From positions 4,030,001 to 4,094,000 of the forward strand of contig NZ_CP030840.1 in assembly GCF_003330725.1 (NCBI RefSeq): DNA of 64,000 nt. The letters are read 5' to 3'. The translations under genes were made by a program, and so were the position numbers. Position 1 is the first letter of the stretch. The number at the start of each line of letters is the position of its first letter. Below the pieces are notes generated by a model that did no database searches, was not told the DNA's origin, and worked only from the letters and a program-made list of their open reading frames with translations. Origin of the DNA: Acidisarcina polymorpha (lineage in GTDB: Bacteria; Acidobacteriota; Terriglobia; Terriglobales; Acidobacteriaceae). This document shows positions 1 through 64,000 of this stretch, piece by piece.

Positions 1-1
1 A

Positions 2-292
2 GCGTTCAGACGTTGCAAAGGCCACACCCGGGTGACGCTCGACGATGTGCAGTTCACGGTTTACTATCCCACCATTCGTCAGATACGCCGATCGTTTGCG
101 CCCTATTTTAGTCTCTACTCCTATACCGGAGTTGGTGTGGCTGTGCCGCCGTCATATCTTGAACGATGGGCTCGCCGGCATCCTGACGTCTTTCGCTTTC
201 TCCGCCGCCTAGAAGGACTTGTTGCGCGCCTGCCAATTCTCCGGAGCACGGGCGACCACGTGCTGCTCTGCTTCGAGAGGGTATCCGGATGA
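2..292 (+). CDS. SAM-dependent methyltransferase, C-terminal part (5' end outside window)
   Basis: The frame is open from the left edge, so about 96 C-terminal residues are visible. They look like the tail of a class I S-adenosylmethionine methyltransferase: an aromatic stretch (VYYPTIRQIRRSFAPYFSL), a VPPSYLERWARRHP segment and a closing GDHVLLCFERV strand, the arrangement seen after the Rossmann core of UbiE-type enzymes. The SAM-binding motifs lie off the edge, so the substrate cannot be judged. The stop is followed after 2 bases by the ATG of a 48-codon ORF, which in turn overlaps the radical SAM gene, so this gene appears to belong to the same transcript. The methyltransferase call is fairly secure; the link to the cluster is inferred from spacing. 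Confidence 0.6.
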   Translation, partial: AFRRCKGHTRVTLDDVQFTVYYPTIRQIRRSFAPYFSLYSYTGVGVAVPPSYLERWARRHPDVFRFLRRLEGLVARLPILRSTGDHVLLCFERVSG

Positions 293-294
293 CC

Positions 295-441
295 ATGACA
301 ATGCACATGCCTGACCAAATCTCCAGCCTTGGACGTCTCACTCCAAGTCGCCGGCATCATTCACAAAACGTATTTGCATTTGAACGGAACTATGTAAGCC
401 GAGTTTACGGAGTTAGCTGTGCCGGGCAGGTGAGCGCGTGA
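295..441 (+). CDS. Small 48-residue ORF coupled to radical SAM gene; possible precursor peptide
   Basis: This short ORF begins 2 bases after the upstream methyltransferase stop, and its TGA overlaps the GTG start of the radical SAM gene (GTGA). That is the layout expected of translationally coupled genes. The product starts MTMTMHMPDQISSL and ends YVSRVYGVSCAGQVSA. It has a basic middle (RLTPSRRHH), one Cys, and Phe, Tyr, Ser and Gly towards the C-terminus. There is no signal peptide, membrane segment or domain I recognise. Next to two radical SAM enzymes a ribosomal precursor peptide is one reading; a regulatory leader ORF or a chance ORF are others. The start is uncertain because ATG codons repeat at 295, 301 and 307. 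Function unknown. Confidence 0.35.
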   Translation: MTMHMPDQISSLGRLTPSRRHHSQNVFAFERNYVSRVYGVSCAGQVSA

Positions 442-1907
442 TCATCCTCTATCATCCGCGTGCTACCCGGCCTCGCAGCCGACGGTTGCCGCTTGCCGTC
501 CTCGCTCTTGCTGCCGCGCTCGAAGGCAAGGAGCAATACGAGATCGTCGACGGGAATCTTGAAGACGATCCGACCGCCCGCATTCTGGAACTGATCGCGC
601 GGCATAAGATTGAGCTGCTGGGGGTCTCCGCAATGCCCGGTCCGCAGATGGTGGCGGCCATGGAGACCTCTCGAGAGATTCGCCGTCTTCACCCGCACGT
701 CCCTATCTGCTGGGGCGGCTACTTCCCATCTATCTACCCGGATGCTGCGCTGAATGCACGCTACGTGGACTTTGTTGTTCGCGGACAGGGTGAGGATACT
801 CTGTTGGAACTCCTTGACGCGCTACGAGGGAATCGATCGCTTGATTCCGTAAAGGGTCTTTCCTACAAAGATATGTTCGGACTGCGCCACGACAATGGGG
901 AGCGGCCAATGAAAGGACCAGATGAGTTTCCATGGTCGCCGTTTCACCGTCTGCCCGTCGAAAAATACCTAGGTCCATCCTTCTTCGGAAAGCGCACTGC
1001 CGTTCATCATGCGAGCATTGGTTGTCCGTTCAACTGTAGCTTCTGTGGTGTTCATGCGGCTTATGGCAATAAAGAGAAGATGGAGTCCCCGGAGCGCACA
1101 GTCGCCATCTTGACTCATCTCGTCGAGTGCTACGGAGCAGACTCGGTTCAGTTCTACGACATGAATTTTTTCCTGCGCGAGGATCACGCTCGAGAGCTCT
1201 GTGATCGCATGGCGCACTTGAATCTCCGTTGGTGGTGCGAAGCCCGCGTCGACATCATGTCCCGCTACTCGGACGAAACCTTTGCGGCGATCAAGCGGGC
1301 TGGCTGCGCGATGATATTTTTCGGTGCGGAATCCGGATCCGACTGGGTTCTCGAGGAGATGCAAAAAGGCATCACTACCCAACAGACCCTCGAGATTGCC
1401 CGGCGAACCCGCCAGTTCGGCATCATTCCGGAATTCTCCTTTGTCATTGGCAATCCTAATGATCCGGATCGAGATACACGCGAGACACTGCGCTTCATTC
1501 GCAAGATTAAACGCATCAATCCGGATTCAGAGATCATCATCCAGCACTACACGCCTACACCTCAGCCACACGACGCGGGTGGCGAGATGTATGGCAAGAT
1601 TGAGGTCCCGTTTCCAGATTCACCGGCCGGATGGGCAGCCAAGGAGTGGATGAACTTTACCCTTCGCATCGACACCAATGCTCCATGGCTCAAGCGGCGC
1701 ACCAAGAAGCTCATCGACAACTTTGAGATTGTCGTTGGTTCGCGTTGGCCGACGGTTCAGGATATCCGGGCTCCGCGCTGGAGCCGCATCTTCCTGCAGG
1801 TTCTCAGTGCGTGGCGCTACGCCTTGCATTTCTACAACTTTCCTTTTGAGCTTCATCTTGCAAACCAGTTCATCTCTCTGCGAAAGCCTAAGCGGGAGAG
1901 CCTATGA
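438..1907 (+). CDS. Radical SAM enzyme with cobalamin-binding-like N-terminal domain
   Basis: The product has 489 residues. Residues 1-130 have the flavodoxin-like layout of B12-binding domains (GVSAMPG near 62, WGGYFPSIYPDAAL near 92). The canonical DxHxxG lower-ligand motif is missing; the corresponding place reads DGNLEDDP, so any cobalamin would be bound His-off. The radical SAM core has CxxxCxxC at Cys196, Cys200 and Cys203 (GCPFNCSFCGV), which should hold the [4Fe-4S] cluster that cleaves SAM. The BchE/HpnJ-like class performs methylations, cyclisations or other radical chemistry on unactivated carbons; the substrate is unknown. Start is GTG, overlapping the small upstream ORF; an AGGTGA element precedes it. 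The stop overlaps the next gene by 4 bases. Fold call secure, reaction not. Confidence 0.85.
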   Translation: MIILYHPRATRPRSRRLPLAVLALAAALEGKEQYEIVDGNLEDDPTARILELIARHKIELLGVSAMPGPQMVAAMETSREIRRLHPHVPICWGGYFPSIYPDAALNARYVDFVVRGQGEDTLLELLDALRGNRSLDSVKGLSYKDMFGLRHDNGERPMKGPDEFPWSPFHRLPVEKYLGPSFFGKRTAVHHASIGCPFNCSFCGVHAAYGNKEKMESPERTVAILTHLVECYGADSVQFYDMNFFLREDHARELCDRMAHLNLRWWCEARVDIMSRYSDETFAAIKRAGCAMIFFGAESGSDWVLEEMQKGITTQQTLEIARRTRQFGIIPEFSFVIGNPNDPDRDTRETLRFIRKIKRINPDSEIIIQHYTPTPQPHDAGGEMYGKIEVPFPDSPAGWAAKEWMNFTLRIDTNAPWLKRRTKKLIDNFEIVVGSRWPTVQDIRAPRWSRIFLQVLSAWRYALHFYNFPFELHLANQFISLRKPKRESL

Positions 1908-3868
1908 GTACAGGCGCTGGAGCGACGATGGCCTCTTCGATTCAAAGCGGGCCCGGTGTCTTCGATCGTTGGGCAGAGGTCTATGACGCGCAATCGAACC
2001 CGCTGCTGAAGCTTGAAGAGCGCTGCACCCTTCCGCTCTTGCCACCTCTCGGTGGGCAGGATGTGCTGGATGTCGGCTGCGGAACCGGGCGCTGGCTAAC
2101 CAGGCTCGAAGCACTCGGACCTGCTTCGCTCAAGGGCATCGATTGTTCGGCGACTATGCTGCAGCGCGCGCGCGAAAAAGTCCATCCGACTACAACCCTC
2201 GAGCTCAATGAGAACTCCGCGCTACCGGAAGACGATGCCTTGAGGAGCATTGTTCTGGCTTCTTTTGTGCTCAGCTATGTCGACGATCTGCAGCAATTCG
2301 CACGCGAATGCGCTCGCATCCTCCGACCTCATGGATGGCTGCTTATCTCCGACATGCATCCGGCGACAGCAGTGGAGCGAGGCTGGACACGAAGCTTTCA
2401 TGCCGATGGGGAGAGGATTGAGATCGCAGCTCATTCCCGATCCATCGATGAGATCGTTTCCGTCTTTCAGCTTCATGGCTTCGAGCTTGAAGACCTTATT
2501 GAACCACCATTTGCAGCGCCCGAGCGGGCTGTCTTTGAAGATGCAGGAAAGTTTGCGGACTTTGAAGAACTTTCTGGAGTAGCTGCGATCTATATTGCGA
2601 AGTTGCAGAAGCGTGAACCACGTCCGGCAGGGACCCCTGCTCCCGGGAGCCGCACACTCCAGCTTGTCAATGCGCGGGTCGCCACTGGTCCGCTGGGATG
2701 GAGAGATGGATCCGTTCTTATCGAGGAGGGTCGGATTGGGTCCCTCAGTCAAGGAGCCGAGGGCTCGGCGGCGACTCTCAATCTGGAGGGTTATGTCCTT
2801 CTTCCTGGCCTGATTAATGCGCACGAACATCTCGAGTTTGGATTGTTTCCCAGAGTTGGACGTCCAACAGGCCGCCCTCCATACCAGAGCTCTTCCGAGT
2901 GGGCACACGAGATCCATGAGGTCCACGCCGGCCCCATTGAACTCTACAGGCAAATTCCGAAGTCCGATCACCTATGGTGGGGAGCAATACGCAATCTTTT
3001 GTGCGGCGTCACAACGGTTTGCCATCACAATCCACTTCACGAGGAACTTGCTCAACCCGATTTTCCGGTGCGGGTTCTCTCGCGCTTCGGCTGGTCGCAC
3101 TCGCTCGCATTCGACCCGGATCTGGCTGCGAAGTTTCATGACACTCCGACGGATCACCCGTTCATCCTCCACGCGGCTGAGGGTCTTGATGAAGAAAGCA
3201 GGAAGGAAATTTACCGCCTCGACCATATGGAGGTGCTCGATGAACGCACCGTTCTCGTTCATGGGCTTGCATGCACGACCGACGAAATAGCGCTAATCAA
3301 CCAGCGAGGAACTTCGCTGGTCATCTGTCCGACGTCGAATCTCTTTCTCTTTGCAAAGACCATTCCGGCCAGCCTGCTCACTTCCATCGATCGAGTGGCG
3401 CTAGGCAGCGACTCACCAATTACCGCGGCAGGCGACCTGCTGGACGAGATTCACTATCTCTCAGCAGAAATGGGCCTCGATCCAAAGCCGATTTACAACA
3501 TGGTCACCACCGGTCCCGCTGACATCTTTCATTTGGCGGACGGCCAAGGACGGATTGTGGAATCTGGAGTGGCTGATCTCATTGCGATTCCTGACCGGGA
3601 TCACACGCCCGCCGCCGCGCTGTCGGAACTCTCCTTCCGCGACGTGCAACTGGTGCTACTCGCAGGTCGAGTTCAGATGGCGTCTGCTGAAATGTACGAG
3701 CGCTTGACCTCCAACCTCCGCTCGGGTCTGGAATTGATTGAGGTTGCGGGTCTTCAACGCTGGATTCGATCTCCCCTGCAGGACCTCATCACCGCTGCGG
3801 AGCGAGTGCTCGGCGAGAACAACCTCTGGCTTGCCGGAAGGGAAGTGCGATATGCCGGTACTGTATGA
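1904..3868 (+). CDS. Fusion protein: class I methyltransferase plus metal-dependent amidohydrolase
   Basis: A single 654-residue frame joins two enzymes. Residues 15-235 form a class I methyltransferase with motif I VLDVGCGTGRWL (54-65), an acidic GID (78-80) and an LRPHGWLLISD strand (140-150). A short Pro/Arg-rich linker (236-250) leads into an amidohydrolase of the TRZ/ATZ and SAH/MTA-deaminase type. Its metal ligands are visible: HxH at His307 and His309 (LINAHEHLEF), His423 (ILHAAEG), His453 (LVHGLA) and Asp503 (GSDSPIT). These enzymes deaminate or dechlorinate ring carbons or open cyclic amides. The start overlaps the radical SAM stop (ATGA) and the end overlaps the next gene by 17 bases, so the set is one operon. 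I know of no described protein with this domain order. Alternative start ATG at 1928. Confidence 0.85.
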   Translation: MSTGAGATMASSIQSGPGVFDRWAEVYDAQSNPLLKLEERCTLPLLPPLGGQDVLDVGCGTGRWLTRLEALGPASLKGIDCSATMLQRAREKVHPTTTLELNENSALPEDDALRSIVLASFVLSYVDDLQQFARECARILRPHGWLLISDMHPATAVERGWTRSFHADGERIEIAAHSRSIDEIVSVFQLHGFELEDLIEPPFAAPERAVFEDAGKFADFEELSGVAAIYIAKLQKREPRPAGTPAPGSRTLQLVNARVATGPLGWRDGSVLIEEGRIGSLSQGAEGSAATLNLEGYVLLPGLINAHEHLEFGLFPRVGRPTGRPPYQSSSEWAHEIHEVHAGPIELYRQIPKSDHLWWGAIRNLLCGVTTVCHHNPLHEELAQPDFPVRVLSRFGWSHSLAFDPDLAAKFHDTPTDHPFILHAAEGLDEESRKEIYRLDHMEVLDERTVLVHGLACTTDEIALINQRGTSLVICPTSNLFLFAKTIPASLLTSIDRVALGSDSPITAAGDLLDEIHYLSAEMGLDPKPIYNMVTTGPADIFHLADGQGRIVESGVADLIAIPDRDHTPAAALSELSFRDVQLVLLAGRVQMASAEMYERLTSNLRSGLELIEVAGLQRWIRSPLQDLITAAERVLGENNLWLAGREVRYAGTV

Positions 3869-4880
3869 AATTCAGCCAGCTCAATCAGCGCATCTGGAAG
3901 GATCGCGGATCACCGAGCTTCCCATCCTGCTGCTGAATATCCATAGTCAGTGCAATTGCCGCTGTGTGATGTGTGATATCTGGAAGCGAAAAGATGGCCG
4001 CGAGTTCCATGCCGCCGATCTCGAGCGCCATCGGGATTCAATCCGAAGACTAGGCGTCAGACAGATTGTGCTCACCGGTGGTGAGCCACTGCTCAATCGT
4101 GAGTTGGAGGCAATATGCACATTTTTTCGCGATCTTGGCCTTCACCTCACCTTACTCACTACCGGACTTCTGCTGCAGAAGAAAGCGGCCATCGTTGCAG
4201 CGGGCTTTGACGACATCATCATTTCGATCGACGGTCCGCCCGAGATCCATGACCGCATCCGCAATGTTTCCGGCGCTTTTAGGGTCATCCAGAAGGGTAT
4301 CCTAGCAGTGCGCGCGCTCCGCCCCGAGATGCCGATCTCGTGCCGAACTACCGTGCAGAAGCTGAACTATGCACATTTGCGAGCGACGGTCTCCGCCGCC
4401 AGGTCACTTGGGCTCAACAGTATCTCCTTCCTGGCTGCGGACGTCTCGTCGGCTGCTTTTAACCGAGAGGAGCCCTGGGCGCTGGAACGCCAGGAGGAGG
4501 TTGCGCTCAGTCGAGCCGAGCTGATGAAGCTCGAGGACGAGATCGAACTACTGATCGAGACCTACCAAGAAGACATCAAAAGCGGCTTTGTTACGGAGAG
4601 TCAGGCGAAGCTCCGGAGGATCGCAAATCGCTTTCGGGAACGGATTGACGGTTCACCGACGAAAGCCCCAATCTGCAACGCCCCATGGGTCTCTGCCGTA
4701 ATGGAGGTGGACGGGAGTGTACGCCCGTGCTTCTTTCATCCCTCAGTCGGCAATGCCCATCAACTCCCACTGGAAGAGGCGATCAACACCGATGCTGCCC
4801 TCTCTTTTCGAAGCCGCCTGAAGGTTGCCAGCAATCCAACCTGCCAGCGTTGCGTCTGCTCCCTGAACTACGCTCGATGA
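3852..4880 (+). CDS. Radical SAM protein with SPASM-like C-terminal cysteines
   Basis: The product has 342 residues from the ATG at 3852, which has a GGAAG-type ribosome-binding site and overlaps the upstream gene by 17 bases; the frame stays open further upstream but that part is unlikely to be used. The core has CxxxCxxC at Cys34, Cys38 and Cys41 (QCNCRCVMCDIW), GGEPLL at 76-81 and SIDGP at 125-129. The C-terminus carries Cys275 (ICNAPWV), Cys293 after DGSVRPC and the group Cys331/334/336 (CQRCVC), a SPASM-like layout that would hold one or two auxiliary iron-sulfur clusters. SPASM enzymes mostly modify peptides but also act on small molecules and glycosides. Substrate unknown; the coupled genes suggest all act on one product. 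Confidence 0.85.
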   Translation: MPVLYEIQPAQSAHLEGSRITELPILLLNIHSQCNCRCVMCDIWKRKDGREFHAADLERHRDSIRRLGVRQIVLTGGEPLLNRELEAICTFFRDLGLHLTLLTTGLLLQKKAAIVAAGFDDIIISIDGPPEIHDRIRNVSGAFRVIQKGILAVRALRPEMPISCRTTVQKLNYAHLRATVSAARSLGLNSISFLAADVSSAAFNREEPWALERQEEVALSRAELMKLEDEIELLIETYQEDIKSGFVTESQAKLRRIANRFRERIDGSPTKAPICNAPWVSAVMEVDGSVRPCFFHPSVGNAHQLPLEEAINTDAALSFRSRLKVASNPTCQRCVCSLNYAR

Positions 4881-5346
4881 GTGGAGGTCGGAAGGCCGGC
4901 GATGCGCTGTTCGGCGCCGGTTGACGCCGGATGATTGAGGAAGTACCCATGCGAGACTCGTCGTTCAACGGCGACGCCATCATTTAACGACCTCACACTT
5001 CCTCACGGACCTTTAGATGGTACGGGCCACTTGGATGGAACGGCCACTGATTTCCCATAAGTACAACCTTTGTGGGATTGCCGAGTTAGACGCACACGCT
5101 CATATTCTCTTCAGCGCGATGCGCCCGGCCCCAGCTAAGAGTTCTGATAGCCGCTCAAAGATACGGCAAGCGCCAAGTACCGTCAACGGTTGGCGCTGAA
5201 GACATAAGGACTGCCATGAACGTCCGCATACCTCTTTCGCTCTGCGTTGTCTAGCTACTTGCTTCCCCCTCATCCTGACCTCCAGCTGGGGCCGCCTGTT
5301 AAGACCCCTCCCATCCGCCTCGCTCCGCACCTGCAAGCGATGGAGC
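4881..5346 (+). other. 466-bp stretch without a convincing gene
   Basis: Two very short frames follow the radical SAM gene: 4877-4924 (15 codons, ATGA overlap with its stop) and 4931-4987 (18 codons). Neither has a clear ribosome-binding site or recognisable content, so both are probably chance. No terminator hairpin or RNA gene was seen. The right part may hold the decayed 5' end of the following pseudogene: the ATG at 5216 opens a frame that stops after 12 codons. Confidence 0.4.
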
Positions 5347-6148
5347 TTGGCTGGTCGCCATGGCTCTACTTGGGCAAGGCCGATGACGGCCCTGGGGTTA
5401 ACTGCGGCATGCGGAATTGCGCTCAGCCACTCGATCGCGCATGGGCAGATGAAGGTGTCAGGCTCGACTGCGGCGACGTCAACCCAGAGCACGCTAAGGC
5501 CGTCTTCTCCGGGCTTCGCTGCGGATTATGGCAAGCTTCCACTTAGCTTCGAAGCTAACCATGGCCAATGCGCGCCGCAGGTCAAGCTTCTCTCCCGCGG
5601 TAGCGGCTATTCGCTTTTTCTCGCGGAGAAAGAGGCGGTGCTGGCGCTGACTAAGCCCGATCTTTCCAGCCAGCAACCGGACTTCAAGACGCAAGCGGGA
5701 AAGACCCCGCTGGCATTTGCGAAGGCCGCCAAGCCGGCAAAACCGACATGTTGCGAATGGACCTCGTGGGCGCGAACCGAAGCCTGCAGGCGAGCGGCTC
5801 AGAGTTGTTGCCGGGGACGGCAAACTACTTCATCGGCAACGACCCTGCGAAGTGGCTCTCGAAGTTACCGGTCTACGCGAAGGTTAGATATTCGGCTGTC
5901 TACCCCGGAGTCGACCTGGTTTACTACGGCAACCAACGCCAGTTGGAGTACGACTTCGTCGTCGCGCCCGGCGCCAGCCCAAAATCAGTGAAGCTCCATT
6001 TTGCCGGAGCCCAGAGGATCAGCCCAGCGGCGATTTAACCGTCCTCGTGAATGACGGACAAATTGCTTTCCATAAGCCTGTGGTCTATCAAACCTGGCGG
6101 CTAACTGGTTTATTGCGGAACCAAATGGGCGTTCGGCTTGCCTATTGA
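5347..6148 (+). pseudogene. Decayed DUF7948/SBBP-type exported protein (N-terminal part only)
   Basis: Three frames in succession give one family. Frame 1 (5347 to about 5745) has a signal-like segment (MTALGLTAACGIAL) and LPLSFEANHGQ followed by SGYSLFLAEKEAVLAL, the opening of large exported SBBP-repeat beta-propeller proteins common in Acidobacteria. Frame 2 (about 5748-6020) continues with LRMDLVGAN, TANYFIGNDPAKW and YPGVDLVYYGNQRQLEYDF. Frame 3 (about 6025-6148) continues with GDLTVLVNDGQIAFHKPVVY. So there are two frameshifts, near 5745 and 6022, and everything beyond the first about 250 residues is missing. The intact protein would be secreted and much longer. The family call comes from characteristic motifs; the exact original start is unknown. 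Confidence 0.75.
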
Positions 6149-6156
6149 ACCAAGCG

Positions 6157-6981
6157 CTACAGGCGCGTTCCTATCACTAGCAGGTATTCGTTCTTCGTTT
6201 TTGTTTTCCCGGTCGTGTCTTCGTTGTGTTCAGACCATAACCTTTCGAGATCTTCGGCATAGGCCGCCTGAGCCGCGGCATCCAATTTCGCGAACGCCGT
6301 CTTCGTAGGTCCGAAGTATTCTCGAAACAAGTGAACGACCTCGCGCGGGGGAAATGGAAGCTCGTTGGTGAAGGCGTATCGCGTAGTTTCCACGTGAACT
6401 CCGTGAGCTCCTAGCCGATCTCGAACGATATCTTCATCGCCCCAAAGGACCGGAACGGGGATATCAGCGGGCGGAGTGAGATACCGGTCGCGAAGGCGAA
6501 ACATCTGTCCGGTCATCCCCTCAGGTGTCCAGTTGGCCATGGCAATCTTTCCACCACGACGACAGACTCGAGCAAGCTCGGCCGCGACCCGTTCCGGGTT
6601 TGGAGCGAACATGGCCCCGAACATACTCGTCACCACATCGAAGTGCTCATCGGAATAGGGCAACTGTTCTGCGTCTCCCTCCTCGAACGTCACTTGCAGA
6701 TTCGCTGCAAGAGCGCGTTGCCGTGCTTGTTCCAGGAGATTCGGTGCGATATCGATACCCGCGACCTGAGCGCCCGCCCGGGCGGCCGGGATGGCTACGT
6801 TCCCGGTTCCGCATGCTACATCAAGCAGCTTCATCCCAGGGAGGATACCGATCCGTTCAACGAACTTTTCGGCTTCTCCCGCCATGTATCTCGCGATCTG
6901 GCCAAAATCCCCGGCCATCCATGTGGCCCGCATTGCTTGCTTCAATTGCAGCAGATTAGAACTCATCGATTCAGACTCCAT
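6157..6981 (-). CDS. Class I SAM-dependent methyltransferase
   Basis: The product has up to 274 residues and the UbiE-like core: MKLLDVACGTGNVA (motif I), AGIDIAPNLLEQAR, FEEGDAEQLPY and a VTSMFGAMFAPNPERVAAEL segment typical of small-molecule methyltransferases. A conserved FxEYFGPTKTAFAKLD region near the C-terminus fits a common soil-bacterial family of unknown substrate. A GGAG 9 bases before the internal ATG at 6966 makes that the more likely start (269 residues). It stands alone between two gene remnants and points opposite to both, so the surrounding decay did not take it. Substrate not predictable. Confidence 0.85.
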   Translation of the reverse strand: MESESMSSNLLQLKQAMRATWMAGDFGQIARYMAGEAEKFVERIGILPGMKLLDVACGTGNVAIPAARAGAQVAGIDIAPNLLEQARQRALAANLQVTFEEGDAEQLPYSDEHFDVVTSMFGAMFAPNPERVAAELARVCRRGGKIAMANWTPEGMTGQMFRLRDRYLTPPADIPVPVLWGDEDIVRDRLGAHGVHVETTRYAFTNELPFPPREVVHLFREYFGPTKTAFAKLDAAAQAAYAEDLERLWSEHNEDTTGKTKTKNEYLLVIGTRL

Positions 6982-7160
6982 GAAATATCAGCAGGAAGAT
7001 TGTCCGATACGATCGATCACCCTGACTAGATCACACATAAAGACAAGCATAAGTCATTCAAGCAATCACCGCTCTCGTTGCAAGAATTCCTTTCGTCGGC
7101 CTTCCGACCTTCCGCGGTTCAACGAATCCGGCAGCATACGGCGTCCCAGATCAGGTCGAA

Positions 7161-7192
7161 GAAGTACGCGCCCCATGAAGTACGCGCCCCAT
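7161..7192. repeat. Perfect 16-bp tandem duplication
   Basis: The unit GAAGTACGCGCCCCAT occurs twice back to back (7161-7176 and 7177-7192). In a catalase-peroxidase reading it encodes KYAP just before the conserved MMFTTDLALK. Because 16 is not a multiple of 3 it shifts the frame, so the duplication itself can be an inactivating change. Confidence 0.85.
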
Positions 7193-7330
7193 GATGTTCA
7201 CGACCGATCTCGCCCTGAAGGTGGAAGGTTTCGGGTGCTTCCACTAGGAGCCGGAAGAATTTGCCGACCAGTTCGCTCGTGCATGGTACAAGCTGCGTGG
7301 TCATCGACTTCGACGTGTTTCCCGCTAAGA
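7161..7330 (+). pseudogene. Remnant of catalase-peroxidase gene (katG), C-domain fragment
   Basis: The plus-strand frame from 7191 reads MMFTTDLALKV, then a damaged stretch with an in-frame TAG, then EPEEFADQFARAWYKL. These two blocks are conserved in the C-terminal domain of KatG, where they are separated by about 12 residues (DPxYxxISxRFxENP in intact enzymes); here that linker is scrambled. A 16-bp tandem duplication just upstream shifts frame. Nothing else of the roughly 730-residue enzyme can be seen, so this is a scar of a lost hydrogen-peroxide-detoxifying gene. The identification rests on two short but specific motifs. The rest of the 6982-7453 gap holds no other gene I can support. 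Confidence 0.6.
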
Positions 7331-7453
7331 AGACAGCACTTCCTGCATGACGTTAGCCGCATACCTATCGAAACCTACCCAGGCAGCCTTCCGCGCATCT
7401 GAACCCAATACTAAAGAAATGCGCCGGCCGCAAACCAGCGGAGGAGGTATGCG

Positions 7454-8383
7454 ATGAAAGCAGTGGTGCTGTACGAATATGGCGGACCTGAGAAACTGAC
7501 GTACGAAGAGGCGTTTCCAGAACCCCAGGTCAGCGGAGATACGGTGCTGATTGCGGCAGCCGCCGCAAGTGTCAATCCAATCGACTGGAAAGTCCGCTCG
7601 GGAATGAGGCAGAAGGATTTTCCGTTGTCTTTCCCTGCTATCCTTGGGCGCGACGTCAGTGGGGTCGTCCGGTCAGTTGGTGCAAACGTGAAGCACTTCA
7701 AGCCAGGCGAGCGCGTTCTCGCACTCTCCAACGCGACTTATGCCACCTTGGTCGCGGTCAATGACTCGGATGTGACCCATCTGCCAGATGGCCTGGATCT
7801 GGCTGACGCGGCCGCCATCCCCCTTATCTCAGTGACTGGTGACCAGCTGGTCCGGCTTGCGGCCAAAGTGCAGAAAGAACAGGTTGTTTTAGTTACCGGC
7901 GCTCTGGGCAGCGTGGGACGCGCGGCAGTTCACTCGGCTAAAAAATTAGGTGCGCAGGTAATTGCCGGTGTTCGCGGGAAAGAGCTTGCCGAGGCCCGCT
8001 CCCTGGGCGTCGCCGACGTGCTCGCAATCGACGACGACCAGGCCATCGAGGCATTCCGGCCGGTCGATGTAGTCGCCGACACAGTCGGTGGCGGTGTCGC
8101 GGCGAAACTGCTCGCGAAGGTCAAGCCAGGCGGATCTTTTGGCTACAGCGCCACAATTCCTGAAGATGCCGCCGCACAATACCCGGCGGTCAAGATCACC
8201 CGGGTGCAGGCAAAGCCGGATCCCTCCAAAGTGCGCGAGTTCGCTGACGACCTCCGAGATGGCAAGTTCGTTCTGCCGATAGGTCGCCGGCTGCCACTCC
8301 ATCATGCGGCCGAAGCCCATGCGCTCGGGGAGAAAGGTGGGGGTGGGAAGATCATCCTGCTGGCGCCGGATGCACGTGACTAA
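7454..8383 (+). CDS. NAD(P)-dependent quinone-oxidoreductase-like enzyme (zinc-free MDR family)
   Basis: The product has 309 residues, the usual length for zinc-independent medium-chain reductases. The N-terminal GroES-like half has VNPIDWKVRSG and LGRDVSGVV; the Rossmann half has VTGALGSVGRAAVHSAKKLGA, the cofactor-binding glycine motif. The structural and catalytic zinc ligands of alcohol dehydrogenases are absent. Such enzymes reduce quinones or alpha,beta-unsaturated carbonyls with NADPH. A very strong ribosome-binding site (GGAGGAGGT) precedes the ATG. It stands alone, convergent with the thiolase gene, and its substrate is not indicated by context. Confidence 0.88.
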   Translation: MKAVVLYEYGGPEKLTYEEAFPEPQVSGDTVLIAAAAASVNPIDWKVRSGMRQKDFPLSFPAILGRDVSGVVRSVGANVKHFKPGERVLALSNATYATLVAVNDSDVTHLPDGLDLADAAAIPLISVTGDQLVRLAAKVQKEQVVLVTGALGSVGRAAVHSAKKLGAQVIAGVRGKELAEARSLGVADVLAIDDDQAIEAFRPVDVVADTVGGGVAAKLLAKVKPGGSFGYSATIPEDAAAQYPAVKITRVQAKPDPSKVREFADDLRDGKFVLPIGRRLPLHHAAEAHALGEKGGGGKIILLAPDARD

Positions 8384-8485
8384 TTCTTCAAAGTGAATTC
8401 TCTACCACGTTCTTTTGACCATCTTTAGACAATCGCGGAGAGAGAGGCTCGGTGAGCAGATGGGCAATGCACTCAACGGGTCGAT

Positions 8486-9664
8486 TTATCGCTCGACTGC
8501 CATGGCGACCGAGTTCCCTCCGCCGAGACAAAGAGCGGCGACTCCACGATGGACGTCGCGACGAATCATTTCATGCAAAAGAGTCACCAGCACGCGGGCG
8601 CCGCTCGCGCCGATGGGGTGACCGATCGCGACTGCGCCGCCATTGACATTGACCTTGTCGAGGCCTAGGCCAAGTTCATGCGTAACACCGAGAGCCTGCA
8701 CCGCGAATGCCTCGTTCAACTCGAACAGGTCGACTTCATCGATCGACCAACCGGTCTTCGCGAGGAGTTTCTGGACCCCGGTTACGGGAGCCAGCATGAT
8801 CCACTTTGGATCGACTCCGCTGCTGGCCTGAGCACGGATCCGCGCCATCGGCTTAAGCCCGAGAGACTCTGCTTTGCTCGCCGACATCACGATTACCGCT
8901 GCGGCTGCGTCGTTCAGACCTGGCGCATTGCCGGCAGTGACAGTACCATCTTTTTTGAACGCGGGGCGAAGGCCTGCCAGCGATTCAAGTGATACATCAG
9001 GGCGGATCGATTCGTCTTCTCGCAGCAGCGTCGGTGGCCCTTTTTTTACGGGAATCTCTATCGGAGTCACTTCATCGTTGAAGCGGCCTTCCTTCCACGC
9101 CGCCGCTGCCTTGCGGTGCGACTCCAAAGCAAATTGGTCTTGCCGCTCTCGGGAGATAGAGTGTTTTTCGGCGACGGCCTCCGCGCTGATGCCCATGTGG
9201 TGATCGTTATAGTGGTCCCACAGGCCGTCATTGATCACCGAATCGACGAGTGTGCCGTTGCCCAGCCTGTAGCCCTGACGGGCTTGTGGCAATAGGTAAG
9301 GGGAGTTGGTCATCGACTCCATCCCGCCGGCGACCACAATCTCCGCATTCCCGGTCTGCACGGCCTGGGCGGCCAATGCAACTGCTTTGAGACCAGATCC
9401 GCATACTTTATTGATGGTCAGTGCGGCAACCTCGTAGGGTAGACCGCCGAAGATTGCCGACTGGCGCGCGGGGTTCTGCCCTAAACCCGCTGAAAGCACG
9501 TTGCCCATAATGCACTCGTCGATTTGCGATGGTGCCAGGCCTGCGCGCCGGACCGCCTCGCGCACCGCAATCGCGCCAAGTTGAGGGGCGGTGAAAGAGC
9601 TCAGCGCCCCTTGAAACTTACCGACCGGCGTGCGGACAGCGGATACAATGACGACGTCTTCCAT
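8486..9664 (-). CDS. Acetyl-CoA C-acetyltransferase (thiolase)
   Basis: The product has 392 residues, standard for biosynthetic or degradative thiolases. Visible motifs are [12 protein letters not shown] at the N-terminus, [12 protein letters not shown] with the nucleophilic Cys, [30 protein letters not shown] with the catalytic His, and the second active-site Cys in [11 protein letters not shown]. It condenses two acetyl-CoA to acetoacetyl-CoA or works in reverse in fatty-acid and ketone breakdown. No partner genes of those pathways are adjacent, so direction is open. Start ATG at 9664 fits the family N-terminus. It is divergent from the methyltransferase gene at 10059. Confidence 0.93.
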
Positions 9665-10058
9665 GACTACAAATCCCTTCGTGGTTCGCGCGGATCATCG
9701 GCGCATCGGTGGGCACGAGTCTTGCGGCGATGCCTGGAAAACTGCGAGGCTGCCGTCCCAGATACAGAATAGTCCTTGAAACTTGCGGCCGCCAAATCGC
9801 GGTTCTTTGCCGTTCAACATGACATCGAGCCAAACCCTCCCGCTTAATCTCGCCAACCCGACTCTTCCTCGCCGAGATCGCAGCGATGATCCGCGAGCCC
9901 TGATTGGCAAGATGTGTCCTCTTTCCTCCCAGTGCTTAAACTTGTTGTGACAGCGATTCAACAAATTTTCGGGAGGCATTCCTTTTGTCCGTATATTCGA
10001 CTTTCAACAAAGGGAGATCCAGCGCGATTCGGGACATCATGTTACCCGGTCGCTTGGG
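9665..10058 (+). other. 394-bp divergent intergenic region with an inverted repeat
   Basis: No gene supported. It separates the divergent thiolase and methyltransferase genes and should hold their promoters. One inverted repeat, TTGTTG-N11-CAACAA (9942-9964), could be an operator, and a further CAACAA copy lies near 10001-10006. I could not assign clear -35/-10 pairs. Confidence 0.35.
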
Positions 10059-10682
10059 ATGGCAAGGCGGCCTATGGCGCTAGAGGTTCAAGAGGAGTTC
10101 GGACAGATCGACATCTATGTCTTCGATCAAATTCTTCGAGGGAACATTGGCCGTGGAATGCGGGTGCTTGATGCCGGCTGCGGATATGGACGGAATTTAG
10201 TCCATTTACTGAGACAAGGGTGTGAAGTATTTGCACTGGACGCCGATCCAAACGGCGTCGATCATGTTCGTCAGCTATCGAGGTCTCTGGGAACTCGACT
10301 TCCTGCCGAGAATTTCCAAGTCGGACTGATTGAGCGGATGCCTTTCCCGGAAGCGTTTGCCGACGTAGTGATGTGCAACTCCGTGCTTCACTTTGCCAGG
10401 GATGAAGATCACTTCAGGATGATGTTGTCCGAGTTGTGGCGTGTCCTAAGGCCCGGAGGCATGCTCTTTTGCCGCTTAGGTTCAAGGATCGGAATGGACT
10501 TCGAATGGGTGCGGGACAATATTTATGTCGTAGGAGATGGTTCAGAATGGTTTTTGGTGGATGAGGAGATGCTTTTAGAACTTGGCCGAGAGATGAATGC
10601 CGTTCTCGTCGATCCATTGAAAACCACGATTGTTCAAGACTATCGCTGCATGACCACCTGGGTACAACGAAAGAGATTCTAA
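10059..10682 (+). CDS. Class I SAM-dependent methyltransferase
   Basis: The product has 207 residues with a compact methyltransferase core: MRVLDAGCGYGRNLVHLL (motif I), FALDADPNGVDHVR (acidic motif II), MPFPEAFADVVMCNSVLHFA and LWRVLRPGGMLFCRLG. The last third (WFLVDEEMLLELGREM) resembles proteins annotated as tellurite-resistance-like or ubiquinone-type methyltransferases, but the substrate cannot be told. The ATG at 10059 lacks a good ribosome-binding site; the ATG at 10074, after AAGGCGG, is an alternative. No operon partner is evident. Confidence 0.85.
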   Translation: MARRPMALEVQEEFGQIDIYVFDQILRGNIGRGMRVLDAGCGYGRNLVHLLRQGCEVFALDADPNGVDHVRQLSRSLGTRLPAENFQVGLIERMPFPEAFADVVMCNSVLHFARDEDHFRMMLSELWRVLRPGGMLFCRLGSRIGMDFEWVRDNIYVVGDGSEWFLVDEEMLLELGREMNAVLVDPLKTTIVQDYRCMTTWVQRKRF

Positions 10683-10893
10683 GTCGAACTCTTAAAGAAG
10701 GCACGTGGTACCGCGCTACCAGGTGACACTGGGCGCCCGATCGATTGCCTGAGCGCCGGGCGCTCGGACAGGTGAATCTGTTGCCTTAGTTCGAAGGCGG
10801 CCGAGTTTCCAATCACCTCGGCACAATGAATTCTCTGGGCTGGGGCTGCGAATCCGGCGCGGTCTGCGTTCCCTATACTGGTGTGGGTGATCT

Positions 10894-12474
10894 ATGAACC
10901 GTCGCAGATTTGTATCATCGTCGCTCGCCTCCGCAGCGGCTATCTCTATATCTCGAGCAGCCTTTTCTGCAGTTGGGAAACGGCAGGCTAGCGCAGCAAA
11001 TTCAAGCGAGGACGCCTCCCTTCCGCCAGCCTTGCGCGAGAAGCTTATGCATGATCCACTGCGGCCGCAGTTCCATTTGCTGCCTAGGGCAAACTGGATG
11101 AACGACCCTTGCGCGCCCCGGTTTTTCCGCGGCGAGTACCACATGTTCTTTCAGTACAATCCTGGTGCTGCGGTGTGGGGCGATATGCACTGGGGTCATG
11201 CCAAAAGCTCCGATCTCATTCACTGGACTCATTTGCCCATTGCGTTGTCGCCGACTCGAGGCTCGTATGACGCATTTGGGTGTTTCACCGGAAGCGCGCT
11301 ACCGGGGATGGAAATACCCACCATCCTGTACACCGGAGTCACCAAGGTCACGCCCGACCAGGAGACGATCCGGGGAGAGGGCATCCGCGAAGTTCAATGC
11401 ATGGCTACGTCAGAAGATGAGAGTCTGCGTCTCTGGAAGAAGCTGGAGAAGCCTCTGCTGGACGGACCGCCAGCCGGTCTCAAAGTAACGGGATTCCGCG
11501 ACCCCTGCCCTTGGAGGGACGGTGACACTTGGTATATGGCCATAGGATCTGGGTTCTCGAAGCAAGGCGGGGCAGTTCTGCTCTATCGATCCTCAGACGG
11601 ACTCGACTGGTCCTACCTGCACCCGCTTGCGCAGGGGGAGTGGAATGGTGGAACACAGACCAATCCCGTCGATACGGGCGAGATGTGGGAGTGTCCGGAT
11701 TTCTTTCAGTTAGGCACGAAGTATATCTTGCTCTACTCGACGGAGCGCAAGGTCTATTGGCAGGTTGGTGAGTTCGACAAACGCGAGCTTAAGTTTCATG
11801 CTGAAACCAGTGGGCTTCTCGATCACGGTTCTTACTACGCCATGAAGACAATGGTGGACGGCAAAGGCCGGCGTATTCTCTGGGGCTGGATCCAGGAGAC
11901 ACGCTCTGCCGAGCAATGTCTTGCGGCCGGCTGGGCTGGCGCCATGTCGCTGCCTCGACTTCTCACGCTTACTGACGACAATAAACTGAGGATGGAAATC
12001 CCGCCAGAGTTTTCGTCTGTGTGCCGGGAGATCAGCAGGCCGCCTTCCACTCTCCACGCTGATGCGAGCGCTGGGCTGCCTCTTCCAAATCGGAGCGCCC
12101 GGATCGCCTTGGCGCTCGACACCATGGCGGGCCCCTGTAGCCTCGCAATTCGAGATGCCGAACGAACAGATAACCCGCCCCTGCTGGCCATTAGATACGA
12201 CCCTGCTGCAAAACCCTCAATTTCGGTAGCCGAGCGAAATATCCCCTTGTTCCCCGACCGTAAAGGAATCTCCAACCTCGATATCTGGATAGACGGTTCA
12301 GTCATTGAGATTTTTGTCGATCGTCGGCAGGTGATCACGTTACGTTGTTATGAACCTGGGATGAACCTGCACGCGGCCTGGTTGGGATCGGCAAATGCGC
12401 TGAAGGCTCTGCAGGTTTCCGCCGTGTCACCAATATCTGCTGACCGTCTCACCGGTTTTGGAGGGCGCCTTTGA
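10894..12474 (+). CDS. Glycoside hydrolase family 32 (levanase / invertase type), Tat-exported
   Basis: The product has 526 residues. The N-terminus MNRRRFVSSSLASAAAI is a twin-arginine signal, so the enzyme is probably exported folded. The five-bladed propeller carries the GH32 catalytic set: nucleophile Asp in NWMNDPC (the family usually has WMNDPN), transition-state Asp in GFRDPCPW and acid/base Glu in MWECPDFF. A C-terminal beta-sandwich ends in IWIDGSVIEIFVD, also typical of the family. It should hydrolyse beta-fructosidic bonds in sucrose, levan or inulin. No sugar transporter or regulator is next to it, so it looks like a stand-alone scavenging enzyme. Substrate range cannot be read from sequence alone. 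Confidence 0.9.
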   Translation: MNRRRFVSSSLASAAAISISRAAFSAVGKRQASAANSSEDASLPPALREKLMHDPLRPQFHLLPRANWMNDPCAPRFFRGEYHMFFQYNPGAAVWGDMHWGHAKSSDLIHWTHLPIALSPTRGSYDAFGCFTGSALPGMEIPTILYTGVTKVTPDQETIRGEGIREVQCMATSEDESLRLWKKLEKPLLDGPPAGLKVTGFRDPCPWRDGDTWYMAIGSGFSKQGGAVLLYRSSDGLDWSYLHPLAQGEWNGGTQTNPVDTGEMWECPDFFQLGTKYILLYSTERKVYWQVGEFDKRELKFHAETSGLLDHGSYYAMKTMVDGKGRRILWGWIQETRSAEQCLAAGWAGAMSLPRLLTLTDDNKLRMEIPPEFSSVCREISRPPSTLHADASAGLPLPNRSARIALALDTMAGPCSLAIRDAERTDNPPLLAIRYDPAAKPSISVAERNIPLFPDRKGISNLDIWIDGSVIEIFVDRRQVITLRCYEPGMNLHAAWLGSANALKALQVSAVSPISADRLTGFGGRL

Positions 12475-13300
12475 GGGTCCCACAACCCACCAAGACACCT
12501 TCGAAAACAATAGTTTGGCTGAAATACCGACCGTTGTCGACGCGGTAGCGATCGGCTCAAATTGGAAGGGACCTAAAGCGACGACGGGGTACAGACTCTA
12601 CAGTTGCGATGCCCTATCGCCGCGGGAGAGTGAAACTGGCGCCAGCTTCGTCCTCTGGACTCCTCGGAGAGATGGTGCGGAAACGCCGAAGCCGGGTGCG
12701 CCCCGAGATAAGAAAATTCAAAAATCCGACGGTTGTGCCGATGAGGCCAGCTACTAGAATTCCGTTCAGCAAGTTTCGCGTATCTTCCGAGGCTCGTAGG
12801 GGTTTTATATCCGGCCCTACGCCCGAATCTACCAGGCCGAATGGCTTCCCATGGAGCTGCCCAGGCCGTGATTTGGCCTTTGGATTCATAAGCGCTTCAA
12901 CAACTTCATGGCCGAAGTAAGGAAACACTGGAGCCTCTTTCTCATTTGTGTGAAGGAGCAAGTAAAGGACGACACTGCATCCTTCCTGTCCTTCAAACAC
13001 TCGAGCGCAGCATAAATTCCCCGGCTATAAACCTGGGCAGCTTAACGAAGCAGATCAGGGGGATTAAAGTCAAAGTCCGATGATGCCGGGCGCCTTCGGC
13101 GTGAAGGTAGACTTGAGAACTGGACTACTCTGTGAACTCACTGCCATGACCTCTGACGAGAAACCCGTTGCCCACTGAAGTTTTTCATTGTTTTAAGAGG
13201 GATACGGATTTTTGATCCACGTCAGGTGCTTTTGCTATGAGTCGCCTTACGCAGAGAGCATGCCATTTCCTCGGTCTAAGCAGCCTACTCTCCACGGACG
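12475..13300 (+). other. Long stretch with no well-supported gene
   Basis: About 800 bp without a convincing coding signal. One leftward frame, 12614-13000 (128 codons), encodes a product with a single hydrophobic stretch (NGILVAGLIGTTVGFLNFLI, the positions around residues 80-100), but it matches nothing I recognise and has no clear ribosome-binding site; it may be a pseudogene or chance. The remainder holds no RNA gene or repeat that I could identify. Confidence 0.3.
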
Positions 13301-13320
13301 ACTGTGATGAGCGTCACAGT
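13301..13320. promoter_or_regulatory. CRP/FNR-type operator palindrome
   Basis: ACTGTGATGAGCGTCACAGT is a perfect palindrome with arms ACTGTGA and TCACAGT around 6 bases. It contains the TGTGA-N6-TCACA consensus of CRP-family regulators. It lies 161 bp before the HdeD-like gene, ahead of the universal stress protein gene on the same strand. No regulator of this family is encoded in the window. Confidence 0.65.
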
Positions 13321-13383
13321 TGAAGGTGCCCGGGATCACTGCAGACCGGCAAAGCCAGCAATTAAGTTAGAAGTCAGCGTGAG

Positions 13384-13400
13384 CCTATCGAGGCGATAGG
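13384..13400. other. Small perfect hairpin in leader of HdeD-like gene
   Basis: CCTATCG-AGG-CGATAGG forms a 7-bp stem with a 3-base loop, about 80 bp upstream of the ATG at 13482. It could be a regulatory or RNA-stabilising element in the 5' leader. There is no T-run, so it is not an intrinsic terminator. Confidence 0.35.
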
Positions 13401-13481
13401 AATCTCCACAGAAATCGCCCCGCGGCTCCGAGAAGTAAATGTTATCCGGGCGAACTGAGAGAGGTCACAGGAGGTTGAGCT

Positions 13482-14135
13482 ATGCTTCGATCACTTAAGA
13501 TTCGAATGATTGTTCTGACGACACACGGTATCTTGATTGCACTTCTGGGTGCCGCTCTTCTCTATCTTCGCGCGACCATGACGAATCTGTTCTTTGATGT
13601 TGTCGCCGTCGGGTTGGCTCTCCTGCTTTCGGTGGCTGCCCTCATCCTGGCTGGCTTGGCAGATTGGATGGCAGCGTTTGGCGAAGGCTTCAGGCATTTC
13701 CGTAGGTTTACGTTATATCTGCTTTGCGGTTCTGGACTTCTAATGGCCGCGGTCTTTCTTGCTTGCTATCCCTACGGATCGATGCCGCTGCTTCTCCTCC
13801 TTGCTGCGGCACACGCGAGTCTATTCAGCATTTCGGTATTCGCCTTCTACTTCAAAGCGCGCCAGCGACCGGGAAACAGATGGCTCGTGGTCACGAGTGG
13901 AATGATTTCACTCGTGTTCGCCATCACTATGGTTGTTTTGGCTACACGCAATGACGATCTCTTAGCAGCGACGGTAGTAGGCGTATACCTTTGCTTCGTC
14001 GGTTCGAAGCTGCTCTTCTTTGCCTGGTCTCTCCACCGGACCCGCGAAGCGGAGCGGACACTTACCAGAGAAAGCACTGACGTGCATTATGTCCCGCCGC
14101 CGATAGCTGTCCCCGGTGCCGCTACCAAGAGTTAA
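13482..14135 (+). CDS. HdeD-like / DUF308-type integral membrane protein
   Basis: The product has 217 residues and about six hydrophobic segments: roughly 10-28, 36-62, 75-95, 100-122, 132-152 and 158-178. The tail is hydrophilic. Length and layout match HdeD-type inner-membrane proteins linked to acid or envelope stress; the family call rests on topology, not on a catalytic motif. A strong AGGAGG lies 7 bases before the ATG. The next gene, 71 bp downstream on the same strand, is a tandem universal stress protein, and a CRP/FNR-type palindrome lies upstream of both, so they may be a stress-responsive pair. Confidence 0.65.
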   Translation: MLRSLKIRMIVLTTHGILIALLGAALLYLRATMTNLFFDVVAVGLALLLSVAALILAGLADWMAAFGEGFRHFRRFTLYLLCGSGLLMAAVFLACYPYGSMPLLLLLAAAHASLFSISVFAFYFKARQRPGNRWLVVTSGMISLVFAITMVVLATRNDDLLAATVVGVYLCFVGSKLLFFAWSLHRTREAERTLTRESTDVHYVPPPIAVPGAATKS

Positions 14136-14206
14136 TCGCCGCTGCGATGTGGTGGGCAGAAGAGACACTTACACATAGACCAAAGAGAACGAAAATGGAG
14201 GTTGAT

Positions 14207-15076
14207 ATGGCGACTCTAGCTCCTGCGAGAATCGTGATGGAACGAATCCTGGTTCCGATAGACTTCTCTGACATCTCAGAGCGTGCACTCGACTACGCGA
14301 AGGGCATCGCTAGATACTATGGCTCCAAGATCTTCCTTGCTCATGTGGATCGGCCAATCAACCCGGTAGCTCCTGCTGAAGGAATATGGATAGACGAGGC
14401 GGCCGAACAACAGCGGGTCGAAGAAATGTTGGAGGAGTATGGCGCAGAGCTTCGCTCCGAGGGTCTCAGAGCGCAGTCTATCTCTCTTTGTGGAACCGTC
14501 AGGGAGCAAATTCCTGCACTCGCTAGCAACGAGCGAGTCGATTTGATCGTGCTCGGAACTCACGGGAGGAGGGGAGTGGAACGCGTGCTTTTTGGTTCTG
14601 AATCCGAGGCTGTTCTACGAAACACGAAGTGTCCCGTCTTGATCGTCGGGCCGGCTGCTCCGAGCGCCGGGGAAACGGCATGGCATCCCAAGGATATTAT
14701 TTGCGCCAGCGATCTTGACCCTGCCTCGACTGCTTCGGCAGCTTATGCCTTCCTGCTTGCGCGCGCTTATAAGTCGAGATTCACGCTTCTTTACGTCGAA
14801 GAATCTGAGAAGAAAAACGGCGCTGGAGTTGAGCCCTTCAAGAAGGCCTTGAAGGCGTTCCTGCCGGAGGCCCAGGAAGCGACCGGGGCCCTGTTTATTG
14901 AGACCGCGAAGGGTTCCGTGAGCTCCGCAATCGTCAACCTGGCTAAGGACCAGCATTCTGACCTCATTGTCATGGGGGCGCATGATGGCTCGGCAGCTGG
15001 GACTCATTTTTGGCCCCGAGTTACCGCGAAAGTATTTGCGGAGGCGCCTTGTCCGGTAATGGTCTTCCGCCAGTAA
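14207..15076 (+). CDS. Universal stress protein with two UspA domains
   Basis: The product has 289 residues from ATG 14207, which is placed 6 bases after TGGAGG; ATGs at 14147 and 14195 open longer frames but lack such a site. Two UspA domains follow in tandem. The first (about 10-140) ends with the ATP-binding signature LIVLGTHGRRGVERVLFGSE and CPVLIVG. The second (about 155-289) has LIVMGAHDGSAAGTHFW and CPVMVF, with a less canonical G-x2-G-x9-G loop, so nucleotide binding may be weaker there. Usp proteins help cells survive starvation, oxidative and respiratory stress. It probably shares a transcript with the upstream HdeD-like gene and ends at a strong bidirectional hairpin. Confidence 0.9.
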   Translation: MATLAPARIVMERILVPIDFSDISERALDYAKGIARYYGSKIFLAHVDRPINPVAPAEGIWIDEAAEQQRVEEMLEEYGAELRSEGLRAQSISLCGTVREQIPALASNERVDLIVLGTHGRRGVERVLFGSESEAVLRNTKCPVLIVGPAAPSAGETAWHPKDIICASDLDPASTASAAYAFLLARAYKSRFTLLYVEESEKKNGAGVEPFKKALKAFLPEAQEATGALFIETAKGSVSSAIVNLAKDQHSDLIVMGAHDGSAAGTHFWPRVTAKVFAEAPCPVMVFRQ

Positions 15077-15106
15077 AGGCTAGGTGCAAAGATTGGTGAG
15101 CTGCTC

Positions 15107-15149
15107 GTTGCAGCAGGAGTCCATCGATCGATGAAACTCCTGCTGCAAC
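15107..15149. terminator. Bidirectional terminator-like hairpin between convergent genes
   Basis: Perfect 14-bp arms GTTGCAGCAGGAGT (15107-15120) and its complement (15136-15149) enclose a 15-base loop that is itself partly palindromic (ATCGATCGAT). It sits between the ends of the Usp gene and the leftward TIGR03118-type gene. T-runs are poor on both sides, so termination is inferred from position and stem strength. Confidence 0.65.
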
Positions 15150-15171
15150 AGAAGCGGGCATCGCCAGCAGC

Positions 15172-16380
15172 TTACTGGACGCTTCCTTCGGTCAACTCAT
15201 CAGAGACCGCATTCAAGTAGCCGAAGAGACCGCCAGTGCCGTGATTCGGAGCCGCGGTGAAATAGATCTCCGACGCAGGCTCCTGATCCGGGTCGACGGT
15301 GGCGGGGCTGAGGTTCGCCGGGCTGAGCGCCCAGATCCCTTGGATCGAAAGCGGCTTTCCACCAGCATCTTGAAGCACTCCGTCGAATCTTCCCGTAGCG
15401 AGATCGTAAGCAGCGATGAGTCCGCTCGATTGGGTGGTCCCGCCGCCGGCGAACTGCCCGACCAATAGGTGGTGGCTAAAGCGTCCGAAGTCCAGAGGAG
15501 CCAAAGCGACGCCCCATGGAGCGTTCAGCCAGTCCCCGTGTTCAAGCCGGTTCAGCAGCTTGCCGGACGAACTGTAAATGTCCACATAGCCGAGACCCGG
15601 GCCATCAGTTTCAACAGGAGATCCTTGCAGGTGAAGCACATAAGTCACCACGATGTCATCGCCGATGGCCTGCACGTTGAAGGGTACGAAGTCGGGCGGT
15701 AGCTGGTCGTCGACAAACGGTTCGTTGTCGGACGGATTGCGGTACTCGTCGTGACGGTCTCCGTCACTGCCTGACCGGTGCAGCGTGACGGGGAAGAACG
15801 CGGTATCGTAGACGTCCACCCGCCCTCTGCCGAAATTCGCAGCATATAGAAAACGCTTGCCGTTGATGAATCCGCTCGTGAGTCCAGTGTAGACGGATCC
15901 AGTCGCGCCTTTGGCGACGGTGATGGCGTGGGTCGAAGGCGCCGCCTGACCTTTGGCCAGGTTCACCTTCGGGTTCCAGGCGGCAATCGTCCCGTCGATT
16001 GTCGAAAAAATGAAGACCGCCGGATCGCCGGGCGCTATCTTGAACTCGGTAGCGCTGCCGTTAGCGACGACGCCGGTTGGACTTCCATTCGGCGTCAACT
16101 TATTCGTCGGATCAGCAGGAGGAATCGTTACTACCAAAGACTGCTTCTGGCCTACTCCGTTATAAAGAGTGGACACTCCCGTTGCATTGTCAGACACCCA
16201 CCAGACACTAGAAGAAGTGCGAGTAAGTCCCCATGAATTGACGAGCTGCGGATCAGTGACCGGAGCAACTCCCGAGACGTTAGAAACAAGGTTAGTCTGG
16301 GTGTAATTTTGCCCAAAAGCTACGCTTGCTAGAGACAAGGCCACCGATGTACTGGCCGCGATTCGCTGTAATGACTTCAT
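15172..16380 (-). CDS. Exported TIGR03118-type protein (beta-propeller-like)
   Basis: The product has 402 residues from ATG 16380, preceded by GGGAGA; the longer frame to 16455 adds an unsupported extension. The N-terminus MKSLQRIAASTSVALSLASV is a Sec signal peptide cut near FGQ. The mature protein opens YTQTNLVSNVSGVAP, continues DPQLVNSWGLTRT and later FIFSTIDGTIAAWNP, all hallmarks of the TIGR03118 family of exported proteins of unknown function, probably a beta-propeller. The family is frequent in Acidobacteria and related soil bacteria. It stands alone and ends at the shared hairpin with the Usp gene. Role unknown; extracellular or periplasmic location is likely. Confidence 0.85.
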   Translation of the reverse strand: MKSLQRIAASTSVALSLASVAFGQNYTQTNLVSNVSGVAPVTDPQLVNSWGLTRTSSSVWWVSDNATGVSTLYNGVGQKQSLVVTIPPADPTNKLTPNGSPTGVVANGSATEFKIAPGDPAVFIFSTIDGTIAAWNPKVNLAKGQAAPSTHAITVAKGATGSVYTGLTSGFINGKRFLYAANFGRGRVDVYDTAFFPVTLHRSGSDGDRHDEYRNPSDNEPFVDDQLPPDFVPFNVQAIGDDIVVTYVLHLQGSPVETDGPGLGYVDIYSSSGKLLNRLEHGDWLNAPWGVALAPLDFGRFSHHLLVGQFAGGGTTQSSGLIAAYDLATGRFDGVLQDAGGKPLSIQGIWALSPANLSPATVDPDQEPASEIYFTAAPNHGTGGLFGYLNAVSDELTEGSVQ

Positions 16381-16750
16381 GTATAAGTCTCCCGTAGTGT
16401 TTCTTACCCAATTTCTCCTCGGATGCCGGCCTATGCTCGTCTCTTTTCCATACAAGATTGGAGCCAGGTTACAGTCGGGATAGCTGAGTTAGATATTGAG
16501 CTCTCAATTTGATTGAGCCCGGATACAAAAACCCTGAAGTGACCCCTTTATTCCCGAAGATCAAACAAACGCTCCCCGTCTGTTGAGAGTGAGTATCGCC
16601 TCTGCGATCGAATCTTATGTCAATTGGAATACGCAGCTGACCGGCGTGTTTCGCATGCAAGCATGGGACTTTAGCTGGCCGGGGTCGAGGAAAGATCCTG
16701 GGCCGGCAGGCCGAGCGAGTCCGCAATTCGGACGGAAAAATGGAGAAAGT

Positions 16751-17125
16751 ATGAAAACATCAAGAACATTAAAAGGATTGTTTCTAAGCACAGCGATGTT
16801 GCTTTCGTCGAATGCCTTGGCGAAGAACAGCGGTTCATTGCACCTGGGTAACCCCGTTTACGTAGCGGGGCAAACAGTGCCCGCAGGAACTTATACGGTT
16901 TTATGGGATGGATCGGGACCCGAGGTTGAGATCAAGATGATCCAAGGTAAGACAGTCGTCGCAGCAACATCAGCTAAATTGGTGAACTTGAACGAGAAAG
17001 CCAACAACGATTCCGCTGTAGTGGTAACTGGGGGTGACGGAAAGCGAAATTTGTCAGAGATTTATTTCTCCGACAAGAAAATTGCGCTTGAGATCGAGTC
17101 TCCGAGCGATCGGGCCACTAAGTAG
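16751..17125 (+). CDS. Small exported protein with PAGTY motif
   Basis: The product has 124 residues. ATG 16751 has a GGAGAAAG ribosome-binding site; the frame is open 168 bases further up but without support. The N-terminus MKTSRTLKGLFLSTAMLL followed by SSNALA is a Sec signal. The mature part carries VAGQTVPAGTYTVLWDGSG, close in wording to the PAG-x-Y motif of the two small exported proteins at 17204-17593 and 51714-52094, and is predicted to be all beta. It lies convergent with the first of these. No enzyme motif is visible. Small beta proteins of this kind are common in Acidobacteria and uncharacterised. Confidence 0.75.
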   Translation: MKTSRTLKGLFLSTAMLLSSNALAKNSGSLHLGNPVYVAGQTVPAGTYTVLWDGSGPEVEIKMIQGKTVVAATSAKLVNLNEKANNDSAVVVTGGDGKRNLSEIYFSDKKIALEIESPSDRATK

Positions 17126-17203
17126 TATCGGAACTAGTCTTTACTGAGACGCCACGAGTATCTAGCTCCGGCCAAGATAGGCTGGGGCTAGAATTCTCGG
17201 TCG

Positions 17204-17593
17204 TTAATGCGCTGTGTGGGCCAGCGCCTTTATATTAGGTGAGGTCGTCTCATGTTGGTCCAAAACCGGAGTCGCAAAAGCTCCCAAGCGGATGGTCCGC
17301 AACTGCGTTATGGTACCAAAATCGAATTTGATGCTAAGGGCCGGGCTGTGCGGAAGATGCTCGGCCGGCCCTACCTCCCAACTCAGGCTCTTGGTTGGGA
17401 TGTCTCTGTTACGCATAATCAGGAAATGGGGATTATCGTATACCGTGACGTCGTATTGGCCTGCTGGAAAGCTCTTGCCTTGAGTTTCAAAGCCAAACGG
17501 TAACATCACAGAGGCACTCTCGACGGGAAGAGCTAAGGCGGCAGTTGTGCAGATGATCGGGACAAGAACAAGAAGTTTGAACATGAAGCGCAT
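17204..17593 (-). CDS. Small exported beta protein (FPAG-x-Y family)
   Basis: The product has 129 residues with a Sec signal (MRFMFKLLVLVPIICTTAA). The mature part has GKSFPAGQYDVTVYD, then WEVGPAE, then IKFDFG and IRLGAFATPVLD. The protein at 51714-52094 shows the same blocks in the same order (GQSFPAGTYDVVLD, WTVGPAE, VKFDTTG, IQLGTRVTPNLD), so the two are paralogues about 34 kb apart. No catalytic residues stand out; a structural or binding role outside the inner membrane is inferred. ATG at 17593 has an AGGAGA-like site. The gene is convergent with the gene at 16751. Function unknown. Confidence 0.78.
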   Translation of the reverse strand: MRFMFKLLVLVPIICTTAALALPVESASVMLPFGFETQGKSFPAGQYDVTVYDNPHFLIMRNRDIPTKSLSWEVGPAEHLPHSPALSIKFDFGTITQLRTIRLGAFATPVLDQHETTSPNIKALAHTAH

Positions 17594-17722
17594 CGTTGGT
17601 TTCTCCTAAGAAGGAGAACACGTCGATTGGACGTATATTCCGTCCCATTACCAAACGCCATGATATCGAAGGCCTATCCGGTCTGTCACAAGATGACCTC
17701 AAATTAAGCTTGGCTGTAGTAG

Positions 17723-19096
17723 CTAGCCGACCGTCTCTGCAAGAGCTGACGGTTTCCCTACCTGCTTGGCAGCATGAGCTATCCCCTCTTCCATGACGTT
17801 CATCGCCTCAGCGAACTCTTCATCGCTGATCATTAGCGGCATCAGGATGCGAATCACGTTGTCATGAGTTCCAGCTCCAAGTAAGAGCACTCCATGCTTC
17901 AGGGCGTATTGAATAACCTTCTTCGCTGCTGCTGGATATGGTTCGTGGTCCACACTGGAGTGGTTAAACTCGATCGCTTGCATTGCACCCAAACCGCGCA
18001 CATCTCCGATGAACTCATACTCTTTCTGCCAGGCGAGCGCGCGCTGGCGGAAGTCTGTACCGAGTTCCTTCGCGCGGCGAAGCAGGTAGCCGTCGGCGAA
18101 CTCCTCAATGACGGAGAGCGCAGCGGCGCAAGAAACTGGGTTACCTCCAAAGGTGCCGCCCAGGCCACCAGGCCCTGGTGCGTCCATGATCTCGGCACGG
18201 CCGGTGATCGCCGCGAGCGGTAATCCTCCGCTGAGTGATTTTGCGGTAAGAATGAGGTCCGGTTCGATGGCGAACTGTTCGGAGGCGAAGAGGGTTCCAG
18301 TCCGGCCAAAGCCGGTCTGCACTTCGTCGGCGACAAAGACGATGCCGTACTTCTTGCAGGTGGCGTCGAGCACTTCAAGGAAGCCCGAAGGGGGAACGAC
18401 AAACCCGCCCTCGCCAAGCACCGGCTCGATGACCATTGCGGCAACCTGCTCGGCAGCGACCACCTGGCGGAAGACATCCTCTAACATCACCTCATAGTCC
18501 GCCGCGGTTGGAACGGCCTTTCCGCTCAGCCGATTGCGAGATGGAATGCCGAAAGGAATTCGGTAGATCTCAGACGGGAATGGGCCAAATCCTGCCTTAT
18601 AGGGATGAGTCTTGCTGGTCAGCCCCAACCCCATCAATGTCCGGCCGTGGAAGCCATCTTCGAAACAGATCACCGCCGAGCGACCGGTGTGGCTGCGAGC
18701 GATCTTCACGGCGTTTTCGACGGCCTCGGCCCCGGAGTTGACGAAGAAGGTCTTCTTAGGGAAGTTCCCCGGAGTGAGTTCATTCAACTTCTCGGCTAAC
18801 TCGACATAACTTTCATATCCCGTGACCTGGAAGCACATATGCAGGAAGCTATCGAGCTGGCGGCGAATAGCGCCGATCACCCGGGGATTGCGATGGCCGA
18901 CATTGATGCAGCCGATTCCTCCGCAGAGATCGATGAAGCGATTCCCATCAAGGTCTTCAAAGGTCGCGCCTTCGGCGGAGTGGATGAAGATCGGGGTGCC
19001 GGCATAGACTCCTCGTGGAATAGCGGCGGCACGGCGGTCAAGCCAGGCTTTAGATTTAGGTCCGGGGAGTTCGGTTTGGATGCGGATGGCGGGCAT
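17723..19096 (-). CDS. gabT: Class III PLP aminotransferase, 4-aminobutyrate aminotransferase type
   Basis: The product has 457 residues, the GabT size. Motifs: FIDLCGGIGCINVGHRNP near the N-terminus, VNSGAEAVENAVKIAR (phosphate-binding loop), FEDGFHGRTLMGLGLTSK, FVADEVQTGFGRTG with the Asp that contacts the PLP pyridine, and LTAKSLSGGLPLAA with the Schiff-base Lys. It should move the amino group of GABA to 2-oxoglutarate, giving succinate semialdehyde; related omega-amino acids or diamines are alternatives. The aldehyde dehydrogenase gene lies 302 bp upstream on the same strand, and polyamine transport and oxidation genes follow beyond, so a role at the end of polyamine breakdown is the natural reading. 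Confidence 0.85.
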   Translation of the reverse strand: MPAIRIQTELPGPKSKAWLDRRAAAIPRGVYAGTPIFIHSAEGATFEDLDGNRFIDLCGGIGCINVGHRNPRVIGAIRRQLDSFLHMCFQVTGYESYVELAEKLNELTPGNFPKKTFFVNSGAEAVENAVKIARSHTGRSAVICFEDGFHGRTLMGLGLTSKTHPYKAGFGPFPSEIYRIPFGIPSRNRLSGKAVPTAADYEVMLEDVFRQVVAAEQVAAMVIEPVLGEGGFVVPPSGFLEVLDATCKKYGIVFVADEVQTGFGRTGTLFASEQFAIEPDLILTAKSLSGGLPLAAITGRAEIMDAPGPGGLGGTFGGNPVSCAAALSVIEEFADGYLLRRAKELGTDFRQRALAWQKEYEFIGDVRGLGAMQAIEFNHSSVDHEPYPAAAKKVIQYALKHGVLLLGAGTHDNVIRILMPLMISDEEFAEAMNVMEEGIAHAAKQVGKPSALAETVG

Positions 19097-19398
19097 GGGC
19101 GGCTTCTTCCTGCTGGTTCTTTCGCTTCTATTGTAATTTGGGCGCGAGTTACCGCGATGAACGAAAAGACGATGCGGAAAGTTCGACGCGCTCTGCCTAA
19201 CCCCTGTTTTGGAGAAGATGCGCGTACTATCGCGCTCCTAATCCCAGAACCGCTCCAGATTCAGCCGAAATTTGGCGTGACTTGCAACGTCTTTGATAAT
19301 CATTCCTAAGACCGGCACGCTGGCCCGCGAGCTGCGTGGCTAGAAGAGGCTACCGAGAGGGTACTATAGCGCATCTTTAGCTTCCTCGATTCAGCAAC
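19097..19398 (-). other. 302-bp spacer upstream of gabT
   Basis: Between the start of the GabT-type gene and the end of the aldehyde dehydrogenase gene, both leftward. No coding signal or hairpin was found. It is long enough to hold a separate promoter for the aminotransferase gene. Confidence 0.3.
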
Positions 19399-20877
19399 TC
19401 AGTACCAACCAATCGGCTGCTCGTTCAAGTTGATATGCACTTGCTTGCTTTCCAGGTATTCGTCGACTCCGTGGAGGCCGAGTTCGCGGCCGAAGCCGGA
19501 CTGCTTATACCCTCCCCAGGGGGCTTCGACGTAGGTGGGTTGCATGTGGTTGACCCAGATGATTCCGGCGCGGATGGCTTTAACCATTCTTAGGGCCTTA
19601 TAGATGTCGCGGGACCAGACGGCGGCTGCCAGTCCGAAAGGTGTGTCGTTGGCGATCTTGAGTGCGTCCTTTTCGTCTTCGAAGGGAATGACGGTGGCTA
19701 CTGGGCCGAAGATCTCTTCGCGGGCGATGCGGGCGGAGTTATCGACGTCGTAGAAGATGGTTGGTTCGACATAGTAGCCTAAGTCGAAGTTCTTAGGACG
19801 GTTGCCGCCGATGGCGGTCTTGGCTTCAGACTTGCCTAACTCCTGGTAACTTCTTACTCGATCAAATTGTTCCTTACTAACTAGCGGACCCATCTTGGTA
19901 TCGCGGTCGAGCGGCGGCCCTAAGACGATCTTCTTTGCCTTTTCGGTCATGGCTTCGACAAACTTCGAATAGATAGAGCGCTCGACCAGGACGCGGCTGC
20001 CGGCGGAGCAGACTTCGCCCTGGTTGACGAAGACGCCGAAGAGGGCTCCGTCGATGGCGGCCTCGAAGTCGGCGTCGGCGAAGAAGATGTTGGGAGACTT
20101 GCCGCCTAACTCCAAGGTGACGCGCTTGAGGGAGTCGGCGGCCGAGCGCATGATGATTTTGCCGACGGCGGCGGAGCCGGTGAAGGCGACCTTATCGACT
20201 CCGGGATGAGTGACCAGGGCTGCGCCCGATTGCTCGCCGTAGCCGGTGATGATGTTGACGACTCCAGGAGGGACACCGCATTCGGAGAGCCAGCCCGCGA
20301 GTTTGAGGACGGTAAGCGGGGTTTGCTCGGCGGGCTTGAGGACGCAGCAGCAGCCGGCGGCCAGCGCGGGCGCGAGCTTCCAGGCGGCCATGAGCAGGGG
20401 GAAGTTCCAGGGGATAATCTGTCCGGCGACTCCGACGGGTTCCTTGAGCGTAAGACTCAGCGCGTTGTCGGGGACGGGGTTGACGGTGCCGGAAATTTTG
20501 GTGGCGAGGCCGCCGTAGTACTCAAAGCAGGTGGCTGCGTCGGCAATGTCGAACTCGGCCTCAACGATGGGTTTGCCGGCGTTCCGCGATTCTAGCTCGG
20601 CGAGCATGGGCGCTTCAGCGCGGATCTTTTCGGCGATGCGGAAGAGGATGCGGCCGCGCTCCTGGGCGGTGGTCTGTGGCCATCCGGCTTCGTCGAAGGC
20701 ATGGCGGGCGGCGGCTACGGCCTGGTCTACGTCGGCGGTCGAGGCGTCGGGGATCTCGGCGATGATCTCTTCGGTGGAGGGATCGTAAACGGGAATCCAG
20801 TTACCGGTGGTGTTCTTGGTGAATTCGCCGTTGATGAAGTTAGATTCTTGTTGGACGGCTGTATTGGTAGTGGGCAT
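19399..20877 (-). CDS. NAD(P)-dependent aldehyde dehydrogenase (aminobutyraldehyde/betaine aldehyde type)
   Basis: The product has 492 residues. It shows the canonical ALDH motifs: IIPWNFPLLMAAWKLAPALA, KPAEQTPLTVL, FTGSAAVGKIIM (cofactor loop), LELGGKSPNI with the general-base Glu, and NQGEVCSAGSRV with the catalytic Cys. EEIFGPVATVIPF and WGGYKQSGFGRELG lie near the C-terminus. The sequence resembles the AldH/PuuC/BADH group, which oxidises amino-aldehydes. In this region it would convert 4-aminobutanal, the product of spermidine cleavage, to GABA. Start ATG 20877 fits the family. It lies between the GabT-type gene and a toxin-antitoxin pair. Confidence 0.88.
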   Translation of the reverse strand: MPTTNTAVQQESNFINGEFTKNTTGNWIPVYDPSTEEIIAEIPDASTADVDQAVAAARHAFDEAGWPQTTAQERGRILFRIAEKIRAEAPMLAELESRNAGKPIVEAEFDIADAATCFEYYGGLATKISGTVNPVPDNALSLTLKEPVGVAGQIIPWNFPLLMAAWKLAPALAAGCCCVLKPAEQTPLTVLKLAGWLSECGVPPGVVNIITGYGEQSGAALVTHPGVDKVAFTGSAAVGKIIMRSAADSLKRVTLELGGKSPNIFFADADFEAAIDGALFGVFVNQGEVCSAGSRVLVERSIYSKFVEAMTEKAKKIVLGPPLDRDTKMGPLVSKEQFDRVRSYQELGKSEAKTAIGGNRPKNFDLGYYVEPTIFYDVDNSARIAREEIFGPVATVIPFEDEKDALKIANDTPFGLAAAVWSRDIYKALRMVKAIRAGIIWVNHMQPTYVEAPWGGYKQSGFGRELGLHGVDEYLESKQVHINLNEQPIGWY

Positions 20878-20939
20878 GAAACTCAGCTCCTGGATGTCCT
20901 GACCATTTTAGTTCGGAGCTGGAGGGGTGGAAAGCTCGT

Positions 20940-21188
20940 TCAGCGGTAGGCTTCGCGGCGATGCTTGACGGCCGTGATGTGGAGGGTGTGCCCGATTTCG
21001 TGGAAGCGCGCCCAATAGTCGCCGATCCGCAGCCTAAACTCGGGCGGGTCGATGCCCTGCAGGCGTTTCACGTCGCCTTCGCCGGTCGCGGCGAAGAAGG
21101 CGCGTAGAATGCGCAGGCCGGTTGGCTGGTCGATGGCACGGAGTTGGGCCTTGGCCTGGTCCCTCCAGACGATCTCCTTGCGGTCCAT
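20940..21188 (-). CDS. RelE/ParE-family toxin
   Basis: The product has 82 residues from ATG 21188 (MDRKEIVWRDQAKAQLRAID). It shows the RelE/ParE pattern: an N-terminal strand and helix, VKRLQG, then the basic strand FRLRIGDYWARFHEIG and a closing ITAVKHRREAY. Such toxins cut mRNA on the ribosome or inhibit gyrase. A longer frame runs to 21248 but overlaps the antitoxin end. The antitoxin gene lies 17 bases upstream on the same strand but is frameshifted. The toxin frame itself looks intact, so either it is inactive, is neutralised in trans, or the frameshift is a sequencing error. Confidence 0.8.
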   Translation of the reverse strand: MDRKEIVWRDQAKAQLRAIDQPTGLRILRAFFAATGEGDVKRLQGIDPPEFRLRIGDYWARFHEIGHTLHITAVKHRREAYR

Positions 21189-21205
21189 GCCTACTGACCT
21201 TGTGC

Positions 21206-21528
21206 CTATTGTCCCGGATGGTGCGGTTCGGGTTCGAGGGGTGTGCACCCCATGCGCTCGAAATCCTCCAGCGAGAGGCCGAATTCGGCGAGGACATCCT
21301 CATTGGGAATGGCTTTTCTCCGCGCCCGAACGAGGAGCGGGCCTCGGCTATCTCGCGGGCCTCGTTGTCCGAGACCGGCTCGTCGTCATATGGGGCGTTG
21401 GCCAGCGCGATGGAGACGGGATCGAGCATCGCTTCGAGCAGGCCGACGACGGCGGAGACCTGGCGGGTAGACATGCGCTCGATTAGTTCGTGAGCCTGTT
21501 GCTTCGGGTTGGTTGCGACGGTAGCCAT
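21206..21528 (-). pseudogene. Antitoxin of RelE/ParE pair, with a single-base frameshift
   Basis: From ATG 21528 the frame reads MATVATNPKQQAHELIERMS, then QVSAVVGLLEAMLDP and DNEAREIAEAR, a typical antitoxin with a dimerising N-terminus. Near 21311-21317 the reading moves one frame: the continuation AIPNEDVLAEFGLSLEDFE, a common antitoxin C-terminus, runs in the next frame and stops at 21206, 17 bases before the toxin start. The total of 323 bases is one short of a multiple of three, fitting a one-base deletion after an AAAAG run. Unshifted, the product would be 107 residues. Read without the correction the frame runs on to 21034 through the toxin gene, which is unlikely. Confidence 0.7.
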
Positions 21529-21638
21529 TGAGGAGATCTCTCTCAGTATCCTGCGCCGCGGCGCCCTTGCGGTCAATGGCCGGTCAACGGAGAATCAGTG
21601 GGCTAAGGTCCCACTGTTCCAACAGATTGCTTCGCAAT

Positions 21639-23072
21639 TCAAGATGCGTCAGCGGCGGTTACTTCCAGGAGCACTGTTTGATGGGCGTGGGCTAGTGAGC
21701 GGCGGTAGAAGAAGTAGGCGGTTCCGAAGACAATGGCGCAGCCGATGAGCAGCTTCACTTCGTAGATCCAGACGGAACTCACTTGCCGGGAGGGGACAAA
21801 GGCGACAGCCAGGCCCAATGTCGTGGCAGAGAGTCCGGCGACGCAGTTGGCGATGAGATAGGGCTTGGCAGCTTTGAGTTCGCTCTGCTTGTTAAGCGCG
21901 TGTTTCAACAGCGCGAGGAACATGTAGGCCGATGGCACCAGTTGCATGATCACTGCGAGATCGAGCAGGGTGAGATACCCTTCCTCGACGGAGGAGCCGA
22001 AGAAGCTGCCCCCAATCAACAGCGAAGAGAGGATAGCGAACATGATCAAGCTAACGTAGGGGGTTCCGTATTTGGGGTGGATTTTGCCGATGATCGCGGG
22101 GAGATAGCGGTCGATGCCGGCAACGAAGGGCAGACGCGCCGTCCCGCTGAACCAGGCGGAGGCTGTGCCGAGGATGGCTATGCATTCGAGGAAGGCGAGC
22201 GGAGCGACGAGGATGAGTAAGCCGGTATGGGAGGCCATGATGTTGATGCCCTGGAGGATGCCGGAAAGAATGCCGATGTCCTGCTGGGGCATGGCGATGA
22301 GCATGGCGAGGGTGGTGCCGAGATAGATGGCTCCGGCGGCGAGGCCTCCCCAGAAGATGGAGAAGGGCAGATTTCTTCGCGGATCCTGGATTTCGTCGCC
22401 CATGATGGAGGCGAGGTCGAGTCCGATGAGCGAATAGCAGATGGTGCCGAAGACGGCGACGAAGCGCCAGTCGGTGATGCCCTGATGGAGCTGGTTCCAA
22501 TGGAAAGCGCTGCCGTGATGGCGGACGGTAAGGGCAGCGAGCAGCACGATCAGCGCCGCGCCGACGATGGTGCCTGCGCCGCCGAGATTGTTGATCCATT
22601 TGCCGAGCGAGAGGCCACGGATATTCAACAGCATCAGGAAGACGATGATGCCGATCGAGACGGAGCCAGTGAAGAGGTGACTGTGTTCAAGCCTTTGAAC
22701 ATTGGGGCCGCCCACGTAGAGGCCGACGCCGATGCAGGAGAGGATGACGGTAGGGAGATAGAAGACGTTCGAGAGCCAGTAACACCAGCCGGCGAGGAAG
22801 CCATGCTTCTCGCCGAAGCTTCGCTTGGCCCAGAGATAGATGCCGCCCTCGCCAGGCCATTTCTGGGAGAGTTCAGTGACTGCCGCGCCCTGCGGCCAAA
22901 AGAACATGGCGAGCGCGAGGATCCACAGCCAGAGAGTGAGCGGCCCGCTCGCAGAAATGGGCGGCACCATGTTGAGGTTCGCGACGGCGACGACGAAAAG
23001 CAGGATCAGGTCTTTGCGGCCGAGTACGCGTTTCAGGCCAGACTTGTGTCCGAATGCGATCGTCTTTGCCAA
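21639..23072 (-). CDS. APC-superfamily amino acid / polyamine permease
   Basis: The product has 477 residues and about 12 membrane helices. The first helix begins LILLFVVAVANLNMVPPISA and is followed by the APC-type stretch GAAVTELSQKWPGEGGIYLW. The later FGTICYSLIGLDLASIMGDE is typical of helix 6 in APC-family antiporters and symporters of amino acids, GABA or polyamines. It lies between the toxin-antitoxin pair and a terminator, in a region devoted to polyamine breakdown. Import of putrescine, GABA or another amino acid is the likely role; the exact substrate is an inference from context only. Start ATG 23072. Confidence 0.85.
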   Translation of the reverse strand: MAKTIAFGHKSGLKRVLGRKDLILLFVVAVANLNMVPPISASGPLTLWLWILALAMFFWPQGAAVTELSQKWPGEGGIYLWAKRSFGEKHGFLAGWCYWLSNVFYLPTVILSCIGVGLYVGGPNVQRLEHSHLFTGSVSIGIIVFLMLLNIRGLSLGKWINNLGGAGTIVGAALIVLLAALTVRHHGSAFHWNQLHQGITDWRFVAVFGTICYSLIGLDLASIMGDEIQDPRRNLPFSIFWGGLAAGAIYLGTTLAMLIAMPQQDIGILSGILQGINIMASHTGLLILVAPLAFLECIAILGTASAWFSGTARLPFVAGIDRYLPAIIGKIHPKYGTPYVSLIMFAILSSLLIGGSFFGSSVEEGYLTLLDLAVIMQLVPSAYMFLALLKHALNKQSELKAAKPYLIANCVAGLSATTLGLAVAFVPSRQVSSVWIYEVKLLIGCAIVFGTAYFFYRRSLAHAHQTVLLEVTAADAS

Positions 23073-23134
23073 CTCACCTCCGATTGACCTTCAGGGAAAT
23101 TAGAGCGATATTGAGCAGCCGATTTTCAAATACT

Positions 23135-23163
23135 AACCCCGCGCAGGCTGGGGGCGCGGGGTT
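23135..23163 (+). terminator. Rho-independent terminator-like hairpin
   Basis: Arms AACCCCGCGC (23135-23144) and GCGCGGGGTT (23154-23163) form a 10-bp stem with a 9-base loop, followed by TTCTTATT on the plus strand. There is no plus-strand gene just before it, so it may instead end or attenuate leftward transcription from the DUF4279 gene towards the permease gene. Confidence 0.6.
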
Positions 23164-23230
23164 TTCTTATTGGACTTTTATTTTGGGGGTTAGTTACGCG
23201 GTGTGGTTGTTGAGAGGAGAGGATCCCTCC

Positions 23231-23284
23231 GCGGCTGAAGCCGCTTTCCGCTCGGATTGAAGATGGCCCGGCTGAAGCCGGGCC
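23231..23284. repeat. Pair of REP-like palindromes with shared GGCTGAAGCC core
   Basis: Two perfect palindromes lie 20 bases apart: GCGGCTGAAGCCGC (23231-23244) and GGCCCGGCTGAAGCCGGGCC (23265-23284). Both are built around GGCTGAAGCC. They are in a 327-bp gap between the permease and DUF4279 genes that has no coding signal. Paired GC-rich palindromes with this core recall dispersed REP-type elements; I saw only this one pair in the window. Confidence 0.6.
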
Positions 23285-23399
23285 CCTTCGACTTGGATCC
23301 ACCGTCAAAAACTTGCGGCATTGCTCGCCCAGTCAAGCCGCAAAGTGCGCGTCTTGAGTGGGGCACCCGGCAGCCGGCAGCAAGCAACTTGTGTCGAAC

Positions 23400-23798
23400 T
23401 TAACCGCGTTCGTCGAGCCCGATTTGTTTACACACGATATTGACCTGCAAATCAGCGATCAGCCGAAGCGTGTCGGCGGACAGAAACCAACGCGGAGGTC
23501 TACCCTCCAGATGGAAAACGTGGAATGTTCCTCCAAAATTCTTGGAGAGGGCGGCCACTTTCTGCCGCTTTAGGGAAAGGGCACCAGCTAAGTACGCCAA
23601 CTGATCGCCCACATCGTCGGAATCATCGTCTTGTGGTTGCCAACTCCATATTGCTCCTGATCGAGGGCCCATAGCGTTAGGTCGTCCTGGATCACCTATC
23701 CGCTCAATCCAACTGGGCTCTATTTCGAGATCACGGGTAATATCGTCCGGTTCAAATTGCCCGCTAATTGAGAAATAGGGACGGTACATATTCGTCAT
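23400..23798 (-). CDS. DUF4279-type protein
   Basis: The product has 132 residues. It opens YRPYFSISGQFEPDDITRDL and continues EIEPSWIERIGD, IWSWQPQ and FHVFHLEGRPPRWFLSADTL, matching the pattern of DUF4279 proteins, whose function is unknown and which are scattered and often single-gene. No signal peptide or membrane segment. It lies on the leftward strand between two polyamine-region genes with which it shares no obvious role, so it may be a later insertion. Start at 23798 is supported only by the family N-terminus. Confidence 0.7.
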   Translation of the reverse strand: MTNMYRPYFSISGQFEPDDITRDLEIEPSWIERIGDPGRPNAMGPRSGAIWSWQPQDDDSDDVGDQLAYLAGALSLKRQKVAALSKNFGGTFHVFHLEGRPPRWFLSADTLRLIADLQVNIVCKQIGLDERG

Positions 23799-23900
23799 AG
23801 CACAGCCCTCCGAGGATAGGGAACCTATAAACTCCGTTTCTACTCGTCACAGGCGAGAGGGAGAAAAGCCGTTCTTGCAGCCTTTCTCCCATGTGTCCGT

Positions 23901-25271
23901 TTAGCTGACCGTCTGGAGTTTGGTTTCCGCTTGCATCTGCTCGATGGCCGGCGCGATCTTCTCAAATGCTGTGAGGTGTTGGTCGACATCGGCGAGCGAG
24001 TGGACCATGGAGATGGTCCATTGCTCGTCCCACCAGTAGGGCTGCGCCATGACTCCCTGGTTGATCATGCCGAACCAGTAGAGCTTCCAGAGATTAATAT
24101 CCACCTTTTGCCATTCGCGGAAATTGCGGATGCGCTTCGGGTAGAAGAGCAGCGCGCCGTTTGCGCCCGCACACTCAACATATGCCTCAATCGAGGTGCT
24201 TTTGAGGACCTGGTTGTATCCATCCACTAAGGCGTCGCTGATCTTGGCAACGTGGGCATAACCATCCGGGGTCAGGACTTCGCGGAAGGTCGCGAGCCCC
24301 GCAGCCATGACCAATGGGTTGGTCGCATAGGTGCCCGCATGGAAGACCTTGTGCTGGGCGATCATGTCCATGACGGATTTGCTGGCGGCGAAGGCGGCCA
24401 GCGGAAAGCCTCCGCCAATCGACTTGGCGAGAGTGATGAGATCGGCCTTGATGTTGAAGTATTCGCAGGCGCCGCCGCGGCCGAGCTTGGCGCCAGTTTT
24501 GACTTCGTCGAAGATCAGCAAGGCGCCTTCGCGGGTGCAAATATCGCGCAGCCCTTCAAGATAGCCTTCTTCGGGCATGCAGACCCCGATGTTCATCATG
24601 ATCGGCTCGACGATGATGCAGGCGATCTGGCCTGGATTCTCGGCAAAGAGGCGCTGAACAGCGGCCAGATCGTTAAACTGGGCGATGAGCGTATTCTTGA
24701 CCGTGTCCATTGGCACTCCGGAAGCAGCCGGCACCTGAGTAGGGCGGTCGTCCGGGCCAGCCAGTTCAGGTTTGGGCTTCATGCTGACCAGCACGGAGTC
24801 GTGGACGCCGTGATACGCGCCTTCCATCTTGATTATCTTGTCGCGGCCGGTGAATCCTCGTGCCAGGCGAATGGCATGCATCGTGACCTCGGTGCCGCTG
24901 GAGCCAAAGCGGACCTGGTCCATCGGAAAGCGCTGGCAGATCTCGTCCGCAAGGTCGAATTCCAGAGTATGCGGCATGCCATACATGGTTCCGGTCTCAA
25001 GCCGCTCTTGGACCGCCCGCACGACCGCGGGGTGGCAGTGTCCGGCCATCAGCGCCCCAAAGCAAAGATTGAAATCGATATATTCATTACCATCGAGGTC
25101 GTGGATATGGGTGCCCTTGGCGTCTTTGATATAGAGCGGCCAGGGCTCGTAGCTGCGGAAGTTGCTGGCGACGCCGAGCGGCATGCGGGGCTGGGCTTTT
25201 TTCAGCGCTTCGCGGGAGGAGGGGGTACGGGATTCGTAGGTGGCGAGTTCTTTTTCAAGCAAAGTATGCAT
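23901..25271 (-). CDS. Class III aminotransferase, glutamate-1-semialdehyde aminomutase-like
   Basis: The product has 456 residues. It has DLDGNEYIDFNLCFGALMAG, FGSSGTEVTMHAIRLAR, GAYHGVHDSVLVS, IFDEVKTGAKLGRGG with the PLP-contacting Asp and TLAKSIGGGFPLAAF with the Schiff-base Lys. These fit the GSAM-like branch of class III enzymes rather than the GabT branch. True HemL is unlikely because the sequence differs in the gating region and the gene sits among polyamine genes. It may transaminate a diamine, an amino-aldehyde or an omega-amino acid such as beta-alanine derived from 1,3-diaminopropane; that is inference. It is divergent from the polyamine operon at 25862. Confidence 0.8.
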   Translation of the reverse strand: MHTLLEKELATYESRTPSSREALKKAQPRMPLGVASNFRSYEPWPLYIKDAKGTHIHDLDGNEYIDFNLCFGALMAGHCHPAVVRAVQERLETGTMYGMPHTLEFDLADEICQRFPMDQVRFGSSGTEVTMHAIRLARGFTGRDKIIKMEGAYHGVHDSVLVSMKPKPELAGPDDRPTQVPAASGVPMDTVKNTLIAQFNDLAAVQRLFAENPGQIACIIVEPIMMNIGVCMPEEGYLEGLRDICTREGALLIFDEVKTGAKLGRGGACEYFNIKADLITLAKSIGGGFPLAAFAASKSVMDMIAQHKVFHAGTYATNPLVMAAGLATFREVLTPDGYAHVAKISDALVDGYNQVLKSTSIEAYVECAGANGALLFYPKRIRNFREWQKVDINLWKLYWFGMINQGVMAQPYWWDEQWTISMVHSLADVDQHLTAFEKIAPAIEQMQAETKLQTVS

Positions 25272-25861
25272 GATGTTTCATCCTTTTGTGTGCGGTTGCA
25301 GCGGAGCGCCCGACAAAGACAAATCGGCGCATTGCAAAGGCAGAACTAGAAGGAGAAGCAGCAGCGGCATTCACTGCGCGCATAACCTGTAAACCAGCGC
25401 TGCCGGCAAAAAATGCCCGGCACGCCTTGCGGAACAGGCTCGCTACGCCAGCTGCGCGCGGTAACGACCGAGGAGCGGCATAGCAGATCATTTCCTGATG
25501 GAAGACCTTGCGGATGGTCGAGGATATAACAACCGTCGCTACCAGAGCTTTTCACGGTTGAACCTCCACAAACGAGCGGCAAACGCCAAGAATTAAAACT
25601 TACATTAGCCGGTATGGCTGTTGCTCAGCGAAAGGGAGAACTTGCGAGCAGCGAATCAAAAAGTAATTTTGCCAAATTAACGGCTTTTTAGCGTAAAGTC
25701 AAGAAAAAGCTGGCGACTGAAACTACCCCAACTCCCTCAGACTGTCCGTCCTTCTCTAAGAAGGTCCAAGGATCGTGACTGATGCAAAACAACCAATCTT
25801 CCTATATTGTAGGCTCGATCAGGCTGGTAGGGAATTGACGCATGTTACTTGCTGGAAGTAG
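25272..25861 (+). other. 590-bp divergent regulatory region of polyamine genes
   Basis: This gap separates the leftward aminotransferase gene from the rightward Pot operon and should contain both promoters. No gene is convincing; short frames on either strand lack family features. From 25660 to 25740 it is clearly AT-rich against its surroundings, as expected of a promoter or of bound regulators. A short frame at 25782-25838 (18 codons) precedes the first operon gene. I could not name an operator. Confidence 0.35.
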
Positions 25862-26926
25862 GTGCTTTTGAAGAAGCTTCTCGTTCTCACCGCGATCTCT
25901 GCGTTGCTCCTGCTAAGCAGTTGTAAAAGACCACTCCCGACCCTCAGCCTGCTGGTCTGGGAAGGATATGCCAATCCCTCTTTCATTCAGGGATTCGAGG
26001 CGACGTGCCGATGCAAGGTCAATGCCGCTTACATGGGATCAAGCGATGAAATGGTTGCGAAACTTCGCGGGGGGGCAGCGTCGAACTATGACGTGATCTC
26101 ACCCTCGAGCGATGTCGCCACTATGTTGACGCAGTCCGGGTTGACAGCGCCGCTTGACCTGGCAAAGCTTCCGAACTACGCCCAAGTCTCGCCCGTGCTC
26201 ACGCTGCTGCCGCTGGTGAAGAAAGACGGCAAAGTTTATGGTGTACCCCTCACCTGGGGACCAAACCCGCTGCTTTACGACAAAAGTTATTATTCCGAGG
26301 CCCCTCAAAGTTGGGACGATCTTTGGGACCCCAAACTCCGAGGAAAGATTTCGGTGTGGGACGACTTGTCGACTATTTATATGGCGGCGCAGGTGCTTGG
26401 CTTCGATAAGCCTGACCCATTGGCGCTCTATAACCTGAATGATCAGCAGCTCGAACAGGTCAAGCAAAAATTGATTGCGCTCGAGCCAAACATCCGAAAG
26501 ATTTGGACCACGGGCGGTGAGCTCACCAACCTGTTTCAGAATCACGAGATTGTAGCGGCCATGGGATGGCCATTGATGACGAACCAGCTTCGCAAGCTCA
26601 ACTTTCCCATCGGCGAGACCATCCCGCGCCAGGGAACGACTGGGTGGATCGACCATCTGATGATTACAACGGCCAGCGGGAATAAGGATTTGGCGCTCTC
26701 TTTCCTGAACTATATGATTGCTGCCCAGACTCAGAAGGAACTGTCGGACGTGACCGGATATATCCCTGCGAATCCTTCGGCTGCGTCGCTTATGACCCCG
26801 GAACAGCGGCACAACCTGCACCTGGACGATGTCGACGCCTACCAGAAGAAAATCATTTTCTGGCAAGATGTCCCGCGTCGCGCGAAGTACACCGAAATCT
26901 GGAATTCAGTGAAGGCGAGTGATTGA
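25862..26926 (+). CDS. potD: ABC transporter substrate-binding lipoprotein, spermidine/putrescine type
   Basis: The product has 354 residues. A short signal ends in the lipobox LLLLSSC, so the protein is lipid-anchored outside the inner membrane. The mature part begins LSLLVWEGYANPSFIQGFE and contains NYDVISPSSDVATML, YGVPLTWGPNPLLYD and WDDLWDPKLRGKISVWDD, which are hallmarks of PotD/PotF-type polyamine-binding proteins, including the acidic and aromatic residues around the ligand pocket. Start is GTG at 25862 (TTG 25868 is an alternative). First gene of a six-gene rightward operon with the ATPase, two permeases and two flavoprotein amine oxidases. Spermidine versus putrescine preference cannot be decided. 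Confidence 0.85.
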   Translation: MLLKKLLVLTAISALLLLSSCKRPLPTLSLLVWEGYANPSFIQGFEATCRCKVNAAYMGSSDEMVAKLRGGAASNYDVISPSSDVATMLTQSGLTAPLDLAKLPNYAQVSPVLTLLPLVKKDGKVYGVPLTWGPNPLLYDKSYYSEAPQSWDDLWDPKLRGKISVWDDLSTIYMAAQVLGFDKPDPLALYNLNDQQLEQVKQKLIALEPNIRKIWTTGGELTNLFQNHEIVAAMGWPLMTNQLRKLNFPIGETIPRQGTTGWIDHLMITTASGNKDLALSFLNYMIAAQTQKELSDVTGYIPANPSAASLMTPEQRHNLHLDDVDAYQKKIIFWQDVPRRAKYTEIWNSVKASD

Positions 26927-26968
26927 GAGAATGCATGAAGCGCACATCCAAATTGGCCAGGTAGCCCA

Positions 26969-28033
26969 TTGACTCCAGCGCCGCCGTTTCTGCAACTCCG
27001 TTCGGTAGGAAAGATATTCGGCAAGCAGACCGTGCTCGACTCTATCGATCTGAATATCGAAAGTGGCGAGTTTCTCACCATCCTCGGCGAGAGCGGATCG
27101 GGAAAGACGACGCTGCTGCGCATTCTCGCCGGGTTTGAAGAGCCGACCAGCGGCGACATCCTGCTTGAAGGCAAGTCGCTGCTCCGCTCACCTGCATTTC
27201 GTCGCCCCATCAATACGGTCTTTCAGAATTATGCTTTGTTTCCGCACCTGAGTGTCTTTGATAACGTCGCCTACGGACTGCGAGTCGGTGGGATTGCAAA
27301 GCCCGAAATACAGGAGCGCGTCCAGTCGGCGCTTCGCCTCGTCAAGATGGGGGCGTTTGCGGATCGCTGGCCGCGCCAGCTTAGCGGTGGACAGAAGCAG
27401 CGGGTTGCGCTGGCGCGGGCCTTGGTCAATCGTCCCCGGGCATTGTTGCTCGACGAGCCGCTATCCGCTCTCGACGCCAACCTTCGCAGCGAGATGCAAC
27501 GGGAATTGAAGCTGCTGCAGAGGGAACTCGGCATCACCTTTCTCTTCGTCACTCATGATCAAGAAGAGGCGATGGCTATGTCGGACCGCATCGTTTTGTT
27601 GTATCGCGGCAGGATCGAGCAATGTGCCCCGCCCCGCGACATCTACCTGCGCCCGCGCACCAGCTATGTCGCCAGCTTTATCGGCAAGAGCAATCTACTT
27701 CGCGGGCGAGTAGTGAACGGAGTCGCAAATTGCGGATTCATTACTGTTCCGATCGACTCTCCCGATGGGCCAATCGTCCTTTCGCTTCGTCCAGAGGCTG
27801 TCAAGCTGGAGGCGGAAGGTGTGGCAGCCAATCGCATCCGCTTCACTGCAACCATCGAATTGCAGCAATTCCAGGGGGCGAACGCACTACTATCTTTATG
27901 CTGCGATGACGGCACACGGCTATCTGCGCAGACAAGGAGTGTCCTGCAAGCAGATACTTCTGTCCCCGTTGGTTTCACCTGCGACCCACAGGACTTTGTC
28001 CGTGTGGAAGATACACAGGGTGCGGCCACATGA
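26969..28033 (+). CDS. potA: Spermidine/putrescine ABC transporter ATP-binding protein
   Basis: The product has 354 residues from a TTG start. It has Walker A GESGSGKTTLLR, Q-loop in TVFQNYALFPHLSVFDNV, signature LSGGQKQRVALARAL, Walker B RALLLDEPLSALD and H-loop THDQEEAMAM. The C-terminal part (about 240-354) is the TOBE-like regulatory domain of the PotA/MalK class. It energises import together with the two permeases that follow. It lies 42 bp after the binding-protein gene and overlaps the next gene by 4 bases (ATGA). Confidence 0.92.
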   Translation: MTPAPPFLQLRSVGKIFGKQTVLDSIDLNIESGEFLTILGESGSGKTTLLRILAGFEEPTSGDILLEGKSLLRSPAFRRPINTVFQNYALFPHLSVFDNVAYGLRVGGIAKPEIQERVQSALRLVKMGAFADRWPRQLSGGQKQRVALARALVNRPRALLLDEPLSALDANLRSEMQRELKLLQRELGITFLFVTHDQEEAMAMSDRIVLLYRGRIEQCAPPRDIYLRPRTSYVASFIGKSNLLRGRVVNGVANCGFITVPIDSPDGPIVLSLRPEAVKLEAEGVAANRIRFTATIELQQFQGANALLSLCCDDGTRLSAQTRSVLQADTSVPVGFTCDPQDFVRVEDTQGAAT

Positions 28034-28878
28034 AAGCACGCGCCACTCGGTTCATGGTTGCGCTTCCGCCTCTCGGCTGGATCGCTCTGTTTCTGCTCGC
28101 GCCCTACTGTATCCTGCTCTGTTACAGCTTCTGGAGCCTGGGCCCATTTCAGCAGATTCTCCATCACTGGTCGGCCGCGAACTACATCCATCTGCTGACC
28201 ACGCCGGTCTATCTCGACGTGATCTTCCGTTCGTTGCGCATCGCCCTGAGTGTGGCGTTCCTGTCGCTGGTGCTCGGCTATCCGTTAGCTATGTTTCTGG
28301 TGTTTCACTCGGGAAGATTCAAGCGCCTTCTGTACCAGGCCGTCATCATTCCCCTTTGGGTGAGCTATCTGGTGCGCGCCTATGCGTGGAAGGTGATCTT
28401 TGGCCACGAAGGCGTGCTAAACACATTGCTCCTGTGGGCTCATGTCATCCACCATTCGCTTGGCTTTCTACTCTATAGCCCGTTCGCTGTGATGGTGACT
28501 CTCACCCACATTTACACGCCATTCGTGGTATTGCCGTTAGTCGCCGCTCTGGAAAAAGTCTCGCCGGAGCTGCTAGAGGCGTCGAGCGATCTTGGCAGCC
28601 GGCCATGGCAGACATTCCTCAGGGTCGTCCTTCCGCTCTCTCTGCCCGGCGTCGTTTCCGGCGCGACGTTTGCCTTTTTGCTCAGCTTCGGAGACTTCCT
28701 TTCGCCGCTACTCGTGGGCGGTCCCAGCAGCATCATGATCGCGAATATCGTCGCGAACCTCTTCGGTGCTGATTACAACTGGCCGCTTGGCGCTGCAGTT
28801 GCGGTCGTCATCCTGCTGATTGTACTGGCGCTGTTGTATCTAACCGACAGGCTCGAACGCCGCTGGAGGACCGCGTGA
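28030..28878 (+). CDS. potB: Polyamine ABC transporter permease, first subunit
   Basis: The product has 282 residues and six membrane helices (first about 15-38). The EAA loop that docks on the ATPase is visible as PELLEASSDLGSRPWQTFLR followed by LPLSLPGVVSG. It pairs with the next gene to form the transmembrane channel of a Pot-type importer. ATGA overlap with the ATPase gene and GTGA overlap with the next permease gene show strict co-translation. Confidence 0.9.
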   Translation: MKARATRFMVALPPLGWIALFLLAPYCILLCYSFWSLGPFQQILHHWSAANYIHLLTTPVYLDVIFRSLRIALSVAFLSLVLGYPLAMFLVFHSGRFKRLLYQAVIIPLWVSYLVRAYAWKVIFGHEGVLNTLLLWAHVIHHSLGFLLYSPFAVMVTLTHIYTPFVVLPLVAALEKVSPELLEASSDLGSRPWQTFLRVVLPLSLPGVVSGATFAFLLSFGDFLSPLLVGGPSSIMIANIVANLFGADYNWPLGAAVAVVILLIVLALLYLTDRLERRWRTA

Positions 28879-29678
28879 TATCTCGCGCAGGCTCGAGCTG
28901 GCTGGGTCTTTATTCGCTGGCAGTGTACGCCTTCCTGTATCTGCCGATCATCGTGCTGATCGTCTATTCGTTCAACGGCAGCGGCGTAGGGGGCTTTCCC
29001 CCTCAGCATCTCACTCTCGCCTGGTATGGTCTTCTCTTCCGCGACGCTGCTATGTGGAACGCGGTCGAGAACAGCCTCATCGTTGCGCTCTCCGCAGTCG
29101 GTATCGCTATCGCTGTCGGCTTTCCCGCCGCTTATTCGCTCGATCGATTTGAGTTTCCAGCAAAGGCGCTCTTTCGCCGTCTCGTCCTGCTCCCCTTGAT
29201 CGTTCCGGGGATCGTCACGGGAATCTCCATCCTGATGTTGATGGTTGCCGCCGGCGTGCATCTTAGCCTGGTCACCGTGATCCTTGGCCACGGAACCGCA
29301 CTGATCGCGATCGCCACCACCGAACTCTACGCCGGTTTACGCAAGCTGGACCGCGGACTGGAAGAGGCAGCGGCCGATCTCGGAGCGAACCCGCGCCGCA
29401 CCTTTTTTACGATCATTCTGCCGCTGATGAAGACGTCGATCGTCGGTACCGCGTTGCTGATCTTCACGCTCTCTATGGACGAAATCGCGGTCACCTTCTT
29501 CCTGATCGGCCGGGAGAACACGCTGCCGCTTGAGATCTGGTCACGATTGCGCCGCGGAGTGACTCCCGAGATGAACGCAATTTCGACGCTGATCTTTTTG
29601 TTCTCGCTCGTGACGATTACCATTTGGCAGAGGTTAGCGCGGGCTCAGCCGGACAAAACGATGCCGATGGCAACCTAA
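28875..29678 (+). CDS. potC: Polyamine ABC transporter permease, second subunit
   Basis: The product has 267 residues and six helices. It begins with a hydrophobic helix (LYSLAVYAFLYLPIIVLIVY) and a PotC-like NGSGVGGFP segment, and its EAA loop reads LEEAAADLGANPRRTFFTI followed by LPLMKTSIVG. The GTG start overlaps the preceding stop (GTGA). Together with the first permease it makes the heterodimeric channel. The end is followed after 62 bp by the amine oxidase gene. Confidence 0.9.
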   Translation: MISRAGSSWLGLYSLAVYAFLYLPIIVLIVYSFNGSGVGGFPPQHLTLAWYGLLFRDAAMWNAVENSLIVALSAVGIAIAVGFPAAYSLDRFEFPAKALFRRLVLLPLIVPGIVTGISILMLMVAAGVHLSLVTVILGHGTALIAIATTELYAGLRKLDRGLEEAAADLGANPRRTFFTIILPLMKTSIVGTALLIFTLSMDEIAVTFFLIGRENTLPLEIWSRLRRGVTPEMNAISTLIFLFSLVTITIWQRLARAQPDKTMPMAT

Positions 29679-29740
29679 GGTCTAAGCCCGAAGATGAGTT
29701 CAGACAGGTCTTCTCCCCGCTTCGTTCGAACCAGAAAAGA

Positions 29741-31120
29741 ATGACTGTGCAAACGCTGAACCGTCGCGAATTTCTCAGAGCAGCCATGCTCGCCGGCTGC
29801 GGATGGCCTTTCGCTCGTTACCTTCATGCGGCAAGGCCACCTTCGTCATGCGTGGTCGTCGGTGCGGGCCTCTCTGGACTGGCCGCGGCACATCATCTCG
29901 CCAAGCGCGGCTGGAAGGTCACCGTCCTCGAAGCCCGCGATCGTCCCGGCGGCCGCGTCTCCTCATATCGCTTTAAGCAAGCGCCGGAGCTGGTCTGCGA
30001 GATGGGAGGAGAGTGGATCGGCAAAGACCAGCACCACATTCTCGATCTATGTACGGAAATGAATGTGACGCTGGAGCCGCATGCGTTTCGCTTGTGGCTG
30101 CTACTGTCCGGCCAATTGAAGAGCCCGGGATGGCAGTTTTCGGAGCCGGCCAGGACGGGATGGAAGAAATTTGCGGCTGCCTACAAGCATTACGGACCGC
30201 AGGAATTCAGGCGCCTTGATAATTACGACTGGTATGCATGGTTGCGAAAGATCGGCTTTACCGAAGACGACCTTCGCATCAGGGAAATCATCGACAGTAC
30301 CGACATCGGCGAGTCGATGCGCGATGCCTCCGCATTGGTCGAAGCAGAGTCTTATGCGGGGAGCGACTATATGAATCCCGACGATACCGATGAGATGGAT
30401 TATCACGTCAAAGGCGGCAACAGCAGGCTGGTCGATGCGGTGATCGCGCGGCTGCCCGCCGGAACCGTGCGCCTGAACTCCCCGGTGACCGGCATCTTCG
30501 AAAGGTCCGGGATGGTGACCATGGCAACGGCTCAGGGGAAATTCACGGCGGATGCTTGTATCTTCGCGGCCCCCTCCTCCGTGATTCCCTCGATCCACTT
30601 TGACCCGCCACTCCCGCCGGCAAAGCTGGAGGCCGCCGAGCAGTTGGAGTATGGCCGCATCATGAAGACCCAGGTACTCTGCAGCAAACGCTTCTGGCCG
30701 GCGGAGAATTTTGCATTGATGAGCGACGAGACATCTCACGAATACTTCCACACGACCCAGGGCCAGGCGGGTCCGATGGGCATTCTCTGTTCTTATGCAA
30801 TCGGCGATAAAGCGGACGTGCTTGCCGCGGAAGACGAAGCGGGACGCAGGGAACAGATGGTTCGCGATCTGCTCGCGATATCCCCGGACGCGGCAAACGC
30901 GGTCGTGACTACTCACTCGAAGGCGTGGCAGAACGACCCATGGGTGCATGGGGCCTATGCGGTGTATCATCCCGGCCAGTGGTTGACGCTGCGACCCTTA
31001 TTACAGCGGCCGCATGGCAAGGTTTTGTTCGCCGGCGAGCACCTCTCAGAAGACTCACAGGGCTTCATGGATGGAGCAGTAGGGACGGGCGTAGCTGCCG
31101 CAAAGGCATTGCTTGGCTGA
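29741..31120 (+). CDS. Flavin-containing amine oxidase with twin-arginine-like leader
   Basis: The product has 460 residues from ATG 29741; the open frame extends back into the permease gene but that part is unsupported. The N-terminus has RREFLRAAMLAGCGW, a Tat-like signal. A dinucleotide-binding fold follows: VVVGAGLSGLAAAHHLAKRG and LEARDRPGGRVSSY, with FAGEHLS near the C-terminus closing the FAD site as in monoamine and polyamine oxidases. It should oxidise a primary or secondary amine with FAD. In a transporter operon for polyamines, putrescine, spermidine or acetylated forms are likely substrates. Exported location is inferred from the leader; it may act in the periplasm before import. 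Confidence 0.82.
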   Translation: MTVQTLNRREFLRAAMLAGCGWPFARYLHAARPPSSCVVVGAGLSGLAAAHHLAKRGWKVTVLEARDRPGGRVSSYRFKQAPELVCEMGGEWIGKDQHHILDLCTEMNVTLEPHAFRLWLLLSGQLKSPGWQFSEPARTGWKKFAAAYKHYGPQEFRRLDNYDWYAWLRKIGFTEDDLRIREIIDSTDIGESMRDASALVEAESYAGSDYMNPDDTDEMDYHVKGGNSRLVDAVIARLPAGTVRLNSPVTGIFERSGMVTMATAQGKFTADACIFAAPSSVIPSIHFDPPLPPAKLEAAEQLEYGRIMKTQVLCSKRFWPAENFALMSDETSHEYFHTTQGQAGPMGILCSYAIGDKADVLAAEDEAGRREQMVRDLLAISPDAANAVVTTHSKAWQNDPWVHGAYAVYHPGQWLTLRPLLQRPHGKVLFAGEHLSEDSQGFMDGAVGTGVAAAKALLG

Positions 31121-31144
31121 ACAATTCGCAAGGGAAGGGAAACA

Positions 31145-33100
31145 ATGAGCTACAGCGACAAGGAACTCGGAATGGGCCGAAGAATTACCCGCCGGGATTT
31201 CATGAACGGCATGGCAATGACGATCGCCAGCACAGCAGTGGGCCACACGCTCCATGCGCAGGACAGTCGCGAGCCACAAAATACGCCCGGCTACAATCCG
31301 CCCGCGATCGAGGGCCTGCGTGGTAGTCACGAGGGTTCCTACACGGTCGCGCATAGCGTCCGGGATGGCAGTTTCTGGGAGCATGCCGGCGCCGCCGAAG
31401 CCACCGGGGAGAGCTATGATCTCGTCGTGGTGGGTTGCGGCATCAGCGGGCTATCCGCCGCAAGGTTCTTTCTTCAGAGCGCCGGCCCTCGCGCCCGTGT
31501 GCTGATTCTCGATCCTCACGACGACTTTGGAGGCCATGCCAAGCGCAATGAGTTCAAAGTAGACGGAACCAGGATGCTGGGGTTCGGCGGAACCTATGCA
31601 ATCGAGAGCCCCAAGCCTTATAGTCCGGTCGCAAAACAAGTCGTGCAAGACCTTGGAATAGACGTCGAAAGCTTCAGCCAGGTCTCCGACGGAAAGCTAT
31701 TTCCCTCGCTCGGCCTCGAGCCAAAAATCTTTTTCGACAAGGAGACCTTCGGCAGTGACCGGCTGGTCGTCGACCCAGCCCCGGTTTGGGGCGGAAAGGC
31801 CGCAGCGGAGGCGCAATCCGATGCTTGGCGGCGTTTTGCAGCGGACGCCCCGATGACGGACAAAGCCAAGGCAGACTACCGTCGTCTGCACACCTCTCAG
31901 GTCGACTTCATGCCTGGAATGACTTCCAGCGAGAAGAAGGCAAAACTGGCGCGGATGAGTTATGCCAATTATCTAAGCGATTTCTGCCGTGCGGATCCGC
32001 AGGTGATTGCGGTGCAGCAGGCGCTTCCGCAGCCACTCTATGGATTGGGCATCGATGCGGTCTCCGCTCAGGATGCCTGGGGTCTCGGCTTCGCAGGATT
32101 CAACGGCTTGAATTTAGCTGCCGGGGCGGGCCCGGGAATGGGGCGAGATGCCATTCCAAACGAAGAGGCGGAGAAATACTTCTTTCACTTCCCGGATGGC
32201 AACGCATCGATCGCCAGGCTCCTGGTGCGCAGCCTTATCCCCGAGGCAGTGCCTGGCAGCAATGCACAGGACATTGTCACCAGCCAGGTGAAATATGACC
32301 GGCTTGATCGAGCGGGCAATGCGGTTCGGATTCGCCTCAGCAGCACGGTCGTCAAGGTCAAGCATGTGGGCGATCCTGCCACCGCCAGCGAAGTCGAAGT
32401 CTCTTACTCGCAGCAGGGTAAGCTCAGGCGGGTACGCGCCGGCCATTGCGTCCTGGCTTGCTGGCACACCATGATTCCCTACCTGACAACGGAGTTGCCG
32501 GATACGCAAGTGGAGGCGCTCCGTTCCTCGGAGAAAGTTCCAATCGTCTATACCAATGTCGCTTTGCGGAACTGGGAAGCATTTGTAAAGTTGAAGGCCG
32601 GTTCTACATACGCGCCAGGAAGCTACTTCACAAATGTAAGTCTCGACCAAAGAGTCAGCATCGGTGAGTATCATGCGACGACTCGGCCAGAGGAGCCGAT
32701 CGTGCTCACGATGCATCATTTTCCCGGCAGCCCAGGGCTTCCTGCCCGGGCGCAGCATCGCGCCGGACGTGCCCAGCTGTATGGCACCCCGTTCGCCACC
32801 TTCGAGCGGAACATACGCGAGCAACTGGCGCGCAGTCTGGGCAGCGGAGGGTTCGACCCGGCGAAGGACATCGCCGCGATCACCGTAAACCGATGGCCCC
32901 ATGGGTATGCCTATCAATACAACTCCCTGTGGGATCCGTTCTGGTTAGAGGGTGGCTTGCAATCTTGCGTAGAAGCTCGGAAGCCGTTCGGGCGAATCAC
33001 GATCGCCAATGCTGATGCGGACGCGTATGCCTATACCGATTGCGCCATCGATCAGGCTCATCGCGCGATCAGCGAATTGAAGGTAAGCCAAAAAGCATAA
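31145..33100 (+). CDS. Spermidine-dehydrogenase-like FAD protein, Tat-exported
   Basis: The product has 651 residues. The leader GRRITRRDFMNGMAMTIAS is a twin-arginine signal almost identical in pattern to that of known spermidine dehydrogenases. After it come DLVVVGCGISGLSAARFFL (FAD-binding glycines), ILDPHDDFGGHAKRNEF, and near the C-terminus NRWPHGYAYQYNSLWDP and GRITIANADADAYAYTD, which match the SpdH family. SpdH cleaves spermidine to 1,3-diaminopropane and 4-aminobutanal, with FAD and haem in characterised members. The length fits. It is the last gene of the Pot operon, 24 bp after the amine oxidase gene. Its product would feed the aldehyde dehydrogenase and GabT encoded to the left. 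Exact substrate not proven. Confidence 0.82.
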   Translation: MSYSDKELGMGRRITRRDFMNGMAMTIASTAVGHTLHAQDSREPQNTPGYNPPAIEGLRGSHEGSYTVAHSVRDGSFWEHAGAAEATGESYDLVVVGCGISGLSAARFFLQSAGPRARVLILDPHDDFGGHAKRNEFKVDGTRMLGFGGTYAIESPKPYSPVAKQVVQDLGIDVESFSQVSDGKLFPSLGLEPKIFFDKETFGSDRLVVDPAPVWGGKAAAEAQSDAWRRFAADAPMTDKAKADYRRLHTSQVDFMPGMTSSEKKAKLARMSYANYLSDFCRADPQVIAVQQALPQPLYGLGIDAVSAQDAWGLGFAGFNGLNLAAGAGPGMGRDAIPNEEAEKYFFHFPDGNASIARLLVRSLIPEAVPGSNAQDIVTSQVKYDRLDRAGNAVRIRLSSTVVKVKHVGDPATASEVEVSYSQQGKLRRVRAGHCVLACWHTMIPYLTTELPDTQVEALRSSEKVPIVYTNVALRNWEAFVKLKAGSTYAPGSYFTNVSLDQRVSIGEYHATTRPEEPIVLTMHHFPGSPGLPARAQHRAGRAQLYGTPFATFERNIREQLARSLGSGGFDPAKDIAAITVNRWPHGYAYQYNSLWDPFWLEGGLQSCVEARKPFGRITIANADADAYAYTDCAIDQAHRAISELKVSQKA

Positions 33101-33181
33101 GTGACAATGCGGAGCTTCTCCTAGGGCCAAGGAGATACTTTCTGAGCAAGCGACCAGCCAAATGCTCTAGACTAGAGCGGT

Positions 33182-33577
33182 ATGAAACGTCTTCTTGCGC
33201 TGGTGCTCATCCTCGTCGCGTCTCAAGGCATTGCCCAATCCAAGCCGTCGCTGCTCAACGTTCGCAAGATCTACGTCGAAAAGATGGATGACAATCTTGA
33301 TCACTATCTCACTTCCGAGATATCGAGGAAGTTTCACGGCAACATGACCGTAGTGCTCGACCGCTCGCAAGCCGACGCCATTCTCCGCGGCGTTTCTCTC
33401 GGAGCTCAGAACACCAGCAAAGGAACAGTGGAACTGGTCGATCCTTCTGAGAAGGTTGTCCTTTGGTCAGGGACCGCCGGGGATCGCGACGTCAAATTCT
33501 TGGCCATGAAACATGGCGGTGAGGAACAAATAGCCGAGAAGCTTGTCGCCCAGATGAAGAAAGCCATGCAGCCTTAA
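33182..33577 (+). CDS. Small exported protein of unknown function
   Basis: The product has 131 residues. [19 protein letters not shown] is a clear Sec signal peptide ending with an A-x-A-like cut at IAQ. The mature domain of about 110 residues contains [19 protein letters not shown] and a [11 protein letters not shown] segment and appears mixed alpha/beta; it recalls the small lipoprotein-like domains that assist envelope machines, but it has no lipobox. I do not recognise a family. It lies 81 bp after the spermidine dehydrogenase gene; a TAGACT element just upstream of the ATG suggests its own promoter. Confidence 0.7.
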
Positions 33578-33693
33578 GCCACGCCATTGCCTTGGCCGGA
33601 AGAGTGACGGCTTTCAGCGGCTTCGCGCATGGACACCCCTACCTGCTGTCAGAGACAATGGAGGGAATGTTTTCAGCAAGTGGAGAATCTCAA

Positions 33694-34704
33694 TTGAGCC
33701 AAACCGGCCGCGTGTCCCGACGCGCGAAAATCAGTGCCCTTGGCACCTATGTCCCCCCCAAAGTTCTAACCAATTTTGACCTCGAAAAGATCATCGATAC
33801 CTCCGACCAGTGGATCGTGGATCGAGTCGGCATCCGTGAACGCCACATCGCCGAAAAAGATGTTGTCACCAGTGACCTGGCAGTTGAAGCGGCTACTCGA
33901 TGCCTGTCTTCGCGGGGCATCGCCGCTTCGGAGGTTGAACTCATCATCGTCGCGACCGTCACCCCCGACATGCTTTTTCCCGCGACCGCCTGCTTGGTTC
34001 AAGACAAGCTCGGTGCTCACGGGGCCTGGGGCTTCGACCTCTCGGCGGCCTGCTCGGGCTTTGTCTACGCGCTCCAGGTAGGTGCAAAGTTCGTCGAATC
34101 CGGTGCTCACTCAAAGGTGCTGGTCATTGGAGCGGACAAGATGTCGTCGATCCTGGATTATAGCGATCGCACGACCTGCATCCTCTTCGGGGACGGTGCT
34201 GGAGCGGTTCTCATCGAGCCGGCTGAAGAGGGCGAAACCGGCATGATCGATTACTTACATGAGATCGACGGCTCCGGCGGCCACTCGCTTTATATGCCGG
34301 GCGGTGGCAGTCTGAACCCGCCATCGCTGGAGACCATCGCGCAGAGAATGCACTACGTCCACCAGGACGGACAAGCAGTGTATAAGTATGCCGTCCGCAA
34401 AATGATGGAGACATGCGAGAGTCTGCTCAAGCGAAACAACATCCAAATCTCCGATCTCAAGCGCTTTATTCCTCACCAGGCCAATAAACGAATCATTCAG
34501 GCATGCGCCGAACGATTGGGTCTCAGCGACGATCAGGTGGTCATCAACATCGATCGATACGGCAACACTACCGCCGCGACCATCCCGCTCGCGATGGATA
34601 CTGCGCGCAACAGCGATCGACTAAACAAGGGCGACCTGATCCTCATCGCTTCCGTCGGTGCCGGCTTTACGGTAGGCGCTTCACTACTCCGGTGGGAGTT
34701 TTAA
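33694..34704 (+). CDS. fabH: Beta-ketoacyl-ACP synthase III
   Basis: Catalyses the first condensation of fatty acid synthesis, joining acetyl-CoA (or a branched starter) and malonyl-ACP. Catalytic residues are visible: Cys in [11 protein letters not shown], His in [10 protein letters not shown] and Asn in [11 protein letters not shown]; the N-terminus [20 protein letters not shown] and the closing [16 protein letters not shown] fit FabH. The TTG at 33694 has GGAG 8 bases before it and gives a 336-residue protein; ATG 33658, ATG 33667 and TTG 33592 open longer forms without better support. It stands alone between an exported-protein gene and a convergent DedA-like gene. Acidobacteria make much iso-branched acid, so use of branched starters is possible but not readable here. 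Confidence 0.92.
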
Positions 34705-34818
34705 AGAGGGGAAAAAAAAGACATAGACGATGGAAGGCGAGCTCTTGTCTGGTTCCGGGGCATCAGTGAGGAACATCGCCTCACCTTCTACTCAGCCCGA
34801 CCCGGTCTCTAGGCAGAC

Positions 34819-35514
34819 TTAGGCTTGTGCTTCTTGAGGCATAGTACGCTTCCCGGAAGCGTCATAGGTTTGTCTGCGATACTGCCAGATTCCATAGATG
34901 ACGCCCGCGACCATCAGGCCGGCGAAGCTCCATCCGATGACCCCGGACCATTCGGCCAGGTTTTTCGTCCACCAGCTGACGACCTTTCGCCCGTAGGTGA
35001 CAGCTGCCCAGCTTACCAAGCTATAGCGGATCAAGCGCGCAGCATTGTAGGAGACAAGAAACCGCCGCCTCGAGACCCCAAGCGCCCCTGCAGCCAGCAG
35101 AAAAGGAGTCAGCGGAATAGGCGGCGGCAGCAAGGCCGGGACCATCACTGACAACATGGAGTGGTTATCGGTCCAGTGCTCGATGCGCGCGCGAAAACGT
35201 TTGGGCACGGATCGCTGCAACAATGCTTCGCCTCCCTTTTTGCCGGCGCTCCAGGTGATGTAGCCCCCGATCGCGCTTCCCGTGATGGCACAAGCAGCGA
35301 GCAGAAAGGGATTGCCATGGTGAGAGACCAGCAGCAACAACAGCAGATCGGTGCTGCCGGGTAGCGGCAACGGGATGGGGGATGAGTCGAAAATCGCTAC
35401 CGCGAAAAGTCCCAGTCCGCCCAAATGGGTCAGCCAGTGCGGCAGCACCGAACGACGGGTCCGCTTAGCAGTATGCCTCGCAGTCGCTGAAGCAATTTTT
35501 TGAAGGGCTGCCAT
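34819..35514 (-). CDS. DedA/VTT-family membrane protein
   Basis: The product has 231 residues. After a basic N-terminus come hydrophobic helices with GLFAVAIFDSSPIPLPLPG, a motif typical of the SNARE-associated/VTT (DedA-like) fold, then ITGSAIGGYITWSAGKKGG and PPPIPLTPFLLAAGALGVSR, which correspond to the two re-entrant loops of DedA proteins that scramble or flip lipid carriers. Such proteins support membrane lipid recycling and pH tolerance. It is closest to the YqaA-like branch. Start ATG 35514. It is convergent with fabH and followed upstream by mqnA. Confidence 0.82.
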   Translation of the reverse strand: MAALQKIASATARHTAKRTRRSVLPHWLTHLGGLGLFAVAIFDSSPIPLPLPGSTDLLLLLLVSHHGNPFLLAACAITGSAIGGYITWSAGKKGGEALLQRSVPKRFRARIEHWTDNHSMLSVMVPALLPPPIPLTPFLLAAGALGVSRRRFLVSYNAARLIRYSLVSWAAVTYGRKVVSWWTKNLAEWSGVIGWSFAGLMVAGVIYGIWQYRRQTYDASGKRTMPQEAQA

Positions 35515-35590
35515 CTAAACTGTTGGACGCATAATCCCGGCAGGAGGCTCGAAAGTTTCTCGCCTTGACATTCAGTTCCTGATGTTTCTG

Positions 35591-36460
35591 TCACATAAAG
35601 TTTAATTCAGGTTCTTCTGGTAGCACGGAATATTCATGAGCATAACGGAAAAACGTGCGCAGTCCGTCCTTGCAGGCCTGGTCGAGCACGTAGTGAATAT
35701 TCTCGGTTAAGTAGGCTCGAATAATTGACTTCGACAAAGCGATACGGCTGGCCCACTCCTCGACCAGATCGTCGATGTGGGTGAGGCCATGGTTGCGGGA
35801 GTGTACGAAATCGGCGACCAGCTCTTCCCGGGACAACGAAGTCCCTTTGAGGGCATCCGCTCGCATCGTCCAGAAGGCGGAAACCCATGGCACACCGGTC
35901 TTCTGCTGCCATTCACGAGCAAGGTCGATATAGAGCAGCTCTTCGCCGGTACGGTCGGCTCTTGCCTGGCTGTCTTCAAGCGCGATCAACGCAGGATCCC
36001 CGATCAGCAGGGCGGCATCCGCGATCCGCAGCATCTTGTCGAGTTGCGGTTCAACGGGAATGAACCTGGCTTGAGGATTCCAATATTTGCGGAAGAGAAT
36101 CTCCGTGTAGGCCGCGGACGTGAGCGAAGACGTATCCATTGCTACCGTCTGGGCGGCTCCGGGGCCAGATTCGCGAGTGACTAGCAGAATGGAGCGAATG
36201 TTTCCTTTGGCGGCAATCGTGCAGCCAGGAATGATCAACATCGTGGGATCGATGGCATACGCCGCTGCAGGAACCAGGCCAATGTCCGCCTGACCGGTGA
36301 AAAGATCCTCCGCGCAGCGCGAGGGGGTTGAGTAGCGGATGTCATACCGTTCGGCCAGACGGGATTTCTCCGGCTCATGTTCAAAGTCCCACATCAAGGG
36401 AGCAGGATTGAGGAAGTCGATGGCAGCAAGGCGCAGGCGAGCGGAAGATGAAGTGTTCAC
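35591..36460 (-). CDS. mqnA: Chorismate dehydratase, futalosine menaquinone pathway
   Basis: The product has 289 residues, the usual size. It has the substrate-binding-protein-like fold opening LAAIDFLNPAPLMWDF, then YSTPSRCAEDLFTGQADIGL and VPAAAYA, the MqnA signature, and AALLIGDPALIALE. It converts chorismate to 3-enolpyruvyl-benzoate, the first step of the alternative (futalosine) menaquinone route used by many Acidobacteria. No other mqn gene is in the window, so the pathway is dispersed. MqnD and ABC-type binding proteins share the fold, but the N-terminal wording is that of MqnA. Start ATG at 36460. Confidence 0.85.
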   Translation of the reverse strand: MNTSSSARLRLAAIDFLNPAPLMWDFEHEPEKSRLAERYDIRYSTPSRCAEDLFTGQADIGLVPAAAYAIDPTMLIIPGCTIAAKGNIRSILLVTRESGPGAAQTVAMDTSSLTSAAYTEILFRKYWNPQARFIPVEPQLDKMLRIADAALLIGDPALIALEDSQARADRTGEELLYIDLAREWQQKTGVPWVSAFWTMRADALKGTSLSREELVADFVHSRNHGLTHIDDLVEEWASRIALSKSIIRAYLTENIHYVLDQACKDGLRTFFRYAHEYSVLPEEPELNFM

Positions 36461-36529
36461 TTACCAGTGTACCGGCACTCCGAGAGCTTCGCGGGGTTGC
36501 GCGACAAACAGGTTGCGTCCCAGAAACGC

Positions 36530-36709
36530 CTAGCGCCCGGCATGAAGCTGGTACAACAGGAAACCGGTGATCGACAGAACGACGACGATCACAGTCAGAA
36601 TCAGACCGCCGAGCAGCAGCGATACGGTTCTCTCCTGTTTCGGGGTGGAAGGCTGAGTGATGCCAAAGGTGTTAATGAAAGCCGAGGCGAGGAAGTGTAA
36701 GAGGCCCAT
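36530..36709 (-). CDS. 59-residue membrane protein coupled to dnaG
   Basis: The start lies 2 bases after the dnaG stop on the same strand. The product begins MGLLHFLASAFINTFGIT, continues with a short hydrophilic part (QPSTPKQERTVS) and then one strong membrane helix of about 20 residues (LLLGGLILTVIVVVLSITGF), and ends with YQLHAGR. It has no recognised domain. The tight coupling to a replication gene and a clean hydrophobic profile argue for a real gene. It would lie in the inner membrane with the basic end inside or outside undecided. Function unknown. Confidence 0.6.
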   Translation of the reverse strand: MGLLHFLASAFINTFGITQPSTPKQERTVSLLLGGLILTVIVVVLSITGFLLYQLHAGR

Positions 36710-36711
36710 CG

Positions 36712-38487
36712 TCAGTGACCTATTTCCCTCAGCTGGCGGTCCAGCTGAATTTTTTCGTTGGAGAGAGCCGCGACCTGGGCCCAGTCACCCTTCCGTTCAG
36801 CCTCAGCTAAGGAGGCGCGCAGCCCCCGCTGACGGCGGCTCAGGTAGTGGTGGTGCAGCGGCTGCAGCGCAGCCGTCACCTGATCGAGGGTGACCGGTTC
36901 CGATTCAGCGAAGAGGACTTGCGCCACCATCTGGCGATCTCGCCCTTCGGTCAGCGCCTCTACTGGATCGCCGCTCCCGCGGTTTCGAAGTGCCTCGAGC
37001 AGTGAAGCGACTGATAGTTCTTCGAAGATGTGTGGCTCGCGGTCAAGTGCCGCCGCGGCAGCCATGTATGCAGGATCATCCGGCAATGCGGCAAAGGCCC
37101 GGATCAAGACCCGCTCGCATTCATTGAAGCCCACGCTGTTTGAAGAGATTGCATCCCGCCGTTTCGCCGCTGCTTGTCGTAACTCCTCGCGCAAGACTGC
37201 CGAATCAATGGAGAGCTTTTGGGCCGCGTTGGCGGCGAACTCATCCCGGGCAAGCAGGTTGGGCATCCTGCGAATATGCGGCAACAGATAGTTCAGCGCC
37301 TTGACCTTTGCCTCAGGACTTCGTGAGGGAAAGAGCTGCCGCGCTCGTTCGATGAGGTAATCGGGTAAGGCCTGCGCGGTCCGGGCCGCGGTGTGGTAGG
37401 CGGCCGCTCCGCGCTCACGGACGTACCTGTCCGGGTCGAGCCCGTCCTCGAGAGTGATGACCTTGACGGTAAAACCCTCTTCAGTAAGCAGCGCAATGGA
37501 TTTCTCGGCAGCATTCGCGCCCGCTGTATCGGGATCGAAATTCACCGCCACCTGAGTGCAGTGTCGTTTCAGAAGATTCACCTGGTATTCGGTAAAGGCA
37601 GTGCCGCTGGTCGCGAGCACGTTCTGCACACCCGTCATGTACACCGAAATACAATCCATCTGGCCCTCGACGAGCAAGGCAAAGTTCAGTTGGCGGATTG
37701 CGGCCCGTGCCTTATCCAGATTGAAGAGCACCTGGCCCTTCGAATAAAGCGGCGTCTCGGGCGAATTCAGGTATTTTGGCCCAGCCTTTTCATTGCCAGC
37801 CGTCGCCGAATCCAAAGCACGTGCCGTAAAAGCGATCACCCTCCCAGACTCATTCATGATCGGAAAAGTGATTCTCTTCCGAAAACGCGAATAAAGCGGC
37901 CCCGGCGATCCGTCTTCCTGCTCCTTCCAGGAAAAGAGACCGGAGGCGCGCAGGCTCTCTGCGTCCACTCCCGAGGCAAGCCGGTCACGGAGCGCGGTAT
38001 AGGAGTCGGGCGCAAAGCCGATGCGGAACTTGGCGATCGCTTCAGGAGTGACGCCGCGGCCGGTGAGGTATTCGCGGGCGCCCGCGCCTTCCGGCGAACG
38101 GAGCTGCTCCTGAAACCACACGGTCGCAGCCTCATGCAGATCCAGAAGCTTGCCGCGCTGCCGGCTCTCCTGCGCTTCCTCGGGTGAGTTGAAGTCCCGC
38201 TTCGGCAGCGGAATGCCGCATTTCTGAGCGACTGCTCGGACTGCTTCCGGAAAACTCAGGTTCTCAATCTTTTGCAGGAAGCTGAACACATCGCCAGACT
38301 GCCCGCAACCAAAGCAGTGGTAGAACTGCCGTGTGGCGTGGACCGAGAACGAAGGAGATTTCTCGCTGTGAAACGGACAGAGCCCTTGAAAGTTCTGAGC
38401 TCCAGACTTCTTCAGCCGCACATAATCGCCGATGATCTTGACGATGTCTGCCTGCTGTTTCACGGTCTGGGCGAAGTCGTTGGCCAT
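36712..38487 (-). CDS. dnaG: DNA primase
   Basis: Makes RNA primers at the replication fork. The product has 591 residues from the ATG at 38487 (MANDFAQTVKQQADIVKIIG), the conserved DnaG opening; the frame runs on to 38577 but the extra 30 residues look non-coding. The zinc-binding domain has CPFHSEKSPSF and CFGCGQSGDVF. The TOPRIM core shows LLVEGQMDCIS (EGxMD) and VNFDPDTAGANAAEKS, with Asp-rich catalytic residues in the expected places. The C-terminal third is the variable DnaB-interacting region. It is followed at 2 bases by a 59-codon membrane-protein gene. Confidence 0.95.
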   Translation of the reverse strand: MANDFAQTVKQQADIVKIIGDYVRLKKSGAQNFQGLCPFHSEKSPSFSVHATRQFYHCFGCGQSGDVFSFLQKIENLSFPEAVRAVAQKCGIPLPKRDFNSPEEAQESRQRGKLLDLHEAATVWFQEQLRSPEGAGAREYLTGRGVTPEAIAKFRIGFAPDSYTALRDRLASGVDAESLRASGLFSWKEQEDGSPGPLYSRFRKRITFPIMNESGRVIAFTARALDSATAGNEKAGPKYLNSPETPLYSKGQVLFNLDKARAAIRQLNFALLVEGQMDCISVYMTGVQNVLATSGTAFTEYQVNLLKRHCTQVAVNFDPDTAGANAAEKSIALLTEEGFTVKVITLEDGLDPDRYVRERGAAAYHTAARTAQALPDYLIERARQLFPSRSPEAKVKALNYLLPHIRRMPNLLARDEFAANAAQKLSIDSAVLREELRQAAAKRRDAISSNSVGFNECERVLIRAFAALPDDPAYMAAAAALDREPHIFEELSVASLLEALRNRGSGDPVEALTEGRDRQMVAQVLFAESEPVTLDQVTAALQPLHHHYLSRRQRGLRASLAEAERKGDWAQVAALSNEKIQLDRQLREIGH

Positions 38488-38661
38488 GGGATGGGTCTGG
38501 AGCCAGTGTAAATCTTCCGGGTCCGTCCACTCAGCCTTAGTGGAGCCTTGCTCACTCTCGAAAATTTGAGGTGTCAAATCTCTTAGGCAGCGTGCCTGCT
38601 GAGCTTCACTGGCGGGCCGTCTAGTAGGTTGAACTGCCGGAAAAGAGTATCCTAAGAAGAT

Positions 38662-38841
38662 ATGAAGAAACAGCGCTCAGCTCCGCCGCCATGTAGCGGC
38701 TCCCTCACCTCCGTCCAGGGTCATCGGCCGGCGGCAGACGGCAAAACAGGTGTCTGCGGTACTTGCGGCTCCAGTGTGCCTTTTACGATCGATGTCTCTG
38801 CCCGGCCCGTTCCTCGTTTTCACAAGTCCGGCCCTCGGTGA
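38662..38841 (+). CDS. Possible 59-residue protein with a CxxC knuckle
   Basis: The rightward frame starts MKKQRSAPPPCSGSLTS and has VCGTCGSSVPF, a single CxxC knuckle such as used to bind zinc, with one more Cys near the N-terminus. It ends FHKSGPR, and its last 22 bases overlap the tail of the leftward gluQ gene. A weak AAGA element precedes the ATG. There is no family match I can name. It may be a tiny zinc-ribbon-like protein or a chance frame. Confidence 0.35.
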   Translation: MKKQRSAPPPCSGSLTSVQGHRPAADGKTGVCGTCGSSVPFTIDVSARPVPRFHKSGPR

Positions 38842-39713
38842 GCATTTGGCTCTCCAACTTTAGCGGCCGCCCTGCCCAACACATCTTCCGGTTTCATCCC
38901 TGAGGCCCTCAGCTCTCTTATGCTGAGGGCATCGTGGCGTTTGGCCAGCCTTCGGCCATGCTCGTCGGTGATCAGCGGACAGTGAAACCAGGCAGGTTCG
39001 GGTAAACCTAACGCCCGGCAAACCAGGATCTGGCGCGCCGTCGCCTTTAATAGATCAGCCCCGCGAACGACTTCGGTGATCTTCATTGCAGCATCATCCA
39101 CGGCTACCGCGAGTTGATAAGCAGGAACTCCGTCTTTTCGCCAAATAAGAAAGTCACCAAAATCTTCGCTTGCCACGAACCGCTGGCGGCCGAAGTGGCC
39201 ATCGGAAAATTCGATTGCTTCGCCATCCCTGACCCGGAAGCGCCAGCTCAATCCCGTTAGCATCGCCTCGCCAAAGCCAGAGAATAAGATTCGACCAGCC
39301 GTCGCTCTGCATGTCCCCGGATAGAGCGGTTCCTCATCGTGCGGCGCCTGCGTCATCCGGGTAAGATCTTTGCGCGAGCAGCGGCACGGATAGACAAAGC
39401 CGCCCTCAATCAATTCTTTCAAGGCCGAAATATAGAGCGGCAACCTCATGCTTTGAAGATAAGGGCCATACTCCCCACAAACGTCTGGTCCCTCTTGCCA
39501 GCGAATACCGAGCCAGTCAAGGTCCTCCACCGCCGCGGCAGCAAACTCCGGCTTCGACCGCTGTGGATCAAGATCATCCACGCGCAGAACTAATGCACCG
39601 CCGGAACGCAGCGCCCGTTGGTAAGCAGTCCAGAAGGTTGCGGCGTGGCCGAGGTGCAGCAGTCCGGTAGGGGAGGGCGCGAGGCGTCCGCGATAGCCGA
39701 GAAAATCAGACAC
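38820..39713 (-). CDS. gluQ: Glutamyl-Q tRNA(Asp) synthetase
   Basis: A truncated glutamyl-tRNA-synthetase-like enzyme that attaches glutamate to queuosine in tRNA(Asp). The HIGH-type motif reads APSPTGLLHLGHA and the KMSKS-type motif RRLAKRHDALSIR is degenerate, as in GluQ-RS. Zinc ligands are visible in YPCRCSRKDLT and YPGTCRA. No anticodon-binding domain follows, giving about 297 residues from GTG 39713, the family length. The frame continues to ATG 39809 inside the LysR gene; GTG 39743 is another option, so the start is uncertain. It lies just downstream of the LysR gene on the same strand. Confidence 0.88.
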   Translation of the reverse strand: MSDFLGYRGRLAPSPTGLLHLGHAATFWTAYQRALRSGGALVLRVDDLDPQRSKPEFAAAAVEDLDWLGIRWQEGPDVCGEYGPYLQSMRLPLYISALKELIEGGFVYPCRCSRKDLTRMTQAPHDEEPLYPGTCRATAGRILFSGFGEAMLTGLSWRFRVRDGEAIEFSDGHFGRQRFVASEDFGDFLIWRKDGVPAYQLAVAVDDAAMKITEVVRGADLLKATARQILVCRALGLPEPAWFHCPLITDEHGRRLAKRHDALSIRELRASGMKPEDVLGRAAAKVGEPNAHRGPDL

Positions 39714-39735
39714 AAAATTCAGTGTATTCGCCGCT

Positions 39736-40644
39736 TCATCCACGGTGACGTTGAGCGAGCATCTCGCGCCCGAGGTCGCAGAACGCCTTGACGATCGCCC
39801 TCTCTTCATCTTTACGCCAGACCAGGTCTACATCGCTGCGAACGCTTGTTCCGCTGAGCTCGATACAGACGCAGTCCGGCGCCGCGATTCGCTCAATGCA
39901 TGCGGGCGCGATGCTCACTCCTAAACCTGCTCCAACCAGCCGCAGAACTGTGAACCACTGCGGCGCCTCCTGAACGACCCGCGGCCGAAAACCATGGGCT
40001 TCACACAAAGATGCAGTCTTCTCATAGGCGAGACGGCCGGCCCGTGGTGAAAACAAGACAAAAGGCTCGTCTCGGAGAACCGCTGCAGAGAGCGTCCGGC
40101 TCTTCGCCAAAGCATGGTGCGCCGGTAGAACTGCCACGAAAGGCTCTGACGAGAGCGTCTCCGCCTCCAGGCCCTCGACCTCGCCTCCGTCACGGAGGAA
40201 GGCGACATCAATCAGGCTGTCCAACAATGCCTGCGTCATCTCCGACGAAAAACCCTCGCGGAGTTGAAGATCGACCCTGGGATGTTTGCGACGATATTCT
40301 CCCAGCATGGATGGTAGCGGAGTCAACATGCCGGAGCTGATGAAGCCCACACGCAGGGCGCCAAGTTCGCCCCGGCCAACGCTTCGTGCCTCCGCCAGAT
40401 CTTCGATTACGCTCCGTAACGTACGCCGTGCCCGCTCGAGAAAGATCTCCCCTGCGGCAGTCAGCTTAACTGCGCGGGTGGTTCTGAGGAACAAAGGATA
40501 GCCCACAATTTCCTCCAACTTGCGGATTTGCTGGGAGAGTGGAGGCTGGGCAAGGTGCAGCCGCGAAGCGGCGCGGCCGAAGTGCAGTTCTTCCGCCACT
40601 GCCACGAAGTAGCGGAGGTGGCGTAATTCGATTTCGCTATCCAT
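39736..40644 (-). CDS. LysR-family transcriptional regulator
   Basis: The product has 302 residues. The N-terminal winged helix-turn-helix is canonical: LRYFVAVAEELHFGRAASRL followed by HLAQPPLSQQIRKLEE. The effector domain begins near LGALRVGFISSGM and includes EAPQWFTVLRLVGAGLGVSI. LysR proteins usually control the divergent neighbour; here that is the acetyltransferase pair starting 81 bp away. A perfect inverted repeat TTTGTT-N12-AACAAA lies right next to the regulator's start and fits a LysR-type site. The effector is unknown. Confidence 0.93.
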   Translation of the reverse strand: MDSEIELRHLRYFVAVAEELHFGRAASRLHLAQPPLSQQIRKLEEIVGYPLFLRTTRAVKLTAAGEIFLERARRTLRSVIEDLAEARSVGRGELGALRVGFISSGMLTPLPSMLGEYRRKHPRVDLQLREGFSSEMTQALLDSLIDVAFLRDGGEVEGLEAETLSSEPFVAVLPAHHALAKSRTLSAAVLRDEPFVLFSPRAGRLAYEKTASLCEAHGFRPRVVQEAPQWFTVLRLVGAGLGVSIAPACIERIAAPDCVCIELSGTSVRSDVDLVWRKDEERAIVKAFCDLGREMLAQRHRG

Positions 40645-40646
40645 AC

Positions 40647-40670
40647 TTTGTTCATCCTAATCGCAACAAA
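40647..40670. promoter_or_regulatory. Putative LysR operator (inverted repeat)
   Basis: TTTGTT (40647-40652), 12 bases, AACAAA (40665-40670): a perfect dyad with the T-N11-A spirit of LysR sites. It lies 3 bases from the LysR start codon, in the 80-bp gap to the divergent acetyltransferase gene, so it could serve autoregulation and control of that gene. Confidence 0.5.
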
Positions 40671-40724
40671 TAAGATATTGGACGTATGGGGGGATCCAGC
40701 ATACTTTTTAAAAAGGAGAGATCT

Positions 40725-41240
40725 ATGCCTGTCTGTGTTCAAGAGAGTCTCACTGCTCCTGCCCCGCCAGTGGTCGAAATCCGGCGGTTCCGGCCCGGAG
40801 ACGAAGCCGCTTTTCTGCGCCTGAACGAGGAGTGGATCGTGCGTCACTTCGTCCTCGAAGAGAAGGACCGTACCGTTCTCAACGATCCCATGAAGCACAT
40901 CCTCGACCGAGGTGGACAGATTCTTTTCGCCGTGATCGGCGGAGAAGCGGTCGGCTGCTGCGCGATTGTTCCCGAACTGGAGCCCGGCGTCTACGAGGTT
41001 GCGAAGATGGCAGTGACCGAAAAGCTGCAAGGACAGGGCATTGGACGTAAAATTCTCCAGGCGGTGATCGAAACTGCGAAAGGGATGGGAGCCTCCCGGC
41101 TCTACCTCGAGACCAATAGCAAACTAGCCAATGCGACCCATTTGTACGAGAAGCTGGGCTTTCGCCATGTTCCAGTGGAGCGGTTGAAACCTTCACTCTA
41201 TCGGCGCGCCGATGTCTTCATGGAGATGGTGCTGAGTTGA
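40725..41240 (+). CDS. GNAT-family N-acetyltransferase
   Basis: The product has 171 residues from ATG 40725, which follows AAGGAGA by 5 bases. The GNAT core is clear: VEIRRFRPGDEAAFLRLN, YEVAKMAVTEKLQGQGIGRK with the acetyl-CoA-binding Q-x2-G-x-G loop, and LYLETNSKLANATHLYEKLG. It transfers an acetyl group from acetyl-CoA to an amine, but the acceptor cannot be read. It is the first gene of a coupled pair, divergent from a LysR regulator which probably controls it. Confidence 0.9.
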   Translation: MPVCVQESLTAPAPPVVEIRRFRPGDEAAFLRLNEEWIVRHFVLEEKDRTVLNDPMKHILDRGGQILFAVIGGEAVGCCAIVPELEPGVYEVAKMAVTEKLQGQGIGRKILQAVIETAKGMGASRLYLETNSKLANATHLYEKLGFRHVPVERLKPSLYRRADVFMEMVLS

Positions 41241-41989
41241 TTCCTTCTCCAGAGACCTTCCTTCCGCCGGCAACGCCCAACCGGTCCCCTGAAGCAATTG
41301 CTCTCGAATTCGGCGATCCGCCGTTGGAAGCTCTCCGAACTACCCACAAACGCTTCGCGATGGCCGCAGGGCGGGCCTGCAAGTACCCAGCGGATGTCGC
41401 TCCTTTTGCGGCGATTGAGGATAGCTCGGAGGAGGCGCTGCGGGATCTGTTTTCGCTCCTGAATCCAGGCGAGGGCACGTATGTCGTCAGCGGAGCTTCG
41501 TTGGCATTCGAGGGCCTGCGATGCGACGGGCCGCTGGGAGTGAAGCAGATGACATATCCCCAAAACCGGCCACTGCCGATCAATGCTCGGATTGATGGTA
41601 TCCGAATCGAACCGCTTTCCTGCGCCAACGCTGCCGAGATGGTGGAACTGACTTCGATCGCTTTTCCAGGCTTCTTCCGAGCGCGCACCTGTGAAATGGG
41701 CAGCTACTACGGCATCCGCCAAGAAGGACGATTAGTCGCGATGTGCGGCGAACGGATGGCCATTCGCGAATATCGCGAAATTAGTGGTCTCTGCACGCAT
41801 CCGGACTTTCGCGGCAATGGCTATGCCGCCGTGTTGATGTTGCAGCTCATGCGCGATCATCGCGAAGCCGGATTACAGTCATACCTGCACGTCTCCGCAA
41901 ACAACGCCAATGCCATCGCCCTCTACGAACGAATGAGCTTCGAGCATCGAGGAGAGTTTTCGCTATATCTTCTAACACGCGAAAGTTAA
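41237..41989 (+). CDS. GNAT-family N-acetyltransferase (FR47-like)
   Basis: The product has 250 residues from a TTG start that overlaps the previous stop (TTGA), so the two are translationally coupled. The N-terminal 130 residues are a divergent half; the C-terminal half has GLCTHPDFRGNGYAAVLMLQ (acetyl-CoA loop R-G-N-G-Y-A) and LHVSANNANAIALYERMSF, the FR47-type GNAT signature. Acceptor unknown. Coupling to the preceding GNAT suggests that the two act on related substrates. Confidence 0.85.
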   Translation: MIPSPETFLPPATPNRSPEAIALEFGDPPLEALRTTHKRFAMAAGRACKYPADVAPFAAIEDSSEEALRDLFSLLNPGEGTYVVSGASLAFEGLRCDGPLGVKQMTYPQNRPLPINARIDGIRIEPLSCANAAEMVELTSIAFPGFFRARTCEMGSYYGIRQEGRLVAMCGERMAIREYREISGLCTHPDFRGNGYAAVLMLQLMRDHREAGLQSYLHVSANNANAIALYERMSFEHRGEFSLYLLTRES

Positions 41990-42102
41990 GACGTCGCTCG
42001 TAGACGGGACTCTCTGTCGCTCTTACTGGCGTTCGTCTCCCGACGCATTCGCACAGGAAAGCAAACCCTGCTCCGTCAGCCAGGTACGAAGAAGATCCCT
42101 TC

Positions 42103-42205
42103 CTAGATATCCAAATTCTTCACATGCAGCGCGTTTTCTTCGATGAACTTCCGCCTGGCTTCGACATCTTCGCCCAACAAGGTGGTGAAGATGGAGATGG
42201 TGCTG
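42103..42205 (-). pseudogene. Remnant of a second gyrB 3' end
   Basis: Read leftward, it encodes [20 protein letters not shown] followed by ALHVKNLDI and a TAG, nearly identical to the last 30 residues of the complete gyrB at 43606-46248 ([15 protein letters not shown]... ALDVKNLDI). Nucleotide similarity is high over about 90 bp and then stops. The fragment lies in the same orientation as gyrB about 1.5 kb away, with a CPBP protease pseudogene between. It is the scar of a partial duplication or of a second gyrB. Confidence 0.85.
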
Positions 42206-42286
42206 TAAGGAAATGGTGGCCGTGTTCGCTCCTCGCCAGGTTAGGAGGCGTTGACCACGATGGTCAGAATGGATCGGCTCAGGACA

Positions 42287-42313
42287 GCTACCCTCTTGAA
42301 TCATGAGGGTAGC
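42287..42313. terminator. Hairpin with GCTACCCTC arms
   Basis: GCTACCCTC (42287-42295) and GAGGGTAGC (42305-42313) form a perfect 9-bp stem with a 9-base loop, just after the end of the CPBP pseudogene. The same GCTACCCT core makes the stem behind gyrB (43555-43580). No T-run follows, so termination is inferred from likeness to that hairpin. Confidence 0.5.
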
Positions 42314-42376
42314 ATGGACCCGGAGAACGTCGGTTCGCTATACAAGCGTCATTGGGTTCGGGCCGTCGCTCGAGTT

Positions 42377-43294
42377 TTACCGCGACAGAGCCAATTCCCT
42401 CAGCGAGCCTTGCTCGCCACTATGGCGCGGCGGAGCAGAATCCAATTCGTGACGTCTACGCCAAAAATAGATTGCAAAACACACCGTCACGATGGGCACC
42501 ACTATGCCGAACTCATCGATAAACCAGAGAGTCTTCCCCGTATCGCGGGTGAGCGGGGTACAAATGCTTTGAATGTAAAGATTGTGACTCGAGTGAAGGA
42601 TCACCGCGGTCCAGAGACTTCCCGATTTCATACGTAGCCAGGTCAAGATGAAAGAATCGGCGATGACCGCAACCGTAAAACAAATCATGCCGAACCAGAG
42701 CGGCTCTCTGGATCCGGAATTGTAGTTGCTCCAGAGCATCACGGGAAAATGCCATACGGCCCACGCCGCGGCGCTGAGCAGTGAGGTCTTGGTATATCCC
42801 ATTGTCTTGAATAACTCTGGAACAAGAAAGCCACGCCAGCCCATTTCCTCGCCCAGGTCGCTGGCCAGTCTCGGGATTATGCCGTAAGTGGCCGTGAGCA
42901 GCAGATAGACGACGGTAGAGGTGAGGGGCGATGCCCTCAAGGCCATGACCGGGACAAGATGTTGCATGAATTCGTGGTTCGGAAAGCCACCCAGTCCGGA
43001 GCCCCACACGATGGCGTAGGCGATGAGAGCATATGCAAACGGGACGAACCAACTCATCCATGCATAGCGAGCCTGCGGCCACTTTCAGCCCAGATCCGAC
43101 AGCTTGCGGCAATTGAGCTTCAAGGTAAGCATTGCTGCGAATGCCACACACCACTTAAGACCAATCGCATATTTACCCTCGGCTCCTCGCAACTGCTGCG
43201 TGTACCAACACATACAGTAGAAGACTGAGCTGAAAGCGAAAGTCAGCACTAGAAAGACAATTACCTGCTGCCTTGAGGAGCCAGGCTTTGACAT
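42377..43294 (-). pseudogene. CPBP (CAAX-type) intramembrane protease, interrupted by an in-frame TGA
   Basis: The reading frame runs from ATG 43294 (MSKPGSSRQQVIVFLVLTFA) with hydrophobic helices up to residue 69 (NCRKLSDLG), where a TGA at 43085-43087 stops it. The same frame continues at once with KWPQARYAWMSWFVPFAYAL and then the CPBP motifs: EEMGWRGFLVPEL (the E-E-x3-R glutamates and Arg) and AWAVWHFPVM (catalytic His). The DLGxKWPQARY wording suggests the stop replaced a Trp (TGG to TGA). Uninterrupted it would have 305 residues. Such membrane proteases process or protect against peptides. Translation might restart at ATG 43057, giving 226 residues with the active site intact. Confidence 0.75.
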
Positions 43295-43554
43295 GGACTT
43301 TGATACCTTTTCGATCGAAATTTAGCTCGGAAACAGCCGGGAGTGAAGCGCCCTTCCAGGAAAGACACTTCAGGAATTGAATTATTTCCAAGATGTGAAT
43401 GCCGGCTGGAGTGCTGCGCGTGGGGAGGGAATGGACCTGCTTGCCGCCGTGTGGTGATCCTATCCTGCCGAGTTGCTCGAGAGATCGGATGCCGAATTCA
43501 CGATAAGAAGCGGCCGGTCGTTCAACAGAAGAGAGTAGCCGGCTCAAAACGAAA

Positions 43555-43580
43555 GCTACCCTTCTGGATCAGAGGGTAGC
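43555..43580 (-). terminator. Terminator after gyrB
   Basis: Arms GCTACCCT (43555-43562) and AGGGTAGC (43573-43580) form an 8-bp stem with a 10-base loop. On the leftward strand the stem is followed by TTTCGTTTT, as expected for an intrinsic terminator, 26 bases after the gyrB stop. Confidence 0.75.
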
Positions 43581-43605
43581 TTGAATAGGGAAACGCCACT
43601 TCGTT

Positions 43606-46578
<2,973 letters not shown>

Positions 46579-46761
46579 ATGGTGCGGATTCTGGTTCGTG
46601 GCTTAACGGCCGCTCTGATCGTCGGCGGGATGCTGGCTGCCGGTCACATCCAAGTGAACAGCGTGACCCGGCAGTTGCAGTTCAAAACCGCTTCTGAGGG
46701 GATGCCGGTTCCGGCTTGTCCGCCCAACGACGTCAATGCATGCAATATCGATACCTGGTAG
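46579..46761 (+). CDS. Small exported peptide, 60 residues
   Basis: The frame encodes a product with MVRILVRGLTAALIVGGMLA as a signal-like opening, cut near AGH, and a mature part of about 38 residues with two Cys (VPACPPNDVNACNIDTW). The pair of Cys suggests a disulfide or metal site if exported. The start has only a weak site (AAAGGCAAG). It matches no family I know. The clean signal peptide argues for a real gene. Confidence 0.45.
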   Translation: MVRILVRGLTAALIVGGMLAAGHIQVNSVTRQLQFKTASEGMPVPACPPNDVNACNIDTW

Positions 46762-46802
46762 CAGCCGCGTTGTGGTGTCGCCATAGGGTTCGTTGATTTT
46801 TT

Positions 46803-46846
46803 TTGTACCTTCAACTATTCGCGATATGCTCTAATCTCGAATAGTT
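46803..46846 (+). promoter_or_regulatory. Promoter with overlapping inverted repeat
   Basis: TTGTAC (46803-46808) and TATGCT (46825-46830) are 16 bases apart, a good vegetative promoter. A perfect dyad AACTATTCG (46813-46821) / CGAATAGTT (46838-46846) straddles the -10, so a repressor bound there would block transcription. The next start codon is at 46855, so the transcript leader would be under 20 bases. Confidence 0.5.
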
Positions 46847-46854
46847 TGGTATGT

Positions 46855-47730
46855 ATGAGCTACCTGCCGGGAGTCAGTCTGTTGGCGACCGCCGAGCCGA
46901 TCTTGCTCGCGTTGACGCTCTGCGCCTTCCTGAAGGCAGGGATTTACAAGCGTTTCCCATGGTTTGGCGCCTATCTGGGCTTCCGGTTGTCCATCTACGC
47001 CGTCTTGAACCTCCTACTGTACTCCGCCCGAGGGCGGTTCTTGGAAGACCACATCGCCTACAACGCCTACTATTACATCTACTGGGTAGGGTACCTGGCG
47101 CAGGCTGCAGTCTCTTTTTTGGTGATTCAAGAGGTATTTCGCCACCTCATGGATCCGCTACCTGGTCTTGGAAAGCTGGGATTAATTGCTTTCCGGTGGG
47201 TGACCCTGAGTTCGGTTTTGATTGCCGGAGTCCTGGCGGTCTTCCCAGTGGCCTCGGGAAGGGATTTGCTGCTCTCTGCCGCTAGCAGTGTCATGCGCTG
47301 TGTCAGCGTCCTCGAGCTTTGCCTGCTCGCCTTCATCGTTCTCTCTATGGAAACGCTGCAGATTTCACTCCGCAGCCAGGATTTCGGCGTTGCGCTCGGC
47401 TTAGGAATGGTGGCCGCCTCCGAGCTGGTCAATTCCGCTGTGAACTTAGGCCCTTCGTCATTTGCCTTGGCTACGAGTTATGCCTGCAACATCTTCCTCG
47501 CTTTGGCCGCGGTGGTTTGGATTGCATATTTCCTCAAATTGGGGGCCGCAGCCAAACCCGCCGCACTCCCCGTAGGTTCACCTTTGTTGCGGTGGAATGA
47601 GATTGCGGGTGCGCTTGGTCACCCGCCGCCGCATGTGGCGCTTGGCTCCTCGAGCGAGTTCTTCCTTCATGACGTGGAAAAGGCCGTGGACAAAGTCCTG
47701 GAGAAGAACTCCATGAATCCCGCCCGATGA
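46855..47730 (+). CDS. Integral membrane protein of unknown function
   Basis: The product has 291 residues from ATG 46855 (MSYLPGVSLLATAEPILLAL); a TTG at 46846 is an alternative. Six or seven hydrophobic helices cover residues 5-235, with an aromatic YNAYYYIYWVGYLAQ segment, and the last 60 residues are hydrophilic and begin PLLRWNEIAGALG. I know of no characterised relative; proteins of this shape are common in Acidobacteria. A promoter with an overlapping dyad lies directly upstream, so expression is probably regulated. It stands alone, convergent with the ribosomal protein genes. Confidence 0.7.
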   Translation: MSYLPGVSLLATAEPILLALTLCAFLKAGIYKRFPWFGAYLGFRLSIYAVLNLLLYSARGRFLEDHIAYNAYYYIYWVGYLAQAAVSFLVIQEVFRHLMDPLPGLGKLGLIAFRWVTLSSVLIAGVLAVFPVASGRDLLLSAASSVMRCVSVLELCLLAFIVLSMETLQISLRSQDFGVALGLGMVAASELVNSAVNLGPSSFALATSYACNIFLALAAVVWIAYFLKLGAAAKPAALPVGSPLLRWNEIAGALGHPPPHVALGSSSEFFLHDVEKAVDKVLEKNSMNPAR

Positions 47731-47890
47731 AGCAGAAATATGGTGACTGAAAGGCGAGGAAGCGAACTCGGCAGCCACTTTCCCTTGGATAAGACCTACA
47801 GACGTGGTTTTCGGTGCTAATCCTCGACACCATCTAGAGGGTAAATGGGCCATCTGGATCTCGAGCTTGAAGGGGCTTGACCCACAAGCA

Positions 47891-47920
47891 AAAAGCCCGG
47901 CGCCAGGCGCTCGGGCTTTA
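47891..47920. terminator. Bidirectional terminator
   Basis: AAAGCCCG (47892-47899) pairs with CGGGCTTT (47912-47919), and GCGCC with GGCGC inside, giving a strong GC stem with A-run before and T-run after. It lies 20 bases past the end of the L27 gene (leftward) and after the membrane-protein gene (rightward), so it can serve both. Confidence 0.85.
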
Positions 47921-47939
47921 AACTACTTCCTGGAATGGA

Positions 47940-48230
47940 CTAGTCAGCAGCTACTTCGGTCGGAGCGTTTGCCGCCGCGACCGGCTCGATAGCCACGTAG
48001 CGACCGGTCTTGCCGCGATCGATAAATTTCACACGTCCGGAGATCTTGGCGAAGAGCGTGTCATCGCTGCCGCGCCCTACATTCAATCCAGGCTTCAGTT
48101 TGGTTCCGCGCTGGCGAACGATGATCGATCCTCCGGTGACGACCTCACCACCGAACTTCTTGACTCCAAGCCGCTGCGCATTGGAGTCGCGGCCGTTCTT
48201 TGAACTTCCAAGCCCCTTTTTGTGTGCCAT
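47940..48230 (-). CDS. rpmA: 50S ribosomal protein L27
   Basis: The product has 96 residues with the L27 opening [20 protein letters not shown] and the conserved [18 protein letters not shown] and [19 protein letters not shown]. No cleavable N-terminal extension is present (unlike Firmicutes). It supports tRNA placement at the peptidyl-transferase centre. It lies 63 bp downstream of the L21 gene, the usual order. Confidence 0.97.
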
Positions 48231-48293
48231 CTCTTAATCCTCATGCTCTCGGGAGCAGGCCCCCGGTCGAATATTCTCAATCAAAATAGTGGC

Positions 48294-48623
48294 TCAGTTC
48301 GCCGAAGTGTAGGACGCGCCATCAACCTGGATTTCATTGATACGAACTTCGGTGTAGGACTGCCGATGGCCCTGCAGCTTCTTGTACTGCTTTTTGCGCT
48401 TGTAGTGAAATACCAGCACCTTAGCCCCGCGGCCTTCACTGACCACCGTACCGAGCACTTTCGCGCCGGCCGGCTGCGTGACCGAACCGGATTCTCCCGA
48501 GACGGCGAGCACTTCGCTGAACTCCACGGTGCTGTTATCACCAGCTTCGGTCTTCTCTATCTTCAGTACGTCGCCTGGCGCGACGCGATACTGCTTTCCA
48601 CCGGTGCGAATCACTGCGTACAT
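48294..48623 (-). CDS. rplU: 50S ribosomal protein L21
   Basis: The product has 109 residues from ATG 48623 (MYAVIRTGGKQYRVAPGDVL), with a GGAGAAAAG site upstream; the longer frame to 48785 is not supported. It has AKVLVFHYKRKKQYKKLQGH and the closing YTEVRINEIQ typical of L21. It binds 23S rRNA together with L20. It precedes the L27 gene in the same leftward unit. Confidence 0.96.
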   Translation of the reverse strand: MYAVIRTGGKQYRVAPGDVLKIEKTEAGDNSTVEFSEVLAVSGESGSVTQPAGAKVLGTVVSEGRGAKVLVFHYKRKKQYKKLQGHRQSYTEVRINEIQVDGASYTSAN

Positions 48624-49087
48624 AACTTTTCTCCAGCGTCCCAAACTGCCTGAGAACGCTATCCAATCCAATCGAAATCTGGTTAGCCGATGCAGACGGC
48701 AGAATTGGCGCATTGACTGGGGCTCACTCGACCTAGCTGGGCTAGTCCCGCCACTCATTCCCTGGTCCCAGCAATCATTTTCCAAACCAGGAGTTTCTCG
48801 GCGACCTCATTCATCGCTTTAGAAAGCCTGACAATGGAACGCGCTGGAACAACTGCCGAACTTTTTAAGTCTATCGGTACGGGAAGCGGCGGTCAATGCT
48901 TAAGAACGCTCCCCGCTGAATTATTTGCGAGATCGTCGCTGATTGAGCTAGACTGAAAGTTCTGCGGGTACGGCAGTTTCGACCCATGCAGACGAGGCGC
49001 GATCCGCCCTCCAAAGTACCGCTTCAAGAAATTTAAAGACACTTGGCGGCGCGAGCTACCGAAGAATTCGATTGGATGGAGTTAGTT
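48624..49087 (+). other. 464-bp divergent region between rplU and rpmB
   Basis: No gene supported. It should hold the promoters for the leftward L21-L27 unit and the rightward L28 gene. Open frames here are extensions of rplU or chance. No r-protein leader structure could be recognised with confidence. Confidence 0.35.
48925..48954 (+). promoter_or_regulatory. rpmB: Promoter candidate for rpmB
   Basis: TTGCGA (48925-48930) and TAGACT (48949-48954) are 18 bases apart, a fair vegetative promoter about 130 bases before the L28 start. The assignment is by consensus only. Confidence 0.35.
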
Positions 49088-49276
49088 ATGGCACAGATTT
49101 GCCAGGTCTGCGGTAAGGGTCCGCAGTTCGGAAACAATATCTCTCACGCACACAATATCAGCCGCCGGCGCTGGAACGTGAACCTGCGCCCCGTTAAAGC
49201 TAAGGTCGAAGGCGGAGCAAAGCGAATTCGGGTCTGCACTCGCTGCATTAAAGCCGGGAAGATCGTCAAGGCCTAG
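49088..49276 (+). CDS. rpmB: 50S ribosomal protein L28
   Basis: The product has 62 residues from ATG 49088, 7 bases after GGAG. It has MAQICQVCGKGPQFGNNISH, NISRRRWNVNLRPV and RVCTRCIKAGKI, typical of L28, with two CxxC pairs that bind zinc (the zinc-bearing form of this protein). It stands alone and is divergent from the L21-L27 unit. Confidence 0.96.
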   Translation: MAQICQVCGKGPQFGNNISHAHNISRRRWNVNLRPVKAKVEGGAKRIRVCTRCIKAGKIVKA

Positions 49277-49393
49277 CCTTTATCCTTCTTTCAGTACGCC
49301 TACCTTTCCGATCCTTCAAATCCGAGGCTGGAGGCTGAAACCAAGTCCCCAGCCCTTCTTACCAAGAACGGTCTTTCCTGCCGGGCTTTCTTT

Positions 49394-49804
49394 TCATTCT
49401 GCCTTTTCAAAATCCAAAGCAGCCGAGTTGATGCAGTAGCGGAGCCCGGTTGGTTTAGGGCCGTCGGGGAAAACATGCCCAAGGTGGGCGCCACACCGAG
49501 CGCAGGTCGCTTCGATCCGGCGCATTCCCAGGCTGTTGTCCTCATGAGTTTCAACCGCGCTTGAGTCGACCGGCAGATAAAAGCTCGGCCAACCACTGCC
49601 TGACTCAAACTTTGTATCGGATTTGAACAACTCCGCTCCACAGGCGACGCAATGGTACATGCCGTCGGCGTGGTTCCGGTAGAGTGCTCCGGTAAAGGGG
49701 CGCTCCGTGCCTTTTTCACGAGTAATGTGGTACTGCTCGGGCGTCAGCTTCTCGCGCCACTCGGCGTCCGACTTCTCAATCTTCTCTACTTTGGTCTCCG
49801 ACAT
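49394..49804 (-). CDS. msrB: Peptide methionine (R)-S-oxide reductase
   Basis: The product has 136 residues from ATG 49804, preceded by GGGAGAG; the frame extends to 49846 without support. Zinc-binding pairs are CVACGAELF and [12 protein letters not shown], the active site lies in SGSGWPSFY, and the catalytic Cys is in [10 protein letters not shown]. It repairs oxidised methionine in proteins using thioredoxin. No msrA is next to it. It is divergent from ndk. Confidence 0.95.
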
Positions 49805-49923
49805 AGTCAATCTCTCCCAATGAATTAGATGAATCCACAGCTGCATAGTTACATGCGCGCAACCCAGACCCCACAGAGACTGCTCTACACTGGAAACATA
49901 ACAATTTGAATCAGGAGAAGTCC

Positions 49924-50340
49924 GTGTCTGAACGCACCTTCAGCATTATCAAGCCCGACGCCGTGCGCAAGGGGTACACTGCCGCAATTCTCGCCGAAAT
50001 CGAAAAGGCTGGTTTCAAGATTGTAGGCCTCAAGAAGATCTCTATCTCGAAAGTCCAAGCAGAGGGCTTCTATGCAGTTCATAGTGCTCGTCCCTTCTTC
50101 GACTCGTTGACCACCTTCATGTCTTCCGGGTCTATCGTTCCGCTGGTCCTTGAGAAGGACAACGCCATCGCCGACCTGCGCAAGCTCATGGGCGCGACCA
50201 ATCCCGCGAACGCTGAGGAGGGAACCATCCGCAAGAAGTTTGCGGGATCGATTGAGGAAAATGCGATCCACGGCTCCGACGCGCCAGAGACGGCCGCATT
50301 TGAAATCGGCTATTTCTTCGCGGGATACGAATTGGCATAG
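49924..50340 (+). CDS. ndk: Nucleoside diphosphate kinase
   Basis: The product has 138 residues from GTG 49924, 5 bases after CAGGAGAAG; a longer frame from TTG 49906 is less likely. It shows [17 protein letters not shown], the Kpn loop region around [11 protein letters not shown] and the catalytic His in [20 protein letters not shown]. It keeps NTP pools in balance by moving gamma phosphates through a phospho-His. Typical length. Stand-alone gene. Confidence 0.96.
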
Positions 50341-50549
50341 GACTGAAGTTCCGTTGCTAAAACGCCGAAGCACCACGTCGACAGACTGTCCCTTCAGGGA
50401 AAAGCTGCAGGAATGACTTTAAGCCCGAGCCGTACCTCTGCTTCACAGTCGCTCTCAGCTCTTCAGTTGCCAGCCTTCTGGAATGGCAGCTGAAGAGCCC
50501 GAAGCAATTAAACTGAGACTCGCAGCTGCCGCGATCTGCATGCCGCTTC

Positions 50550-51539
50550 ATGGAATTCACTAACCTCAACAATGGGAATGTCTCGCGGATCGGCCTAGGC
50601 ACCTGGGCGCTTGGCGGCCTTGATTGGGGCAACGTCTCCGATCAGGATGCCATCGCTACCTGCCTTGCCATCTTCGAGCATGGCATCAACCTGATCGACA
50701 CCGCTCCCGTTTATGGGAATGGACGCGCCGAAGAGGTCGTTGGCAAGGCCATTCGCGAACACGGCCATCGTGAAGACTTCTACATCGCCACCAAGGCCGG
50801 TCTGGAGCGAGGGACGGAAGGCATCGTTGCCAAGGTAACGCCAGAGAGGCTGCGCCAGGAGCTGAGCGCTTCGCTCACCCGTCTCGACACCGATTACATC
50901 GATCTTTATCAAATTCACTGGCCCGATACCGCCGAACCGCTTGAAGCAGCTGCCGAGCAGATGCTCAAGTTCTACGATGCCGGAGCTATCCGCGCCATTG
51001 GCGTTAGCAATTTTTCTCCTGAACAGATGGATGTGTTCCGTGCCGTCGCGCCGCTCCACTCCTGTCAGCCACCGTACAACATCTTCGAACGGGCGATCGA
51101 TGCGGACGTGCTCCCTTACTGCCGTCGACACTCCATCGCGGTGCTGGCTTACAGTGCTATATGCCGGAGCCTCCTGGGTGGACGGTTAGCGGCAACCCAG
51201 CAGTTTGACGCCAGCGACATCCGCAGCGTCGATCCCAAATTCCAGCAGCCGCGCTTCAGTCAGTACCTTGACGCCGTTGCGCGCCTCGATCGGTTCGCGC
51301 GAGAGCGTTACGGGAAGCGGGTCTTGCATCTGGCTCTCCGCTGGGTGTTGGACCGGTCCGGTGTGAGTGTGGCCTTGTTCGGAGCCAGGCACCCCGCGCA
51401 ATTGGAGGCAGTCGAAGAAGTTATGGACTGGAATCTCGACGCCGCAGGCTTCGAGGAAATTGACGCAATCGTCACCGAGACGGTCCTCGATCCGGTTGGA
51501 CCAGAGTACCTGGCGCCGGCGCACCGCATCAGCGCCTAA
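50550..51539 (+). CDS. Aldo/keto reductase
   Basis: The product has 329 residues with the TIM-barrel AKR motifs: RIGLGTWALGGLDWG, LIDTAPVYGNGRAEEVVGKA with the catalytic Asp and Tyr, DFYIATKAGLERG with Lys, and DLYQIHWPDTAEP with His. The C-terminus has VALFGARHPAQLEAVEE, which binds NADPH. The group (YajO/PdxI-like and general stress AKRs) reduces carbonyls of varied origin; the substrate cannot be told. It is followed by a perfect terminator hairpin. Confidence 0.92.
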   Translation: MEFTNLNNGNVSRIGLGTWALGGLDWGNVSDQDAIATCLAIFEHGINLIDTAPVYGNGRAEEVVGKAIREHGHREDFYIATKAGLERGTEGIVAKVTPERLRQELSASLTRLDTDYIDLYQIHWPDTAEPLEAAAEQMLKFYDAGAIRAIGVSNFSPEQMDVFRAVAPLHSCQPPYNIFERAIDADVLPYCRRHSIAVLAYSAICRSLLGGRLAATQQFDASDIRSVDPKFQQPRFSQYLDAVARLDRFARERYGKRVLHLALRWVLDRSGVSVALFGARHPAQLEAVEEVMDWNLDAAGFEEIDAIVTETVLDPVGPEYLAPAHRISA

Positions 51540-51560
51540 GAAGGATCTCCCAAAATGAAG

Positions 51561-51587
51561 AAAAGCGCCGAGGTTATCGGCGCTTTT
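51561..51587 (+). terminator. Intrinsic terminator after aldo/keto reductase gene
   Basis: AAAAGCGCCGA (51561-51571) and TCGGCGCTTTT (51577-51587) form a perfect 11-bp stem with a 5-base loop, followed by CCTTC. A-rich before, T-rich inside the 3' arm, so it may work in both directions. Confidence 0.88.
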
Positions 51588-51713
51588 CCTTCGATAAAAA
51601 TGAGAGCCTACGAGACGCTTCTGATAAGCGGTTCCAGCTGCGCCTTTCGCCCGCAGGCTCCCTGCTTGGAAGTCTGTCCGGATCTGCTTTCAGGGGATCC
51701 GGGAAGAGCTTGG

Positions 51714-52094
51714 CTATTCGCCGCCGATCGATGTGGTGGCGCTCACACCGCGCTTGTTATTGCGATCGAGGTTCGGTGTGACTCGCGTTCCCAATTGAAT
51801 GCTCTTCAAGGCATAGTCTGTGCCGGTGGTATCAAACTTGACGAGGGCAGCAGTCGCGGCGGGCTCTGCTGGGCCTACCGTCCAGGTGAGGTGCTTGCTC
51901 TGGTCGGCCTTGTTGGCCAGGGTCACGAAGCTGTTGCCGGCATCCAACACGACGTCATAGGTTCCCGCTGGAAAGGACTGGCCCTTGGCTGTGAAGCTGA
52001 ATGGAACGTCCACACGTGACTGAGTGGCCGCAAATGCGGCGCTGGAGCAGAGAGCGGCCGCGGTAAGTACGAGAGTCCTAAAGGTGATTCGCAT
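51714..52094 (-). CDS. Small exported beta protein (FPAG-x-Y family)
   Basis: The product has 126 residues from ATG 52094, which has a GGAGG site 8 bases upstream; the frame runs on to 52172 without support. MRITFRTLVLTAAALCSSAA is a Sec signal cut near AFAATQ. The mature part repeats the blocks of the protein at 17204-17593: GQSFPAGTYDVVLDAG, WTVGPAE, VKFDTTG, IQLGTRVTPNLD. It is therefore a paralogue. No catalytic residues are visible; a surface or periplasmic structural role is possible. It lies between an aldo/keto reductase gene and a winged-helix regulator gene. Confidence 0.8.
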   Translation of the reverse strand: MRITFRTLVLTAAALCSSAAFAATQSRVDVPFSFTAKGQSFPAGTYDVVLDAGNSFVTLANKADQSKHLTWTVGPAEPAATAALVKFDTTGTDYALKSIQLGTRVTPNLDRNNKRGVSATTSIGGE

Positions 52095-52335
52095 GTTGAT
52101 GTCCTCCAACGAAAAGAACAATACCCCGGCCTCATGACACCTGGTGTCAAATTGCTGTCTAGTTGTTGTCAAACTTTCTTTGACGGATATGGAGCGCCTG
52201 AAGGCTCGAGAATAAAGTAACTACGATGGTGACAAATAGGTGAGAGCGCGCAAAAATCACGACCCTCACAGGCATGTTCGGAGTTGCAGTCAGAAGGGAA
52301 TTGATGAAAGGAACACAGTGGTTAAGTCGGAGAAT

Positions 52336-54159
52336 CTATGCAGAAAGCGCTTCAGAGAGCGCCTGGTCGCCGGCCGGCATGTGTAGAAGAAATCTACGCG
52401 TCGCGGCGACCCGTTCTGGTTCGGGAAGGTTTTCGATCAGCTTCTCCGCCTGACGCATGCGTTGCGATGCTTCTACCTGGTCTCCGCGGCGTAGGTAGGC
52501 TTGGGCCGATACTGCCAAAGCCTCGGCAGCGCGCAGCCAGTCGCCTGCGGCCTCGAAATGGATTGCCAACTCGGAGGCGATATTCTGCTCCCGCCCTGCG
52601 AAGAGTTGTAGCAGCCTCTCCGCGACCCGCAAATGCCTCCGCGCTCGACGGGAAGATGATTGACGCTTGTAGAGCACCTCGCGATAAAGCCCATGTGCGA
52701 AGACGTAGAAAGCGGACTGAGTACCATCTGGCAATTCATCGTGACCGGCCGGATGAAGGAAGTGGAGCCGCCTGGTCAGTTTTTCGTACTGATCTTCAAT
52801 CTCCTCGAGGTCTTCCTTGAGCGCTGCGGCGGCAGCCCAGGCTGGAAAGACGATGCCGATCAGGCTGGCAGCCTCAAGCAGCCGCTGATCGGTGGCATCG
52901 AGCCTTTCGATCTGGAGTTCGATTAACTCAGACAGCGCCGATGGGACGCCCAGGTCGATCTTGGCCAGCGGGGTGGTAAGCTGCCAGGTCTCATCCTGCC
53001 GGCGAAGATAATCCAGAGAGATAAGATGTTCGAGGACGGCGATCATGAAGAGCGGATTGCCCTCGGAATGCTGATGCAGAAATGCCGCCAGCCCGGCTGG
53101 AAGCTTGTTCTGATGGAGTTCGCGCGCCAGGTATTCCGCGACCGCGGTCCGCTCCAGTGGGCGCAGCGCCATCTCACACCCGAGTTTGCGGGTAACCAGA
53201 TCCTGTTTCAAGCCTTTCAGCGGATGCTGTGAGTCGCTGACATCTGCGGGCCGATAAGTCACGATCAACATCAGCTTGGCCTGGGCACGCCGCCGGGCTA
53301 GCGCGGAAATCAGATCTAAGGTCGAATTATCGGCCCAATGCAGGTCCTCAAAGACGAGAATCAAGGGTGTCTCGGTAGCGATCGATTCGATGGCATCACA
53401 GATCTCCCCCAGCATCCGGTCGGGCTGCATTCCATCGACGGGAATGGTCGAAATTGAGTGAGAGGGCATTTCAGAGGTCATGACCACCGGTAGTCTGGCA
53501 TGCCAGTTTGGCGCTTTCTGCTGCAGAATCCTCAGATTCCGGCCCTCACCAGCGTCGGTGCAGAGCTGTGTCAGGGCTTCCATGACTGGATAGTACGGTT
53601 CCTTGCCGCCAAACCCTTCGACGCTCTGGCCGCGCGCAATCTGGGTCTGCCCTTCTCCGCCCAAGCGGCGGCAGAATGCATCCACCAGCGCCGTCTTTCC
53701 AATGCCGACTTCGCCGGTGATGAAGATCAGCTGGCGATCGCCGCCAATAGCCGTGTCCATCGCTTTCGTGAGCTCGCCAAATTCGGCTGCACGCCCGGGA
53801 AGTTCGGGGGATTGGGGCAGCCCTGGCTTTTTCTCGTAGCCGGCGGTGTGCGAGGTCTCCGCAAGCGGGGCAATGAACCGGTAGCCCCGCTTGGGGACCG
53901 TTTCAATGAAGCGCGCATTTCCAGCATCGTCGCCGAAGACTTTCCGGAGTTCCAGAACGTACGTGCGAAGCACCTGAGGCTGAACATAAGTCTCCGGCCA
54001 AAGAGCCTCGAGCAACTCGTCGTGAGTGACCAGACGCCTCGGATTTTCTACCAGGTAGCGAAGCACGGCAAACGGCTTCGGCGTCAATGGAATTCGTTCC
54101 CCATTGCGCCACAAGCACCCATTTTGAATATCGAGTTGAAAGCAGCCGAACTGCTTCAT
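52336..54159 (-). CDS. OmpR/CadC-type winged-helix regulator with AAA/STAND-type ATPase domain
   Basis: The product has 607 residues from ATG 54159 (MKQFGCFQLDIQNGCLWRNG); the frame is open to 54309 but the family starts here. Residues 1-105 form a winged helix of the Trans_reg_C type: RIPLTPKPFAVLRYLVENP, VTHDELLEALWP and IETVPKRGYRFIA. Residues 120-360 form an ATPase with Walker A TGEVGIGKTALVDAF and Walker B LILVFEDLHWADNSTLDLI, as in AAA-type STAND regulators. A helical segment follows, but the protein ends without the long TPR array that such regulators often have. It lacks a receiver domain and a membrane anchor. Input signal and target are unknown. Confidence 0.85.
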   Translation of the reverse strand: MKQFGCFQLDIQNGCLWRNGERIPLTPKPFAVLRYLVENPRRLVTHDELLEALWPETYVQPQVLRTYVLELRKVFGDDAGNARFIETVPKRGYRFIAPLAETSHTAGYEKKPGLPQSPELPGRAAEFGELTKAMDTAIGGDRQLIFITGEVGIGKTALVDAFCRRLGGEGQTQIARGQSVEGFGGKEPYYPVMEALTQLCTDAGEGRNLRILQQKAPNWHARLPVVMTSEMPSHSISTIPVDGMQPDRMLGEICDAIESIATETPLILVFEDLHWADNSTLDLISALARRRAQAKLMLIVTYRPADVSDSQHPLKGLKQDLVTRKLGCEMALRPLERTAVAEYLARELHQNKLPAGLAAFLHQHSEGNPLFMIAVLEHLISLDYLRRQDETWQLTTPLAKIDLGVPSALSELIELQIERLDATDQRLLEAASLIGIVFPAWAAAAALKEDLEEIEDQYEKLTRRLHFLHPAGHDELPDGTQSAFYVFAHGLYREVLYKRQSSSRRARRHLRVAERLLQLFAGREQNIASELAIHFEAAGDWLRAAEALAVSAQAYLRRGDQVEASQRMRQAEKLIENLPEPERVAATRRFLLHMPAGDQALSEALSA

Positions 54160-54478
54160 CGGTCCACAGCCTTGTCCAACAGACTTCCTCTTCCGAGAGT
54201 GGTTAGCAAGCCGTGAACCACTCTTAACAATTAATCCTTCATCGACATGCCAGTATTTAGACTCTTTCGCCGCTACCAGAATGTCCGATAGTGGACATCG
54301 TCTGTCCACATCCGTATAGACGTGAACTGGCGCCTAAAAATTCCACCCCACTCGCGAAGCAGGTAAGTTCATCGGCGCTATTTGTTCCAAGAGTACGTTA
54401 AAGCGCACCCTACGGTTCCAAGCCTGGAAGTGAAGGCAGTAATGAGCGAGATACTCCCAAACCGCCTTCAAGGACGCG

Positions 54479-55117
54479 CTACTTTCGCTTCTTTCTGCCC
54501 ACTTGATCGAGTCGATAGACGATCCCCACCGATAGCGCAAATTGCTCATGCAGGCCAGCTCCGCCAAAGTTGGTCAGAGTAGCGTCTGGAGAGATGCGAA
54601 ACGCCAGATTCGGAGAACGGTTCAAATCGATCGAGCCGCCAAAAGCGCCCCCAAAGGTAGTCTGATTGTTGAACAGACCAAGCGTACTGGGGGGCACGCC
54701 GTTGAGCGCCGAATTAAAATTTCCGTAGGCTCCGCCAAAGAGCGCGTGCAGGGTCAATGAAGCGTGGGGATTGCTCGGGCCGCGGTACTCTGGACCGGCC
54801 ATGAACATATGTTCGCTGACGAACGGGCCCTTGATCCCGTAAATGTTCGGGACGACCCCGGATGTACCGTAGTAGCCCCGGACATTGCCGGCGAGGGCCC
54901 AATGCTGGCGAAACCAATGTGCCGCCTGGAAGTCAAAGCCGCCAAGATTGGAGCCCTGCAGCAAGTTGGGACCCGCATTGAAGTGCGAATAAGCAATGCC
55001 CCCGTACAGCTCCCAGCGATAGTCGTAGCGCACATTAGCCAGCGAGTTATCGGTCGCCACCGCTGGCGGCGAATATACAGGAACCTGGGCGATTGCCTTC
55101 TCGCCGGTCATTGCCAA
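54479..55117 (-). CDS. Outer-membrane beta-barrel protein; signal peptide region possibly frameshifted
   Basis: The mature sequence (about 200 residues) has alternating strands such as YDYRWELYGGIAYSHF, FDFQAAHWFRQHWALAGNVR, GPFVSEHMFMAGPEYRG and ALSVGIVYRLDQVG, and is typical of small OmpA/opacity-like barrels of Acidobacteria. The start given is the TTG at 55117, but the reading frame upstream holds IFFFLIVLAMTGEKAIAQ, the core of a signal peptide, with no start codon in frame. An ATG at 55179 in another frame (MVRSIAPGVILSQQQYFF) would supply the N-terminus if the T8 run at 55128-55135 had one more or two fewer bases. So the gene is phase-shifted, a pseudogene, or carries a sequencing error. 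Confidence 0.7.
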   Translation of the reverse strand: MAMTGEKAIAQVPVYSPPAVATDNSLANVRYDYRWELYGGIAYSHFNAGPNLLQGSNLGGFDFQAAHWFRQHWALAGNVRGYYGTSGVVPNIYGIKGPFVSEHMFMAGPEYRGPSNPHASLTLHALFGGAYGNFNSALNGVPPSTLGLFNNQTTFGGAFGGSIDLNRSPNLAFRISPDATLTNFGGAGLHEQFALSVGIVYRLDQVGRKKRK

Positions 55118-55546
55118 AACAATCAGGAAAAAAAATATTGTTGCTGCGACAGGATGACCCCCGGAGCAATGCTGCGCACCATACCTACCGAACCTACCGT
55201 TTTCCAGAACAACCCCCTCAGATTTTCGATCCAGACCGCGTCCGATGCGGCTTTGCGGAGAACTCCCGCAACTCTAAAGATTACATTGCGAAGACACTTC
55301 TGTCAGACGTTGGACCTAGTATTGAATAGCGATACCACGCGCGCTTCGACAAGTTTTACGCCATGTCGGATCGGACCGGATGCATCCAAGGTTTGTCAGG
55401 ACATCCACTTTGCTGGCAGCGCACGTTCTGAGTACAGAAGTAGTCAAATCTGCGTTGGCTTCGTTGTGCGACAATATCTGGAGGAAACTCCGAGTCGCTA
55501 CCGGTTGAGCGGCGCTCAAACCGTGGACTTTCGGGAGGAATTCACA
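55118..55546 (+). other. 429-bp region between barrel-protein gene and tatA
   Basis: It holds the 5' end of the leftward barrel-protein gene (T8 run at 55128-55135 and possible ATG at 55179) and the leader of tatA. A long rightward open frame crosses it (54764-55750), but only its last 68 codons are TatA; the rest is antisense to the barrel gene or non-coding. Confidence 0.4.
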
Positions 55547-55750
55547 ATGTTCGATAATCTGCTCACGCCTTCACACCTCATCATCGTCCTCGTCATCGCT
55601 CTTTTGATCTTCGGACCCCGAAAGCTACCAGAACTCGGCAAGGGGCTGGGAGAAGGCTTCCGCGGCTTTAAGGAGGGAATCAAGGGTTCACCAGACGCTC
55701 CTAAGCCCGAGACCCCGGCTACCAAGACGGAAGTTACTGAAGTGAAATAA
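55547..55750 (+). CDS. tatA: Sec-independent translocase subunit TatA
   Basis: The product has 67 residues from ATG 55547, with GGGAGGA 8 bases before. It opens MFDNLLTPSHLIIVLVIALL with one membrane helix, then the TatA hinge FGPRKLPELGKGLGEGFRGF and an amphipathic helix, and ends with a charged Pro/Lys-rich tail. It forms the pore part of the twin-arginine pathway, needed here by the GH32, amine oxidase and spermidine dehydrogenase leaders. No tatC is next to it. TatA and TatB cannot be fully separated, but the length fits TatA. Confidence 0.92.
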   Translation: MFDNLLTPSHLIIVLVIALLIFGPRKLPELGKGLGEGFRGFKEGIKGSPDAPKPETPATKTEVTEVK

Positions 55751-55778
55751 GTGGTTCGCCCATTCGGGACCTAAATGG

Positions 55779-55822
55779 TGCAGTCATTCTGGCGGCGGTT
55801 CTTCGGCCGAAGAATGACTGCA
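55779..55822 (+). terminator. Terminator after tatA
   Basis: TGCAGTCATTCT (55779-55790) and AGAATGACTGCA (55811-55822) form a perfect 12-bp stem followed by TTTCTATT. It lies between the convergent tatA and VWA genes. Confidence 0.8.
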
Positions 55823-55895
55823 TTTCTATTGTGAGGGCATTTCAGCCGGGCCATGAACTCGACAAAGCCCACGGGCAAGATGAACCGAAGCCGAT

Positions 55896-55928
55896 CGGCT
55901 GACTCGGGTAATCTCTCCGAGTCAGCCG
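55896..55928. terminator. Second hairpin between tatA and VWA gene
   Basis: CGGCTGACTCGG (55896-55907) and CCGAGTCAGCCG (55917-55928) form a perfect 12-bp stem with a 9-base loop, 33 bases past the leftward VWA gene end. No T-run on the leftward strand, so its role as terminator is by position. A 16-base direct repeat (AATGGGTCGCTTGACT at 55938 and 55963) joins it to the gene end. Confidence 0.55.
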
Positions 55929-55960
55929 AAATTCTCGAATGGGTCGCTTGACTGGCGGCC

Positions 55961-57232
55961 CTAATGGGTCGCTTGACTCGTGGCCGTCGGGTAATACCCT
56001 TGCTTTGCAGTGACATCGTAGCCGGGACGTCCCGGCATGGTCACTTCGATGGTCCGGAATCTGCTGTCCAGCGACTTCTGCGGACTTACATGGTATTCAA
56101 TCGTGTACTGGGTGCGAACATCGCTCGCAATATTGGAGAAGCTCTTCTCGATACCATTTGTCTGGAACTCAGCATCGAGAAAGCCGCCGGTCGCGACCGT
56201 GTACTTCGGCAGCACGTTGTTGGAAGGCAGCAGCGGTAGCTTGAGCCGGTCCAGATAGCCGTAGCCCCAGGTCGCGGCGTCGCCGACCATCGTCGCGTAG
56301 ACGCTGATGTCGTTTCCCTGAAGGTACCGGATGACTTCCTTGAGCGTCGCCTTGCTGCCTGACTCCTTGCCATCGCTGATGACGTAGATGATGCGTCTGC
56401 GCCCGCGGCGGCGCTGCGACAGGTCCTTGGCGGCGAACAGAATAGCGTCATTCAGTGTGTGGATCTCTTTAGGCAGGGTCAAGAAGCCGCCAATGCCCCC
56501 GGCGTTGCCGCGATCCAGGTTTGGATCGACCGATTTGCCATTGATTGTCGGACCGCTGGCCAGTGGTCCCGAGTTGACCGGGACGCCTTCATCGCGGCCC
56601 GGCCGCTTGGCTGCCTGCAACGCAGCCGGAAGCCGATTGCCTTGCGCGCCGGTGAAGTCGGTGATCTTTGCCGGACCGTTGTTGTATGTATAAACGGCGA
56701 CTTCGTCATACGGGGTGAAAGCTCCAGCGACCGCAGTCAATGATTCGTTCACCTTGCGCATCGTGCCCGCAGAAACGCTCTGGTCAATCACAAAGGCCAC
56801 CGACAGCGGAACCGCGTCGGTGCTGAAATAGGTGATCCGCTGACGCTCTTTGTTCTCGTAGACCCGGAAATCGCGGAAGGTAAGTCCCGGAATGAGATTG
56901 CCCTTCTTGTCCCGTACCGTAACTGGGACCTGGACGATGCCGATTCCGGCGGGTGGCAGGACGTAGGGGTTCGATCCCTTATTTCCCAGCTCGGGCTCTT
57001 CCTGCTGAGGTTGATCATCCGCTGCCGGTGGAGCTTGCGGCGCCGCTGCCGGGGCAGGGGCAGGGGATTTCGGTTGGTCAGGAGGGGCATCCGGGGTTGC
57101 CGCCTTGCCGGGAGTCACGCCGTCCGACAATCCGGAAGGAGATTGTGGCAACGGTGCGTCGGGCACAGGCTGCTGCGATTGTTGTTGAGCCAACATCAAA
57201 AAAGCCAGGGCGATCCCCAAAGCACCTTGCAT
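55961..57232 (-). CDS. Exported VWA protein, acidobacterial VWFA-related family
   Basis: The product has 423 residues. A signal-like start (MQGALGIALAFLMLAQQQ) leads to a Pro/Ala/Gln-rich stretch to about residue 85. Then comes VPVTVRDKKGNLIPGLTFRD, where a GL-T-x-DF motif is characteristic of the VWFA-related Acidobacterial domain. The VWA fold has VAFVIDQSVSAGTMRKV, a MIDAS variant (D-x-S-x-S), and RRIIYVISDGKESGSKAT. The C-terminus has TQYTIEYHVSPQKSLDSRFR and the conserved IEVTMPGRPGYDVTAKQGYY. Such proteins are exported and probably bind proteins through the metal site. It is divergent from its paralogue at 57497. Confidence 0.85.
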   Translation of the reverse strand: MQGALGIALAFLMLAQQQSQQPVPDAPLPQSPSGLSDGVTPGKAATPDAPPDQPKSPAPAPAAAPQAPPAADDQPQQEEPELGNKGSNPYVLPPAGIGIVQVPVTVRDKKGNLIPGLTFRDFRVYENKERQRITYFSTDAVPLSVAFVIDQSVSAGTMRKVNESLTAVAGAFTPYDEVAVYTYNNGPAKITDFTGAQGNRLPAALQAAKRPGRDEGVPVNSGPLASGPTINGKSVDPNLDRGNAGGIGGFLTLPKEIHTLNDAILFAAKDLSQRRRGRRRIIYVISDGKESGSKATLKEVIRYLQGNDISVYATMVGDAATWGYGYLDRLKLPLLPSNNVLPKYTVATGGFLDAEFQTNGIEKSFSNIASDVRTQYTIEYHVSPQKSLDSRFRTIEVTMPGRPGYDVTAKQGYYPTATSQATH

Positions 57233-57496
57233 TTACCAAAAACCCCCAGATCGGCAGACCGGTCAAACCAGACTTCCAGCCCACGCGACTCGTTACTTCA
57301 CCCTCTTCGCACTGCTTTTACTAGACTCGCATCCGCTGAAAAGGACATCGTGGAGATAGATGCAGTTCATCGTAAAAGGTAGGCAGGGCTAACTCCCAGA
57401 CTAGCAGATCGAGACTAGTAGCGGGCGCCGCCGCCAACTGCGTTCGTGCCGTACACTGGTGCTGTCTTTATGCGCTTCTTCACCGTCTAAGCCGAT

Positions 57497-58570
57497 ATGC
57501 GATTACGCGCCTACTGTCGAGCTGTGTTTCTCACCGGCACTGCCATTCTAGGACTGGCCGCAAGCCAGGTGCAGGGGCAGTCTGCGCCCGACCCCGATGC
57601 TCCTCCGGTAAGCACCGCTCCCGACGCTGCTCCTCAAGACGACCAGCTCCCCACTACGACGCTGAAGGTGAACGTCAACCTGGTCAGCCTCTACTTCTCG
57701 GTGAGGGACAAGCACAACGGCCTGGTCTCTACGCTCACCAGGGAAGATTGCACGATTCTCGAAGACAAGACGCCGCAGACCATCAAGAATTGGACGGCCG
57801 AAGCCGACCAACCTCTCACCCTGGGAATCCTGCTCGACACCAGCGGCAGCCAGCAGAACGTTTTGCCACTCGAGCAGGAGACGGGAAGCGCATTCTTAAA
57901 GCGGGTTCTGCGGTCGAAAGACGAAGCCTTCCTGGTTTCCTTTGATGTGGATGTCGACCTGCTCTCGGACTACACCAGCAGCGCAAGTCAACTGTCGAAG
58001 GCAATGAACAAGGCAGAGATCAACACTGCCGGCGGGAACGGAGCCGGCGGCGCACCGGGAATCGGGCAAGGCCCGGTGCCCACCCATGGCGCTCCAAAGG
58101 GAACCTTGCTCTACGATGCCGTGTATCTGGCCGCCAACGACAAGATGCGCTCAGAGAATGGCCGCAAAGCGATGATCCTGCTCACCGACGGCGGCGACCA
58201 GGGTAGCAGCAAGAAGCTTGCCGATGCCATCGAAGCCGCTCAGAAGGCCAATGCCATCGTGTACGTGCTGCTGATTGCGGATCGTGGCTTTTATGGCGGC
58301 ATAAGCTTCGGCTATAACGGTCCGGCGGAGATGAAGCGGCTTGCAGAACAGACGGGCGGCCGCATGATCGACGTTGGCAACAATGGTCCCAAGATGGAAG
58401 CCGCCTTCAAGCAGATCGAGGACGAATTGCGTACCCAATACGTCGCCAGCTACACGCCCGTCAACGCGAAGCTGGATGGCACCTATCGCAAGCTCGACAT
58501 CCAGTGCAAAGGCGACGGCCTGAAGGTCCAATCGCGCAAAGGGTATTACGCGATTGCACCCAACGACTAG
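57497..58570 (+). CDS. Exported VWA protein, acidobacterial VWFA-related family
   Basis: The product has 357 residues. A signal peptide (MRLRAYCRAVFLTGTAILGL) ends near GQSAPD. The family opening VNLVSLYFSVRDKHNGLVST is followed by the VWA domain with LGILLDTSGSQQNVLPLE (MIDAS D-T-S-G-S, complete), KAMILLTDGGDQGSSKK and YDAVYLAAND. The C-terminus has YVASYTPVNAKLDGTYRKLD and a closing LKVQSRKGYYA, the usual end of the family. Its MIDAS is canonical while its divergent paralogue has a variant, so they may differ in metal binding. Surface or periplasmic role unknown. Confidence 0.87.
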   Translation: MRLRAYCRAVFLTGTAILGLAASQVQGQSAPDPDAPPVSTAPDAAPQDDQLPTTTLKVNVNLVSLYFSVRDKHNGLVSTLTREDCTILEDKTPQTIKNWTAEADQPLTLGILLDTSGSQQNVLPLEQETGSAFLKRVLRSKDEAFLVSFDVDVDLLSDYTSSASQLSKAMNKAEINTAGGNGAGGAPGIGQGPVPTHGAPKGTLLYDAVYLAANDKMRSENGRKAMILLTDGGDQGSSKKLADAIEAAQKANAIVYVLLIADRGFYGGISFGYNGPAEMKRLAEQTGGRMIDVGNNGPKMEAAFKQIEDELRTQYVASYTPVNAKLDGTYRKLDIQCKGDGLKVQSRKGYYAIAPND

Positions 58571-58799
58571 AACTGAGGACAGGTCGCCAAGATCGGCTTG
58601 AATCTCTTCAGGCAGTAGATCTTTTCAGACAAAAGATTTGCCGCGGCTCTCTCCTGAGATCGTATGAATTCTACGAAACGTCATGCGCTGCGTTCCGGTT
58701 ACCTCGTCGCATACTCCCCCTAAAGCCTCTCCCGCATTTAGAACAAAAGGAGTGAGTACAGCGCGAGTATTGGCGGGCGGCTGGGTCGACCGGAAGACT

Positions 58800-59240
58800 A
58801 TGCCCCGCGGAGCAAACGGTCGCGGTCTATGCCGATGGTGTTCGCTCGAAGTGCCTCCGCGTCGCTATACCTTTTGTTCCGCTTACTGCGTTCACGAATG
58901 GAAGCTACGCACCCAGCCCGCTTATCTGCGGGAGCATGTCTTCCAACGTGACCGCGGTGTCTGCGCCATTTGCTCGATCGATACGATCGCCGAGTGGCGC
59001 AGACTCAAGCGCTCCCGCGGCACAACGCGCTCAGCCTTGCTTAAGCATTGGGGCCTGAAGGCGAGGATTGGCAAGAGCCTCTGGGATGCGGACCACATCC
59101 TTCCCGTCGCTGAAGGCGGTGGCCAATGCGACCTGGTCAATCTCCGCACTCTTTGCCGCCGCTGTCATAGCGTGGTCACAATGCAGCTTCGCGAACGGAT
59201 TCGTAGCGCCAAGTTCGCAGCATCAATTCGGCCACTGTGA
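58800..59240 (+). CDS. HNH endonuclease-like protein with N-terminal Cys knuckles
   Basis: The product has about 146 residues from ATG 58800 (MPRGANGRGLCRWCSLEVPP). Cysteines in CRWC and FCSAYC make a zinc-finger-like N-terminus, followed by a further CAIC. The HNH core reads LWDADHILPVAEGGGQCDLV followed by NLRTLCRRCH, with the His-Asn-His pattern and the Cys pairs that hold the fold. Such genes may be restriction, phage or housekeeping nucleases. GTG 58752 and ATG 58683 give longer forms, and the start is uncertain. It precedes the DUF3253 gene by 63 bp. Confidence 0.78.
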   Translation: MPRGANGRGLCRWCSLEVPPRRYTFCSAYCVHEWKLRTQPAYLREHVFQRDRGVCAICSIDTIAEWRRLKRSRGTTRSALLKHWGLKARIGKSLWDADHILPVAEGGGQCDLVNLRTLCRRCHSVVTMQLRERIRSAKFAASIRPL

Positions 59241-59303
59241 GAGCATCATCCTCAAGCGACGCTGCTGCTTCTGGCGGATCTTTACCGGCTGCAACCATCC
59301 TTA

Positions 59304-59558
59304 ATGACGGACATCGACCTCGACACATCCCTGGAGCGGGCCATTCTTGAGCTTTTGCAGCAGCGAGGCCCGGGCAAGACCATCTGCCCGTCTGACGCAG
59401 CCAGGAAGGTTGCGGGGGAAAGCTGGAGGCCGCTGATGGAACCAACCAGGCGAGTCGCGCGGCGCCTGGCCGCCGCTGGTGAAATCGTCATCACACAACA
59501 CGGAATGGTCGTCGATCCTGATCAGGCCAAGGGTGCTATCCGACTACGGCGCAAATAA
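59304..59558 (+). CDS. DUF3253-type protein
   Basis: The product has 84 residues: LERAILELLQQRGPGKTICP, SDAARKVAGESWRPLMEPTR and VARRLAAAGEIVITQHG, the pattern of DUF3253, a small winged-helix-like family of unknown role. ATG 59304. It lies on the same strand 63 bp after the HNH gene and 117 bp before the MmcQ/YjbR gene, so a loose unit of small DNA-related genes is possible. Confidence 0.8.
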   Translation: MTDIDLDTSLERAILELLQQRGPGKTICPSDAARKVAGESWRPLMEPTRRVARRLAAAGEIVITQHGMVVDPDQAKGAIRLRRK

Positions 59559-59675
59559 AGCCCTTCATCGAGTCGCAGATAAAAAAGTTGTTTTTTGGGA
59601 TTAGCAGGCCAAGCATCAAGGACGTCCATAAGGCATAATCCGCATCGGGCACGCAGAACGAGGGAACGTAGAACA

Positions 59676-60221
59676 ATGGACGCAGAACGCATCCGCGATT
59701 TTCTCCGCAAGCTCCCCCACGTTCAAGAAACCGTACAGTGGGGCAACAATCTCGTCTTCTGGGTGGGCGACAAGGTTGTCGGCGGGAAGATGTTCACGGT
59801 GGTGAACCTCGACGAGGACGGGCAGGCAGTCATCTCTTTCTCGGCCGGCCCGGAGCGCTACCACGAGCTGCTGGAAAACGAAGGAGTCATCCCCGCTCCC
59901 TACTTGGCGCGTATTCACTGGGTGGCGTTGGAGCGGTGGCACGCGCTTTCGGCAAATGAGTTGCTGGATCTTCTCAAAGACGCCCGCGATCTCACCTACC
60001 GGAAGTTGCCGAAACGCACGAAGGATCTCCTCGCGCTTTCCCCGGCGGCGCTACAGGAAGCGGTGCAAGAGCGGAGGAAGCTGCTCGCGGCACGCGCCAA
60101 CGAGCAAGCTGCCGCCAAAGCAGCAGCCAAGTACGCTCAAGAGGCGGCTGGCAAAACCGAGGCGGGCAGAAAAGCGCAGGCGGCAAAGAAAGCTGTTAAG
60201 AAAGCGTCGCGTCGGCGATGA
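59676..60221 (+). CDS. MmcQ/YjbR-type protein with a Lys/Ala-rich tail
   Basis: The product has 181 residues from ATG 59676. Residues 1-120 match the MmcQ/YjbR family (IRDFLRKLPHVQETVQWGNN, VNLDEDGQAVISFSAGPERY, ALERWHALSANELLDLLKDA), a CyaY-like fold often linked to DNA binding. Residues 135-181 are almost only Ala, Lys, Arg and Gln/Glu (KAAAKYAQEAAGKTEAGRKA... KKASRRR), like the basic tails of histone H1-like proteins, and should bind nucleic acid. The tail is unusual for the family. Role unknown. Confidence 0.82.
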   Translation: MDAERIRDFLRKLPHVQETVQWGNNLVFWVGDKVVGGKMFTVVNLDEDGQAVISFSAGPERYHELLENEGVIPAPYLARIHWVALERWHALSANELLDLLKDARDLTYRKLPKRTKDLLALSPAALQEAVQERRKLLAARANEQAAAKAAAKYAQEAAGKTEAGRKAQAAKKAVKKASRRR

Positions 60222-60432
60222 GAATGCTCGAGAAGCATTCCCGGTAGATCGCCAAGAGCATGAACCCATTGATGTCAAAGCCGTCAAGATGGCGTAAAGG
60301 ATGTGACGTCGCTTGGCGGCAGCGCCGGCTGCCGGAGAAAGTGCAAACCCGGCAGGCCACCTTCGAGGCCTGGACGTGCAGCCCGGCGAGCACAAGTTGC
60401 TGAAAAATGAGAAGGTTTTGTAGGGTGGGAGC

Positions 60433-61230
60433 ATGGAAACCGTAAGCCAGGGTGTGTCGCTTTCCTTGTCGGGCAAGTCCGCGCTGGTCACCGGCGGATC
60501 CCGCGGCATCGGGGGGGAGATCGTCAGACTGTTTCGTGCTGCCGGCGCGAAGGTCGCCTTCAACTACCGCACCGCCCGCCGCCAGGCCGAAACGCTCGCC
60601 GGCGAGTGCGGGCAGGATTGCCTTGCCATTGAACAAGAGCTCGCATCTCCGCAACAGGGAGGCGAGCTGGTGGCGAAAGCGGTCGCTGGTTTTGGACGGC
60701 TCGACATCCTGGTCGTCAATCACGGCATCTGGCCCCCGGAAGATGCGCCGATCTCCTCCATGAGCGACAGCCAATGGCGTCGGACCATGGATGTCAATCT
60801 GGACAGCGTCTTCGGACTGGTTAAAGCGGCTACGGCCCAGATGAAAACTCAAAGTCGGGCCAGCAGCCAACCAGCCGGACATATAGTCCTCGTTAGCTCG
60901 ACTGCGGGGCAGCGCGGGGAGGCCTTCCATGCCGATTACGCAGTGACCAAAGGAGCGATCGTCAGTCTTACCAAGAGCTTGTCCAGTGAACTGGCCCCGG
61001 AAGGCATCTATGTGAATTGCGTTGCCCCCGGTTGGGTAGAGACGGATATGTCGACCCCTGCGCTCGACGATCCGGCCAGGAGGGCCAAGATCTTTTCCGG
61101 AATTCCTCTAGGCCGGGTAGCGACACCGCGAGAGATCGCCGGGCCGGTATTGTTCCTGTGCACACCGCTGGCGGGTTTCATCAGCGGAGAGATCTTCAAT
61201 GTAAATGGCGGAGCCGTCCTCGTCGGATGA
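60433..61230 (+). CDS. Short-chain dehydrogenase/reductase, FabG-like
   Basis: The product has 265 residues. The NAD(P) site reads ALVTGGSRGIGGEIVRLF, followed by the catalytic Ser in VLVSSTAGQRG and the Tyr-x3-Lys in HADYAVTKGAIV, then LAPEGIYVNCVAPGWVETDM and the C-terminal FISGEIFNVNGGAVL. This is the FabG/3-oxoacyl reductase branch, but stand-alone SDRs of this type often act on sugars, alcohols or ketones, and the substrate cannot be assigned. ATG 60433; a GGGTGGGAG element precedes it. Degenerate short repeats follow its stop. Confidence 0.9.
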   Translation: METVSQGVSLSLSGKSALVTGGSRGIGGEIVRLFRAAGAKVAFNYRTARRQAETLAGECGQDCLAIEQELASPQQGGELVAKAVAGFGRLDILVVNHGIWPPEDAPISSMSDSQWRRTMDVNLDSVFGLVKAATAQMKTQSRASSQPAGHIVLVSSTAGQRGEAFHADYAVTKGAIVSLTKSLSSELAPEGIYVNCVAPGWVETDMSTPALDDPARRAKIFSGIPLGRVATPREIAGPVLFLCTPLAGFISGEIFNVNGGAVLVG

Positions 61231-61291
61231 GTTCTGATTGGAAAAGTTCTCGTTGAACGAGTTCTGGTTGGATAAATCTGGTTGGATAGAG
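61229..61291. repeat. Degenerate short tandem repeats after SDR gene
   Basis: About four imperfect copies of a unit like GAGTTCTGGTTGGA lie in tandem between the SDR stop and the next gene. The copies are slightly different in length (14-20 bases). No function is known; they may be slippage products. Confidence 0.5.
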
Positions 61292-61304
61292 TTACGAGTG
61301 TGGA

Positions 61305-62114
61305 ATGCGATCGAAGATGAGATTGGGTAGTTTCGGAGTTTGGCTCGCGGTTGTTGCCTTCTATGCCGGAAGCACACTTGCCCAGAATGGCGATCAGGAT
61401 GCCATCGAGAAGGCCAACGCACAGAAGGCCCGCGCCACCATCGCCGCCATGGTGCAGGCGCTCGGCGGCGACCGCTGGCTCACGCTCAAGGACGAGACTT
61501 TTGAAGGACGGACCTCTGGTTTTTATCAAGGCAAGCCAACCGGGGCGATCGGAGACTACTTTGATTTGCGCCGCTTTCCAGACCGGGAACGCGTCGAACT
61601 TGGCAAGAAACGCGATGTTGTCGAGTTTTTTCTGGGCGATGCTGGCTGGGAGGTCACCTACCGCGGCAAGAAAGCACTGCCCCAGGATCAGATCGATGAA
61701 GTTCTTCGCCGCCGCGACCACTCTGTCGAAACCGCCATCCGCGTCTGGCTCAAAGACCCGAAGACGATCGTCATCTACGACAAGCAGAGCCTGGTCGAGC
61801 GCCACCTCGCCGATCAGGTTACGCTGATCTCCTCGACCAACGACTCCATCACCATTGAGATGGACGCGCAAACCCATCTGCCTCTTCGTCGAACTTTTCA
61901 ATGGCGCGACCCGGTCTACAAGGACAAGAACCAGGAAGCCGAAGAGTATGACGACTACCATCTGTTCGACGGCATCCCGACCCCGGTCACCGTCACCCGC
62001 TTCCACAATGGCGACATGACCAATCAGCGGTATCTTTACAAGGCCGCTTACAACACCAATCTCCCCGACAGCATGTTCGATGTCGATGCCACGGCGGCAA
62101 AGATCAAGAAATAA
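61305..62114 (+). CDS. Exported protein of unknown function (lipoprotein-sorting-like fold)
   Basis: The product has 269 residues, or 265 from ATG 61317. The start MRLGSFGVWLAVVAFYAGST is a Sec signal cut near LAQ. The mature part has AMVQALGGDRWLTLKDETFE, YFDLRRFPDRERVELGKKRD, and long beta strands with FQWRDPVYKDKNQEAEEYDD and YHLFDGIPTPVTVTRFHNGD, resembling LolA/LolB-like and outer-membrane lipoprotein-sorting folds seen in Acidobacteria. No lipobox. Location is periplasmic or outer. It lies directly before fabZ-lpxA, so an envelope role is plausible but unproven. Confidence 0.75.
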   Translation: MRSKMRLGSFGVWLAVVAFYAGSTLAQNGDQDAIEKANAQKARATIAAMVQALGGDRWLTLKDETFEGRTSGFYQGKPTGAIGDYFDLRRFPDRERVELGKKRDVVEFFLGDAGWEVTYRGKKALPQDQIDEVLRRRDHSVETAIRVWLKDPKTIVIYDKQSLVERHLADQVTLISSTNDSITIEMDAQTHLPLRRTFQWRDPVYKDKNQEAEEYDDYHLFDGIPTPVTVTRFHNGDMTNQRYLYKAAYNTNLPDSMFDVDATAAKIKK

Positions 62115-62207
62115 CTTTGACCCGCCGCTCCGCCATGAACTTCGCTCCTTTCCGGAGTGGCCTCTCTCGGTAGCCCCCGGCTTCCCGTTATAATGCAGCT
62201 TGCAACT

Positions 62208-62744
62208 ATGGATGCTGAAAACCCCACTCCGCAGTCGAAGCAGGTGCTGGACATCGCCCAAATCATGGCGATCCTGCCGCACCGTTATCCTTTTCTGCTG
62301 ATCGACCGCGTCGTTGAAATTACACGCATGAAGCGTATCGTGGCGATCAAGAATGTCACGATCAACGAGCCGTTCTTTGCCGGCCATTTTCCTGAATATC
62401 CGATCATGCCCGGCGTTCTCGTCGTCGAAGCGATCGCTCAGGCGGGGGGAGCCCTGCTGCTGACCGAGATTCCCGATCGGGAGAAGAAGGTCATGCTCTT
62501 TACCGGCATCGAACGCGCCAAATTCCGCCGCCCCGTGGTTCCCGGCGATCAACTGCGGATCGTAGTTGAAGTGTTGAACTGGCGAGTGCGCGCGGTCAAG
62601 ATGGAGGGCAAAGCTTACGTCGACGGAAAATTAGCCTGTGAAGCCGTCATCATGTGCGCCGTTGTCCCTCGCGTCGCCGAGGCCACTCAGACCGCCGAGC
62701 CTGAGCCGGAAGCGCGGGTTCTGGAGGCGGTAGTTACTGAGTGA
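62208..62744 (+). CDS. fabZ: 3-hydroxyacyl-ACP dehydratase
   Basis: The product has 178 residues from ATG 62208. Motifs: [20 protein letters not shown] and [20 protein letters not shown] with the catalytic His and Glu, and [20 protein letters not shown]. It dehydrates 3-hydroxyacyl-ACP in fatty acid synthesis and competes with LpxA for the same substrate, which fits its position. A TATAAT at 62189-62194 is a likely -10, which would give a very short leader; ATG 62193 overlaps it. The stop overlaps the lpxA GTG start (GTGA). Confidence 0.94.
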
Positions 62745-63517
62745 GCATTCACCCGACAGCGATCGTTGCGTCGAGCGCCATCATTCCCCAATCCTGCAGC
62801 ATCGGGCCTTACTCCGTCGTCGGTCCCGACGTGGTTCTTGGAGAAGACTGTGAGTTGGTCTCACACGTCATCCTTGATGGCCATTTGCAGGTCGGGGCTC
62901 GCAACCGGATCTTTCCCTTTGCCAGCGTCGGCGTCGCTCCCCAGGATCTCAAGTACAAGAACGAACCAACCCGCGCCGAGATCGGCGAAGATACCGTCAT
63001 TCGCGAGAGTGTCACCATTTCCCGGGGGACCGTCGGCGGCGGGGGCATTACCCGGGTCGGCAGCAATTGTCTCATCATGGCCTACGTGCACATCGGCCAC
63101 GATAGCCAGATTGGATGCCACTGCATCCTGGCGAACGCGGCGACCCTGGCTGGCCACGTCGTGGTGGAAGATTACGCCACCGTCGGCGCGCTCTGCCCAG
63201 TTCATCAATACTGCAGAATCGGAAAATACTCCTTCGTCGGCGGCGGGACCACGATTACGCAGGATGTGCTGCCGTTTTCCCTCACTTCGGCGAAACGCGA
63301 AACCCACGCCTTCGGACTGAACAAAATTGGCCTCGAGCGTCGGGGCTTCACCCGTGAGCAGCTGCGCGCGCTGCAGCACGCCTATCGCCTCTTGCTGGCG
63401 GCCAAATTGAACACCAGCCAGGCCGTGGAACGCCTGAAATCGGAAGGCTTCCCCAGCGAAGAAGTCGCCTATCTGGTCAAATTCGTCGAACAATCGCATC
63501 GCGGTGTTCTCAAGTAG
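62741..63517 (+). CDS. lpxA: UDP-N-acetylglucosamine acyltransferase
   Basis: First step of lipid A synthesis: transfers 3-hydroxyacyl from ACP to UDP-GlcNAc. The product has 258 residues from a GTG start overlapping fabZ. The left-handed beta helix opens IHPTAIVASSAIIPQSCSIG, and the catalytic His lies in MAYVHIGHDSQIG. The C-terminal helical part starts FGLNKIGLERRGFTREQLRA as in LpxA. Coupled to fabZ before and lpxI 5 bases after. Confidence 0.95.
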   Translation: MSIHPTAIVASSAIIPQSCSIGPYSVVGPDVVLGEDCELVSHVILDGHLQVGARNRIFPFASVGVAPQDLKYKNEPTRAEIGEDTVIRESVTISRGTVGGGGITRVGSNCLIMAYVHIGHDSQIGCHCILANAATLAGHVVVEDYATVGALCPVHQYCRIGKYSFVGGGTTITQDVLPFSLTSAKRETHAFGLNKIGLERRGFTREQLRALQHAYRLLLAAKLNTSQAVERLKSEGFPSEEVAYLVKFVEQSHRGVLK

Positions 63518-63522
63518 CCGCC

Positions 63523-64000
63523 ATGCAGTTCGATCAGCCCAACAAATTGGATCCACGAAAAAAGCTCGGCCTGATCGCCGGCAATGGCCGCTTTCCCTTT
63601 CTGCTGCTCGACGCGGCCCGCGCCCACGGCGAGGAGATCGTGGTTGCTGCGCTCAAAGAGGAGACCGATACGGAAATGGATGCTCGCGCGGCGGCGGATC
63701 CGGGAATCCGCGTCCACTGGCTCTCGCTCGGCGAACTCTCGCGCCTTATCGAGACCTTCCAGGCCGAGGGAGTGACCCGCGCCATCATGGCCGGCCAGGT
63801 CAAGCACAAACAGATCTTCTCGAGCATCCGGCCCGACTGGAGACTCGCCAAGCTGCTGCTGTCTCTGCGAACGCGAAACACCAATATGTTATTGGGAGCA
63901 GTCGCTAAGGTCCTCGGCGATGAAGGCATTGAACTTATCTCGTCGACGTCGTATCTCGAGCCGATGTTGGCGAAGCCGGGAACTCTCACCGTGCGCGCGC
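63523..64000 (+). CDS. lpxI: UDP-2,3-diacylglucosamine pyrophosphatase (partial, runs off window)
   Basis: About 159 codons are visible and the frame is open at the right edge. It opens with KKLGLIAGNGRFPFLLLDAA and continues VAALKEETDTEMDARAAADP and GVTRAIMAGQVKHKQIFSSI, which match LpxI (DUF1009), the alternative to LpxH in lipid A synthesis. It lies 5 bases after lpxA, so fabZ-lpxA-lpxI form one operon. No lpxH or lpxC is visible in the window. Confidence 0.9.
   Translation, partial: MQFDQPNKLDPRKKLGLIAGNGRFPFLLLDAARAHGEEIVVAALKEETDTEMDARAAADPGIRVHWLSLGELSRLIETFQAEGVTRAIMAGQVKHKQIFSSIRPDWRLAKLLLSLRTRNTNMLLGAVAKVLGDEGIELISSTSYLEPMLAKPGTLTVRA

Follow-up and report, generated by a model that had tools for sequence, protein, structure and literature searches.

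What is made by the radical SAM, methyltransferase and amidohydrolase genes packed at the left end of the 64,000-nucleotide stretch of Acidisarcina polymorpha DNA analysed here (the window)? The initial annotation read five consecutive genes, joined by a 2-bp gap and overlaps of 4, 4 and 17 bp, as a single coupled pathway without a described counterpart. Open reading frame calling confirmed the genes at the window edge, with their overlaps and coordinates, and Pfam domain matches, scored above the curated cut-offs, gave the following features:

1..292 (tail ORF 2..292), plus strand: MT1, C-terminal third; class I SAM-dependent methyltransferase, 279 aa, with a Methyltransf_12/25 match
289..441, plus strand: small ORF, read as a remnant of gene X; 50 codons, 48 from the second ATG
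438..1907, plus strand: rD, B12-binding radical SAM enzyme, 489 aa; PF02310 and PF04055
1904..3868, plus strand: methyltransferase-amidohydrolase fusion, 654 aa; Methyltransf_11/25 and Amidohydro_1
3852..4880 (ATG 3852), plus strand: rE, radical SAM/SPASM enzyme, 342 aa; PF04055 and PF13186
5347..6038, plus strand: decayed DUF7948/SBBP-type gene, frameshifted; PF25778 (DUF7948) split over two frames

The MT1 gene begins 547 bp before the left window edge, and its position beside rC and rD is conserved in about 30 loci. The small ORF begins either at ATG 295, giving 48 codons and the 2-bp gap after MT1, or at ATG 289, giving an overlap of 4 bp. The start of rD overlaps the small ORF by 4 bp, the fusion gene overlaps rD by 4 bp, and rE overlaps the fusion gene by 17 bp. 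The decay reported beside the cluster was also found; the DUF7948/SBBP-type gene marks the right edge and is outside the pathway.

The left end had been placed beyond the window, and leftward extension shows an array on one strand that begins about 7.6 kb before the window and ends with the window genes. This array contains a GT87 gene, four B12-binding radical SAM enzymes (rA, rB, rC and rD), MT1, the methyltransferase-amidohydrolase fusion and rE. The conserved order is (GT87)-rA-rB-[rC2]-rC-MT1-[X]-rD-MT/AH-rE, where the bracketed genes are in-frame remnants in this array, and rC2 and X, which bring the B12 radical SAM enzymes to five and the methyltransferases to three, complete the set of about ten genes. 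The same order is kept across Terriglobia, and its recurrence at about 25 other loci rules out a chance array. Adjacency in related genomes had been set beforehand as the test that could overturn a single pathway, and the genes are conserved together; a strict rC ortholog is found in 15/15 genomes with rD versus 0/35 without it. An rD ortholog occurs in 63 of 399 genomes of the class, and the locus is accessory, as had been proposed, because its distribution is patchy. Purifying selection acts on all intact array genes that were tested (dN/dS 0.02-0.21; 0.02 for rD and 0.2 for the fusion), and the orthologs of rE, 48-81% identical, hold the same place in other clusters. The methyltransferase and amidohydrolase are separate genes in loci L040 and L041. 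A mobile island at tRNA genes was rejected, with a tRNA or tmRNA in just 3 of the 39 loci scanned; a plasmid search with rD returned only distant radical SAM proteins (<60% identity), and the loci scanned held no B12 riboswitch upstream of the array.

The 48-codon ORF had been counted as a gene in its own right, a view that must be given up. Gene X encodes a Zn-ribbon methyltransferase of about 330 aa. The ORF at 289..441 matched no Pfam family and aligns to X at 272-305/308 with about 40% identity and a score of 56, against a maximum of 48 among shuffled sequences (0/5000). It retains the ancestral stop, preceded by VSA as in X of L032, and is still coupled by 4 bp at either end. Judged by this alignment, it is a remnant of X and no small gene. 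A second small ORF, 73 codons long, lies left of the window and is what remains of rC2; frame, stop and coupling are preserved in both remnants. The two enzymes are probably supplied in trans rather than simply lost, because intact rC2 and X lie together at C1:4294.6-4297.1 kb, 264 kb from the array. This rC2 passes both the B12-binding and the Radical_SAM cut-offs, and the pair groups with stand-alone cassettes and a detached copy in genome G346 rather than with the in-cluster copies of the window's sister clusters. The chemistry first listed, two radical modifications and two methylations, was too modest; the array itself encodes five radical SAM enzymes and two methyltransferase domains, and a sixth radical SAM enzyme and a third methyltransferase are encoded in trans.

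Scores above the PF02310 and PF04055 cut-offs place rA, rB, rC and rD in the cobalamin-binding radical SAM superfamily, and their sequences carry the CxxxCxxC motifs CPFNCAYC, CPYACNYC, CPYKCRWC and CPFNCSFC. The SPASM match in rE (36.3 bits versus a cut-off of 21.5) assigns it to the SPASM radical SAM class, and the GT87 protein left of the window belongs with the polyprenol-dependent glycosyltransferases (PF09594, 106 bits versus 25). The BchE, HpnJ and ladderane (TIGR04072) enzymes share the same B12-binding and Radical_SAM domains, but all five cluster enzymes fall far under every cut-off (360-750 bits) of the NCBIfam B12 radical SAM equivalogs, including BchE, HpnJ, HpnR and TIGR04072. 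The best score per protein is 113-163 bits, with 162.7 versus 481 for BchE, 126.9 versus 360 for TIGR04072 and 114.8 versus 577.6 for HpnJ. Known enzymes of this kind methylate, close rings or contract rings (PMC13142503). The claim that no described pathway has this gene set stood up to NCBIfam and literature searches, which matched none; no known pathway was found with five B12 radical SAM enzymes, three methyltransferases and a deaminase. The SynChlorMet cassette (ScmA-F) shows a weak likeness, in that the HprK-like protein found beside the cluster resembles ScmC and the SPASM enzyme ScmE/F, but the scores are 23-31 bits (maximum 30.7) versus 125 for ScmC and 50-69 bits versus 400 for ScmE/F (rE: ScmE 61.9, ScmF 50.1). 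AlphaFold models of rD and the fusion, built on 5-6 sequences, had a mean pLDDT of 56-58, too poor for use.

The surroundings of the cluster point towards the cell surface. Recurrent neighbours of the cluster, often within exopolysaccharide loci, are an HprK-like kinase, an NTP_transf_5 enzyme and a GT87 glycosyltransferase, and the polysaccharide neighbours include Wzx, Wzy, an SLBB exporter, WecG, GT4, a sulfotransferase and an epimerase. NTP_transf_5 lies within 15 kb of the cluster in 17 of 24 other cluster genomes (0.4 expected) and a single-copy GT87-PD40 lies near it in 7 of 14 (0.1 expected); neither expectation allows for shared ancestry, and a single ancestral insertion beside an exopolysaccharide locus could explain part of the association. 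The HprK-like kinase is present in 15/15 cluster genomes versus 7/35 without the cluster. In Granulicella, a cobalamin operon with a BluB-like gene lies directly downstream of the cluster, preceded by a B12 riboswitch. Among known systems, the hopanoid cyclitol pathway (HpnI-HpnK-HpnJ) is comparable in that it combines a glycosyltransferase and a hydrolase with a B12 radical SAM enzyme, their target being a glycosylated lipid of the envelope; the HpnJ model matches the cluster enzymes at 89-115 bits, under its 577.6-bit cut-off.

The cluster probably makes an undescribed small molecule. We give a probability of roughly 0.4 to one conserved acidobacterial pathway, split here over two or three genome places, whose radical-modified and methylated unit is phosphorylated and glycosylated for the envelope. 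Here rA, rB, rC, rC2 and rD would methylate carbon atoms of a small precursor, probably sugar-, nucleotide- or lipid-linked, or form rings on it, and rE would carry out another radical reaction. MT1, X and the methyltransferase domain of the fusion may methylate heteroatoms, and the amidohydrolase may deaminate an intermediate (or SAM by-products). The HprK-like kinase would phosphorylate a hydroxyl group. Glycosylation would fall to NTP_transf_5 and GT87, joined in some genomes by a UGT, and the product would join or decorate exopolysaccharide or the cell envelope. Phosphoglycosylation by a kinase and a nucleotidyltransferase has a precedent in pseudomycoidin (PMC8498205). In the window strain the kinase and NTP_transf_5 would be supplied from an exopolysaccharide locus at 2.03 Mb. 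That locus is 2 Mb from the array, and neither gene is near the cluster in L031, L032 and L036, both of which speak against the envelope reading.

The amidohydrolase itself allows two roles. H67, H69, H183, E186, H213 and D263 of the domain are invariant in 11 sequences, and these HxH, His, His and Asp metal ligands with the HxxE glutamate predict a deaminase-type enzyme. Its closest solved relatives are amidohydrolases, including MTA/SAH deaminase and guanine deaminases, by partial alignment. The enzyme may be no pathway step and instead remove the by-products of many SAM enzymes, deaminating S-adenosylhomocysteine or 5'-deoxyadenosine, which these relatives and the invariant residues would suit. 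We hold this to be possible but doubtful, since the match to the 5'-deoxyadenosine deaminase model (44.1 bits) is far under the 522-bit cut-off and the amidohydrolase gene is missing from the arrays of L081, L092 and L093, where the SAM enzymes are kept. The proposal is limited to this enzyme and can hold alongside the envelope pathway.

It is unlikely that the polysaccharide genes are mere neighbours and that the product is a free secreted secondary metabolite or a redox or pyrimidine-type cofactor. In the cofactor form, GTP cyclohydrolase II and the deaminase would yield a GTP-derived pyrimidine or flavin analogue, with which the neighbouring cytochrome c, CuA-type cupredoxin and porin would act. 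The deaminase-type amidohydrolase agrees with this, and extra GTP cyclohydrolase II (RibA) and DHBP synthase (RibB) genes, which a pure glycan reading leaves unexplained, accompany the rC2-X cassette in G103, G151 and the window genome; 8 of the 9 other genomes lack such extra copies. However, the main clusters examined have no RibA/RibB beside them, the G151 RibA carries an in-frame stop, and the extra genes could instead supply flavin for the dimethylbenzimidazole of B12. Genes for cytochrome c recur near the cluster in 11 loci and those for a CuA-like cupredoxin in 7, but such redox genes are also found in a cluster-free locus (G034, L126).

Still less probable is a RiPP pathway, with a ribosomal peptide encoded elsewhere, modified by the radical SAM enzymes and methyltransferases and then phosphoglycosylated as in lasso peptides. 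Related radical SAM families act on peptides (ApyD and rSAM_ocin_1 scores), and the lasso nucleotidyltransferase is, we presume, a PF14907 member. The HprK-like kinase and nucleotidyltransferase pair that recurs beside this cluster is known from pseudomycoidin and paeninodin phosphoglycosylation (pseudomycoidin: PMC8498205). Unlike those systems, this cluster has no lasso cyclase and no precursor nearby; no PF00733 (asparagine-synthetase) cyclase lies within 15 kb in the 17 genomes searched, which rejects a lasso cluster, and no RiPP radical SAM cut-off was reached. A precursor peptide, including one of the ScmA type, was rejected, as no precursor-type short ORF is conserved across the loci and both small ORFs here are gene remnants. 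The deletion of rC2 and X from the array and the decayed gene next door could suggest a cluster decaying in this strain, its function lost, but remnants that retain frame, stop and coupling, other genes intact under the selection given above, and intact rC2 and X elsewhere in the genome make this the least credible reading.

The Acidobacteria rank among the most abundant bacteria in soil, and their chemistry is poorly known. The ten-gene set, which many soil acidobacteria carry beside surface-sugar genes, is found in about one in six sampled Terriglobia genomes and, with its five unassigned B12-dependent radical enzymes, represents a large block of unassigned chemistry. The natural losses of rB, X, rC2 or the amidohydrolase, together with the fused and separate forms of the methyltransferase and amidohydrolase, offer ready comparisons for assigning steps, and cultured carriers exist in Edaphobacter and Granulicella. 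More tentatively, and with some doubt, this may be a widespread undescribed acidobacterial pathway whose radical chemistry, from one SPASM enzyme and as many as five cobalamin radical SAM enzymes, yields a heavily C-methylated or cyclised group for phosphoglycosylation and incorporation into the cell-surface glycan. If true, it would define an envelope modification of a new class, whose modules can lie apart in the genome.

The cluster of tightly coupled genes at window 2-4880 is real, as checked gene coordinates bear out both the five genes and the couplings described in the initial annotation. Domains confirmed with Pfam are those of the methyltransferase MT1 (tail only), the B12-binding radical SAM enzyme rD, a methyltransferase-amidohydrolase fusion (MT-AH) and the radical SAM/SPASM enzyme rE; a 50-codon ORF in the same interval has no Pfam family match. 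The decayed neighbour is genuine too, since the DUF7948 (SBBP-type) gene downstream (window 5347-6038) is broken across two frames. A DUF7948/SBBP gene fragment also lies downstream of the cluster at a related locus (L041, 8322-8990). The window (G000:C1:4030001-4094000) is part of a 7.6-Mb genome, and its left flank carries the following features.

Features left of the window edge (window coordinates)
-7638..-5518, GT87 glycosyltransferase with a C-terminal PD40 stretch
-5216..-3693, rA, B12-binding radical SAM enzyme
-3699..-2200, rB, B12-binding radical SAM enzyme (40% identity to rA)
-2174..-1953, 73-codon ORF
-1953..-544, rC, B12-binding radical SAM enzyme
-547..292, MT1

With these genes added to those in the window, the array comprises five radical SAM enzymes, two methyltransferase domains, one amidohydrolase and one glycosyltransferase.

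Related loci were found first from fusion homologues and further ones from rD orthologs. In the class, 63 of the 399 genomes have such an ortholog; in a sample of the phylum, ten of whose genomes are from the same family, the number is 24 of 297. About 31 loci are legible over most of their length. The order rA-rB-rC2-rC-MT1-X-rD-MT-AH-rE is kept on one strand in about 26 of them, the window's own counted, some lacking one gene; five are rearranged. Here, rC2 is a paralog of rC (~33% identity) and X is a Zn-ribbon methyltransferase of ~330 aa. Nearly all legible loci have rC, rD and the MT domain, while rB, X, rC2, AH or rE is absent from some, and MT and AH are separate genes at two (L040, L041). 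An rC ortholog (at least 58% identity) is present in 15/15 genomes with rD, versus 0/35 without it. Distant phylum members hold the same components in other orders (L094, L095, L098, L100, L103, L104).

Judged by alignment, the two small ORFs of the window array are remnants of rC2 and X; the 50-codon one, first annotated as a gene of its own, is reassigned. The 73-codon ORF begins MTELQLTHSYHL, where rC2 of Edaphobacter modestus has MADVLLTHSYHL, and its final 46 residues align in the same frame to the rC2 C-terminus (score 51, shuffle maximum 44, 0 of 5000 shuffles reaching 51). The 50-codon ORF matches X residues 272-305 (score 56 against a shuffle maximum of 48, 0/5000) and terminates VSA-stop, as does X of E. 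modestus. Frame and coupling are preserved in both remnants, which would protect the genes further downstream against polar effects. Purifying selection acts on the array genes, with dN/dS of 0.02-0.07 for the four B12 enzymes and 0.09-0.21 for MT1, the fusion and rE, ratios that are approximate because dS is ~1 or higher and that also average over time preceding the deletions.

Intact copies of both genes lie 264 kb from the array, beside two extra riboflavin genes.

The trans locus of the window genome (L122)
C1:4294553-4295503, intact X
C1:4295573-4297063, intact rC2
C1:4297236-4297898 (L122 11236-11898), extra GTP cyclohydrolase II
C1:4299902-4300573 (L122 13902-14573), extra DHBP synthase

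Trees of rC2 and X place these trans copies with those of three genomes, G346, G103 and G151, apart from the in-cluster copies of the window's sister clusters L031, L032 and L036 (clade support 98/94 for rC2, without G151; 99/99 for X, with G151). In-cluster rC2 and X are also missing from G346, where a second place carries GT87-rE-AH-X-rC2. G103 and G151 are without rD and hold a small cassette of NTP_transf_5, an MT1-like gene, GTP cyclohydrolase II, rC2, X, AH, a UGT-type glycosyltransferase, GT87 and an HprK-like kinase. The trans copies probably stand in for the deleted array rC2 and X.

Both riboflavin extras are also found in G103 and G151, and are intact in none of the other nine of 12 genomes tested. 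Broken pieces occur in G040, and the G151 GTP cyclohydrolase II copy (L124:8836-9414) has an in-frame TAG stop. The extras may supply the pathway with a GTP-derived pyrimidine; alternatively, they may provide flavin for making the lower ligand of B12.

The enzymes themselves belong to known superfamilies, of which they are new members. No scanned radical SAM, methyltransferase or amidohydrolase protein reaches an NCBIfam cut-off; the RibA copy passes its own. The literature searched, with most subscription journals outside the search, holds no published description of the cluster. The initial annotation knew of no described pathway with this gene set, which agrees with both searches, and neither the gene combination nor its product seems to have been described.

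Neighbouring genes are recurrent. In the following counts each genome is taken as an independent case, although the genomes are not truly independent. Of 24 other cluster genomes, 17 have NTP_transf_5 (PF14907; 1-5 copies in each genome) no more than 15 kb from the cluster, versus 0.4 expected; the single full-length GT87-PD40 homologue is near it in 7/14 versus 0.1 expected; and an HprK-like kinase is present in 15/15 cluster versus 7/35 non-cluster genomes. The window genome has its HprK and NTP_transf_5 genes at C1:2.030-2.039 Mb, together with genes for porin, cytochrome c and CuA-type cupredoxin; next come those for an SLBB exporter, Wzx, Wzy and WecG. A redox set (porin-like protein, small cytochrome c, CuA-type cupredoxin, cytochrome c) recurs beside HprK and NTP_transf_5 at L114:7104-9683, L038:13454-15621 and L046:4724-6933. 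Other members likewise have polysaccharide genes on their flanks, coding for Wzy ligase, UDP-glucose dehydrogenase, GT4, flippase, sulfotransferase and epimerase. In Granulicella, rE is immediately followed by a cobalamin operon (CobU, CobB, CobT, CobS, BluB-like nitroreductase, CobQ) that has a B12 riboswitch ahead of it (L031:13074-21507 in strain dw_53). A tmRNA gene (L032:15316-15668) and a tRNA-Gln gene (L112:13822-13895) also lie downstream of clusters, in two genomes.

B12 radical SAM enzymes, by family, methylate unreactive carbons, or form or contract rings (PMC13142503). The amidohydrolase keeps all deaminase metal ligands and the HxxE glutamate, and the lasso peptide pseudomycoidin is phosphoglycosylated by a kinase and nucleotidyltransferase pair (PMC8498205). 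On these grounds, and given the polysaccharide neighbours, the cluster would make a methylated unit, modified by radical chemistry, that would be phosphorylated and glycosylated for the envelope.
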